45,881 bases of DNA, from assembly GCA_003213095.1 (NCBI GenBank), contig QCNV01000010.1, forward strand, positions 1 through 45,881. Direction: 5' to 3'. This document shows positions 1-45,881 of the stretch, piece by piece. Position numbers and translations under genes: made by a program. Source of the DNA: SAR202 cluster bacterium AG-426-M11. GTDB lineage: Bacteria; Chloroflexota; Dehalococcoidia; Lucifugimonadales; UBA826. How positions within the stretch are numbered: the stretch's first letter is position 1; each line of letters starts with the position of its first letter. The notes beneath the pieces were generated by a model. The model had not been told where the DNA came from, ran no database searches, and saw only the letters and a program-made list of their open reading frames with translations.

Positions 1-27
1 AAATCAATTTTGATTAGGTTGGAATAA

Positions 28-987
28 TTGAAAAACACTTCTCTTTTATTGCATGGTACAAATGAATATTTAATTTCTAAAAAGATTTTAGAAATTCGAG
101 ACGGAATACAGCCTGTTGATTTGATGGATGTTAATTTTGTGCAGATTGACGCTAAGTCATCAACTGTAGATGAGATTATTAATGCTTGTTGTACAGTTCC
201 ATTTATGACTAATTACAGATTAGTTTTAGTGAATTTTTTTTCAGATTTGATTAGAGTCGAAAAAGCTTACGATTGGAAAAATTTGTCTTCTCAGATTGAA
301 AATTTTCCAGATACTACTTTTGTAGTTTTTCGAGAAAATGAACTTAAAAAATCCAATTCGATTTTTAAAGTTCTTGGAGATTCAGTTAAGAGTGACCATT
401 TTGAAAATTTTAAATATCGAGAATTACTCGATTGGGCAAAAAACAGATTTGATGATTTAGAAGTCTCTATTGACCCTAAAGCTTTAGCTCTGTTAGTTGA
501 GTCTATAGGAACAGATTTAAGGTTATTAGATTCTGAGATTCAAAAGCTGTCAATGTACAAGCCTTTAGAAATGATTTCTACTAACGATGTTGCGGATTTG
601 GTTGCATATGTAAAAGAACAAAGTGTATTTAGGTTGGTTGATTCCACGATTGATGGGAATATTTCTCATTCTTTAAAGTTACTAGAATCTTTAATTGACA
701 CAGGGCAGTCGTATGCTTTTATTAAAAGGATGATTGAAAGACAAATCAGGTTGGCATTGATGGTGAAATCACTTAAAAATGAAGGTTTTAATGCTGCGCA
801 AATAGGACCCAAAATTTCGCTTTTTGGATACCCTTTACAAAAAACTTTAGAGCTTGAATCTAGATTAACGGGATCGCGCCTGTTTAATATGTATCAGATG
901 ATTTTAGATTCTGAGGTTAGAGAACGAAATGGTGAAATGTCTGAAGGGTTATCTTTTGAAATGTTAATTTATGAATTGGCAGTTTGA
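28..987 (+). CDS. holA: DNA polymerase III delta subunit
   Basis: Delta subunit of the clamp-loader complex, which opens the sliding clamp for loading on primed DNA. The 319-residue length fits the family. The N-terminal region has the typical LLLHGTNEYLI opening of the degenerate AAA+ fold, a mid-protein LLDSEIQKL helix and a C-terminal all-alpha collar region (about residues 200-319). No Walker A is visible, as expected for delta. It starts at TTG directly after a TAA at 25-27, with a weak purine run AGGTTGGA upstream. The last 19 bp overlap the convergent PHP gene. Assignment rests on overall pattern and length; sequence upstream of base 28 is too short to interpret. Confidence 0.85.
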   Translation: MKNTSLLLHGTNEYLISKKILEIRDGIQPVDLMDVNFVQIDAKSSTVDEIINACCTVPFMTNYRLVLVNFFSDLIRVEKAYDWKNLSSQIENFPDTTFVVFRENELKKSNSIFKVLGDSVKSDHFENFKYRELLDWAKNRFDDLEVSIDPKALALLVESIGTDLRLLDSEIQKLSMYKPLEMISTNDVADLVAYVKEQSVFRLVDSTIDGNISHSLKLLESLIDTGQSYAFIKRMIERQIRLALMVKSLKNEGFNAAQIGPKISLFGYPLQKTLELESRLTGSRLFNMYQMILDSEVRERNGEMSEGLSFEMLIYELAV

Positions 988-1634
988 AGTGTAAACTCCC
1001 TAACGTTAGTAGCGTGAAATCTTCCAGATTTAATTGCAGCAATAAAATCTTCTAGATTTTTGATGTTGTTTTCAAAATAAGTTGCATAAGTGCCTATGTC
1101 TGATAATTTGTGCGCATCACTTGCTCCAGTCCCTGGCATATTTAACCTAGCGGCTAGATTTTTGGAGAATTCGTTTTCTTTAAGTGTGCCTCTTCCGTTT
1201 TTGATTTCTACAGCGTCAACCAAATCGAAGGCTTTATTTCTTAATCCTCGATCAATCATTTCGTTGTAAGTGTCGGGGTCTTGCGGAGCGTTTTCCCTGT
1301 AAACTCGTCTGTAGGGATGTGCTATAACCATTGCGCCTTTTGCATCATCAACTAGTTGTTTAACAAATGCTGATTTGTGCATTCCAAAAATATATTTTTC
1401 AAGGCCATATACTAAAATATGCCCTTCTTCAGTTGTGACTTCACATCCTGGAATTACTAAAAAATCATGATCTATACCTAATTGTGTTACATCTTTAGGG
1501 TCCCAGAACCCGTCGTGGTCAGTAATACAAATTCCATCTAAGCCAAGATTTTTAGAGTGAATTATTAATTCTTCAGGAGACAATGAACTGTCATCTGAAG
1601 TTGGGTATGTGTGAGTATGTATATCGATTAACAT
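969..1634 (-). CDS. PHP-domain phosphoesterase
   Basis: A 221-residue stand-alone PHP-family metal-dependent phosphoesterase. Metal-ligand motifs are visible: DIHTHT at residues 4-9, ITDHD near residue 40, a central GCEVTTEEGH, IAHPYR near 105, and GASDAH near 170. PHP proteins of this size hydrolyse small phosphoesters or nucleotides; the substrate cannot be read from sequence. It is convergent with holA and its 3' end overlaps that gene by 19 bp. The ATG at 1632-1634 has no Shine-Dalgarno, and a possible -10 (TACGAT) sits so close that the mRNA may be leaderless. Confidence 0.85.
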   Translation of the reverse strand: MLIDIHTHTYPTSDDSSLSPEELIIHSKNLGLDGICITDHDGFWDPKDVTQLGIDHDFLVIPGCEVTTEEGHILVYGLEKYIFGMHKSAFVKQLVDDAKGAMVIAHPYRRVYRENAPQDPDTYNEMIDRGLRNKAFDLVDAVEIKNGRGTLKENEFSKNLAARLNMPGTGASDAHKLSDIGTYATYFENNIKNLEDFIAAIKSGRFHATNVREFTLQTANS

Positions 1635-1642
1635 TACAAAGT

Positions 1643-1671
1643 ATCGTAACCTAAAAGTTTGTTTTTCTGAA
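1643..1671 (-). promoter_or_regulatory. candidate promoter of the PHP gene, possibly leaderless
   Basis: On the minus strand TTCAGA (1671-1666) and TACGAT (1648-1643) are separated by 17 bp. The predicted start near 1636 lies 2 nt before the ATG. Each box matches consensus at 4 of 6 positions, so this is only a candidate; the lack of a Shine-Dalgarno supports it. Confidence 0.35.
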
Positions 1672-1678
1672 ACTTGAG

Positions 1679-1707
1679 TTGATTCGTATCAATGTTATTG
1701 ATATAAT
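1679..1707 (+). promoter_or_regulatory. sigma70-type promoter of clpC
   Basis: TTGATT (1679-1684), a 17-bp spacer, then a perfect TATAAT (1702-1707). Predicted start is near 1714, giving a leader of about 33 nt with a purine-rich GGATAGGG ribosome site before the clpC ATG. No CtsR-type direct repeat is seen over it. Confidence 0.75.
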
Positions 1708-1746
1708 ATGATTATGAAAGTTTATTATTTGTAGGATAGGGTTAAA

Positions 1747-4176
1747 ATGGTTTTAGGTCCAGATAAATTTACAGAGCATGCTCAAGAAGTCATAAATGCC
1801 GCTCAACAAATATTGATGAGGTATAGGCATAATCAATTAGATTCCGAACATATTTTATTGGCTTTAATTGAACAAGAAAAAGGTGTTCCTGCAGAAATCT
1901 TTAAAGAGTTAGGAGTTAACCTAGACGTCCTTCATGCTAGGTTGCATAAATATTTAGAATCTTCCCCAAAAGTTGTAGGGCAAAGAAACCAAATATACCA
2001 AACTCCTGGTGTCGGACTGTTATTTCAATTAGCCGATTCAGAATCTAAAAGATTTAATGATGAATTTATTGCAACTGAGCATATACTGATAGCATTAGCT
2101 GATAAATCTATCCCTTCTACTTCTGCAATTCTCAGTGAATTTACTGTCACCTCTGAAGAAATTTATAAAGCTTTAAAAAAAATAAGAGGGACTCACCGTG
2201 TAACTGATCAGAGAGCTGAGTCTAGGTATAGATCTTTAGAGAAATATGCACTTGATCTGACCTTTTTAGCTTCTGAAGGTAGATTAGATCCTATCGTGGG
2301 TAGAGATTTAGAAATTTCTAGAGTAATGCAAACATTAATACGTAGAACTAAAAATAATCCTGTAGTAATTGGAGGAGCTGGAGTAGGTAAAACTGCAATT
2401 GCTGAAGGTCTGGCTCAAAGAATTTATTCTGAAGATGTTCCTGATGAACTAGTTGGCAAAAAAGTTCTTTCTTTGGATATGGGATCTCTAGTTGCTGGCT
2501 CAAAATTTAGAGGAGAGTTTGAAGAAAGACTAAAGGCTGTGATGGATGAAGTTAAGCAATCAGAGGGTGAAATAATTTTATTTATTGATGAAATTCACAC
2601 AGTTGTGGGAGCTGGAGCTGCTGAAGGTAGTGTAGATGCAAGTAATATGATGAAACCGGCATTAGCTAGAGGAGAATTACAGTGTTTAGGTGCGACTACT
2701 GAAGATGAATACAGAAAATATATAGAATCTGACCCAGCTTTAGAAAGAAGATTTCAACCCATAATTGTTGAAGAACCTGATGTTGATACTAGTGTGGAAA
2801 TGCTTAAAGCTCTTAGGCCTAAATACGAGTCACATCATAAAGTTAAAATTTTAGATGAAGCCTTAGAATCTGCTGCAAAATTGAGTCAAAGGTATATTTC
2901 AGGGAGATTATTGCCTGACAAAGCAGTAGATTTAATAGATGAAGCAGCTAGTAAAATTAGAATAGAGGCGCAACTAAATCCTATTCCTCTTCGAGAAAAA
3001 GAATCTAGATTAAGACAATTAAAAGATGAAGAATTGGCTGCTGTAGAAATTTCTGATTATGAAAAAGCCGCCGATATTAAATCTGAAAGAATTCAATTAG
3101 AAGAAGAATTAACTTTTATTAATGATGAATCTGAAGATGTAGATCACAAAATGGTGATGAGTTCAAAAGAGATAGGTGAATTAATAGCTATATGGACTGG
3201 TATTCCTGTAGATCGATTATTAGAAAATGAATCCGAGAAACTAATTCATATGGAAGAAAGATTACATGAAAGGATGGTTGGGCAAAATTCACCAATTACT
3301 GTGGTTTCAGAAGCTGTTAGAAGAGCTAGAGCTGGATTAAAAGATCCCAAAAGACCAATTGGTAGTTTTATTTTTTTAGGCCCCACAGGTGTGGGTAAAA
3401 CTGAATTAGCAAAATCATTAGCATGGTTTTTGTTTGATGATGAAGAAAATATGGTTCGTATAGATATGTCAGAATACATGGAATCTCATTCGGTATCCAG
3501 GTTGATAGGTTCACCACCGGGCTATGTTGGGTATGGTGAAGGTGGGCAATTGACAGAAGCTGTTAGAAAAAGACCGTTTAGGGTAGTACTTTTTGATGAA
3601 ATAGAAAAAGCTCACCCAGATGTTTTTAATATTTTGTTGCAAGTATTAGAAGATGGTATTTTAACTGATGGTCAAGGTAGAAAAGTAGATTTTAGAAATA
3701 CAATAATTATTTTGACTAGTAATTTAGGGGTGACAGATTCAAAAATTCAATCACTGGGTTTTTTAGCCTCATCAGAAAAATCTTCTGAAAATGAAAATCA
3801 AATTAAGATTAAAAAATCTATTGAAGATGCATTAAAAAAATCATTTAGGCCTGAGTTTTTAAATCGATTAGATGAGATTGTAATATTTGATTCAATAAAT
3901 ATTGACCAACAATATGAGATTGTAGAAATCATGTTTAATAGCATTAAAGATAGGGTTGCTGAATTTGAAGTTGATTTGCTTTTAGATGATACTGCTAATA
4001 AATGGCTTGTTAAAGAAGGATTTGACCAAGAATATGGTGCTAGACCATTGCGAAGAGCTTTGCAAAAATATGTTGAAAATCCATTGTCAACTCAAATTCT
4101 TAAAGGTGAGATTGCAGCTGGTGACACTATAAAAGTTTTGGAAAAAGACTCAAAATTGGAATTTCAAAAAATTTAG
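1747..4176 (+). CDS. clpC: AAA+ ATPase ClpC (Clp protease regulatory subunit)
   Basis: Hsp100 unfoldase that feeds substrates into ClpP (encoded at 27350). At 809 residues it has the full ClpC architecture: two Clp-N repeats (about 1-150), the first AAA+ module with Walker A GGAGVGKT at 209-216 and an FIDEIH Walker B, a UVR-type middle segment (about 415-460), and the second AAA+ module with Walker A GPTGVGKT at 545-552 and [10 protein letters not shown], then the C-terminal D2 small domain. No McsA/McsB adaptor genes or CtsR adjoin it. It has its own promoter and is followed by a small Tat-signal gene. Confidence 0.95.
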
Positions 4177-4244
4177 ATATTGATATCTTTAAATATTGCA
4201 GAATATAATTTTGATTAGTATATTTTTGTAATTGAGAGGTAATT

Positions 4245-4424
4245 TTGAAAAGTAATAAGGTTTCTAGAAGATCATTTTTGAAGGGATTGCCTTTGGGTTT
4301 ATTGGGTGTTTCAGCTATCGGTTTGTTTAGTGGCAAAATGATTTCATCTGCTGCAAACAGGAAGGCTCCCAAATTTAAAAAAGGCTCAATTTTTACTCCT
4401 CGGGATTCAGATATCAGGGGATAG
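4245..4424 (+). CDS. 59-residue twin-arginine-signal microprotein
   Basis: Short gene starting at TTG with a good ribosome site, GAGAGG (4234-4239), 5 nt upstream. The translation begins MKSNKVSRRSFLKG, an exact match to the Tat consensus S/T-R-R-x-F-L-K at residues 7-13. A hydrophobic stretch follows (about 15-28), then SSAAN resembling a signal-peptidase region (34-38), and a short basic tail with KFKKGSIFTPRDSDIRG near the end. Nearly the whole protein is signal, so the exported or anchored part would be only about 22 residues. It lies between clpC and the tRNA-Ser pair on the same strand. I do not recognise the family. Small Tat-signal proteins are known as partners of respiratory dehydrogenases, but no such enzyme is in this window. 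Confidence 0.7.
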   Translation: MKSNKVSRRSFLKGLPLGLLGVSAIGLFSGKMISSAANRKAPKFKKGSIFTPRDSDIRG

Positions 4425-4446
4425 TATTCGTTTAGTTACATTTGGC

Positions 4447-4455
4447 TGTTATACT
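4447..4455 (+). promoter_or_regulatory. extended -10 promoter of the tRNA-Ser pair
   Basis: TGTTATACT is an extended -10 element (TG-N-TATACT). Its predicted start near 4462 is 3 nt before the first tRNA. The -35 region (TTCGTT around 4427) is weak, as is usual for extended -10 promoters. Confidence 0.6.
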
Positions 4456-4464
4456 TTCTCGTCC

Positions 4465-4554
4465 GGAGAGGTGGCCGAGTGGATTAAGGCGCTGGTCTCG
4501 AACACCAGTATGGGATTTATCTCATCGTGGGTTCGAATCCCACTCTCTCCGCCA
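4465..4554 (+). tRNA. tRNA-Ser(CGA)
   Basis: Class II tRNA. The acceptor strand GGAGAGG pairs with TCTCTCC. Anticodon stem CTGGT/ACCAG encloses loop CTCGAAC with anticodon CGA at 4499-4501. There is a long variable arm (TATGGGATTTATCTCATC), T-arm GTGGG-TTCGAAT-CCCAC, discriminator G4551 and genome-encoded CCA at 4552-4554. The large variable arm and discriminator G confirm serine identity. Confidence 0.95.
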
Positions 4555-4561
4555 ACAATTT

Positions 4562-4653
4562 GGAGAGATGCTAGAGTGGACGAATAGGCGCGACTGGAAA
4601 TCGCGTGTTTCCTGCAAAGGAAACCGTGGGTTCGAATCCCACTCTCTCCGCCA
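4562..4653 (+). tRNA. tRNA-Ser(GGA)
   Basis: Second class II serine tRNA, 7 nt after the first. Acceptor GGAGAGA pairs with TCTCTCC. Anticodon stem CGCGA/TCGCG carries loop CTGGAAA, with anticodon GGA at 4596-4598. The long variable arm GTTTCCTGCAAAGGAAAC folds as a perfect hairpin. The T-arm is identical to that of the neighbour, and CCA is encoded at 4651-4653. The acceptor and T-arm identity suggests tandem duplication followed by anticodon-arm divergence, or concerted evolution. Confidence 0.95.
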
Positions 4654-4677
4654 GTAAAGTCATTAATTAGGAAAAAT

Positions 4678-6957
4678 ATGGCAAAAAAATTAGTAATAGT
4701 AGAATCACCTTCTAAGACAAAAACGATTCAAGGTATTCTTGGACGCGATTATAAAGTTGTTGCTTCAAAAGGGCATATTCGTCAATTAGCAAAAAGTAGA
4801 ACTAAAAACGATATTAATTTACCTATTACAAGAAATGATAAAAATGCTCATATTAGTATTCCAGGGGTTCAAAAAAAGGGAAAAAAGTTTATTCCTCGCT
4901 GGGCAGCAATTGATGATGATCAAAAAAAGACTATATCTACCTTAAAAAAAGAGGTTGAGCGTTCTGATTCTGTTTTTTTAGCAACAGATCCAGATAGAGA
5001 AGGAGAAGCTATAGCCTGGCACATTGTAGATGCTTTGAATTTAGATATATCAACGACTAAAAGAGTTGTGTTTAATCAAATCACTAAACATGCCGTAGAA
5101 GAAGCTTTTGAAAACTCTAAAGAAATTGATGACGATCTTGTTGAAGCTTATAAAGCTAGAGCTATTCAGGATAAGGTCTGGGGTTTTATGATGAGTCAGA
5201 CTTTATGGCCCACTATAAAACGAAATTTATCTGCAGGCAGAGTTCAATCTCCTACATTAGGAGAAATAGATAAAAAAGAAAAAGAAATTCAATCTTTTGT
5301 ACCTGAAGAATTTTGGAATATTGATGCCAAATTCGAACTAAATGATAAATCTGAACCACTAAAAATCCCACTTAAAAAAATTTTCAGTTCTGGTAAAACT
5401 ATTAATGTAGAGTCTAGAGAATTAAGAACTGAGCAAGAATCAATGATTCATACAGAAGCTTTGAAGCAGGCAAAATTTTTTGTTTCGGATGTTAGCACCA
5501 AAGAACGAAAATCTAACCCTCCACAACCTTTAAGAACGAGTACACTTCAACAACAAGCATTCAGAAGATTTAGGTTTAATTCTAGTAGAACGATGTCTTT
5601 AGCTCAGCAGCTATATCAAGGAATTGATTTGGGTGGTGGTGAAGGACAAGTGGGCTTGATAACTTATATGAGGACAGATTCTAAAGTTTTATCTAATGAA
5701 GCTGTCTCAGACATATCAAATTTTGTTACTGAAAAGTTTTCTAAATCTTATCTTCAGGTTAGAAATAATTCTAAGTCAGTTCAAGGAGCACAAGAAGCTC
5801 ATGAAGCTATTAGGCCTACTTATATAACGAGAACTCCGGAATCTTTACGTAATCAATTGGATTCTGATCAATTTAAACTTTATCAATTGATATGGACTAA
5901 TACTGTGGCTAGTCAAATGGCAGCGGCTGTATATGACCGTACGACTTTTGAAATTTCTGCAGAACCCTCTGATTCTGATCCCCAATATTTATTTAGTTTT
6001 TCTGGGGATGTGCTTAAGTTTGATGGGTTTAGGAAAATTATAATTGATCAAGATTCCGATGATGAAATACCTGATTTACAAAAAAATCAAGAATTAAAAT
6101 GTGTAGAAATTTTACCTGAGCAACGTTTTACTAAACCTCCTTCTAGATATAATGAGGCTTCATTGGTTAATTTTATGGAATCTGTGGGGATTGGTCGTCC
6201 TAGCACCTACGCAAGTACTATTAAGACTCTGATAGATAAAAAGTATATTGAAAGAAAAAAAGGTTCATTACATATCACTGCTTTAGGTTCTGTTGTTAGT
6301 GAGTTTTTGCATGAACATTATTCTGATTTGATGTCGTATGAATTTACTGCTCAGATGGAAAGGCTTTTAGATGACATTGCTCATGGAGATACAGAACTAC
6401 AGTCTGTTTTAAATTCTTCTTATGATCCATTTGTGGAAAATGTTGTAAATGTATACTCAAGTGCTAATCGTGTTGATCGAGATCGACTTTTGGAATTTAC
6501 TGGAGAAAAATGTCCGCAATGCGACAAGCGATTGACCAGAAAAGATGATTACAATTTTTTGTTTTTAGGTTGTGAAGATTATCCAAATTGTACTTACACT
6601 CAAGATATCACTACAGGATCTATGTGCCCTGATTGTGAAAATAAACCTGAATTGTGGATTAATGAAGATCCTGGGAAAATTACTGTCAATAGATATAGGG
6701 GGCAACTATTTTATGGTTGTTCTAATTACCGTAAAGAAAATGGTGTAAGCGTTGGATGCAAATTTTCTTCAGGTCAGCTACCTTTAGACTACCCCAAACA
6801 TAAATGTCCCGACTGTGGAGATCTTCTTCTTTTTTCAGGTAGGGGTGGATTGAATATAAGATGCAAAAGAAAAAATTTCAGGCTTCCTAAGGAATCCCAA
6901 TGTGGTTTTAGTGTTAAAAAATCTGATTTTTTAATTGATGAAGAAGATGATCAATAA
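4678..6957 (+). CDS. topA: DNA topoisomerase I (type IA)
   Basis: Relaxes negative supercoils by cutting one strand through a tyrosine. The 759-residue protein opens with the Toprim domain (VIVESPSKT near residue 5; DPDREGEAIAWH near 100). The catalytic tyrosine is Y330 in the YMRTDS motif. Three C-terminal zinc-ribbon repeats follow from about residue 605, each with a CPxC pair and a later cysteine pair. Ribosome site AGGA precedes the ATG. It lies 24 nt after the second tRNA-Ser CCA with no terminator between, so the tRNAs and topA may share transcription. It heads a dense run of genes reaching xseB. Confidence 0.97.
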   Translation: MAKKLVIVESPSKTKTIQGILGRDYKVVASKGHIRQLAKSRTKNDINLPITRNDKNAHISIPGVQKKGKKFIPRWAAIDDDQKKTISTLKKEVERSDSVFLATDPDREGEAIAWHIVDALNLDISTTKRVVFNQITKHAVEEAFENSKEIDDDLVEAYKARAIQDKVWGFMMSQTLWPTIKRNLSAGRVQSPTLGEIDKKEKEIQSFVPEEFWNIDAKFELNDKSEPLKIPLKKIFSSGKTINVESRELRTEQESMIHTEALKQAKFFVSDVSTKERKSNPPQPLRTSTLQQQAFRRFRFNSSRTMSLAQQLYQGIDLGGGEGQVGLITYMRTDSKVLSNEAVSDISNFVTEKFSKSYLQVRNNSKSVQGAQEAHEAIRPTYITRTPESLRNQLDSDQFKLYQLIWTNTVASQMAAAVYDRTTFEISAEPSDSDPQYLFSFSGDVLKFDGFRKIIIDQDSDDEIPDLQKNQELKCVEILPEQRFTKPPSRYNEASLVNFMESVGIGRPSTYASTIKTLIDKKYIERKKGSLHITALGSVVSEFLHEHYSDLMSYEFTAQMERLLDDIAHGDTELQSVLNSSYDPFVENVVNVYSSANRVDRDRLLEFTGEKCPQCDKRLTRKDDYNFLFLGCEDYPNCTYTQDITTGSMCPDCENKPELWINEDPGKITVNRYRGQLFYGCSNYRKENGVSVGCKFSSGQLPLDYPKHKCPDCGDLLLFSGRGGLNIRCKRKNFRLPKESQCGFSVKKSDFLIDEEDDQ

Positions 6958-6969
6958 CTACTAAAAATC

Positions 6970-7941
6970 ATGGAATTTATTCTCTATAGACAATATCCTA
7001 TGAGAATGAAAAATGAGAATGTAGATCAGATTATTAAGAAATATTTTGATCATTTGTCAATTCAAAAAAATCTCTCTGATTCTAGTATTTCAACTTACTC
7101 AGATGATATCAGGTCTTTAATTGCGTTTTTAAATGAAATTCATATTAAAGATTTTCGTAAAGTTGATCGAAAAAATATCAGAACTTATTTAGTTTGGTTG
7201 TCTGAAAACAAAATTGATAGGTCTAGTATTTCAAGAAAATTATCGGTATTGAGAACATTTTTCCGGTGGCTGTTAAATGAAAAAATTATTTCAGAAAATC
7301 CCGTCCCAAGCAGGATTTCCATAAAAAAAGAACAAAAACTCCCGAGATTTTTATCAATAGACGAAATTAATAGGTTGTGTGAAATACCTTCTGTTCATCA
7401 TGGAATTTCCGAGCATATTGTTTTTCGCGACAGGGCAATCCTTGAGCTTTTTTACTCTACTGGAATTAGAGTTTCGGAGATGTCTGGATTAAATTTAGAG
7501 GATATAGACTTCTCTTCTAAATCTTTGAAAGTGATTGGTAAAGGTGACAAAGAGAGAGTTGTTTATTTTGTTGATTTAGCAGCAAAATCATTGAAACGTT
7601 ATCTTGATAAAGCTAGAGGGGAATTCTCTAGGAATCATTCATCTGATAAAAAGGCATTTTTTTTGTCAGATAGAGGTAATAGAATCAGTATACGTTCAAT
7701 ACAGGATAGAATTAAAAAATATACAAAAATTTCAGGATTGGATAGTAAAGTGCATGTTCATACGCTTCGTCACACTTTTGCAACTCACCTTTTGAACGGA
7801 GGAGCTGATTTGAGGGTTGTTCAGGATTTAATGGGCCATTCAAGCCCGTATACTACTCAAATTTATACTCATGTGACTTCACTTGAAGCTCGGAAATCAT
7901 ATTTTTCTGCCCACCCACTTTCAGGAAAGGAGAAAAAATGA
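6970..7941 (+). CDS. xerC: tyrosine recombinase XerC/XerD-type
   Basis: Site-specific recombinase of the type that resolves chromosome dimers at dif. The N-terminal SAM-like core-binding domain (about 15-100) is followed by the catalytic domain with the full set of residues: R167 in TGIRVSE, K191 in GKGDKE, H264 and R267 in HTLRHTF, H290 in LMGHSS and nucleophile Y299 in IYTHV (numbered from 6970). No ribosome site precedes ATG 6970; ATG at 7000 or 7006 would fit the usual family N-terminus better. It follows topA by 12 nt and overlaps aroQ by 4 nt, a housekeeping setting rather than a mobile one. XerC versus XerD cannot be settled here. Confidence 0.88.
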   Translation: MEFILYRQYPMRMKNENVDQIIKKYFDHLSIQKNLSDSSISTYSDDIRSLIAFLNEIHIKDFRKVDRKNIRTYLVWLSENKIDRSSISRKLSVLRTFFRWLLNEKIISENPVPSRISIKKEQKLPRFLSIDEINRLCEIPSVHHGISEHIVFRDRAILELFYSTGIRVSEMSGLNLEDIDFSSKSLKVIGKGDKERVVYFVDLAAKSLKRYLDKARGEFSRNHSSDKKAFFLSDRGNRISIRSIQDRIKKYTKISGLDSKVHVHTLRHTFATHLLNGGADLRVVQDLMGHSSPYTTQIYTHVTSLEARKSYFSAHPLSGKEKK

Positions 7942-8378
7942 AAATTTTGATTATCAATGGTCCTAATCTTAATAATTTGGGATCAAGAGATTCCTCTATT
8001 TATGGATCTATGACATTGAGTGAAATTAATGATTATTTGTTACGTTTTGCTAATGATATTGGGGTGGAATTATCTTTTTTTCAATCAAATCATGAGGGAG
8101 ATTTAGTAGATTTTATTCAACAAAATACACTCTCTTCAGATGGAATACTTATCAATGCTGGGGCAATAACTCATTATGGCCTTTCTCTTAAAGATGCAAT
8201 TGTTGATTCACAGTTGCCAGTGGTAGAAACACACATATCAAATATTCATTCTAGAGAAAAATTCAGAAGAACTTCAGTATTAGAATCAGTATCTGTTGGT
8301 CAAGTGGCTGGGTTTGGGTGGAAAAGTTATGTTTATGCTTTAGATTTATTGTTGGATTATTTAAACAGTGGTAATTGA
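7938..8378 (+). CDS. aroQ: 3-dehydroquinate dehydratase, type II
   Basis: Shikimate-pathway enzyme converting 3-dehydroquinate to 3-dehydroshikimate. At 146 residues it has the small flavodoxin-like fold. Visible motifs are INGPNLNNLG (6-15), the lid-region tyrosine Y22 in SIYG, SNHEGDLVDF near 49-58, INAGAITHYGL near 72-82 and the substrate-binding ETHISNIHSRE near 97-107. The start overlaps the xer stop as ATGA, with a strong AAAGGAG inside xer, so translation is probably coupled. Confidence 0.95.
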   Translation: MKILIINGPNLNNLGSRDSSIYGSMTLSEINDYLLRFANDIGVELSFFQSNHEGDLVDFIQQNTLSSDGILINAGAITHYGLSLKDAIVDSQLPVVETHISNIHSREKFRRTSVLESVSVGQVAGFGWKSYVYALDLLLDYLNSGN

Positions 8379-9435
8379 TTTTGATTCAAGAGTTAAATAT
8401 GTAATAGATTCTTTGGAATCTAGATGTTTGCCTGCTGTCATAATTAAAAATCCTTCAAATATTAATTATCTTACGGGATTTTCAGGGTCAAATGCTTGTT
8501 TGTTGATTACTTTTCAAAAAAAATACTTTTTTACTGATTCTAGATATTTAGAAGACTCAAAAAAACAATTTAAATCTTGGATAGTACAAAGGTATTCAAA
8601 AGATTTTCATGAAATCGTGGACAAATTATATGACCTAAGCATCGTAAAAGTTGGTTATGAGTCAAAAACATTAACTCAATTTGATTTTGAAAATTTGTCA
8701 AAAAACACTCTTGAAATAGATTTTGTTAAAGCTGATGGTTTAATTGAAGAAATCAGATCTGTTAAAGATTCATGTGAAATTATTCAGATAGAAAAATCTA
8801 TTAAAGTTGCTGATCTAACAATGGAATGGATTCTTAGTCAAAATTTGGAAGGGATGACAGAGATAGAAGTTTCTAGAATGATTAAAAAACAATTTCTTGA
8901 ATTAGGTGCAGACGATGTTGCGTTTAGTAGTATTGTGGCCACAGGATTAAATTCTGCAGTTCCTCATCATTATCCTGACGATTCTATTATTCAATCAGGC
9001 GATTGTTTAGTAATAGATATGGGTGCTGAAATTGGCAATTATCGTAGCGATATTACCCGTACTACTTTTATTGGGGAAAAAACCGGAAAATTTGATGAAA
9101 TATATGATTTGGTTTTGCAGGCTCAAAAAACAGGAATTTCATCAATTACTGAAGGAATTACAGGTGGGCAAATAGATCAAATAGTCAGAAGTAAAATTGA
9201 AGAAATTTCTCCGGGATTCTCTAAATATTTTATTACGGGATTAGGCCATGGAGTTGGTTTGGATATACATGAATATCCCATGTTGATTCCAAATTCTTCA
9301 GATAAAATTTACCAAAATTCTGTTTTTACTATTGAGCCTGGTGTGTATTTGCCTGAGTGGGGTGGTATTAGAATTGAAGATATGGTTTTATTCAAGGATA
9401 ATCAAGTTTCAGTTTTAACAAAATCTAAAAAATAA
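8368..9435 (+). CDS. pepP: Xaa-Pro aminopeptidase / creatinase-fold M24 peptidase
   Basis: M24 metallopeptidase removing N-terminal residues preceding proline. The 355-residue protein has a creatinase-like N-terminal domain (NYLTGFSGSNA near residue 30) and a pita-bread catalytic domain. All five metal ligands are present in order: the D in VIDMGAE, the D in YRSDITRT, the H in GLGHGVGLDIHE, the E in IEPGVYLP and the E in GGIRIED. The start is GTG at 8368, overlapping the last 11 bp of aroQ. It lies just ahead of efp, an arrangement common in bacteria. Specificity for Xaa-Pro is inferred from the family. Confidence 0.9.
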   Translation: MVIDFDSRVKYVIDSLESRCLPAVIIKNPSNINYLTGFSGSNACLLITFQKKYFFTDSRYLEDSKKQFKSWIVQRYSKDFHEIVDKLYDLSIVKVGYESKTLTQFDFENLSKNTLEIDFVKADGLIEEIRSVKDSCEIIQIEKSIKVADLTMEWILSQNLEGMTEIEVSRMIKKQFLELGADDVAFSSIVATGLNSAVPHHYPDDSIIQSGDCLVIDMGAEIGNYRSDITRTTFIGEKTGKFDEIYDLVLQAQKTGISSITEGITGGQIDQIVRSKIEEISPGFSKYFITGLGHGVGLDIHEYPMLIPNSSDKIYQNSVFTIEPGVYLPEWGGIRIEDMVLFKDNQVSVLTKSKK

Positions 9436-9448
9436 ATCGGAGCAATTA

Positions 9449-10012
9449 ATGTCTGTAGGATATGGTGATTTAAAAAAAGGTATGTCAATTGAAATGGATG
9501 GTGAACCATATTCAGTTGTTGAGTATGAAAGAAGTAAAATGCAACAAAGAGCTCCAGTAATGAGGATTCGTTTTAGAAATTTAAAGACTGGTAAAGTTGT
9601 TGATAAAACTTTTTCAGGGTATGACGTGAGTTTTACCCCAGCAGATGTTCAAAGGCGTAAGGCTCAATATATCTATAAAGATGAAGATTTTTATTACTTT
9701 ATGGATGGGCAATCATACGAACAATTCCCTATGAGTTCTGAGCAGATAGGGGAAGCATTAAATTTTATTATTGAACAAACAGAAGTAGATTTAGTTTTTT
9801 TTGATGAAAATCCTATTTCTATAGATTTACCAACTAGTGTGGATTTAAAAGTTGTTAGCTCTCCTCCTGGGGTTAAGGGGGATACTGCTCAAGGAGCTAC
9901 TAAGTTTGCAGTATTGGAAACTGGTATTGAGATTTCAGTACCATTATTTATTAATGAGGGTGATGTCTTGAAAATTGATACTAGGAGTGGAGAATACCTC
10001 TCCAGAGCGTAA
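9449..10012 (+). CDS. efp: translation elongation factor P
   Basis: Relieves ribosome stalling at polyproline. At 187 residues it has the three-domain EF-P form, with DGEPYSVVE near 17-25 and the C-terminal domain signature GDVLKIDTRSGEYLSRA at the end. The ribosome site CGGAG is well placed. The oddity is the domain-I loop. The PGKG tip of Escherichia coli EF-P, whose Lys34 is modified, is replaced by KMQQRAP at residues 30-36, putting Q33 (or R34) at the tip. Lysylation by EpmA therefore cannot occur here. The gene follows pepP by 13 nt, and its TAA overlaps the xseA ATG by one base. Confidence 0.95.
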   Translation: MSVGYGDLKKGMSIEMDGEPYSVVEYERSKMQQRAPVMRIRFRNLKTGKVVDKTFSGYDVSFTPADVQRRKAQYIYKDEDFYYFMDGQSYEQFPMSSEQIGEALNFIIEQTEVDLVFFDENPISIDLPTSVDLKVVSSPPGVKGDTAQGATKFAVLETGIEISVPLFINEGDVLKIDTRSGEYLSRA

Positions 10013-11229
10013 TGTCTGCTCTTACAGTTAGTGACATAATTACTCATTTGAATCATTTACTTTCAGTAGATGAAATTACCAGTGATCTTTGTATTATTGG
10101 GGAAGTTTCTAGGGTTTCTACTGCTAGTTCTGGGCATAGCTATTTTACTATTAAAGATTCTGACAGCTCCCTAGATTGCGCTCTTTTTAGAGGTGGAGTT
10201 GGCAGTGAACATATACAACAAGGTAGTGAAATATTAGTTTTTGGAAAAGTTTCTATTTATGGTAAAAGTGGTCGCCTTCAAGTGATAGCTAATTTGATTC
10301 AACCATCAGGTACAGGCTTGTTACAGGCAAAGTTTGAAGAAATGAAAACAAGGCTTGAGAAAGAAGGTCTTTTTGATGTTTCAAGAAAACGAAATTTACC
10401 TAAATTCCCTAGAGTGATTGGGGTTGTCACCTCAGAAGATGCCGCTGCATGGGAGGATATTAAAACAACTATTACTAATCGATTTCCAAAAGTGGAAATT
10501 CATTTGTCTCATTCTTTAGTGCAGGGAGATGCGGCTCCTCAACAAATTTCTGAAGCAATAGATTTGCTTAATAATTATTCTGAAGTTGATGTCATCATAG
10601 TTGGTAGAGGAGGTGGTTCTGTAGAAGACCTCTGGGCTTTTAATGAGGAAATCGTAGCTCGGGCGATTTTTAGTTCAAAAATTCCTGTTGTCACAGGAAT
10701 TGGGCATGAGACTGATTTTTCTATATCAGATATGGTTGCAGATTTTTCTGCATCTACTCCGACAGCTGCAGCTGTTTCTGTTGTCCCTGATTTGTTAGAA
10801 ATTAATCAACAAATATTAAATTTTAAAAGAAGATTTAATCACAATTTATCACTGGAATTAGAAAAACATAAAAACAGCTTGTCTTTAAAAATTAATACTA
10901 TTAATCAGTTGTCTCCGGATTTTGATTACTATAAATTTAGGATTGATGAATCAATGATTAAGATTGACACATTATTTTCCGATCAATTGAGAAATATTAC
11001 TGAAAGGATTCAGAGATTTGAAGAAAAATTGTCAGATTTGTCTCCAAGTAACACAATTTCACGAGGATATTCTATAGTTCAAAATAAAAAAAATGGAAAC
11101 ATCATCAAATCGAAAGATGATTTAGAGCCGGGTGATAAATTTTCTATTCAGGTTTCGGACGGTATTATAGATGGCGTAGCGGAAAGAACTGGAAATGGAT
11201 CTTCAAATCATCAACCTCAATTGTTATAA
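10012..11229 (+). CDS. xseA: exodeoxyribonuclease VII large subunit
   Basis: Large subunit of the single-strand exonuclease ExoVII, active in mismatch repair and processing of DNA ends. The 405-residue protein has an N-terminal OB-fold (about 5-95, with IGEVSR and SGHSYFTIKD). The catalytic domain carries GVVTSEDAAAWEDI, VGRGGGSVEDLWAFNEE and GIGHETDFS motifs, then a coiled-coil stretch (about 255-350) that binds XseB. The ATG overlaps the efp TAA by one base, and xseB follows after 10 nt. Confidence 0.95.
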   Translation: MSALTVSDIITHLNHLLSVDEITSDLCIIGEVSRVSTASSGHSYFTIKDSDSSLDCALFRGGVGSEHIQQGSEILVFGKVSIYGKSGRLQVIANLIQPSGTGLLQAKFEEMKTRLEKEGLFDVSRKRNLPKFPRVIGVVTSEDAAAWEDIKTTITNRFPKVEIHLSHSLVQGDAAPQQISEAIDLLNNYSEVDVIIVGRGGGSVEDLWAFNEEIVARAIFSSKIPVVTGIGHETDFSISDMVADFSASTPTAAAVSVVPDLLEINQQILNFKRRFNHNLSLELEKHKNSLSLKINTINQLSPDFDYYKFRIDESMIKIDTLFSDQLRNITERIQRFEEKLSDLSPSNTISRGYSIVQNKKNGNIIKSKDDLEPGDKFSIQVSDGIIDGVAERTGNGSSNHQPQLL

Positions 11230-11239
11230 CAGGGGAAAT

Positions 11240-11470
11240 ATGGAAACTGAAAACTCAAAATCTTTCGAAGAATTGATTGAAAATTTAGAGGAGATAGTCT
11301 CATCTCTTGATAAGGGAGGTCTATCTTTGGATGAAGCTTCAATCATGTATGAAAAAGGAATGAAATTAGCTAGTGAAGCTACTAAAATACTCGAGTCAAC
11401 TGAGATGAAAATCAAGAAAATCAAGAATGAATATGAATCTTCAGAAGGTTCTGAAAATGTTGATAATTAA
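11240..11470 (+). CDS. xseB: exodeoxyribonuclease VII small subunit
   Basis: A 76-residue small subunit that coats the XseA coiled coil. The family signature is clear: SFEELIENLEEIVSSL, then GGLSLDEASIMYEKGMKLA and a C-terminal helix. I chose the ATG at 11240 because AGGGGA (11231-11236) precedes it and the protein then begins as the family does; an in-frame ATG at 11195 inside xseA lacks support. The stop codon is embedded in a long AT-rich inverted repeat that ends the gene cluster. Confidence 0.93.
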   Translation: METENSKSFEELIENLEEIVSSLDKGGLSLDEASIMYEKGMKLASEATKILESTEMKIKKIKNEYESSEGSENVDN

Positions 11471-11499
11471 TACATTTGTTACACAAATTTATTAATTAT
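11463..11499 (+). terminator. long AT-rich hairpin at the end of the topA-xseB cluster
   Basis: Arms 11463-11472 and 11490-11499 are perfect complements (10 bp). After one C/T mismatch, ATTTGT (11474-11479) pairs with ACAAAT (11483-11488) around a 3-nt loop. The left arm includes the xseB stop codon. It lacks a GC stem and a long T-tract, so it may be an mRNA 3'-end stabiliser, a weak terminator, or an operator palindrome for the pyrG promoter that starts 5 bp downstream. Confidence 0.55.
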
Positions 11500-11503
11500 T
11501 TCA

Positions 11504-11533
11504 TTGACACATAACTTTTTTTATTCATATACT
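11504..11533 (+). promoter_or_regulatory. strong sigma70-type promoter of pyrG
   Basis: Perfect TTGACA (11504-11509), 18-bp spacer, TATACT (11528-11533). The predicted start near 11540 leaves a leader of about 187 nt before pyrG. In that leader, 11602-11608 and 11613-11619 form a 7-bp hairpin (AGAAATA/TATTTCT). A purine site AGAGGTGA precedes the pyrG ATG. I see no known riboswitch motif in the leader. Confidence 0.75.
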
Positions 11534-11726
11534 TCACTAACTTAGTAGGAGTTTTGTGGAACATTAAATTATTAATGATCGCTCAAATTGGTCTCAAAAG
11601 TAGAAATAATCCTATTTCTGGCTCACGGATAGCTTCCCGCAAAATTTCCTCAGATTTTTTTGTCAATCTTTTTGATTTTACCCCCGTTATACAGTTGGTT
11701 TAAGTGTGGTGAAGAGGTGATGTATT

Positions 11727-13337
11727 ATGGCTAAATTTGTGTTTGTTACAGGTGGAGTAGTTAGTTCTGTCGGCAAAGGCGTGTGTGTTGGCTCTATAGG
11801 TAAAATTCTTAAGAATCAAGGTTTTGAAGTCTCTTTATTGAAGCTTGACCCCTATTTAAATGTGGATCCTGGAACAATGTCTCCTTATCAGCATGGAGAA
11901 GTTTTTGTTACTACCGATGGAGGGGAAACTGATCTAGATTTAGGGCATTATGAAAGGTTTGTGGATGTTGATCTTACTAGATCTTCTAATTTGACTGCTG
12001 GTCAAGTTTATAGTGAAGTTATATCAAAAGAACGAAAAGGTGAATTTTTAGGAGGAACTATTCAAGTTGTTCCTCACCTGACTGATCGTATCAAGCAGCA
12101 TATGCATGATTTGGCTGAAGAAAGTGACGCGGATGTAATTGTAGTTGAAGTAGGTGGCACTGTCGGAGATATAGAAGGATTACCATTTTTAGAAGCAATT
12201 AGACAGATGCGTAATGAAGTAGGGCGAGATAACGTTTTTTATATTCATTTAACTTTCTTGCCAAGCATTTCATCTACTGGTGAATTAAAAACAAAACCAA
12301 CCCAGCATAGTGTTAGAGAATTGAGAGGAATTGGCATACATCCTGATGCAATAGTATGTAGGAGTGATTCTCCAGTTCCTGAAACTCTAAGACAGAAGAT
12401 CGTTGTACATTGTGATGTTCCATTAGAAGGAGTGTTTACCGTACCTACTGTTTCTAGCATTTATGAAGTACCGCTTTTGTTAGAAGAGCAAGGTATACCT
12501 CAGTTAATTACAAATAGTTTGAATTTAGTTTCGGATGAAAAATCTATAGCTTTAAGCTTGAATGGTTGGGGTCAGTTAGTTGAAAGAATAAAGACTCCAA
12601 AAGAAAATTTAAAGATTGGCCTAGTAGGAAAATATGTGGATTTACATGATGCCTACATGTCTGTAAAAGAAGCACTGATTCATGCAGGTCTTTTTCACTC
12701 TTTGAATATTGACATTGATTGGATAGCTGCAGAAGAAATTGAAACTAATGGACCTGATCAATTTTTGAAAGGATTGCATGGTGTAGTTATTCCTGGAGGA
12801 TTTGGTGATAGGGGGATTGAGGGAATGATTTCTGCCGTTGAATTTGCTAGACAAAATAAGTTGCCATACTTAGGGCTATGTTTAGGTATGCAGGTAATGG
12901 TGATTGAGGCTGCAAGAAATTTGCTGGGTAAAAAATCTGCCAATTCCCAAGAATTTGATTTGCACACTCCAGATCCCGTAATTCATTTGATGGAAGATCA
13001 AGTTGATATCACCCAGAAAGGTGGAACTATGAGATTGGGTGTTTACCCATGTGAAATTCAGCCTAATTCATTGACCGCAAAAGCTTATAGCGAGAAGATG
13101 GTAATGGAAAGGCATAGGCATAGGTATGAAGTGAACAACGATTACCGTGAAGAGTTATCGAGAATAGGTTTAAAAGCTACAGGATTGTCACCAGACGGTA
13201 GGCTGGTAGAAATTATGGAAATTGAAGATCACCCATTTATGGCAGGTACTCAATTTCATCCAGAATTTTTATCCAGACCTGTTAGGCCGCACCCCATGTT
13301 TAGAGATTTTATTGAAAAATCAAATGAAGCTTCTTGA
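11727..13337 (+). CDS. pyrG: CTP synthase
   Basis: Makes CTP from UTP, ATP and glutamine. At 536 residues it has the standard two-domain form. The N-terminal synthetase domain opens KFVFVTGGVVSSVGKG and contains DPYLNVDPGTMSP and the EVGGTVGDIE segment. The C-terminal class I glutamine amidotransferase domain has nucleophile C385 in GLCLGMQ and the triad histidine and glutamate in FHPEF. It has its own strong promoter and a long leader. The known Firmicutes pyrG control (reiterative G addition at the transcript start) needs a GGG start that is not evident here. Confidence 0.97.
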   Translation: MAKFVFVTGGVVSSVGKGVCVGSIGKILKNQGFEVSLLKLDPYLNVDPGTMSPYQHGEVFVTTDGGETDLDLGHYERFVDVDLTRSSNLTAGQVYSEVISKERKGEFLGGTIQVVPHLTDRIKQHMHDLAEESDADVIVVEVGGTVGDIEGLPFLEAIRQMRNEVGRDNVFYIHLTFLPSISSTGELKTKPTQHSVRELRGIGIHPDAIVCRSDSPVPETLRQKIVVHCDVPLEGVFTVPTVSSIYEVPLLLEEQGIPQLITNSLNLVSDEKSIALSLNGWGQLVERIKTPKENLKIGLVGKYVDLHDAYMSVKEALIHAGLFHSLNIDIDWIAAEEIETNGPDQFLKGLHGVVIPGGFGDRGIEGMISAVEFARQNKLPYLGLCLGMQVMVIEAARNLLGKKSANSQEFDLHTPDPVIHLMEDQVDITQKGGTMRLGVYPCEIQPNSLTAKAYSEKMVMERHRHRYEVNNDYREELSRIGLKATGLSPDGRLVEIMEIEDHPFMAGTQFHPEFLSRPVRPHPMFRDFIEKSNEAS

Positions 13338-13518
13338 TTATCAAGTAGTAGACTCACTATTTTAATAGTGATAGAATGAGGTCGTACAAATCAACAATTC
13401 ATTTAAAATGAGATCTGTTGTTTCCCCTAACTTTTAATTTCAATTAATTCTGTAATATCAGAATCTATTTAGAAGCCCAATTTATATTTATTGGTAAAAA
13501 AATAATGTCGAGGTATAT

Positions 13519-14790
13519 ATGCAACTTGCCGAGCTTCAAGCAAAAACAGACCAGGAATTGTTTGATTTTGCTTTAGAAGAAGAATTAGTGGAAGAAGGTC
13601 CGCTTCCAAAAAGAATGGATATTTTGAGGAAACTTTTTAAGTTCTATACTGATAGAGAAGAAAATGTTGACGCTTGTGGGATTTTATCAATACTCAATGA
13701 TGGGTATGGTTTTTTAAGGCAAAATAGCGATCAAAGAGGTGCTGGTGATGTTTATGTCTCTCAATCTCAGATAAGAAGGTTTAGCCTAAGGACTGGAGAC
13801 TATGTTTTAGGAAACGTAAGGCCTCCAAAAGATGGGGAAAAATATTTTGGGCTGGTTAAGGTTGCGCAAGTTAACGAAACTGATCCTGATAGTTCAAAAA
13901 GAAGAAAGCGGTTTGAGGATTTAACCCCGGTTTTCCCTGACGAGATCATAGTTATGGAAACTGGACAAAAACAACTTGCTACTCGCTTGATTGATATGAT
14001 GTCTCCAGTAGGGAGAGGTCAAAGAGGATTGATCGTTGCTCCTCCAAAAGCTGGAAAAACCACTTTGCTTAAGCAAATAGCTAATGGGATTTCTGAAAAT
14101 GCTCCAGATATTCATATTATGGTTGCTTTAATTGGTGAGAGACCTGAAGAAGTCACAGATATGAAAAGATCAATTAAGGGAGATGTTTTTAGTTCCACTT
14201 TTGATGAACCTGTAGAAGACCATTGCCGTGTTGCTGAGTTGGTTTTGGAAAGGTCTAAGAGGTTGGTGGAATCTGGAGAACATGTATGTATTCTTTTAGA
14301 CAGTATTACAAGAATGACAAGGGCATATAATTTGGCAGTTCCTAGTAGTGGAAGAACATTGTCTGGTGGTATGGATCCAGTGGCTCTTTATCCACCTAAG
14401 AAATTTTTTGGAGCTGCTAGAAATACTGAAGAAGGTGGAAGCTTAACAATACTTGCAGCATGTCTTGTGGATACTGGAAGCAGAATGGATGATGTTGTTT
14501 ATGAGGAATTCAAAGGAACAGGAAACATGGAAGTTCATTTGGATCGACGAATGTCGGAGAGGAGAATTTTCCCTGCTATAGATATTACAAAGAGCGGAAC
14601 CAGGCGGGAAGAGATTCTTTTAGGTGAAGATAATTTGAGTAAAATTTGGACAGTTCGCAGAATGTTGACAATGAGAGAAGATACTCAAATGTCTGAAAAA
14701 GATTGGTCTGACGGGGTGGAGACTTTTTATAAAAGCATATTGGCTACAAAGAATAATTCAGAGTTTTTATCAAAGTTAAAAGATTTTTAA
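13519..14790 (+). CDS. rho: transcription termination factor Rho
   Basis: Hexameric RNA helicase ending Rho-dependent transcripts. The 423-residue protein has the N-terminal helical domain, a cold-shock-like RNA-binding domain (about 50-115, DGYGFLR and [12 protein letters not shown]), then the ATPase core with Walker A PPKAGKTT at 175-182, [27 protein letters not shown] and the Q-loop/R-loop region through RRIFPAID. There is no long acidic or basic insert of the kind seen in Actinobacteria. GAGG precedes the ATG. The 181-bp gap after pyrG contains a 7-bp hairpin (13352-13369) without a T-tract, so no clear terminator. Confidence 0.97.
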
Positions 14791-14809
14791 AAAAATAGGG
14801 TTTTTTTGA

Positions 14810-14838
14810 TTGACAGCATTATTTTATGCTTTTAGAAT
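14810..14838 (+). promoter_or_regulatory. upstream promoter P1 of the surface-protein gene
   Basis: TTGACA (14810-14815), 17-bp spacer, TAGAAT (14833-14838): eleven of twelve consensus positions. Predicted start near 14845, giving a leader of about 270 nt. Confidence 0.75.
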
Positions 14839-14844
14839 TTTTTA

Positions 14845-15113
14845 TGTCGACGAAAATTATGTGGCTTTTAGTTTTTATGAAATTTTTAATAATTAATTAA
14901 GTTTTTATAAAAGCTAAAAAATAGTGTAATTTCTCTTGACAATGTGGGCGGTGGTGATGTACAAATTCATAGGTCGGAAGCTGAATAGCTCCTGAAATAC
15001 TAGCTGTTCGCTAAAAAGTGATAGTTGGTTGTTTAATTTAATAATTTATCTTCCCCTTGTATAGGGGAAAACTAGGGAACCGAAAAAAATAACCCAAAAG
15101 GGGGACAGAGAAA
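14845..15113 (+). other. long structured 5' leader of the surface-protein mRNA
   Basis: Non-coding stretch between rho and the large secreted protein, part of a 323-bp gap. Four pairings are visible. First, 14866-14878 with 14907-14919 (13 bp, AT-rich, before P2). Second, 14976-14982 with 14987-14992 (AGCT core plus GG/CC, one bulged A). Third, 14984-14990 with 15002-15008 (7 bp, one G-U), which excludes the second. Fourth, 15051-15056 with 15064-15069 (TTCCCC/GGGGAA). The ribosome site GGGGGA (15100-15105) can pair with CCC at 15093-15095 across AAAA. No known riboswitch class fits by eye. Confidence 0.5.
14936..14965 (+). promoter_or_regulatory. downstream promoter P2 of the surface-protein gene
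   Basis: Perfect TTGACA (14936-14941), then TACAAA (14960-14965) after 18 bp. The -10 matches 4 of 6. Predicted start near 14972, leader about 142 nt beginning just before the 14976 hairpin. Confidence 0.5.
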
Positions 15114-18100
15114 GTGAAGAATTTACTTAAGTTTATAGGCATAGGATTGGTGCTCGTAATGGCTGTATATTCTCAAGGTATTGCTCAAGAGGCGCCTGTA
15201 GAAGCTGCAGCAGCTGCGATTGCTAATAATGACATTGAGTTTCTTGAAAACGACTCAAGCAATGAGGGTCAGGTAGTAAAGCACTACCCAGCAACTTCTG
15301 CTGGTGGTACTAACGCTCAGACTCATGACGTTCGTTTTTATATTAATGACTCTGACCTCAACAAGGTTCAGGACGGACTTACTACCATTAAAGGTAATAA
15401 CGGTAATGCCGACGTGAACACGATTCAGAATGAATCAACTATTGAGTTAGATGCAGATGACATAGCTACCATTGACGCTACTGATGCTAATGGATCAGCA
15501 GCTCCTCTTGGTGGCATGACTGATACTGATGGTTATGACTCAGCTGGAACTCCTAAAACAGCTCTTGTTGCAAACACTCTTGCTGTTAAATTAGGTACAG
15601 CTGTTAAGACTTTCCAGATCGACGCCCAGGATGACGTTAATGGAACTTTCAGTTTGTCAGCTGACGCTATCATTTCTGATACTGTTTTCTTGACTGCTAC
15701 TTACAAGTTCAATTCTGTACAGGAATATAGTGCTGTCCCTACTGGTACTACTGGTGCAGGAGTAGACATTAATACTCGAAGAGTAAAAGTGACTAGTACT
15801 TCTGACTCCGGTGGAGAATGGGTAGCTATTGGTGAGAGAGTTGACCAAAGTAGAACTCACACTAACATCAATCAGGCTGCTTCTAAGGCTATTGATTCGA
15901 GTATTTTCGCTGGTACTGTAAAGATTGGGTCGGATGCTTCTTATGCCGCATCAGGTGACTCAACTATTTGGGTACAAGACGGAGACACATTGACAGTTAC
16001 TTATTACGCTGCCGGTACTGATAGTGACGGAAGCGGAGCTGTTGATGCAGACGAGATAGGTTCTGTAATTGCTACAACTACAGCAACTATTGATGACTCT
16101 GCTCCATCAATTGGAAATGTGTCACCAGCTGATGGCACACTTACTAAAGATACATCTCCAGATCTATCTTTCACAATCACTGATACAGGAGCTGGTTTTG
16201 GTAGTTCAGTAACTACTTTTGGTAGCTATGTAGCTGTTTACATTAACGGTTGTATTGTTACAGATGCTGAACTAGGCGTAAGCTCATTTGCTAAAGACGC
16301 TATTACAGTGACTTATACTGCTCCTGTTGGAGAAAAATACTCTGATACCGCTGGTATTGGAGCTACTAAAGAATCCGGAACTATTGACTGTACTGACTTG
16401 TCCAGTGGTGACGCTGCTTCTGAAGCAGAAGACCGAACTAGTGGTGGTTACGAAATCAATACAACAGCTAACAATGCTGACACTACATTGAAGCGAACTA
16501 TTGATGGTAACCCGTTCCCTATTTCAATTGTTGCTACTGATGCTGCTGGTAACTCCAAGACTCTTGGAGCCAGGACAGGCGGTGGATCAACAGACCTAGA
16601 CGTTTATATTGACTCAGCAGCTCCTGCAGCTTCCAGTGTTACTGGTGCTAAAGCATGGAGTTCCGCAGATAAGAAAGACGTTGACGACAACAGTTCAATC
16701 AAAGTCGTATTTGATGAGAGTATCGACATTGATAGTGTTCAAGCATCAGACTTCACTATTAGTGGAACAGGTGTAACAAGTTCAGAAATTGTTTCTATCA
16801 CATCAGGTGGTGGAACAGCAGCAGCTCCTGCAGCAGCTGGTACAGCAGTTTATTTGGACTTGGCAGCTGATCTAGGTCCTAATGCTAAACCAAAAGTTAA
16901 ATTGGTTAGTACTATTACTGACCTAGCTGGTAATGAATTGAAGCCTACATCTTCACAGATGACAAATAATGGTGGAATTACATTAGGTACAGCTGCTGAT
17001 GGTGTTAAGCCTACTTTGTCTGGTATGACTATTGGAGATAACTTACTAGACTCTAAAGAAACTACTAAAATTAGTTTGACTTCAAATGAGAATTTGACTA
17101 AGACTAACGAGACTCTTGCTAACGGCTGTACTTGTGGATCCGTTACTGGTGGAATTGACAATGATGCTGATTTGGACGCTGGTGGTGCTGGTGCAGATAC
17201 ATCTAAGCTTTCAGTAACTTTGTCTACTCCTACAACTGGTAGTGCAAACATTAAAGAGACTTCAGCTCCATTTAGTGATCCAACTGGAACACCTTCAGCT
17301 GGTATCTACGGTATCGTTATGGTTGGTAAAGATGCTGGAGGTAACAAAGGTATTGGTGGAATCGTGAAAGTAACTGATGAAGACATTTCTAAATACTTCA
17401 CAGTTGCGGGTAAAATCGGTACTACTGAAGCTGACGCTGCTTGGAACGCTGACGATGAAGAATTAACATTTAAGGCTGCAAAAGGGCCTCTAGCTGACCA
17501 CGATGGTGACGGCGAATTGTCAGACTCCATTGCTGGTATCTCAGTTGGTGGTACAGCTAAGTTGTCTACTGAATTAGATGACATGCACGTTGAGCACATT
17601 GATTTAGGTGAAGCTGAATCTATCACATTAAAATTGGATAGTGCTGCTAACTTTGGTGCAATTGCCGTAGGTTCAACTGTTAAGATTTCTTACTATTATG
17701 TTGCTGATGACAATATAGTTGAAGTTGACAAAGATGCACCTACAGCTACATTTAGTCCAGCAGACGGTTCATCAACTACTGACACAACACCTTCAATTAG
17801 TGTTACTTGGGACGATGATGAATATGGATGGGACTCTTTCACAACTGTTACTTTAACTAAAGCAGAAATGAAAGACCCAGCTGGTGTAACTACTGATATC
17901 AGTGCACAAATGACTTCAACTGATAACAAGTCTTTCTACTTCAAGCCTACTGAAGCATTAGCTTTAGGTGAGTATAAGATGACATTTAAGGCTAAAGATG
18001 CTACTGATAACGAGAGCTCTGACAAGAGCTTTAAGTTCACAGTTAAAGCTAGAAGCAAGACTTCTATAAGTATGTCTCCAGGTTGGAACTTGATTTCATT

Positions 18101-18581
18101 ACCAGGTGAACCTGCTGACAATGCTATTAACTCAGTTATTACTAATTCACAAGTTACAACTGTTTTGACATACGATCCATCTACACCAGGTGGATGGTTA
18201 ACAGCAGTTCGTGATGGTGATTCATTGGTAGGTACTTTAGAAACTATTGATGCTAGCCATGCTTACTGGGTACTAACAAATAACAGTGATGCAATTAAAG
18301 TTGATATTCCTGGTTATACAGGTGGAGTTGCTGCAGTACCTCCAGCCATTGACATAGTTGTTGGTTGGAACTTAATTCCTGCAGTTTCACTATCCGGTGC
18401 AGCTGATTGGGACATTGACTTGTACTTAGCTGGATTAACATGGGTTAAAGCTAAATCTTGGAATGCAGCTACTGAAGCATGGATCGAATTAGATTCAGTA
18501 ACTGACAATGGTGCTAGTAGTATGGTTAGTGGTAAAGGTTATTGGTTGTACGCTACTAAAGCTGGAACATTAGTACCTTAA
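15114..18581 (+). CDS. large secreted repeat protein, S-layer-like
   Basis: A 1155-residue exported protein starting at GTG after a strong GGGGGA site. It opens with a Sec signal peptide (KNLLKFIGIGLVLVMAVYSQGIAQ) and an Ala-rich mature start. The body is Asp/Thr/Ser/Ala/Gly-rich. Ig-like modules begin near residue 326 and near 872, sharing SPADG...DT(S/T)P openings, and a bacterial-Ig type module lies near 500-620 (VVFDESIDI ... DLAGNEL). The C-terminus carries two tandem modules of about 95 residues starting GWNLI at about 990 and 1084 and ending AYWVL and GYWLY. No transmembrane tail or sorting motif is seen. Base composition is clearly less AT-rich than its neighbours, with many GCT/GGT/ACT/GAC codons, suggesting very high expression. 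A structural surface-layer role is inferred; adhesin is the alternative. Confidence 0.75.
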   Translation: MKNLLKFIGIGLVLVMAVYSQGIAQEAPVEAAAAAIANNDIEFLENDSSNEGQVVKHYPATSAGGTNAQTHDVRFYINDSDLNKVQDGLTTIKGNNGNADVNTIQNESTIELDADDIATIDATDANGSAAPLGGMTDTDGYDSAGTPKTALVANTLAVKLGTAVKTFQIDAQDDVNGTFSLSADAIISDTVFLTATYKFNSVQEYSAVPTGTTGAGVDINTRRVKVTSTSDSGGEWVAIGERVDQSRTHTNINQAASKAIDSSIFAGTVKIGSDASYAASGDSTIWVQDGDTLTVTYYAAGTDSDGSGAVDADEIGSVIATTTATIDDSAPSIGNVSPADGTLTKDTSPDLSFTITDTGAGFGSSVTTFGSYVAVYINGCIVTDAELGVSSFAKDAITVTYTAPVGEKYSDTAGIGATKESGTIDCTDLSSGDAASEAEDRTSGGYEINTTANNADTTLKRTIDGNPFPISIVATDAAGNSKTLGARTGGGSTDLDVYIDSAAPAASSVTGAKAWSSADKKDVDDNSSIKVVFDESIDIDSVQASDFTISGTGVTSSEIVSITSGGGTAAAPAAAGTAVYLDLAADLGPNAKPKVKLVSTITDLAGNELKPTSSQMTNNGGITLGTAADGVKPTLSGMTIGDNLLDSKETTKISLTSNENLTKTNETLANGCTCGSVTGGIDNDADLDAGGAGADTSKLSVTLSTPTTGSANIKETSAPFSDPTGTPSAGIYGIVMVGKDAGGNKGIGGIVKVTDEDISKYFTVAGKIGTTEADAAWNADDEELTFKAAKGPLADHDGDGELSDSIAGISVGGTAKLSTELDDMHVEHIDLGEAESITLKLDSAANFGAIAVGSTVKISYYYVADDNIVEVDKDAPTATFSPADGSSTTDTTPSISVTWDDDEYGWDSFTTVTLTKAEMKDPAGVTTDISAQMTSTDNKSFYFKPTEALALGEYKMTFKAKDATDNESSDKSFKFTVKARSKTSISMSPGWNLISLPGEPADNAINSVITNSQVTTVLTYDPSTPGGWLTAVRDGDSLVGTLETIDASHAYWVLTNNSDAIKVDIPGYTGGVAAVPPAIDIVVGWNLIPAVSLSGAADWDIDLYLAGLTWVKAKSWNAATEAWIELDSVTDNGASSMVSGKGYWLYATKAGTLVP

Positions 18582-18592
18582 AGGTATTGTTT

Positions 18593-18615
18593 AACTGAAG
18601 TTTTTTACTTCGGTT
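18593..18615 (+). terminator. first hairpin after the surface-protein gene
   Basis: AACTGAAG (18593-18600) pairs with CTTCGGTT (18608-18615) around a 7-nt T-rich loop. It lies 12 nt after the stop codon and just ahead of the main terminator, forming a tandem 3' end. Confidence 0.5.
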
Positions 18616-18619
18616 TATT

Positions 18620-18654
18620 AAAGGGCTCCTCTCTTTTGAGAGGGGCCTTTTTTT
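18620..18654 (+). terminator. strong intrinsic terminator
   Basis: A 14-bp stem (18620-18633 with 18638-18651; two G-U pairs) with a TTTT loop and a run of seven T at 18648-18654. It ends the surface-protein transcript before the next gene's promoter and is the clearest GC-rich terminator in the window. Confidence 0.9.
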
Positions 18655-18666
18655 ATAACAAATATT

Positions 18667-18695
18667 TTGTTTTCATTTTCTCTATCATGTATAAT
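18667..18695 (+). promoter_or_regulatory. promoter giving a leaderless mRNA for the anchored surface protein
   Basis: TTGTTT (18667-18672), 17-bp spacer, perfect TATAAT (18690-18695). Counting 7 nt from the end of the -10 puts the start exactly on the A of the ATG at 18702, and no Shine-Dalgarno precedes that codon. Confidence 0.65.
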
Positions 18696-18701
18696 TGCGC
18701 T

Positions 18702-19799
18702 ATGAAATTACTTGCTAATCAACATGTTTTATATGCATTTTTAGCACTATTATTATGTGCTGTTTTTTCTCAATCTAATTCAACAGTTCATGCTGCTGGT
18801 CCTGCTGGGATTCCCCCGTGGCCATCTATATTTTCTGGAGATGTCACAGTCGATGGATCACCTGCAGTAGATGGATTAAAAATTGTTGGTGTGATTGATG
18901 ATTACATTTCTAATCCTGTGTACACTAAAAATGGTCGTGTTTCTGGCTTAACCGTTGGTGGCCCTTCAACTTCTTATTTCGGTAAAGAAATTAAATTTTT
19001 ATTAGAAGATGTTGTTTATGCTGATCAAGTTACGCGTTTTTTGAATGTTGCTGTTCCAACTAACACCCCTATTTCTTTAACTTTTTCTGCTATTCCTGAA
19101 CCTACTCCTACCCCATTACCTACTTCTACTCCATTACCAGTTATCACTCAGTCTCCTACTTCTATTCCTCCCACTCCCACTGCCACCCCTATTCCTCTCG
19201 GCCCTTCTGATATTGGGCCATTGATTTTTAGTGGTAATGTAATAGTCTCTGGTGGTGCTAATGTTGAAGGTTTCGAGATTTCAGCTTCTTTTTCTGATTT
19301 TCCTACTACCTATCCATCAGTAATAGATAAAGACCTGAAATATCATAATTTAGTTGTTGATACTGACGACGATGATAGATTACACAATGGCGCAGAAATT
19401 ACTTTTTATTTGAATGGTCCTGGAATTGATCCTGTAAATTCACTTAAATCCAATGTGACCGCTACTTATTCACAAACTTCTGATGTGATTACTATTTTAG
19501 ATTTAGTGTTTGTTCCTACTTCTCCATTGAAAATACCTGAACCTGCTAAAGAAGAAGAAGTCTTTATAAAATTCACTCCCACTCCCACTAATACTCCTAT
19601 GCCAATTCCTCCTACAGCAACTGTTGTAACTTTACCTACAGCTCAAAGTATTGATCAAGAAACAGAAGAAAGTTCTGCTGCGTGTAATAAGCCTGTTGGG
19701 CCTGTCTCATTTTTTACTGGAATGAGTAATATTATGACTATGATTGCTCCATTACTGCTTGTCATAGGGTATAAAAGAGTTAGAAAGTTTTGGGACTAG
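18702..19799 (+). CDS. membrane-anchored surface protein with duplicated domain and PT-rich linkers
   Basis: A 365-residue exported protein. Residues 1-31 form a signal peptide (MKLLANQH..., hydrophobic LYAFLALLLCAVF, then VHAAG). Two related modules follow: FSGDVTVDGSPAVDGLKI near 35-55 and FSGNVIVSGGANVEGFEI near 183-202, each followed by a short beta-rich domain. They are joined and followed by Pro/Thr linkers (about 137-175 and 300-325), of the sort common in Chloroflexota surface proteins. A C-terminal hydrophobic helix (about 342-357) and basic GYKRVRKFWD tail anchor it in the membrane. The start is the ATG at 18702, just downstream of a TATAAT. It stands directly after the large surface protein but has its own promoter. 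Function unknown; a wall-spanning anchor or adhesin is plausible. Confidence 0.75.
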   Translation: MKLLANQHVLYAFLALLLCAVFSQSNSTVHAAGPAGIPPWPSIFSGDVTVDGSPAVDGLKIVGVIDDYISNPVYTKNGRVSGLTVGGPSTSYFGKEIKFLLEDVVYADQVTRFLNVAVPTNTPISLTFSAIPEPTPTPLPTSTPLPVITQSPTSIPPTPTATPIPLGPSDIGPLIFSGNVIVSGGANVEGFEISASFSDFPTTYPSVIDKDLKYHNLVVDTDDDDRLHNGAEITFYLNGPGIDPVNSLKSNVTATYSQTSDVITILDLVFVPTSPLKIPEPAKEEEVFIKFTPTPTNTPMPIPPTATVVTLPTAQSIDQETEESSAACNKPVGPVSFFTGMSNIMTMIAPLLLVIGYKRVRKFWD

Positions 19800-19809
19800 A
19801 GTTACTGTT

Positions 19810-20451
19810 TTAAATTTTATTCAGTAATATAATTTTTCTTTCTGGTGGCAAATTTGTTTCAGTAACGTTTAATCTATTTTGACTTTGTACATCACTTCCA
19901 CCTAGTTCTGATATTAACGCTTCTTTTGTAGTCCCTGCATCTTCGGGTGCAATATAGTCATTAGTAGTTACAGGAATAATAATTCTAGGTTGTAAAGAAG
20001 TAATGACTTCTTGTAAATTTGAACTGTTAAATGAAGTTTCATCAGGTATAGGTAAGATCAAGATTTGAGGTTTACCTATTTGGTCAAATTGGGTTGGTGT
20101 TAATTTTTGTTTTAAATTACCTATGTGACAAATTACTAAACCTTCGACTCTGATACTGTAGATTGTGTTTAAGACGCCATTTTGAGGATTATCTTCTGAT
20201 TGTGTCCCTGTACCTATCCCAGTTATATAAAAATGCTTTATTTCGTATTCTCCGGGACCGGAAATAATTTTAGGCGAACCTTTAACGCCAGAAGTACTAG
20301 AATGTTTTAAATCATTGTTACTTACAGTGACTATATTTGCATTTGGTGAATTAAAAAATTCACCATCAGAAGTATCAAAAGGGTCAGTGATTAGAATTAT
20401 GTCTCTACTATTAATTGAAATAGAAGAGTGTCCAAGCCAGTTAATTTCCAT
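19810..20451 (-). CDS. metallo-beta-lactamase-fold protein lacking most metal ligands
   Basis: A 213-residue protein with the small MBL-fold hydrolase plan: MEINWLGHSSISI start, DPFDTS near 23-28, GPGEYEI near 66, VICHIGNL near 108, and a LQPRIIIPV strand near the end. Active members of this group carry SHDHxDH as the zinc motif, but here it reads SNNDLKH. The later H-x-G-D motif has Asp changed to Asn (HIGN), and the final histidine region reads PVTTND. So at most two ligands remain and hydrolase activity is doubtful. It is convergent with the anchored surface gene (10 bp apart) and divergent from ffh. Confidence 0.7.
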   Translation of the reverse strand: MEINWLGHSSISINSRDIILITDPFDTSDGEFFNSPNANIVTVSNNDLKHSSTSGVKGSPKIISGPGEYEIKHFYITGIGTGTQSEDNPQNGVLNTIYSIRVEGLVICHIGNLKQKLTPTQFDQIGKPQILILPIPDETSFNSSNLQEVITSLQPRIIIPVTTNDYIAPEDAGTTKEALISELGGSDVQSQNRLNVTETNLPPERKIILLNKI

Positions 20452-20478
20452 ATTTAATCCATTATTTTAATTAATTTG

Positions 20479-20487
20479 AGTATAACA
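20479..20487 (-). promoter_or_regulatory. extended -10 promoter of the MBL-fold gene
   Basis: On the minus strand TGTTATACT is an extended -10 identical to that of the tRNA-Ser pair. Predicted start near 20472, leader about 20 nt. A weak TTGTAG lies 18 bp upstream. Confidence 0.5.
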
Positions 20488-20553
20488 ATCAGTTCTATAA
20501 ATCTACAAGCTAATTATTACTCATTTAATGTAGAAGGTATTAAAAATTAATAG

Positions 20554-20559
20554 TATTCT
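20554..20559 (+). promoter_or_regulatory. candidate -10 box of ffh, near-leaderless
   Basis: TATTCT (20554-20559) predicts a start near 20566, 2 nt before the ffh ATG at 20568. No Shine-Dalgarno precedes that ATG. The -35 (TAGAAG, 17 bp upstream) is poor, so confidence is limited. Confidence 0.4.
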
Positions 20560-20567
20560 ATTTAATT

Positions 20568-21923
20568 ATGTTTGAATCACTTACAGAAAAACTTAATACT
20601 ACTTTTGATAAATTAAGAAATAAAGGAAAGTTAACAGAAAAAGATGTTGATGATGCTTTAAGAGAAATTAGATTAGCTTTGTTAGAAGCTGACGTTAATT
20701 TTAAAGTTGCTAGATCTTTTATATCTTCTATTAAAGAAAAAGTAATCGGAAATGAGCTTTTGTCCACAATTTCTGCTGGGCAACACGTGATTAAGACTGC
20801 TCATGAACAATTAATAAGTATACTTGGAGAAAAATCTTCAAAATTATTAGTTTCAGATAAAAACCCTTCAGTGATCATGATGGTGGGATTGAATGGGTCT
20901 GGTAAAACTACTACTTCATCAAAATTAGCTGCATTTTTAAAAAAAAATGGTAATTTACCTACTTTGGTCGGAGCTGACATTCATAGACCTGCAGCAATTG
21001 ATCAATTAAAGACATTGTCTTCTCAAATTGACGTTCAAGTATTTGAATATGGGACAGAATTTTCTGCCTCTGAAATAGCAGCAAAAGGATTAAAAGATAG
21101 CCAAAATATTAATGCTAGTCATGTGATTGTAGATACCGCTGGTAGATTTCAAATAGATGAAGCTTTAATGAAAGAACTCAAAGAAATTTATCACCGAATT
21201 GATCCTGTTGAAGTTTTATTAGTAGTTGATGCTATGACTGGCCAAGAGGCAGTGAATATTGCTACAGAATTTAATGAACACATAGGAGTTACTGGGTTAG
21301 TTCTTACAAAAATGGATGGAGATGCAAGGGGTGGATCTGCTTTATCAATTAATTCTGTAACAGGAATTCCGGTTAAATTTATAGGTATGGGAGAAGCTCC
21401 CGATCAATTGGAAATATTTTATCCAGAAAGATTAGCAGACAGAATTTTGGGTATGGGTGATGTTGTTACATTAGTTGAAAAGGCTAGATCTCAATTTGAT
21501 GAAACTCAAACAGCAGAATTAGAAAAAAAAATCAGAAATGAAACATTTGATTTACAAGATTTTTTATCTCAAATGCAAGCAGTTCAAAATATGGGCCCTA
21601 TTGGACAAATGCTGGATATGATTCCAGGATTTTCACAAATGAAGGGTAAGATGAATGCTGATCAATTAGACGGTTCACATTTGTCTAAAGCAGAAGCAAT
21701 AATTTTGTCAATGACTCCCACAGAAAGGCAAAAACCTGAATTGATTGGTGGAAGTAGACGTAAAAGGATTGCACAGGGAAGTGGGACTACTGCACAAGAT
21801 GTTAATCAATTGTTGAATCAATTTAAACAAGTTAAAAAAATGATGAAAGCTATGTCATCTCCCGGTGGGCAAAAAAAGATGATGAGAATGATGTCTCAGA
21901 AAGGAAATAAACTAGGCTTTTAA
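20568..21923 (+). CDS. ffh: signal recognition particle protein Ffh (SRP54)
   Basis: GTPase that binds signal peptides of nascent membrane proteins with SRP RNA. The 451-residue protein has an N-terminal four-helix domain (opening MFESLTEKL), the NG GTPase with P-loop GLNGSGKT at 107-114, VDTAGR, DAMTGQEAVN and TKMDGDARGG, and a methionine-rich M domain (about 300-451) with QMLDMIPG, RRKRIAQGSG and a tail rich in KKMMK. The start lacks a ribosome site and may be leaderless. The SRP RNA gene was not found in the window. Confidence 0.97.
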   Translation: MFESLTEKLNTTFDKLRNKGKLTEKDVDDALREIRLALLEADVNFKVARSFISSIKEKVIGNELLSTISAGQHVIKTAHEQLISILGEKSSKLLVSDKNPSVIMMVGLNGSGKTTTSSKLAAFLKKNGNLPTLVGADIHRPAAIDQLKTLSSQIDVQVFEYGTEFSASEIAAKGLKDSQNINASHVIVDTAGRFQIDEALMKELKEIYHRIDPVEVLLVVDAMTGQEAVNIATEFNEHIGVTGLVLTKMDGDARGGSALSINSVTGIPVKFIGMGEAPDQLEIFYPERLADRILGMGDVVTLVEKARSQFDETQTAELEKKIRNETFDLQDFLSQMQAVQNMGPIGQMLDMIPGFSQMKGKMNADQLDGSHLSKAEAIILSMTPTERQKPELIGGSRRKRIAQGSGTTAQDVNQLLNQFKQVKKMMKAMSSPGGQKKMMRMMSQKGNKLGF

Positions 21924-21941
21924 ATTCAAATATGGTCACTG

Positions 21942-21950
21942 TGATATAAT
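21942..21950 (+). promoter_or_regulatory. extended -10 promoter of rny
   Basis: TGATATAAT is a perfect extended -10 element. Predicted start near 21957, leader about 52 nt with a strong GGAGG at 21998-22002 before the GTG. The -35 region is AT-rich without a clear hexamer. Confidence 0.6.
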
Positions 21951-22008
21951 AATGGAAAATTATTTCATATTTTTGAAATTATTAACAACTGAATAATGGA
22001 GGAATCGC

Positions 22009-23535
22009 GTGGATATTTTAATTTTAGCGATAGCCGTCCTAATCAGTTTAATTGTTGGTTTAAGTTTTGGTTTATTAATAAAACGTCTGATTACTCTTCG
22101 GAATAATTCTGTAGCTCAGACACAAGCTGAGAAGATTTTAGATGAGGCTCAAGAAAAACAAAGATCTATAATTCTCGAAGCTAAAGAAGAATCTCTTCAA
22201 AGCAGAAGAGAAACTGAAAATGAGCTAAAAGAAAGAAGATCTGAAGTTAGACGTAATGAAAGAAGAATAGCTAGAAGAGATGAGAATTCAGAAAAAAGAT
22301 CTATTAACTTAGAGAAGCGTGAAAAAAGACTTAATGAACGTGAATCTGAAATTGATTCTATAAAAGCTGATTTAGACAATTTAGTCGAAAGACAAAATCA
22401 ACAATTAGAAACTGTAGCTGAGCTATCCATGGATGAGGCAAAAGACCTTATTATGAGTAGAGCAGAGGACGATATCAAACATGATCTCGCAGTAAAATAT
22501 AAGGATTTTGAAGATACTGCGAAAAGTGAAGCCAACGATAAGGCTCGTATGGTTTTGGGACAGGCAATGCAAAGACTAGCGTCTGATGTAGTGTCTGAAT
22601 CTACAGTTAGCACTGTAGAAATACCTAGTGATGATATGAAAGGTAGGCTAATAGGTAGAGAGGGTAGGAATATTCGATCTATTGAGAAAGCTACTGGGGT
22701 AGATTTGATCATTGATGATACCCCTCAAGCAATCACAATTTCCTGCTTTGATCCAGTGAGAAGAGAAATTGCAAGATTAGCTTTAACTAAATTGGTTGCT
22801 GATGGTCGAATTCATCCTGCCAGAATTGAAGAAATGGTAAATAAAGCTACTGAAGAAATAGATGAAATCATTTGGAAAAGTGGCGAATCTGCTGTTTTAG
22901 AAGCTGATGTAAGAGGATTACATCCGGAATTAATTAAATTACTGGGAAGATTGAAGTACAGATATAGTTACGGTAGTAATGTGTTAATGCATTCTCTTGA
23001 AACTTCTCATTTGGCAGGCATGCTTGCCTCAGAAATTGGAGCTAATGTAAAAACAGCCAAATTGGGGGGACTATTGCATGATGTTGGTAAAGCAATGACT
23101 CATGAAATAGAAGGTCCTCACGCTGAAATTGGCGCAGATTTTGCAAAAAAATACAAAATTTCTCACCGTGTTATTACTTGTATAGCTGAACACCATGACG
23201 ATGAAATGAGTAGTACTGAATCTTTTGTTGTTGCAGCAGCAGATGCTTTAAGCGCAGCTAGACCTGGTTCTAGAAGAGATACAGTTGAAAATTACGCAAA
23301 ACGAATGGAAGAATTAGAAGAAGTAGCCGGTAGTTTTGAAGGTGTAGAGAAATGTTTTGCAGTTCAAGCTGGTAGAGAAGTGAGAATAATGGTTGAGCCT
23401 GATTCTATGGATGATGTTAAATCTGCTGGATTAGCTAGAGATATTGTTAAAAATATTGAAGATAAACTTGCTTATCCTGGGCAAATAAAAGTAGTTGTTA
23501 TTCGAGAAAAACGATCTGTAGAATACGCTAGATAG
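22009..23535 (+). CDS. rny: ribonuclease Y
   Basis: Membrane-tethered endoribonuclease initiating mRNA decay. The 508-residue protein has an N-terminal transmembrane helix (about 2-24), a long charged coiled coil (about 30-190), a KH RNA-binding domain with GRLIGREGRNIRSIE starting at G212, and an HD phosphohydrolase domain whose metal pair is H357-D358 in LLHDVGKA. The start is GTG after GGAGG. Its presence marks a lineage using the RNase Y rather than RNase E decay route, consistent with Chloroflexota or Firmicutes. Confidence 0.96.
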   Translation: MDILILAIAVLISLIVGLSFGLLIKRLITLRNNSVAQTQAEKILDEAQEKQRSIILEAKEESLQSRRETENELKERRSEVRRNERRIARRDENSEKRSINLEKREKRLNERESEIDSIKADLDNLVERQNQQLETVAELSMDEAKDLIMSRAEDDIKHDLAVKYKDFEDTAKSEANDKARMVLGQAMQRLASDVVSESTVSTVEIPSDDMKGRLIGREGRNIRSIEKATGVDLIIDDTPQAITISCFDPVRREIARLALTKLVADGRIHPARIEEMVNKATEEIDEIIWKSGESAVLEADVRGLHPELIKLLGRLKYRYSYGSNVLMHSLETSHLAGMLASEIGANVKTAKLGGLLHDVGKAMTHEIEGPHAEIGADFAKKYKISHRVITCIAEHHDDEMSSTESFVVAAADALSAARPGSRRDTVENYAKRMEELEEVAGSFEGVEKCFAVQAGREVRIMVEPDSMDDVKSAGLARDIVKNIEDKLAYPGQIKVVVIREKRSVEYAR

Positions 23536-23560
23536 TATTCACTTAGACAAAACAAGTTTT

Positions 23561-24208
23561 ATGTCATTCGTGTTGGTTTATTTGTTTGCATCTGTACCTA
23601 TAGGGTATATAGTTTCAAATTGGTTAAATAAAACTGATATTTTAAAGACTGGCTCAAAAAGTTCAGGTGCAGCCAATGTTATTGCCAATGTGGGACCATT
23701 ATGGGGAGTACTGGTTGGGGTAATTGATTTAGTATGTAAAGGATATTTATGTACTTTATTTTTACATCAATTGAATCTTTCAGAGTTATATTTATATTTT
23801 TGTGTAATCGCTTTAATTATTGGTCATAATTGGTCTGCCTTTTTAATTTTTAAGGGAGGACGTGGAGTTTTAACTTCAATTGGAGTGTTTTGCGCTTTGG
23901 GATTATATATTGAAGTATTAATTTTATTTGCTTTATTAGTAGTGATTGGAAGGCTTCTTATATATAAGGACAGTGGGTTTTGGACTTTAATTGCTATAAT
24001 TTTCCTACCATTTTTAATGATAGGTTTTGATAGAGAATTAAATGTATTTTTAATAGTTACGAGTATTCTTTTTCTAGTGATTTTAAAGAGAATTTTATCT
24101 AACTCTCCGTCAACTGTTTTATCACGTTTTCCGTATACTTTGATTAATAGAATCATTTGGGATCGTGATATTTTGAATAAAGAAAAATGGCTAGAACAGC
24201 AGATTTAG
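23561..24208 (+). CDS. plsY: acyl-phosphate:glycerol-3-phosphate acyltransferase PlsY
   Basis: Integral membrane enzyme making lysophosphatidic acid from acyl-phosphate and glycerol-3-phosphate. The 215-residue protein has several hydrophobic helices and the conserved PlsY motifs: TGSKSSGAANV near 31-41 (usually GSGNIGATNV), a D-L-V-C-K-G segment, and GHNWSAFLIFKGGRGV near 87-102. The C-terminus is longer than the commonest 200-residue form and basic. No clear ribosome site precedes the ATG. It follows rny by 25 bp. Confidence 0.85.
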   Translation: MSFVLVYLFASVPIGYIVSNWLNKTDILKTGSKSSGAANVIANVGPLWGVLVGVIDLVCKGYLCTLFLHQLNLSELYLYFCVIALIIGHNWSAFLIFKGGRGVLTSIGVFCALGLYIEVLILFALLVVIGRLLIYKDSGFWTLIAIIFLPFLMIGFDRELNVFLIVTSILFLVILKRILSNSPSTVLSRFPYTLINRIIWDRDILNKEKWLEQQI

Positions 24209-24251
24209 CACTATAATAGTTTACTGAAAATGCTGATATGGAGATATTGAT

Positions 24252-26048
24252 TTGTTAAAAACAATAAATTGTGGAGAATTATCATCTAGTAATGTGTCTG
24301 AGGTAATCTCGGTTGCGGGATGGGTTCATCGTAGACGGGATCATGGGAATTTAATTTTTATAGATTTGAGAGACAGGTCTGGAATAGTTCAAATTGTTTT
24401 TAATCCTGAAATTTCACATGAAGCCCATGAAATAGCTGAATCACTAAGGAATGAGTGGGTAATTCAAGTTAAAGGCACTGTTTTATCTCGTGATGCCCAG
24501 GCAATAAATCCCGAACTACCTACAGGTGAAATAGAAATTTTTGCAGATGAAATCAATGTTCTTAATGAGTCCTTTACCCCACCATTTTATGTGAATGAAG
24601 AAACTGACGTTGATGAAAATTTACGTTTGAAATTCAGGTATGTTGATTTACGTCGAGAAGGAATGAAAAATGCCTTAATTACACGACACAAAGTAGTTAA
24701 ATACATTCGAGATTTTTTGGACGCAGAAGAGTTTATTGAAATAGAAACTCCTATTCTAATTAAAAGTACCCCAGAAGGAGCTAGAGATCATGTTGTTCCT
24801 AGTAGGCTTTATCCAGGTACATTTTATGCTCTTCCTCAATCTCCACAACAATTGAAACAATTACTAATGGTTGGTGGAATAGAGAAATATTTTCAAATTG
24901 CTAGATGTTTCAGAGATGAAGACTCTAGGTCTGACAGACAACCTGAGTTTACTCAATTGGATCTAGAAATGAGTTTTGTTTCTCAAGAAGATATATTGAC
25001 TTTGACTGAAAATTTATTTTCTAAAATGATTTCTACAATTTTGCCTGAAAAAAATATACCTGTACCTTTCCCTAGAATTACTTATCAAGAAGCTATGGAT
25101 TCTTATGGCATAGATAGGCCAGATTTACGCTTTGGAATGAAAATGCATGATCTTTCTGACATGTTTAAAAGCTTAGATTTTCAAGTCTTTCAAAATGTAA
25201 TTTCATCTAATGGGATTATTAAAGGGTTTTGTGTCCCTAAAGCTTTTGAATTTACTAGAAAAGAAATTGACGATTTGACCGAATTTGTGAAATCAAGAGG
25301 TGCAAATGGATTAATTTCTATAGCAATTGATCCATCATCAAAATCTATTGAAGACTTTGAAATGGATCAAGTAAAGTCAAATATTTTAAGATTTTTAGAT
25401 CATGATCATATTTCAAAGGTTTTAAAAATCACTGAAGCGAATCCTGGTGATCTTGTATTTATAATAGCAGGTGATATTGAATCTACTAATGCTTCCTTAG
25501 CCTCATTGAGGCATTTAATGGGCGAGAAAATGAATTTAATTAATCCCAATGACCTTGCTTTAGCATTTGTTACAGATTTTCCTCTTTTTGATTGGGATCA
25601 ACAGGAAAAAAAATGGAAAGCATCTCATCATGCTTTTTGTTTACCAAAAGATGGATATGCTGATTTTTTGAGTTCTGATCCAGGTAAAGTTATAGCTCAA
25701 TCATATGATTTGATTTGTAACGGTTTAGAAATGGCTAGTGGGTCTATTAGAGTACATAATAGAGATCTCCAAGAGAAAATCTTTGAAGTTTTGGGATATT
25801 CAAAAGAAGATGTTTCTGAGAGATTTTCACAATTACTTGACGCCCTAGAATATGGAGCACCCCCTCATGGAGGAATTGCTCCCGGAATTGATAGGTTGGT
25901 AATGGTACTACTAGGCAAAGATTCTATTAGAGATGTAATTGCTTTTCCAAAGACTCAAAGCCAAATGGATCCTTTGTTTGGTGCTCCTTCCCAAATTGAA
26001 GATGATCAGTTGAGAGAATTAAATATAGCTTTAATTAATGAAGATTAA
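24252..26048 (+). CDS. aspS: aspartyl-tRNA synthetase
   Basis: Class IIb synthetase charging tRNA-Asp (and possibly tRNA-Asn). The 598-residue bacterial form has an N-terminal OB anticodon-binding domain ([21 protein letters not shown] near 20-40), motif 2 ([24 protein letters not shown] near 215-240), the bacterial GAD insertion (about 300-410) and motif 3 [13 protein letters not shown] near 544. The start is TTG 24252 with ATGGAG upstream. Its stop overlaps the clpX stop in a shared TTAA. Confidence 0.96.
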
Positions 26049-27340
26049 GAAGCAGATTTAATTTGTAAATTAGGGATATCTACAATTTCCCCATTATTTG
26101 ATCCCACAATTTTTATAGGCTCTTCACCTAATATAGAATTTGCATCAACGACACATGAAAATTTTCCCTTTAAGCTAGGAAGTTCATACATGGTTTCTAG
26201 TAATGTTTTTTCTAAAATAGATCTTAATCCTCTTGCTCCAGTATTTTGCTCTATTGCTTTTTCTGCTGCAGCTTCTAACGCAGAATCGGTAAATTCCAAA
26301 GAAACTTCATCCATTTCAAAAAGTGCTTGATATTGTTTAATAAATGCATTTTTAGGTTCGGTTAGTACTCTAACTAGATCATCTCGTAGTAATTCATCTA
26401 ATGTCACTGGCACTGGGAGTCTTCCCACAAATTCAGGTATAAAACCGTACTCAACCAAATCATCAGCATTAATATGATGTCTGATATCATTTTTGTTGTT
26501 GGAATGGTTTCTTTTTTGTTCAGTAGATTTGAATCCCAATGTGAAATTATCTTTACGAATTCTTCGTTCTATGATTTCAGTCATTCCTTCAAATGCCCCA
26601 CCAACCATAAATAAAATATCGTCAGTTTTGATTTGCATAAATTCTTGATGAGGATGTTTTCGCCCGCCCTGAGGAGGAACATTTGCGATGCAACCTTCTA
26701 TGATTTTTAATAATCCTTGTTGAACTCCTTCTCCTGAAACATCTCTGGTAATTGATGGATTGGGGTTCTTTCTTGCTATTTTATCTATTTCATCTATGTA
26801 GATGATTCCATGCTCCGCACGTTTAATATCATTGTCGGCCGATTGAATCAATCTTAATAAAATATTTTCAACGTCTTCTCCTACGTAACCTGCTTCTGTT
26901 AGAGAAGTTGCATCTGCTATTGCAAATGGTACATCTAAAATTTTTGCTAAAGTTTGAGCTAAATGTGTTTTCCCTGATCCAGATGGACCAAACATTAAGA
27001 TGTTAGCTTTTTGTAATTCTATTTCAGAATTATTTTGATGATTTGACCATACTCTTTTGTAGTGATTATAAACTGCAACACTAAGTATTTTTTTTGCATC
27101 AGATTGGCCTATCACATATTCTTCTAGTCGTTCAAATATGTATTTAGGTGTGATCCCTCGATCTAGAGGATTAATAATTGAATTTGGTTTTTCTGGATTT
27201 TCTTCTGAAATGATCTGTTCACACAATGTTACACATTCATCACATATAAATACCTGATCAGGACCGGCTATCAATCTTTTTACTTGAACTTGTGGTTTGT
27301 TGCAAAAAGAACAAAAATAATCTGCATTTTGATTTGACAT
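26045..27340 (-). CDS. clpX: ATP-dependent Clp protease ATP-binding subunit ClpX
   Basis: Single-AAA+ unfoldase partner of ClpP. At 431 residues it has the N-terminal C4 zinc finger (FCSFC ... [10 protein letters not shown], about 9-41), Walker A GPSGSGKT near 115, a [10 protein letters not shown] Walker B, the [10 protein letters not shown] region and the C-terminal small domain with [10 protein letters not shown]. It is the last gene of the tig-clpP-clpX operon, 9 bp after clpP. Its TAA shares the palindrome TTAA with the aspS stop. Confidence 0.97.
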
Positions 27341-27349
27341 TGAAAAATC

Positions 27350-27964
27350 CTATTTTGATTCTGTATTGTGAGAGGACATTACAACGTCTATTAATCCATA
27401 TTCTTGAGCTTGATCTGCACTCATATAAAAATCTCTATCAGAGTCTCTAGCTATTTTTTCATAAGGTTGTTTTGTGTGCTCTGACATAATCGTTCTAATT
27501 TTGTCTTGCATCCTGATTATTTCTCTAGCTGCTATTTCTATATCTGAGGCTTGTCCTTGAGCTCCACCTAAAGCTTGATGCATGTGAATAGTGGAATTAG
27601 GTAAAGCAAACCTTTTTCCAGTTGCTCCACCACAAAGTAAAACAGTTCCCATACTTGCAGCCATTCCTACACATATAGTTGAGACATCAGGTCGAATTAA
27701 TTGCATTGTGTCATATATAGCTAAGCCAGCTGTAATTACTCCTCCGGGAGAATTTATATATAAATTGATATCTCTTTCAGGGTCTTCTCTATCTAGAAAC
27801 AGTAATTGAGCAATGATAGCGTTAGCAACTTGATCATTGATTCCAGTACCTAAAAATATAATTCGTTCTTTTAATAGAAGAGAGTAAATGTCATATGTTC
27901 TTTCACCTCTAGGATCTCTTTCTACTACATAAGGGATGATGTTTTCAAAATTATTGTCGATCAA
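27350..27964 (-). CDS. clpP: ATP-dependent Clp protease proteolytic subunit
   Basis: Serine peptidase that forms the tetradecameric chamber used by ClpX and ClpC. From the TTG at 27964 the protein has 204 residues with catalytic triad S104 (AASMG), H129 (IHMHQ) and D178 (DRDFYM). I chose this start because AAGGAG lies exactly 6 nt upstream and the protein then begins as the family does; an in-frame ATG at 28027 would lie inside tig. The tig stop ends one base upstream of this start, so the genes are probably translationally coupled. Confidence 0.96.
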
Positions 27965-27965
27965 A

Positions 27966-29282
27966 TTATTCTCCTTCTGTTTCGTCAATCTTTTCATTTG
28001 GCAAATCAGATTCTTTTCCTGATGCAATTTCTTCTAGTCTTTCAATTGTCTTATCTGTCAGTAGTGTTCTAAAAAGATAATTTCTCATTTCTTCATTTTG
28101 AGTGGAATTTGGAATTTCACCTTCTGAGTTTGAAAAAATTTCTTGAATTTTCATTTCAATTTCGTTATCTGAAATTTCTATGTTTTCCTGTTCAGCAATT
28201 TTAGATATTAAAAAAGATCTTTTGATTCTACCTTCAGCTTCTTCTTGAGCTTCATTATGTAATTCTTCTTCAGTTTTCCCTATTGATTGTAGATAATCTT
28301 GTATATCCATATTTGCTTGAGTGACCATTTGAGTATGTTGTTGAATAATATTCTCCGCTTCATTTTGTATTAATAAAGGTGGTACTGAAATATTTGCTTC
28401 TTTCATTACTGACTCTATAATGCTTTCTCTAAAATCAAAGTTACTTTGTTGTTCCGATTCTGTTTGTATCCCTTTTTGAATTTCTTCTTTAAGTTCGTCT
28501 AATGTTTCATATCCTTCGCCAATTCCTTTTGCAAAATCGTCATTAAGTTCAGGAAGAACTCTGTGTTTAATATCTTTAATTAATACTTCGCAATTTATTG
28601 TTTGGCCTGCCAATTTAGTATCGCTAAAATCTTCTGGTATTTCTAATTCAAATGAATTTTGTGAATCAACTTTTAAGCCTATTAATTTTGTTGAGAATCC
28701 TGGAAAAGGCCTTCCAATTTCCTCATTGACTAAATATACAGCGTCAGTTTCTTCTATTATGATTTCCTCGGAGATAGAACACTTGATTTGAGCAGTGATC
28801 ATATTACCTTCTTCGATTTCTGACTCGAATGGTTCCCAGGTAGCAATACTCAATCTAAGCTGTTCAAGCCTTTCATTAATTGATTCTTCAGTAATTTCAA
28901 TTTCTTGTTTTTCTATTCGAATGTCTTTGTATGCATTTAATTCAATTTCGGGTCTTAACGGAATAGTTGCATTAAATTTGATAGGATTAATTTCTTGTAG
29001 ATCAATACTTGGTAATCCAACTGCATCTAATTCTTGCTCCTGAATAGCTTGAAATGTCATTTCAGGAAGCATTGTTTCTATGATTTCATTAAGTAAATAA
29101 TCTTTACCATAAAATTGTTCTATCACAGATCTCGGGGCTTTTCCTTTCCGGAAACCAGGGATGTTCGCTTTTTGCACAACACGTTGGTAAGCGCGGTTAA
29201 TGAATGGGTCTACATCATCTTCCTCGAGTTCAATGTGTAAAACTGTTTGTCTGTCTTGAATTTCATCTTGTGAAATTATCAA
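27966..29282 (-). CDS. tig: trigger factor
   Basis: Ribosome-bound chaperone with prolyl isomerase activity. The 438-residue protein carries the ribosome-docking signature GFRKGKAP at 43-50. A divergent FKBP-like central domain follows (about 145-230), then an acidic helical C-terminal chaperone domain rich in Glu and Gln. The start is TTG 29282 with AGGTGA upstream. It is first in the operon with clpP and clpX, a widely conserved order. An extended -10 promoter lies at 29320-29328. Confidence 0.95.
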
Positions 29283-29319
29283 CTTATCACCTGTGTTTAA
29301 AATTTAGAGCAGCCTAACA

Positions 29320-29328
29320 ATTATATCA
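29320..29328 (-). promoter_or_regulatory. extended -10 promoter of the tig-clpP-clpX operon
   Basis: On the minus strand TGATATAAT is a perfect extended -10, the same nonamer as at rny. Predicted start near 29313, about 30 nt before tig. No CIRCE or CtsR operator was recognised. Confidence 0.6.
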
Positions 29329-29429
29329 CCAACCAATGATTAAGTATCATTTGATATAATTTATTGACACTAATTGTTAATGTATTTTACGATCAAACTA
29401 TAGGTTTTTTAATCAATATAGGTAATAAG

Positions 29430-29789
29430 ATGCCTGATAAATTTGAAGAAGAAATTGAAGAAATTTTAGAAAAAAACCAAGAAGTTACTCCTGATTTATC
29501 TCATTCAAATCAAACTTCTCAAAAGAGTTTTATGGAAGATTTAAATTTTTGGTTTTTAGACGCTACTACTAGGAGAATAGGGTCATTTACATTTTTCAGA
29601 TTGATTTTAGGAATAGTTCTATCAATTTTACTTACTCTCATTACTCGCATTTACCTCTTTAGTGTTTTAACTTTATTTTTCTTAACTATGATTTTTGTTT
29701 TAGTTTCTGTACCAAGAGTTAAAACTAATAGAATCGATAACCCTATTTCAGTTAAATCAATATTTAAAATATTCCGTTTGAAAAAATAA
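29430..29789 (+). CDS. small membrane protein of unknown function
   Basis: A 119-residue protein with an acidic N-terminus (PDKFEEEIEEILEKNQE), a polar middle, then two hydrophobic helices (about 55-74 and 77-93) and a basic tail. I chose the ATG at 29430, preceded by AGGTAATAAG; an in-frame TTG at 29364 lies within a promoter-like TTGACA. It ends 2 bp before ccdA, so the two are probably co-transcribed. Similar acidic-start two-helix proteins occur in Chloroflexota, but I cannot assign a function. Confidence 0.65.
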   Translation: MPDKFEEEIEEILEKNQEVTPDLSHSNQTSQKSFMEDLNFWFLDATTRRIGSFTFFRLILGIVLSILLTLITRIYLFSVLTLFFLTMIFVLVSVPRVKTNRIDNPISVKSIFKIFRLKK

Positions 29790-29791
29790 AA

Positions 29792-30520
29792 ATGGAATTA
29801 ACCTTATTTTTTGCATTTAGTGCAGGTTCAGTAGCGGCGTTTAATCCATGTGGAATTGCTATGTTTCCAGCATATATTGGATTTCAATTAGACCAAAAAA
29901 AATCTCAGGAATCTTTTGTTTCTTTAATTTTTCGTGGGAGTATTTTAGGTTTATTTATGACAATGGGGTTTTTGCTAGTGTTTGCTCTAGTCTCTTTTGT
30001 TTTGATTTTAGGTGGAACTTTTGTCGCATCTTTTCTTCCAATTATCTCGGTACTGATCGGTGTTTTGATCATGAGTTTAGGTGTTTATTTGTTACTCAGT
30101 AATACGAAATTTTCTTCAGGATTATTTTCTTCTTTACAATTTGGAAATGTTAGTAGCAATTTTCAAACTTTTTTGTTTGGAATAGCTTATGCATTGATTT
30201 CAATCAGTTGTGCACTCCCAGTATTTTTGGCAGCCCTTGGGATAATTATTGGTGTGGGTATTTCTTCAGATAACTTGATAGATGTATTTTTAGGGATGAT
30301 TTTTTATAGTTTAGGCATGGGTACTATCATTACAGGAGTAACTTTAGGTGTATTGTTTTTTGATGACGCGGTACAGAAAATTGTAATCGGACTTACGCCA
30401 ATAATTTCTTCAATAGGAAAATTTGCAATGATAATTTCTGGTATTTACATTATCTATTATTGGGTTTTAGGAACTGGAAGTGATTTATTTTTTATGAGAT
30501 TAGAAAATTTTGGTTTTTAA
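29792..30520 (+). CDS. ccdA: cytochrome c biogenesis protein CcdA
   Basis: Membrane protein that passes electrons from cytoplasmic thioredoxin to extracytoplasmic thiols for cytochrome c maturation and disulfide reduction. At 242 residues it has six hydrophobic helices. The redox cysteine pair is visible as C20 in FNPCG and C140 in SCALP, in the two symmetric halves. Together with ccmA-ccmB at 31795-33122 it marks a System I-like or mixed cytochrome c pathway. Its TAA shares TTAA with the stop of the convergent FAH gene. Confidence 0.88.
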   Translation: MELTLFFAFSAGSVAAFNPCGIAMFPAYIGFQLDQKKSQESFVSLIFRGSILGLFMTMGFLLVFALVSFVLILGGTFVASFLPIISVLIGVLIMSLGVYLLLSNTKFSSGLFSSLQFGNVSSNFQTFLFGIAYALISISCALPVFLAALGIIIGVGISSDNLIDVFLGMIFYSLGMGTIITGVTLGVLFFDDAVQKIVIGLTPIISSIGKFAMIISGIYIIYYWVLGTGSDLFFMRLENFGF

Positions 30521-31287
30521 TTTTCTGCTACTACAGGATTTGATAGTACGCCTACTCCACTAATTTCAACCTCTACTACATCTCCTGGGAAAATGTCCCC
30601 CGGAGTTCCGGGAGTTCCTGTCATGATAACGTCCCCCGGCATCAAAGTGACCACTGCGCTGACATATTCAATTATTTTAGTTAGAGGATGCAATAAATCG
30701 GAGGTGTTTTGGTTTTGTTTTTCTTCACCGTTCACCCTACAAATTACCTGAATGTTTGTTGGGTCTAGATTTGTTGTCATCCATGGGCCTATTGGTGCAA
30801 ATGTATCGGAAGATTTGGCCCGGGTCCATTGAAGATCATTTCTTTGCCAATCTCTACCTGAAACATCATTTCCACAAGTGTACGCAAATACGTAATCTAG
30901 TGCATTGTTTTGAGTTGCACTTTTACATTCTTTTCCTATTACTACAGCTAGTTCGGCTTCAGGTTGAATTTTGATTTTTTCTTCTATGGCAATTTTAGGA
31001 ATAATTATTTCATCGCCATGTCCAATTACAGAGTTTGGTGCTTTGATAAAAGGTTCAGGAGATTCAGGTCCAGGTCTATCGCCAAGATGACTCTTATAAT
31101 TTAGGCCGATTGCAATAATTTTACTGGGTTCTACTGGTGATAGAAGTTTAACTTCGCTTAAATTGTGAGTTTCTTTCAGGACGCTGTAAGCCTCTAATGG
31201 AGAATTGGATATTTCAGTAATTGTTTCCCCTTCTACAATTCCATAAGCTATCTTATTTTTGTTAGAAAATCTTGCGTAATTAGTCAT
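30517..31287 (-). CDS. fumarylacetoacetate hydrolase family protein
   Basis: A 256-residue FAH-fold enzyme acting on a C-C or keto-enol bond of an acylpyruvate-like substrate. The metal-binding pattern is intact: the acidic pair in PEAELAVVIG, then NDVSGRDWQ, the late LLHPLTKI segment and GDVIMTGTPGTPG. I chose ATG 31287 because GAGGAC lies 3 nt upstream and the family N-terminus (MTNYARF) begins there; the reading frame extends 14 codons further without support. It lies downstream of queF on the same strand. The substrate is unknown; acylpyruvate hydrolase or HpaG-like isomerase are options. Confidence 0.85.
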   Translation of the reverse strand: MTNYARFSNKNKIAYGIVEGETITEISNSPLEAYSVLKETHNLSEVKLLSPVEPSKIIAIGLNYKSHLGDRPGPESPEPFIKAPNSVIGHGDEIIIPKIAIEEKIKIQPEAELAVVIGKECKSATQNNALDYVFAYTCGNDVSGRDWQRNDLQWTRAKSSDTFAPIGPWMTTNLDPTNIQVICRVNGEEKQNQNTSDLLHPLTKIIEYVSAVVTLMPGDVIMTGTPGTPGDIFPGDVVEVEISGVGVLSNPVVAEN

Positions 31288-31346
31288 AATGTCCTCAATT
31301 TCATGTTTGGAGCAGTTTACATGATTCAATAAAATAAATCTTCTTT

Positions 31347-31760
31347 TTATTTTGAGACAATCACTACAGTGTGAAGTCCCCCACGAATTTTATAATCTAA
31401 TTCTACGGTGATAGAAACAGGATCATATTTTTCAATCAAGTCATTTAATATTTTATTTGCTGCATGTTCTTGAACTATACCGACACTAGTATATGAAAGT
31501 AGATAATATTTCAGAGATTTTAATTCAATTAAAAGATGTTTAGGTACATATTTAATTATCAATGTGCCAAAATCAGGTAGTCCTGTTAAAGGACAAACTG
31601 CGGTAAATTCATCAGAGTCAATTGTCACTTCAGCACCAGATTGAGGATATTCATAATCAAATCCTAGTAAAAGATCATTTCTGATACTTTTTTCATTTTT
31701 AATTTCAACCTCAACGTCTAAATTGTTGTATTCTTGGCTTATGTCGTCAAATGATGGCAT
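31347..31760 (-). CDS. queF: NADPH-dependent 7-cyano-7-deazaguanine reductase
   Basis: Reduces preQ0 to preQ1 in queuosine biosynthesis. The 137-residue single-domain (YkvM-type) protein has nucleophile C56 in TAVCPLTG, catalytic D63 in LPDFG, the QueF motif E-x-K-S-L-K from E79, and E98. The residue before E98 is glutamine (VQEH), where Bacillus subtilis QueF has the substrate-contacting His96. AAGGA precedes the ATG. No preQ1 riboswitch fits in the 34-bp upstream gap, which is shared with the divergent ABC gene. Confidence 0.9.
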   Translation of the reverse strand: MPSFDDISQEYNNLDVEVEIKNEKSIRNDLLLGFDYEYPQSGAEVTIDSDEFTAVCPLTGLPDFGTLIIKYVPKHLLIELKSLKYYLLSYTSVGIVQEHAANKILNDLIEKYDPVSITVELDYKIRGGLHTVVIVSK

Positions 31761-31794
31761 ATAAAATATCCTTATTGATTTAAATTTATAAAAA

Positions 31795-32451
31795 ATGATT
31801 GATATTAAGCAACCATATATTCAAGTAGATTCTATAAATAAGTCTTTTGGTAGGTCTAGAGTATTGCATGATATATCTTTTTCTGTAATGCAAAACCAAG
31901 TGACTATTATTCGTGGAATGAATGGATCTGGAAAATCTACTTTGCTTTCTATATTATCAACACACATCAGCCCAGATTCTGGAACCGTTTTTTATAAAGG
32001 AGTAGATTCTAAAAAAAATCTGCACAATATTAGAAATTCATTGGGAATTTTAGACCATCTCCCAATGTTATATGAACGACTGACAGTAAAGGAAAACCTT
32101 CAATTTTTTGCAAAAGTTTATTCAATTTCAAATGTTAGAGATGAAATTGAATTTTGGGTCGATAAACTGGAGATATCCAAATACTTGGATCAACAAATTC
32201 ATAATTTGTCTCATGGATTTCGTAAAAGAGTGGGATTGGCTAGAGCATTGATTCATAGTCCACAGGTTTTGTTGTTAGATGAGCCTGAAACAGGTTTGGA
32301 TCAAAAATCTTTAGAGATATTTTTTTCAATTTTGTCAGAATTTGTAAGTTCTGACGGATGTGTAGTGCTAACTACTCATAATGATTTCAAAGCATTAGAA
32401 AAATTTTCACAGAATTTTTTGCTTGAAGACAATAGGTTGATTCATCAATGA
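31795..32451 (+). CDS. ccmA: ABC transporter ATP-binding protein, CcmA-like
   Basis: ATPase of a heme-handling exporter in cytochrome c maturation. The 218-residue protein has Walker A GMNGSGKS near 40-47, a signature reading NLSHGFRKRVGLARAL (CcmA-style, with LSHGF instead of LSGGQ) and Walker B VLLLDEPETGLD. It overlaps ccmB by 4 bp (ATGA), which supports the pairing. No ribosome site is seen ahead of its ATG. The CcmA name rests mainly on the CcmB partner; a generic ABC-2 exporter is the alternative. Confidence 0.8.
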   Translation: MIDIKQPYIQVDSINKSFGRSRVLHDISFSVMQNQVTIIRGMNGSGKSTLLSILSTHISPDSGTVFYKGVDSKKNLHNIRNSLGILDHLPMLYERLTVKENLQFFAKVYSISNVRDEIEFWVDKLEISKYLDQQIHNLSHGFRKRVGLARALIHSPQVLLLDEPETGLDQKSLEIFFSILSEFVSSDGCVVLTTHNDFKALEKFSQNFLLEDNRLIHQ

Positions 32452-33122
32452 AATCAATAATCACTCATATTTGGATTGTTTTATATAAGGATTTTTTATT
32501 AGAGGTTCGTTCGAAGGAAATTTTTATTTCAGTATTAATTTTTACTATTCTGGAAGTTCTAATTTTCAATTTCGCATTTAATCCGACTACTGAAATTATT
32601 TATATTGTTGTTCCTGCAATATTATGGGTGTCGATCACATTTTCTGGAGTGATAATTATTAACAGAACAATGCAACTTGAGATGCAAAATGGAATGATGA
32701 AAGCCTTGTTAATATCTTCTATGAGTAGAGAATCTATTTTTTGGGGTAAATCTTTTGCAACAACTATATATTTAATATTAATAGAATTAATTTTATTGAT
32801 TTTACTGACAATTTTTTATGACTTGAATTTGCCTTTGATATCTGTATTTTTAATTTCTTTGCCATGTATTTTTGGGTTTTCTTTAGTAGGAACGGTTTTT
32901 TCTGTAATTTCAGTTAACTCTAGAGCTCAAGAAATATTATTACCTGTTTTGTTCTTACCTGTAGTAATTCCTATTATTTTATGTGCAGTGAGTATTACTT
33001 CTAATTTGTTACTTAACTTACCAATTTCCGATAGTATAAATTGGCTCAATTTAGTAATAATTTTTGATTTGATTTACTTCATAATCGGTCCATTTTGTTT
33101 CTATGCGATTACTTCTGATTAA
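32448..33122 (+). CDS. ccmB: heme exporter protein CcmB
   Basis: A 224-residue polytopic membrane protein with about six helices, forming the permease for the adjacent ATPase. CcmB features include the amphipathic opening with YKDFLLEVRSKE (ending about residue 23), a MQLEMQNGMMKALLISSMSR segment near 74-93 and the GKSFATTIY loop. CcmC, CcmD and CcmE are not adjacent; a promoter for korA starts 9 bp after the stop. It is translationally coupled to ccmA. Confidence 0.82.
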   Translation: MKSIITHIWIVLYKDFLLEVRSKEIFISVLIFTILEVLIFNFAFNPTTEIIYIVVPAILWVSITFSGVIIINRTMQLEMQNGMMKALLISSMSRESIFWGKSFATTIYLILIELILLILLTIFYDLNLPLISVFLISLPCIFGFSLVGTVFSVISVNSRAQEILLPVLFLPVVIPIILCAVSITSNLLLNLPISDSINWLNLVIIFDLIYFIIGPFCFYAITSD

Positions 33123-33130
33123 TTTAGTAA

Positions 33131-33160
33131 TTGACATCTAAAAAAGAGGGTTGATATATT
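33131..33160 (+). promoter_or_regulatory. strong promoter of korA-korB
   Basis: Perfect TTGACA (33131-33136), 18-bp spacer, TATATT (33155-33160) preceded by TGA, so it is also an extended -10. Predicted start near 33167. The leader of about 160 nt contains CCACGAAA (33196-33203) and its exact complement TTTCGTGG (33231-33238). Confidence 0.7.
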
Positions 33161-33328
33161 CTGTTCCGATAAATGAATTTGTGAGGTAAAATTGCCCACG
33201 AAAATATATTTAATAGGGTGTCATGATTGATTTCGTGGATATATACTCTACTTAAATGCTTTGGGTGAAATTCCTGAGGTTGAAATTGTAATATTAATTA
33301 TTTGTTATCAGATACAAGGGAGTTGATT

Positions 33329-35038
33329 TTGAAGAAGCAAGACTTTGTTGTTAGGTTTGCAGGTGAAGGTGGCCAAGGTGTAGTGACATCTGCTGAAGGT
33401 CTAGCGCAAGCAATGGCACAATCCGGGTATTATGTTCAGACATTTTCTACATTTCCTTCTCAAATTCGTGGAGGACCTACTTGGACTCAAACAAGGATTT
33501 CTACTAGCACAGTATTAAGTTCCGGTGATGATCTAGATGTGTTGGTGGCTTTTAATGAAGAAGCTTACAACACTCATAAAGATGATGTTGGAGATGATGG
33601 AGTAATCGTGTATAACTCCGGTGATTTTTCTGTAGAAAATTCTGAAAAAGCACTTGGGATGGATTTTGCTGAATTGGCTAAACAGACAGGTAACAATAGA
33701 GCAGCAAACTTTGTTGTGATGGGGGCATTAGCTGAATTAGTAGATCTTCCTATTGATATTTTGGAAGAATTTAATCGTGCAAAATATACTAGAGGTCGTC
33801 CAAGTGATCAGCAAATCATTGATTCAAATAATATGGCATTAGGTCTTGGTTCTGTAGAAGCTAAAACTAGTGGATTTAATTTAGGTGAATTGGCAGATGC
33901 TATAAAACCTGAAGGTGATCAAATTTTAGTTAATGGAAATCAAGCTATTAGTTTGGGAGCTGTAGCAGCTGGATTAGAAGTGTTTATTGGATACCCCATA
34001 TCACCTGCCACTCCAATTTTATTGTGGATGGAAGCTAATTTGGTTGGAGAAGGAAAATTTGTTTACCAGTCTTCTTCAGAAATAGAATCTATTACTAGTC
34101 TTGTAGGTGCGGGATATGCAGGGAGAAAAGCTATGACTAGTACTGCAGGTCCCGGCTTTTCATTAATGGGAGAGGGGATAGGTTTGGCATGGATGGCTGA
34201 AATTCCTTGCGTTGTTGTAAATGTGCAAAGAGGAGGGCCTTCAACTGGATTACCAACAAAAACGGAACAATCTGATTTGTTAACTGCTCTTTATCCAGGT
34301 CATGGTGACTTAAAGATTCCCGTAATAGCCCCAGGAACCGTAGAAGAATGTTTTTATGCAGGTTTAATGGCTGTTAACTGGGCTGAAAGATATCAAGGGC
34401 CTGTAGTTTTATTAAGTGAAATGGCTTTATCTGAAAGAAATCAAAATATTCCTAAACCTGATCTTTCTAAAAATTTGGGAGAGACTAGACAGATTTACCA
34501 GGGTAATAATGGTTATTTGAGATATGATGGATTTGAGTTATCTCCTATGCCTATCCCTGGACAATCAGGTAGTTATGTAGCTAACGGTAGTGAACATGAT
34601 GCTATGGGTGATACTACTCATTTACCTTCTCGTCATATACAAATGACCGAAAGGAGATTTAGTAAATTAAACTTACTAAATGACGGTAGTTTTGAAGAAC
34701 AAAATTCTTCATCAAACATTGCAGTAGTTCCCTGGGGAGGCTCGAAAGGTCCAGCTTTAGATGCTTATAACCAATTAATATCTGAAGGGATGGATTTGGG
34801 ATGGTATTACACTATGTATATTCACCCAATGCCAGAAGAAATGCTAAATGCCTTGAGAAAGAAAGATCTAGTGATTGTTCCAGAATTAAACTATATGGGG
34901 CAATATGCATCAGTATTACGTTCAGAAGGAATAAATGCTGTAGCAATTACTCAATACACAGGATTGCCTTTCAAAGTTAGACATTTAGTAAGTGAAATTA
35001 AAAACCTGGTTAGCAACCAGATTAAAGTTGGAGTTTAA
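33329..35038 (+). CDS. korA: 2-oxoacid:ferredoxin oxidoreductase, fused gamma-alpha subunit
   Basis: Oxidises a 2-oxoacid, probably 2-oxoglutarate, to its acyl-CoA using ferredoxin, or runs in reverse to fix CO2. The 569-residue chain fuses the gamma domain (FAGEGGQGVVTSAEGL at the start; IRGGPTWTQTRI) to the alpha domain (GNQAISLGAVAAGLEVFIGYPISP near 205-228; TSTAGPGFSLM). The C-terminal part ends with a KDLVIVPELNYMGQ segment. I chose TTG 33329, which has AAGGGAG 6 nt upstream; a TTG at 33302 is possible. korB follows after 2 bp. Substrate (2-oxoglutarate versus pyruvate or branched-chain) is inferred. Confidence 0.88.
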   Translation: MKKQDFVVRFAGEGGQGVVTSAEGLAQAMAQSGYYVQTFSTFPSQIRGGPTWTQTRISTSTVLSSGDDLDVLVAFNEEAYNTHKDDVGDDGVIVYNSGDFSVENSEKALGMDFAELAKQTGNNRAANFVVMGALAELVDLPIDILEEFNRAKYTRGRPSDQQIIDSNNMALGLGSVEAKTSGFNLGELADAIKPEGDQILVNGNQAISLGAVAAGLEVFIGYPISPATPILLWMEANLVGEGKFVYQSSSEIESITSLVGAGYAGRKAMTSTAGPGFSLMGEGIGLAWMAEIPCVVVNVQRGGPSTGLPTKTEQSDLLTALYPGHGDLKIPVIAPGTVEECFYAGLMAVNWAERYQGPVVLLSEMALSERNQNIPKPDLSKNLGETRQIYQGNNGYLRYDGFELSPMPIPGQSGSYVANGSEHDAMGDTTHLPSRHIQMTERRFSKLNLLNDGSFEEQNSSSNIAVVPWGGSKGPALDAYNQLISEGMDLGWYYTMYIHPMPEEMLNALRKKDLVIVPELNYMGQYASVLRSEGINAVAITQYTGLPFKVRHLVSEIKNLVSNQIKVGV

Positions 35039-35040
35039 AT

Positions 35041-35907
35041 ATGACCTTAAAAAATCCTGAATATGATTTTAAGTGGTGTCCGGGTTGCGGTGATTTTGGA
35101 GTTCGCAGAGGTATCGAAGGTGCTTTACAACAGCATGTTACTGAAAAAGAACAACCTATCTCTAACACTGTTGTTGTAGCTGGAATAGGATGTTCTGGAA
35201 ATATGGTTCATATGCTTGAGAAAGAACAGCCTTTTGGAATTCATGGGATTCATGGTAGGTCTTTACCTTTAGCATTTGGAATCAAAATGGCTAATCCTGA
35301 ACTTAACGTTCTTACAGTTGCAGGAGATGGAGATTTTCTGGGAATTGGGATGGAACACATTGGGCCTCAGGCTCAGCGAAACTTGAATATTACTGCTGTT
35401 GTAATGGATAACGGTGTATATGGCTTAACAAAAGGTCAGAGCTCACCAACTAGTGAGTTGGGAGCTATTACAACCTCTACACCTTATGGCAAAATTGAGG
35501 GAAAACTTAACCCGTTGCGCACATATTTGTCTTTTGGGGTTTCCTTTATTGCTTCTATCATGTCTAGTAAAGTAAAAGATTTATCTGCTTTAGTATATGA
35601 TGCTATGAATCATCCAGGTTTTGCTATTGTTCATGTTCAATCTCCATGTACGGAATACAACAATACTTATGAAGCTTTAAAAGGTAATCCCTCAAAAGGA
35701 ATAGCTCCTTTAGCTTATGATATCCCAGAAGGACATGATCCCACTGATATTTTAGCTGCTCAAGAGCTATTGAATTCAGATGGCATTCCGTTGGGATTAA
35801 TTTATAAAGACGACACTAGAGAAACATTTGATGAAAGATCTCACAAGACTATTGGTGTGAAGGAGATGAAATCAATTGATGCTTTGGTAGACGGGTTTTC
35901 AATTTAA
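35041..35907 (+). CDS. korB: 2-oxoacid:ferredoxin oxidoreductase, beta subunit
   Basis: Thiamine-diphosphate subunit of the same enzyme, 288 residues. Likely iron-sulfur ligands are the CPGCG pair near residue 13, the C in GIGCSGN near 57, and the C in SPCTEYN near 203. The ThDP/Mg motif is GDGDFLGIGMEH near 98-109, followed by a VMDNGVYGLTKGQ segment. No separate delta (ferredoxin-like) gene adjoins, so this is the two-subunit type. The operon ends at the terminator at 35930-35960. Confidence 0.9.
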   Translation: MTLKNPEYDFKWCPGCGDFGVRRGIEGALQQHVTEKEQPISNTVVVAGIGCSGNMVHMLEKEQPFGIHGIHGRSLPLAFGIKMANPELNVLTVAGDGDFLGIGMEHIGPQAQRNLNITAVVMDNGVYGLTKGQSSPTSELGAITTSTPYGKIEGKLNPLRTYLSFGVSFIASIMSSKVKDLSALVYDAMNHPGFAIVHVQSPCTEYNNTYEALKGNPSKGIAPLAYDIPEGHDPTDILAAQELLNSDGIPLGLIYKDDTRETFDERSHKTIGVKEMKSIDALVDGFSI

Positions 35908-35929
35908 TATAAATTGTTTGAAACAAAAT

Positions 35930-35960
35930 AAAAAAGGGGCTGATTTTTTGCCCCTTTTTT
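35930..35960. terminator. bidirectional intrinsic terminator
   Basis: AAAAAAGGGGC (35930-35940) and GCCCCTTTTTT (35950-35960) pair perfectly over 11 bp with a 9-nt loop. The T-tract on each strand lets it end both korB (plus) and the convergent MaoC operon (minus). Confidence 0.88.
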
Positions 35961-35973
35961 GTTTTAATAAATT

Positions 35974-36402
35974 CTAGCTTTTTTCAGGTAATGAAACGAT
36001 TGCATATCCTGGAGTAGTTTTTTGACCCTCATGATTTTCTAGCCAAATCTCGCATTCTACAAGATTCTCACCGTTTTCAACGTATTTCTTAACTACTGTA
36101 CCTTTTGCAAAAACAGGAGTACCTGGCACATCCATACCTCTGTATTGGCAGGATAATTTTTTTAGAGATCCGTGATGTCCAATATAATCAGTCATTAATT
36201 GACCAAGAAAAGCATTTTTTAATGCACCATGAAGAATGATTCCGGGTAATCCGTTGTTGTTAGCATATTCTACATCGTAGTGAATTTGATAAAAGTCTCC
36301 TGATGCTCCCGCATATTTCACTAATTGTTGAGGAGTAGGATCTTTACGTAGAGTTGGTAGATCAGATCCGACTTCAACATCTTCAAAATATGTTTGGTTC
36401 AT
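35974..36402 (-). CDS. MaoC-family (R)-specific enoyl-CoA hydratase subunit
   Basis: A 142-residue hot-dog-fold protein. The catalytic motif is intact: GASGDFYQIHYD near 33-44 supplies the Asp and His of MaoC hydratases, followed by LPGIILHGALKNAFLGQL. It follows the other MaoC-like gene by 10 bp. The pair matches two-subunit dehydratases in which one chain is catalytic (this one) and the other is a FAS1-type N-domain chain. The likely reaction is reversible hydration of an enoyl-CoA; the substrate is not evident. Confidence 0.82.
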   Translation of the reverse strand: MNQTYFEDVEVGSDLPTLRKDPTPQQLVKYAGASGDFYQIHYDVEYANNNGLPGIILHGALKNAFLGQLMTDYIGHHGSLKKLSCQYRGMDVPGTPVFAKGTVVKKYVENGENLVECEIWLENHEGQKTTPGYAIVSLPEKS

Positions 36403-36412
36403 AAATTTCTCC

Positions 36413-36892
36413 TTAATCTTGTGGTTGGTAGCTGATTCCAGTGGTCCTTTGCAAAGCTACAGTTTTGTTATTTTGATTGATATACTTGGTTTCTCTAATC
36501 ATTATTAGCATGTTTCCGAATTTACCGCCTTGGCGTTCGTGAACGTCTGCTAAATATGTAGTAGACGTTATTGTGTCTCCTACTCTGATTGGTTCAAAAT
36601 ACTCCCATTCACTTCCTCCGTCTACATTTGCGGGGTATGGAGACTTAATTCTTCCTTCATCTTCTCCAGTTGATACATGTTGCATAGATCTTAAGAAAGT
36701 TGGTGGAGCAATCATGCCTTTGTAAGGAGTTTTACTAGCTTCATCTTCATTTGTGAAAATAGGATTAGTATCACCTATAGCTTGCGCAAAACGCATTACA
36801 GCATTTTTTTCAATCGAATATACTGTTGGCTTTGATTCGACTCCAATAGCATCTTTCATTTCTTGGGTTATTACTGATTCTGATTCTGCCAT
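36413..36892 (-). CDS. MaoC N-terminal-type (FAS1-like) dehydratase subunit
   Basis: A 159-residue hot-dog protein of the MaoC_dehydrat_N type. The motif AIGDTNPIFTNEDEA near 38-52 keeps the GDTNP turn but has Thr where catalytic MaoC chains have His, as is usual for the non-catalytic partner. APPTFLRSMQ and the GGSEWEYFEPIRVGD segment follow. It is the first gene of the pair, with AGAGGT before the ATG. It probably forms a heterodimer with the downstream MaoC gene. Confidence 0.8.
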   Translation of the reverse strand: MAESESVITQEMKDAIGVESKPTVYSIEKNAVMRFAQAIGDTNPIFTNEDEASKTPYKGMIAPPTFLRSMQHVSTGEDEGRIKSPYPANVDGGSEWEYFEPIRVGDTITSTTYLADVHERQGGKFGNMLIMIRETKYINQNNKTVALQRTTGISYQPQD

Positions 36893-36924
36893 TGAATACC
36901 TCTATTGATTTATTTAATCCGAGA

Positions 36925-36953
36925 AGTTTATGAACTCATTACTTCTGTGTCAA
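36925..36953 (-). promoter_or_regulatory. promoter of the MaoC pair
   Basis: On the minus strand a perfect TTGACA (36953-36948), 17-bp spacer and TAAACT (36930-36925). Predicted start near 36918, leader about 26 nt. The -35 lies only 5 bp from the stop of the helicase gene. Confidence 0.65.
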
Positions 36954-36957
36954 GAAT

Positions 36958-39168
36958 TTATATTTTAGATAGATTTGCTAGACTAGCTAACAGTTTTTTG
37001 ATTCCTCCAGAGTTTTTAAATGCAACAGTAATTTCGTAATCATTAGAAACTTGTTTTGAGCTGGTTATTATTCCTTCACCAAAGGTTTTATGAATCACTT
37101 TATCTCCTGGTGAATAAAGGATATTTGAGTTAGTTGGATTATGATCTAAATGTTGAGTGTCGATAGATATTTTTGTTTTATTTTTTCTCACAGGTTGAAT
37201 TTGTGATGAAGTGTTTAAGTTGGGATCTTTTCCGAAAATAATATGTTCTTTTGGTAAGTCAGCCAAAAACCGCGATGGGAGAGTTGGTTCATAGGAGCCT
37301 TGAAATGCCCTTCTAAAGCATTTCAACATGAATAATTTTTCTTTTGCTCGGGTCATTCCTACGTAACAGAGTCTCCTTTCCTCCTCTAATTCATGAGACT
37401 CGCCAGATTCAATAGCTCTTCTGTGTGGTAACAGATTTTCTTCCATTCCAATCATGAATACTACAGGGAATTCTAACCCCTTTGATTGATGAAGAGTAAT
37501 TAAAGTTAATGCCTGTTCTTCTTGATCAAAATTGTCAGTATCTGAAACTAAACTGATACTTTCAAGAAATTCGTTTAAAGCTTCTGTAGTAGGAAGATCA
37601 ATATAGGCATTTGCAGAAGTTTTGAATTCATCGATATTTTCGATTCGTTCTTCCATTTGGTCATCATTGAGTAGTGATGTTTTATACCCAGTTAAATCTA
37701 AGATTTCATCGATTAAATTTAATAGGTTAGTGTTTTGAGAAAATGAAATTAAATTTCCAATCATTTCCTCAAATTTTTTTATAGAGCTTATTCCCCTTTT
37801 TCCTATTTGAGGTTGATTAGAACTAGACCCATTGGTAATAGTTTGAATTGTTGTGAACATGGTTTGATTGTTTAATTGAGCAATTCTACTGATTTCATTT
37901 AAACTTTTTTGTCCAATTCCCCTAGTTGGCGTATTAATTATTCTAGCTATACTGATGTCATCATGAGGATTTAAAATGACCCTTAAATAAGCAATTAAAT
38001 CTTTAATTTCTTTTCTGTGATAAAACTTGATGCCGCCAATTAATTGATATGGGATTGAATTTCTTTGGCAGGCCATTTCTAATGATCTAGATTGAGCATT
38101 AACTCTGTACATTATTGCAATGTCAGAAAGAGAGTAGTTTTTTGATTGAGTTAGGTTTTTAATTTCTGATAAAGTGATTTGAGCTTCTTCTTCTTGGTCA
38201 TATCCTTCTAAAATGGAAATTTTTGATCCTTGTTCATTAGAGGTCCATAATTTTTTTTCAACTCTTTGATCGTTTTTTTCTATTATTTTCCCCGCAGCTT
38301 TTAATATTGTTTTAGTAGATCTGTAGTTTTGTTCTAAACTAATTATTTTTGTTTTTGGATAGTCGTTTTGAAAGCTTAATATATTTCTAATATCTGCATT
38401 ACGCCATGAATATATAGATTGGTCTGGATCCCCTACGACGCATAAGTTTTGTTTTTTATGACAAATGAGTTTTGTGATTTGATATTGAGCTATATTTGTA
38501 TCCTGAAATTCATCTACCATGAAATAATCAAATCTGTTGTCATATTGTTCAGAAATTTTAACGTGAGACGTAAATAACATATGAGTCTTCATCAAAAGAT
38601 CATCAAAATCCAAGGCGGAGCTGCTCTCCAAAATTTCTGAATATCTTTCATATACTTCTCCAACTTTTTCGTCAAAATAATTTGATTTGTTGAGTTGAAA
38701 AGTTTCATGATTTTTTAATTCACTTTTTGCATTTGAAATTATAGATAACATGACCCTAGGTGAAAATTGTTTGGGATCTAAATCGAGTTCTATCAAGCTT
38801 CTTTTAATAGTATCTATTTGATCGCCATCATCGAAAATTACAAAATTGTTTGGTATACCAATTAAATATCCATGCTGCCTTAGTACTTTAGAACAAAAAG
38901 AATGAAATGTCCCAGTAGTTAGATTATGAGGGTCTAAATGAAATTCTTTTTCTAAACGTTCTTTAATTTCTTTTGCGGCTTTATTTGTAAATGTTAGAAC
39001 TCCTATATTGTATGGATTTACTCCATTATTTATCAGATGAGATACCCTAGTGGTAATTACACGAGTTTTCCCGCTACCTGGTCCTGCAATTACGAGTACG
39101 GGTCCTTCGGTAGTTTCTACTGCTAACCTTTGTTCAGTATTCAGTGATGTGATTAAAGAGTTATTCAT
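36958..39168 (-). CDS. pcrA: SF1A DNA helicase, UvrD/PcrA type
   Basis: 3'-5' helicase for nucleotide-excision and mismatch repair and for removing proteins from DNA. The 736-residue protein has the Q-motif (LNTEQRLAV), Walker A AGPGSGKT at 28-35, VDEFQDTN (motif II), GDPDQSIYSWRNA (motif III), EQNYRST (IV), TLHQSKGLEFPVVF (V) and EERRLCYVGMTRAKEKL (VI). The C-terminus holds the PcrA-type Tudor-like domain (GDKVIHKTFGEG near 686). It starts 8 bp after speE, making it the third gene of a speD-speE-pcrA operon. Confidence 0.95.
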   Translation of the reverse strand: MNNSLITSLNTEQRLAVETTEGPVLVIAGPGSGKTRVITTRVSHLINNGVNPYNIGVLTFTNKAAKEIKERLEKEFHLDPHNLTTGTFHSFCSKVLRQHGYLIGIPNNFVIFDDGDQIDTIKRSLIELDLDPKQFSPRVMLSIISNAKSELKNHETFQLNKSNYFDEKVGEVYERYSEILESSSALDFDDLLMKTHMLFTSHVKISEQYDNRFDYFMVDEFQDTNIAQYQITKLICHKKQNLCVVGDPDQSIYSWRNADIRNILSFQNDYPKTKIISLEQNYRSTKTILKAAGKIIEKNDQRVEKKLWTSNEQGSKISILEGYDQEEEAQITLSEIKNLTQSKNYSLSDIAIMYRVNAQSRSLEMACQRNSIPYQLIGGIKFYHRKEIKDLIAYLRVILNPHDDISIARIINTPTRGIGQKSLNEISRIAQLNNQTMFTTIQTITNGSSSNQPQIGKRGISSIKKFEEMIGNLISFSQNTNLLNLIDEILDLTGYKTSLLNDDQMEERIENIDEFKTSANAYIDLPTTEALNEFLESISLVSDTDNFDQEEQALTLITLHQSKGLEFPVVFMIGMEENLLPHRRAIESGESHELEEERRLCYVGMTRAKEKLFMLKCFRRAFQGSYEPTLPSRFLADLPKEHIIFGKDPNLNTSSQIQPVRKNKTKISIDTQHLDHNPTNSNILYSPGDKVIHKTFGEGIITSSKQVSNDYEITVAFKNSGGIKKLLASLANLSKI

Positions 39169-39176
39169 TTGGAAAA

Positions 39177-40103
39177 TTAAGTTTCAAAATTTACATATAA
39201 AGGATTGGATATCGTGATTATTCGTGAATCTTTTTGTAAGCTTTTTCTGAGATATTTAGGTAAATTAAATAAACCCACATGTGTCTCTCCATCGTAGAAG
39301 TTGAGGTCATTAATTTTTCTGGTTTTAATCAATTGGTTAATTTCCGATTCTTGTTTTTTATCAAATATATTTGATTTTACTGAAAGTCCGAATCCCCATG
39401 TTGTTCCGAATGATGGAACAAACGCATGAAATCCCTGAGTATTATTGAAAACTTTAGACATTGTGTTTAAGACTGAAGTAAATGATTGGTTAGCGAAAGA
39501 TGGGCCTGTTGCACCTGCTTGAACGCAGAGAACCCCATTGTGATTTAGGGTTATATTGATTTTTTTGTAAAATTCTAATGTAAAAAGATGGTGGGCAGGT
39601 CCAAATTCTAGAGGATCTGGAACATCTACAATTATCACATCAAATTTTTCTTTTGTATTTTTAATAAATTGAAATGCATCCTCTATAATTAGTTTTACTC
39701 TAGGGTCATCAAATGATCCTTGATGATGATTGGGAAGGAATTTTTTACAAAGATTTATTAATTCCTGATCAATATCTACCATGATGACAGATTCTACTGA
39801 ATTATGTTTAAGAGTTTCTCGTAAAGTTGCTCCTTCACCACCACCAATAATTAGAATGTTTTTAGGATTTTCATAGTACATCATAGCAGGATGTACTAAA
39901 GATTCATGGTATATATACTCATCTAATTCTGTTGATTGAGTTTTTCCATCAAGAATCAATGATTTCCCAAAACATGAACCCTCTATAATCTTTACCTCTT
40001 GAAAATCAGTTTTATATTCTATAAGTGTTGATAACACTTTTTCAGCTTGAATTAAGTCATTAGATATGGGCTCGATTACCCATTCCCCATCTGGTAAATT
40101 CAT
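39177..40103 (-). CDS. speE: aminopropyltransferase (spermidine/thermospermine synthase family)
   Basis: Transfers aminopropyl groups from decarboxylated SAM to a polyamine. The 308-residue protein has an N-terminal beta domain and a Rossmann methyltransferase-like core with GGGEGATLRE at 87-96, DVPDP at 160-164 and VQAGATG at 194-200. Escherichia coli SpeE reads GGGDGAxxRE and DxTDPxGPG there. The GGGEG, absent TDPIGP and QAG motifs match plant-type thermospermine synthases and their bacterial relatives, so the product may be thermospermine rather than spermidine. It overlaps speD by 4 bp (ATGA), so the donor enzyme is co-expressed. Confidence 0.85.
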   Translation of the reverse strand: MNLPDGEWVIEPISNDLIQAEKVLSTLIEYKTDFQEVKIIEGSCFGKSLILDGKTQSTELDEYIYHESLVHPAMMYYENPKNILIIGGGEGATLRETLKHNSVESVIMVDIDQELINLCKKFLPNHHQGSFDDPRVKLIIEDAFQFIKNTKEKFDVIIVDVPDPLEFGPAHHLFTLEFYKKINITLNHNGVLCVQAGATGPSFANQSFTSVLNTMSKVFNNTQGFHAFVPSFGTTWGFGLSVKSNIFDKKQESEINQLIKTRKINDLNFYDGETHVGLFNLPKYLRKSLQKDSRIITISNPLYVNFET

Positions 40104-40474
40104 GATATTTCCAGATTTGAAAAACTATTGTTTGTTCCCCGATTTATTTTCATTTGAGACACTTTAGTCGATTTTAATCTTTGAATAATTTTTTTTGCAC
40201 AATTCTGAAAGTCAAAATTATCACCACAAGAAAAAATATCTACAGAAGCATATGATAATTCAGGCCAAGTGTGTACTGAAATATGTGATTCTGCTATAGA
40301 AATGACACCAGTGACTCCAATTGGGGTAAATTTGTGAAAGGTAGAACCTATAATTTTTGCACCAGCATCTTTAACAGCATTTGTTAGAATATTTTCTATT
40401 AAATTTTTGTTATCAAGAATATTTGGGTCGCAGTTTTCTAATTCTAAGATTAATTGTGTACCTAGGGAGTGCAA
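40100..40474 (-). CDS. speD: S-adenosylmethionine decarboxylase proenzyme (class 1B)
   Basis: Provides decarboxylated SAM for the adjacent aminopropyltransferase. The 124-residue proenzyme self-cleaves before S63 in AESHISVHTWPE to make the pyruvoyl cofactor. H68 and the C83-containing FSCGDN segment are the expected processing and catalytic residues. The start is TTG 40474 with AGGAG upstream, and the family opening MxSLGxxLxLEL confirms it. A TATAAT lies at 40516-40521 on the same strand. Confidence 0.94.
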   Translation of the reverse strand: MHSLGTQLILELENCDPNILDNKNLIENILTNAVKDAGAKIIGSTFHKFTPIGVTGVISIAESHISVHTWPELSYASVDIFSCGDNFDFQNCAKKIIQRLKSTKVSQMKINRGTNNSFSNLEIS

Positions 40475-40515
40475 AAATAAGCTCCTATTCTATAAAGGTG
40501 ATTTGCTAAGTTGAA

Positions 40516-40521
40516 ATTATA
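40516..40521 (-). promoter_or_regulatory. -10 box of the speD-speE-pcrA operon
   Basis: Perfect TATAAT on the minus strand, predicted start near 40509, about 35 nt before speD. No convincing -35 is seen, so this is a moderate candidate. Confidence 0.4.
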
Positions 40522-40553
40522 TCTTAGAATGATTTGAATTTAGTGAGGAAAAT

Positions 40554-41567
40554 ATGATTGAAGAAAAAAATGTAAGAATTTTATTAAAAAATAGACCTGA
40601 CGGTTGGCCTACTGAGAAAGATTTTGAAATAGAAGTTTCTCAAATTCCTTCAATTAATGAAGGTGAAATATTACTAAAGACTATGTGGCTGTCTCTTGAT
40701 CCGTATATGAGAGGCAGGATGAATGATGCTAAATCTTATGCTGATCCAGTTCAGATTGGTTCTCCAATGGTAGGAGGAGCTGTGGCTAAAGTAATTGAAT
40801 CACGTAGTCCAATGTATTCCAAAAATGACATTGTTGAAGGGCGAATAGGATGGCAAAAATATGCTGTTTCTTCAGGGATTGAGTTAAGAACTATAGATCA
40901 ATCTTTAGGGCCAATTCAAACTTCTATTGGAATTTTGGGTATGCCGGGATTAACTGCATATTTTGGGTTTTTAGATGTTTGTGAACCTCGTCCTGGTGAC
41001 ATAGTAGTAGTTTCTGCTGCATCTGGTGCAGTAGGCCAAGTGGTTGGACAAATAGCAAAGATAATGGGATGTACGGTGATCGGTACAGCAGGATCAGATG
41101 AAAAGATAAAATTTATTTTAGATGAATTAGGTTTTGACTATGGTATTAACTACAAAAAAGAGAATATTTTAGAATCTTTAGATAAATTTTGTCCTGATGG
41201 GATTGATATATATTTTGATAATGTAGGTGGTGAACTGACTGATGCTGTGATGGACCGATTAAGTATAGGAGCTAGAATTTCAGTTTGTGGTCAGATTTCA
41301 CAATATAATAATTCTCAACCTGAGTTGGGGCCAAGAAATTTAGGGGCACTCGTCAGAACACAGTCAAAAATGCAAGGGTTCCTAGTTCATTCATATTCTA
41401 ATAGATATCAAGAAGGTTTAGACAGAATGTCAAAATGGATTGAAGAAGGAAAGCTTAAATATAAGGAATTTATCGTTCCAGGTATTGAGAATGCTCCAAA
41501 AACATTTTTGGGAATGCTAAATGGTGAAAATTTTGGAAAAACATTGATTAAGGTTTCTGATGACTGA
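40554..41567 (+). CDS. NADP-dependent medium-chain oxidoreductase (CurA / alkenal reductase type)
   Basis: A 337-residue zinc-independent medium-chain dehydrogenase/reductase. Typical features are WLSLDPYMRGRMN near 47-59, the GroES-like N-domain, GMPGLTAYFGFLDV near 128-141, the nucleotide-binding AASGAVGQVVGQIAK near 160-174 and YFDNVGGELTDAV near 221. The family reduces the double bond of enones or alkenals with NADPH. GAGGA precedes the ATG. It overlaps the acyl-CoA dehydrogenase gene by 8 bp, suggesting joint action on an unsaturated or branched acid. The physiological substrate is unknown. Confidence 0.88.
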   Translation: MIEEKNVRILLKNRPDGWPTEKDFEIEVSQIPSINEGEILLKTMWLSLDPYMRGRMNDAKSYADPVQIGSPMVGGAVAKVIESRSPMYSKNDIVEGRIGWQKYAVSSGIELRTIDQSLGPIQTSIGILGMPGLTAYFGFLDVCEPRPGDIVVVSAASGAVGQVVGQIAKIMGCTVIGTAGSDEKIKFILDELGFDYGINYKKENILESLDKFCPDGIDIYFDNVGGELTDAVMDRLSIGARISVCGQISQYNNSQPELGPRNLGALVRTQSKMQGFLVHSYSNRYQEGLDRMSKWIEEGKLKYKEFIVPGIENAPKTFLGMLNGENFGKTLIKVSDD

Positions 41568-42633
41568 ATTTTTAGCCCCAGAATTAAAAATGTTTCGAGA
41601 TAAATTCCAACATTTTTTAAATGAAAATATTAATTTGAATGCTCAAGCGATGAGATCAAAATCTATTGAAAAAGGATTCTATTCTATTTCTCATCAAAGC
41701 ACGTTACATGATGGCCCCGCAAATGCATTAGAAATGGTAATAGCTAGAGAATCTGTTGCTTCTTCAGGCATTCTAGATCACTCAAATATCATTGGTCCGG
41801 ATCCTGGAGCATTGATGAATTGCTCAGATGAGATTAAAAACAATTATTTAGATCCAATGTTGAAAGGGGATAAAAAAGCTAGTTTTGCATTTACAGAAAA
41901 TGACTTTAAGAACCCCACAACAGCTGAATTAATTGATTCTCAAGTGATAATTAATGGGAAGAAATCTTATGTTTCTAGAGCTGTAGATTCAGACTTTATG
42001 TTAGTTGTTTTGAATTTTAAGCCCGATAATTCTAGATTTGTAGCTATAGTCGATTCTAATTCTGAAGGAATTAGTTTGAACCAAACATTTGAATCTTTAG
42101 ATGGAAGTACACACTCTGAAGTAACTTTTGATAATGTGCAGATTCCACAAAACTTATTGTTGAAAAATGTTCAAGCCGCCACTCAAAATATTCTCCAAGA
42201 AAGATTGGAAATGAGTGCAATTTCTGTAGGTTTAGCTATATTTACAATAAATGAATTAACTGCCAATTTACTTAAACCTCATAGATCAGGTGCATCTTTA
42301 TCTGATCGAGAAGGAATTCGGTTGAAATATTCAGATTTAAGAATTAACACCTATGCGGCTAGATCGATGCTTTATAGAACAGCAACACTTTTAGAAGGCT
42401 ATGAAAATGTGATTAATGAAGTGACTGCTACCAAAATATTTTGTACTGAGACAGCTTTTAATGTTGTAGATACTGCAATTCAATTGTCTGGAGGAGAATC
42501 ATTAATTGTAGGGAATCATTTGGAAGCAATATTTAGAAAAACTAGATCTATGAAATTAGCAGGAGGATCGAATGAAATACTTAGACTAAATATTTCTAAG
42601 GGAATTTTTGAGTTTGATTCAGGGATCCTATAA
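41560..42633 (+). CDS. acyl-CoA dehydrogenase family protein
   Basis: A 357-residue flavoprotein of the acyl-CoA dehydrogenase fold, translationally coupled to the upstream oxidoreductase. Visible are the FAD-binding middle domain (ASFAFTENDF near 108; INGKKSYVSRAVDSDFMLVV near 130-149), a helical C-domain and the closing FRKTRSMKLAGGSNEILR near 326-343. In SCAD/MCAD-type enzymes this closing motif is YEGTSxIxR with Glu as the base; here Gly replaces it (AGGSNEI), so the base lies elsewhere or the enzyme differs. Slightly short for the family (about 380). Confidence 0.85.
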   Translation: MTEFLAPELKMFRDKFQHFLNENINLNAQAMRSKSIEKGFYSISHQSTLHDGPANALEMVIARESVASSGILDHSNIIGPDPGALMNCSDEIKNNYLDPMLKGDKKASFAFTENDFKNPTTAELIDSQVIINGKKSYVSRAVDSDFMLVVLNFKPDNSRFVAIVDSNSEGISLNQTFESLDGSTHSEVTFDNVQIPQNLLLKNVQAATQNILQERLEMSAISVGLAIFTINELTANLLKPHRSGASLSDREGIRLKYSDLRINTYAARSMLYRTATLLEGYENVINEVTATKIFCTETAFNVVDTAIQLSGGESLIVGNHLEAIFRKTRSMKLAGGSNEILRLNISKGIFEFDSGIL

Positions 42634-43803
42634 ATCATTTATTTGATTTTTAAACTGCTCATATGATGAAATTTGGCTGATTTTTTTGATAAAATCCCCT
42701 AAACTTAAGCAATTTTTTCTTAATTCAATTAATTGAGAATATATCGGGGTATTTGATGCTGGAGAGTCTCCATATTTCCCTCTAAAAGCAAAATATGCTT
42801 GATTTATTTTTCTGATATTGTATCCCTCAGCATTAATTAATATTCTTTGCTTTTCCATATAGTTTTCAGCTTCTGAAATTTTTCCATCTTTTAATAAATC
42901 TTCTGTTCGTTTTCTTGTTTCCTTCATTGTTTTAAAGAAAAAATCGTTGTTTTTCGATTTGATATTTGTTGTTTCTGCAATTTCTTCAAACAATGATTCA
43001 TATGATTTAAGTCCTAATTCATCTCCTGCAATATTTGCTGCAGTTTCATTGATCGTGTACATTTCAGTTGATGACCACATATTTCTTCCTAATGGGTGAA
43101 ATAGCCAATAATTATGCAACCACTCATGTGAGGCTGTATTAAATATCTCCTTCAAATTATTGTGATCTGAGACAATTGCAGGATAAGTACCTAGTCCAGC
43201 AATGTTATCTACTAGCGCTGAACCGTATTCTAGGCTTTCAAATTTTTTTTCTATTTCATCTCTTTGAGATGAACTTAATTGCCCAGTAACGATTTTTGAA
43301 TTTGTTAATTTAAGCTCATCTTTGAGTGATGTGACAATTATTCCGGGCGGAGAACCTAATTTTATATCTACGGGGGGAAATATGAATCCCCACAGAATAT
43401 CTAAGTTTTCATTTTTGGCAGTTTCTGAAATTGCACTTTCTATAGATTGTTCTACTCGAGCCCTTAAAATCTCTTTGTCATAATTTAATTTTTCGATAGA
43501 TTTATTTTCTTGTGACGAAATATTAATTGATTTTGTTAATTGTAAATATTCATCAATAAGTGTTCTTTTTTCGTCAAATGTTGGCTTGTTGCCGGGGATT
43601 TGTGCCCAAATTTTGTGGATCCATTTTTCAGGCAAATATTTGAATTCCCATCCTATTATTGAAAATGAATGTTCTCCAGCTGCCAAGTTAATATTTGTAA
43701 ATTGTTTAATGTCAGGAGTTTGAATCACTAATATTATAAAAATCATTAGTAGTGATTTTTTTATGTTCTTTTTATTAAATAAATCTTGTGATTTCATCTT
43801 CAT
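42628..43803 (-). CDS. membrane-anchored gluzincin-like metalloprotease, uncharacterised
   Basis: From the ATG at 43803 the protein has 391 residues: a short basic start, one hydrophobic helix (LLMIFIILVIQ, about 18-28), then a large soluble domain. HEWLH at residues 226-230 matches the HExxH zinc motif. A glutamate in INETAANIAGDE lies 22 residues after its second histidine, the gluzincin arrangement. Several Tyr/Trp-rich and charged helical stretches follow. I do not recognise a named family. The reading frame overlaps the DCC gene by 29 bp, and the exact start (43803, 43797 or further) is unclear. It ends in a 6-bp convergent overlap with the acyl-CoA dehydrogenase. Confidence 0.65.
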   Translation of the reverse strand: MKMKSQDLFNKKNIKKSLLMIFIILVIQTPDIKQFTNINLAAGEHSFSIIGWEFKYLPEKWIHKIWAQIPGNKPTFDEKRTLIDEYLQLTKSINISSQENKSIEKLNYDKEILRARVEQSIESAISETAKNENLDILWGFIFPPVDIKLGSPPGIIVTSLKDELKLTNSKIVTGQLSSSQRDEIEKKFESLEYGSALVDNIAGLGTYPAIVSDHNNLKEIFNTASHEWLHNYWLFHPLGRNMWSSTEMYTINETAANIAGDELGLKSYESLFEEIAETTNIKSKNNDFFFKTMKETRKRTEDLLKDGKISEAENYMEKQRILINAEGYNIRKINQAYFAFRGKYGDSPASNTPIYSQLIELRKNCLSLGDFIKKISQISSYEQFKNQINDL

Positions 43804-44188
43804 TGGGAACTCTGCAAGTTGATTTCTTGCCAAATATTTTGTACCTGTTGTTTGCAATTAAGCTGTAGATTAAATCTCGAAAAGTTTTTGGGAAAATTTT
43901 TAATAAATTTAATAATTTGAAAACATTTCCTAAATCTTTGCAAATCTCTAATATTGCATCTGATTTTACTAAAACTTGATTTTGTTTTAGTAAAACAATG
44001 TTGTCTAATTTATCAATTGAATTTTTATTAAAACCTTTTTTAGAAAGGATATTTTTAGCTTCTTCTGATTGTAGTGAACAAAAAATAAAACAGGAATTCT
44101 TATCTAGTTTTAAAAGTAGATTGATACCCCAATTACATAGATTACAGTACCCATCAAAAAAAATTATGTTTTGGCCTTCGTTTGACAT
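43775..44188 (-). CDS. DCC-family thiol-disulfide oxidoreductase
   Basis: A 137-residue thioredoxin-like protein of the DUF393/YuxK group. The DGYCNLC motif at residues 12-18 gives the CxxC pair C15/C18, and the family's closing YRIFGKK-like segment reads YKIFGKKSTCRVP. It has no signal peptide. It is upstream of and overlaps the HExxH membrane protein gene, so the two are likely co-expressed. The ATG lacks a ribosome site and the -10 position implies a leaderless transcript. Confidence 0.85.
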   Translation of the reverse strand: MSNEGQNIIFFDGYCNLCNWGINLLLKLDKNSCFIFCSLQSEEAKNILSKKGFNKNSIDKLDNIVLLKQNQVLVKSDAILEICKDLGNVFKLLNLLKIFPKTFRDLIYSLIANNRYKIFGKKSTCRVPNEDEITRFI

Positions 44189-44194
44189 AATTTA

Positions 44195-44200
44195 ATTATA
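44195..44200 (-). promoter_or_regulatory. -10 box giving a leaderless mRNA for the DCC gene
   Basis: A perfect TATAAT on the minus strand whose standard start position (7 nt on) falls on the A of the ATG at 44188. There is no Shine-Dalgarno before that ATG. The -35 is weak. Confidence 0.5.
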
Positions 44201-44282
44201 TAGTGGGATAAGTTTGAAGATATTTTAACTTGAGGGATATTTAGTAAATTAAATTTACCAATTATCCGTGATATGAATTTCT

Positions 44283-44357
44283 TGGAGCGGGAGACCGGAT
44301 TCGAACCGGCGACAGCCTGCTTGGAAGGCAGGAACTCTACCGCTGAGTTACTCCCGC
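44283..44357 (-). tRNA. tRNA-Gly(TCC)
   Basis: Acceptor strands GCGGGAG (44357-44351) and CTCCCGC (44293-44287) pair fully. Anticodon stem CCTGC/GCAGG encloses loop CTTCCAA with anticodon TCC at 44325-44323. T-arm GCCGG-TTCGAAT-CCGGT is intact (one G-T closing pair), the discriminator is T (44286) and CCA is encoded at 44285-44283. Confidence 0.95.
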
Positions 44358-44441
44358 GAGATAAATTATTCTAATTTTAAATTTTATGATTTGCAACTTA
44401 TATAAATTGATTTTAATAGATATTTTATTTAGGCTGTTTTA

Positions 44442-45654
44442 ATGTTTGAATATTTGAAAGTCAGAATCACTTATAAATGGTTTATGTTGCTGGGTGTTTG
44501 GTTTGCTTATTTTGCATTTGGAATTGTTCAAGGTGGTATTCCTCCAATTATCGGTCCAGTGAGTAGTGATTTGGATTTATCAAGATCATCTATGGGAACG
44601 ATTTTGGGTGCTTGGCCATTAGTTTACATCGTTACAGCAATTCCCGCAGGAGCTTTAATTGATCGCTTTAATCTGAAATACACAATAGGGATTGGTATTT
44701 TTTTGATAGCTGTTTCGGGATTAAGTCGAGCTTTTGCTGATAATTACTTCACAATGGTTTTGTCTGTAATGATTTTTGGAATAGGTGGCCCTTTTATTTC
44801 AATTGGAGCACCAAAATTAATTAGTTTATGGTTTCCTGACAATCTCCGTGGAAGAGCTATGGGAATTTATTTAACTGCTCCAGCTTTTGGGCGTGTTTTA
44901 GTATTGTCTATTACAAATAGTGTATTGATGCCTCTATTTAATTCTAATTGGAGGTTAACTCTGTTGGTATATGCGTTAGTTGCGTTTTTTATTACATTTA
45001 TTTGGCTCATTTTATCCAGAGACAATGATTGTAATCAAAATGATATTGAATCGAAAAACCTTTTTAAGAGTATGAAAACTTTTCCTGAATTGATTTCTAC
45101 AAGTCAAGTTAGAATGATTTTATTCATAGTTTTGGGTATGTTTTTATTTAATCATGGTACTAATAATTGGATTCCTGAAATATTGATTGATTTAGGAAAT
45201 ACTGAGTCTGCTGCAGGATTTCTATCTGCGATTCCAGTTGTAACTGGGGCATTAGGATCAATTGTTTTGCCACAATATATAAAAAAACAAAACTACCAAA
45301 TTGTTTTACTCATTTGTTTTTTTGTTGCTGGATTGTCAACTCTAGGGGTTTTATTTTTTTGATGATCTATTTCTTTATCTGATTCTTGCAATATTAGGTT
45401 TTACTTCTCGATCTATAATGCCAATTATTATGTTGATTTTGATTTCAGTTGTTGGTTCAAAAAAAACAGGTGCTGCTGGAGGACTTTATTTTACATTTGG
45501 TGAAATTGGCGGAGTTTTAGGACCTGTTTTACTTGGAGTGTCAGCAGATGTTTTTAATGGGTTTAATGTGGGTCTTTTTTTATTCTCAGTTATATGTTTT
45601 CTTCTAGGAGTTTTTTCATTAAAAATTAACTATATGAAAATACCAAGTGACTAA
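44442..45654 (+). pseudogene. MFS transporter interrupted by a one-base shift
   Basis: Major facilitator, CynX/NimT-like. The first frame (44442-45362, 306 residues) covers about nine helices, with GxLxDRF-type loop GALIDRFNLKY near 66-76 and RGRAMGIYLTAPAFG near 138. It stops at TGA right after a run of seven T (45354-45360). Removing one T joins it to the frame continuing from GATGATCTA at 45361 through 45654 (the rest of helices 10-12). The restored protein would be about 402 residues, the normal MFS length. No other damage is seen, so the break may be a sequencing error, a recent mutation, or tolerated through slippage on the T run. The substrate is unknown. Confidence 0.8.
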
Positions 45655-45881
45655 GATAATGACCCCCAAGAATTCCCTTTTTTGATCTCGATCCCTAGAG
45701 GAACATTTAGTGAAATAGAATATGGCATTATTTCTTCTAAAATCGACTCCATGACTTCAATTTCATTTCTTGGAACTTCAAATATTAGTTCGTCATGAAC
45801 TTGTAAAATCATTTTTGATTTAAGTTTTGTTTCTTCTATTTTGTTTTGGATTTGAATCATAGCAACTTTGATTATGTCTGC
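45651..45881 (-). CDS. polA: DNA polymerase I, C-terminal fragment
   Basis: The last 76 residues of family A DNA polymerase; the rest lies beyond the window edge at 45881. Motif C, QVHDELIFEV, contains the catalytic HDE. The chain opens ADIIKVAMIQIQ, which continues the O-helix region downstream of motif B in this family, and ends GNSWGSLS as PolA proteins typically do. Its TAG overlaps the MFS stop by 3-4 bp. Confidence 0.93.
   Translation of the reverse strand, partial: ADIIKVAMIQIQNKIEETKLKSKMILQVHDELIFEVPRNEIEVMESILEEIMPYSISLNVPLGIEIKKGNSWGSLS

Follow-up and report, generated by a model that had tools for sequence, protein, structure and literature searches.

A conserved Tat-type microprotein of SAR202-type Chloroflexota and its proposed role as an accessory subunit of alternative complex III

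Introduction

CydX, CcoQ and PetG are small single-helix subunits of complexes of respiration and photosynthesis, for which a stabilizing role has been proposed, and they are not Tat substrates. Alternative complex III (ACIII) is a menaquinol:cytochrome c oxidoreductase. The ocean holds large numbers of SAR202-type bacteria. For the ACIII of Rhodothermus marinus, the published description lists the non-universal extra subunits ActG, with one predicted transmembrane helix and no cofactor, and ActH, a periplasmic three-helix bundle, together with an unassigned periplasmic density (PMC5928083). The Rieske protein PetA provides an example of a Tat signal that is reported to remain uncleaved and to anchor its protein in the membrane as part of a respiratory complex (PMC3623810). 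A further family, TIGR02811 (formate_TAT, 'formate dehydrogenase region TAT target'), comprises proteins of ~66 residues that are mostly Tat signal and are encoded beside a Tat-exported molybdo/Fe-S complex.

Here we analyse a 59-residue microprotein encoded in a window of 45,881 nucleotides (the whole stretch of DNA under study, positions 1 to 45,881 of contig QCNV01000010.1) from SAR202 cluster bacterium AG-426-M11. It resembles each of these systems in part. Like ActG, it would be a small non-universal ACIII subunit with one predicted helix, whereas the available part of PMC5928083 describes no Tat signal for ActG and the microprotein has a Tat motif; both comparisons are by description only. 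Like PetA, it is proposed to be held by an uncleaved Tat anchor, but PetA carries a folded Fe-S domain and the microprotein only a short tail. With TIGR02811 it shares its small size, its mostly-signal make-up and a place beside an exported enzyme complex, but the neighbouring enzymes differ. Membership in TIGR02811 was rejected, as the microprotein scores 16.7 bits where the cut-off is 48.45 and the match is limited to residues 3–42, without the SIFxP tail; the best E value of this model against 33 family members was 3.5e-5. CydX, CcoQ and PetG are likewise tiny and single-helical, but their sequences are unrelated and they do not use the Tat route; the Pfam match to PetG is at chance level (E 0.28).

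Results and Discussion

The locus and selection on the gene

The microprotein (MKSNKVSRRSFLKGLPLGLLGVSAIGLFSGKMISSAANRKAPKFKKGSIFTPRDSDIRG) is encoded by an ORF at 4245..4424 (+) with a TTG start and 59 codons. The features of the locus are the following:

4180..4209, + strand, promoter-like site TTGATA-18-TATAAT, found by a scan whose count in the region is at chance level
4234..4239, + strand, ribosome-binding site GAGAGG, 5 nt upstream of the start and kept in both sister genomes
4245..4424, + strand, microprotein gene, 59 aa, with a TTG start that is GTG in the sister genomes
4263..4283, + strand, Tat motif S-R-R-S-F-L-K, residues 7–13, with R8 and R9 invariant in 60 members
4284..4334, + strand, hydrophobic segment, residues 14–30, core of the single predicted helix 8–37
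4386..4406, + strand, C-terminal motif S-I-F-T-P-R-D, residues 48–54, from the alignment of 60 members

The upstream neighbour is clpC (1747..4176), identified from the ORFs and a Pfam check, and downstream there are two tRNA-Ser genes (4465..4554 and 4562..4653) followed by topA. Two sister genomes, G077 and G141, share the promoter-like site letter for letter, whereas the flank past the stop codon diverges. A six-frame search of the window for [ST]RRxF[LVI] followed by an uncharged run returned the microprotein as its single match, and 200 single-base shuffles of the window returned none. The source genome (G000; 1.16 Mb, 78% complete) encodes TatC.

Pairwise NG86 estimates were dN 0.055 and dS 0.549 for G000–G077, dN 0.043 and dS 0.565 for G000–G141, and dN 0.015 and dS 0.289 for G077–G141, placing dN/dS inside the genus at 0.05–0.10. 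The relatives compared keep the frame, without stops or indels, and the overall length. Judged from these comparisons of sequence, 4245..4424 is a genuine, selected and conserved gene. An earlier sequence-only reading had described a 59-codon TTG-started gene with a ribosome site between clpC and the serine tRNAs, and the ORF list and Pfam bear this out; the SRRSFLK, hydrophobic run, SSAAN and FTPRDSDIRG tail that it listed are all present as letters in the ORF. It had proposed conservation of the RR motif and the C-terminal tail with low dN/dS as support, which is what we observed, and had named stops, frame shifts or mere nucleotide drift as grounds for dismissal, which were looked for in the relatives without success, so the gene stands.

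A lineage-restricted family with two conserved ends

A single-sequence search recovered relatives in 55 of the 197 genomes sampled from the order. With a profile, the microprotein was detected in 149 of them at E ≤ 1e-5 and in 164 at E ≤ 0.01, the weaker matches including ordinary Tat proteins. Aligned members share a common layout, M..(S/T)RRxFL, ~17 uncharged residues, a basic linker and S-[IML]-F-x-P, with this last motif placed a few to ~35 residues ahead of the stop. Among 60 aligned members, R8, R9 and S48 never vary, and I49, F50 and P52 are conserved in at least 90%. RK or KR variants of the Tat motif occur in two bacterial families (RK in f47, KR in f24). The f24 members at L063 (G023) and L060 (G057), with KR in place of RR, also carry an additional C-terminal SCGCANC, a sequence that is possibly metal-binding.

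Outside the order, the matches in a search of 400 genomes of the phylum were ORFs of 115–1089 aa, mostly aligned over the Tat part alone, with the exception of two genomes from f47, a family of the same class, to which a class search added two further f47 genomes. The other matches were long ordinary Tat proteins, and this search served as a specificity control. No Pfam model covers the microprotein, and NCBIfam gave nothing above cut-off except TIGR01409, a generic Tat-signal domain (18.5 bits against a cut-off of 16.7); the family thus appears unnamed, and it appears lineage-restricted. A PHROGs search gave no match, a PDB sequence search with two family profiles matched Tat signals alone, and a literature search found no description of the family.

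Tat signal and membrane topology

The microprotein has the S/T-R-R-x-F-L-K motif of Tat substrates followed by a hydrophobic run. An AxA sequence past this run is found in only 14 of 85 relatives, and thus no conserved signal peptidase I site was detected. An AlphaFold2 model from 60 family sequences (mean pLDDT 81) consists of one helix, residues 8–37, and an extended tail. The long helix with its extended tail, in the absence of a conserved cleavage site, gives the molecule the look of a membrane-anchored mini-protein, and the scarcity of AxA together with the model fits an uncleaved anchor of the PetA type better than a cleaved precursor. Conservation extends to the C-terminal SIFxP motif but not to the cleavage site, so the microprotein probably keeps its signal as a membrane anchor that holds a periplasmic tail, and is not a cleaved signal peptide; its predicted topology is N-in, C-out. 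The earlier interpretation of SSAAN as cleavage-like was therefore not upheld, and of the idea of a Tat protein that is mostly signal, the conserved Tat-type microprotein stands and the ~22-residue mature product probably does not. Two f47 members, L168 (G504) and L227 (G658), encoded at the end of the ACIII operon, have R-K where the twin arginine would be, which may not work as a Tat signal; the family may therefore not use the Tat route throughout.

Linkage to the ACIII operon

The microprotein gene is located less than 15 kb from actD in 40 genomes belonging to 14 families (113 genomes could be assessed, and for 36 no position of ActD was listed), against a chance expectation of ~1–2% of genomes. 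The spacing is mostly 7.0–8.7 kb, which puts the gene right beyond the operon's 5' end, with five cases at 11.6–13.9 kb. In the commonest layout within the order, the microprotein gene is divergent from the 5' end of c8-actA-B1-B2-F-C-D-E; inside the order it is usually divergent from the act operon and not within it. The cytochrome c maturation genes ccmH/ccmF are often found behind actE in linked loci. G061 is an exception, with the co-oriented arrangement mutS-mutL-microprotein-c8-actA. In all four genomes (3 genera) of the outgroup family f47, the microprotein gene is the last of the operon, actA-B1-B2-F-C-D-E-microprotein, and in G504 and G317 it starts ~10–14 bp past the actE stop. No operon-terminal microprotein was found in 11 other ACIII-bearing genomes of the class. 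The ACIII genes are unlinked to the microprotein in f1, f6, f31 and most of f41.

The gene is thus in or beside the act operon in other genomes, as an accessory subunit would be, and unlinked in the genome of the window, whose ACIII lies on another contig (G000:C1:72607-80081). There, c8, ActA (with five CxxCH), ActB1, ActB2, an ActF/ActC-type NrfD, ActD and ActE were matched, so the putative partner is present.

MutL and MutS recur as neighbours inside the order in 9 and 7 families, respectively, counts taken from a neighbour ranking that is skewed by one batch of loci chosen for their linkage; the count of genomes with the microprotein gene within 15 kb of actD is the unbiased one. As partners they were rejected, being recurrent in the order yet not beside the microprotein gene in f47. 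In f2, f3, f11, f24 and f34 (L041, L047, L057, L055 and L060), the microprotein gene lies just upstream of a gene for a BioY-type biotin transporter.

Co-occurrence with ACIII

Nearly all sampled genomes of the order, 185 of 197, encode ACIII. In a sample of 393 genomes of the class, the microprotein (E ≤ 1e-6 with a full-length match) was present in 31 of 78 ActD-positive genomes and in none of 315 ActD-negative ones, so that it occurred only with ACIII; these counts ignore relatedness and, as the genomes are related, neither they nor the linkage counts are independent. The genomes of the order with the microprotein and without ActD either show matches of the ActC/ActF type or have a completeness of no more than 82%. 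G032 and G054 lack ActD, any ActC match and the microprotein, all of which are present in their relatives G061, G019, G071 and G097. Neither ActD nor the microprotein was found in G012 and G084, whose ActC-like proteins are only 37–38% identical.

The ActD-lacking G012, G072 and G084 encode NrfD-type proteins ~38% identical to ActC, near which G012 and G084 also encode Tat-signal proteins of ~320 aa. In these three genomes, the place of ACIII may be taken by another quinol complex.

Many near-complete f29 genomes (among them G028, G058, G086, G128 and G148) encode ACIII and have no detectable microprotein, which indicates that ACIII does not generally require it. When an act-adjacent microprotein was sought in the f29 genomes with a weak or silent profile, it was found in G195 only. 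The f29 loci L188, L190, L193 and L206, for example, hold ACIII and come from genomes with no detectable microprotein, and five f29 genomes have the microprotein beside the operon.

Proposed role and alternatives

The two arrangements beside ACIII, the absence from genomes without ActD and the order-wide conservation support the reading of the microprotein as an ACIII subunit. An accessory subunit is most likely and an assembly factor less likely, and on gene order and sequence we lean towards the microprotein being an accessory subunit of ACIII with a single Tat-inserted helix, so far unnamed and restricted to its lineage. That it represents an undescribed class of ACIII subunit, a Tat-inserted single-helix peptide with a periplasmic SIFxPR tail docked on the complex, we regard as an evenly balanced proposition. 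The twin-arginine motif would deliver the N-terminus to the Tat translocase, and the uncleaved signal would remain as a single membrane helix, N-in and C-out. The periplasmic tail of 25–35 residues would then dock through its SIFxPR motif, either on the periplasmic ActA/ActB/ActE module or on ActC/D/F, and could stabilize ACIII or the contact that ACIII makes with the oxidase. In the family to which the window belongs, the gene would have moved from the act operon to its site between clpC and tRNA-Ser. The sequence-only reading had left the partner unnamed, none being adjacent; this holds for the genome of the window, and gene order elsewhere points to ACIII. By the same gene order, its expectation that such proteins usually serve exported cofactor enzymes appears to hold for this one.

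It is unlikely that the microprotein is an escort in ACIII assembly or export, aiding the Tat-exported ActB1/B2 pair or the c-type cytochrome subunits and then leaving. The linkage data, both the proximity to actD and the f47 operon end, fit this as well; CcmH and CcmF genes lie behind actE in several linked loci, and the microprotein is dispensable in some ACIII genomes. ActB1, moreover, has its own Tat signal. The members, however, are composed of a Tat signal and an anchored tail and lack any soluble chaperone domain, and the operon-terminal position suits a subunit at least equally.

Next comes the reading, also improbable, of a Tat-anchored microprotein with another partner, such as a terminal oxidase or a general envelope function, in which case the adjacency to ACIII would be inherited gene order and the f47 arrangement a coincidence. 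Many families lack act linkage, MutL and MutS are recurrent neighbours too, and elsewhere BioY, clpC or other genes adjoin the microprotein. Such a reading has to account for two ACIII arrangements, 5' and divergent in the order but 3' and operonic in f47 (4/4), and for the absence of the microprotein from ActD-negative genomes. A spurious ORF, or the decayed remnant of a larger Tat-exported protein, might be suspected from the short length and non-ATG start, but is refuted almost to certainty by the low dN/dS and by the conservation across the order of start, ribosome site, promoter, frame and both end motifs.

If the microprotein is indeed an ACIII subunit, it would be a lineage-specific part of a main respiratory complex in SAR202-type Chloroflexota, and its very small size and its departure from the operon in many lineages would explain why it was overlooked. 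Present in about three-quarters of the genomes of the order and with two near-invariant end motifs, the family would add a component to ACIII, and it provides a specific example of a Tat protein that is almost wholly signal and has a predicted partner, which can be tested directly. A second small protein was noted at these loci: in the genome of the window (G000:C1:79782-80081, L095) and in many families, the ACIII operon opens with a gene for a ~99-aa membrane protein without a Pfam match, a candidate for another unnamed ACIII component.
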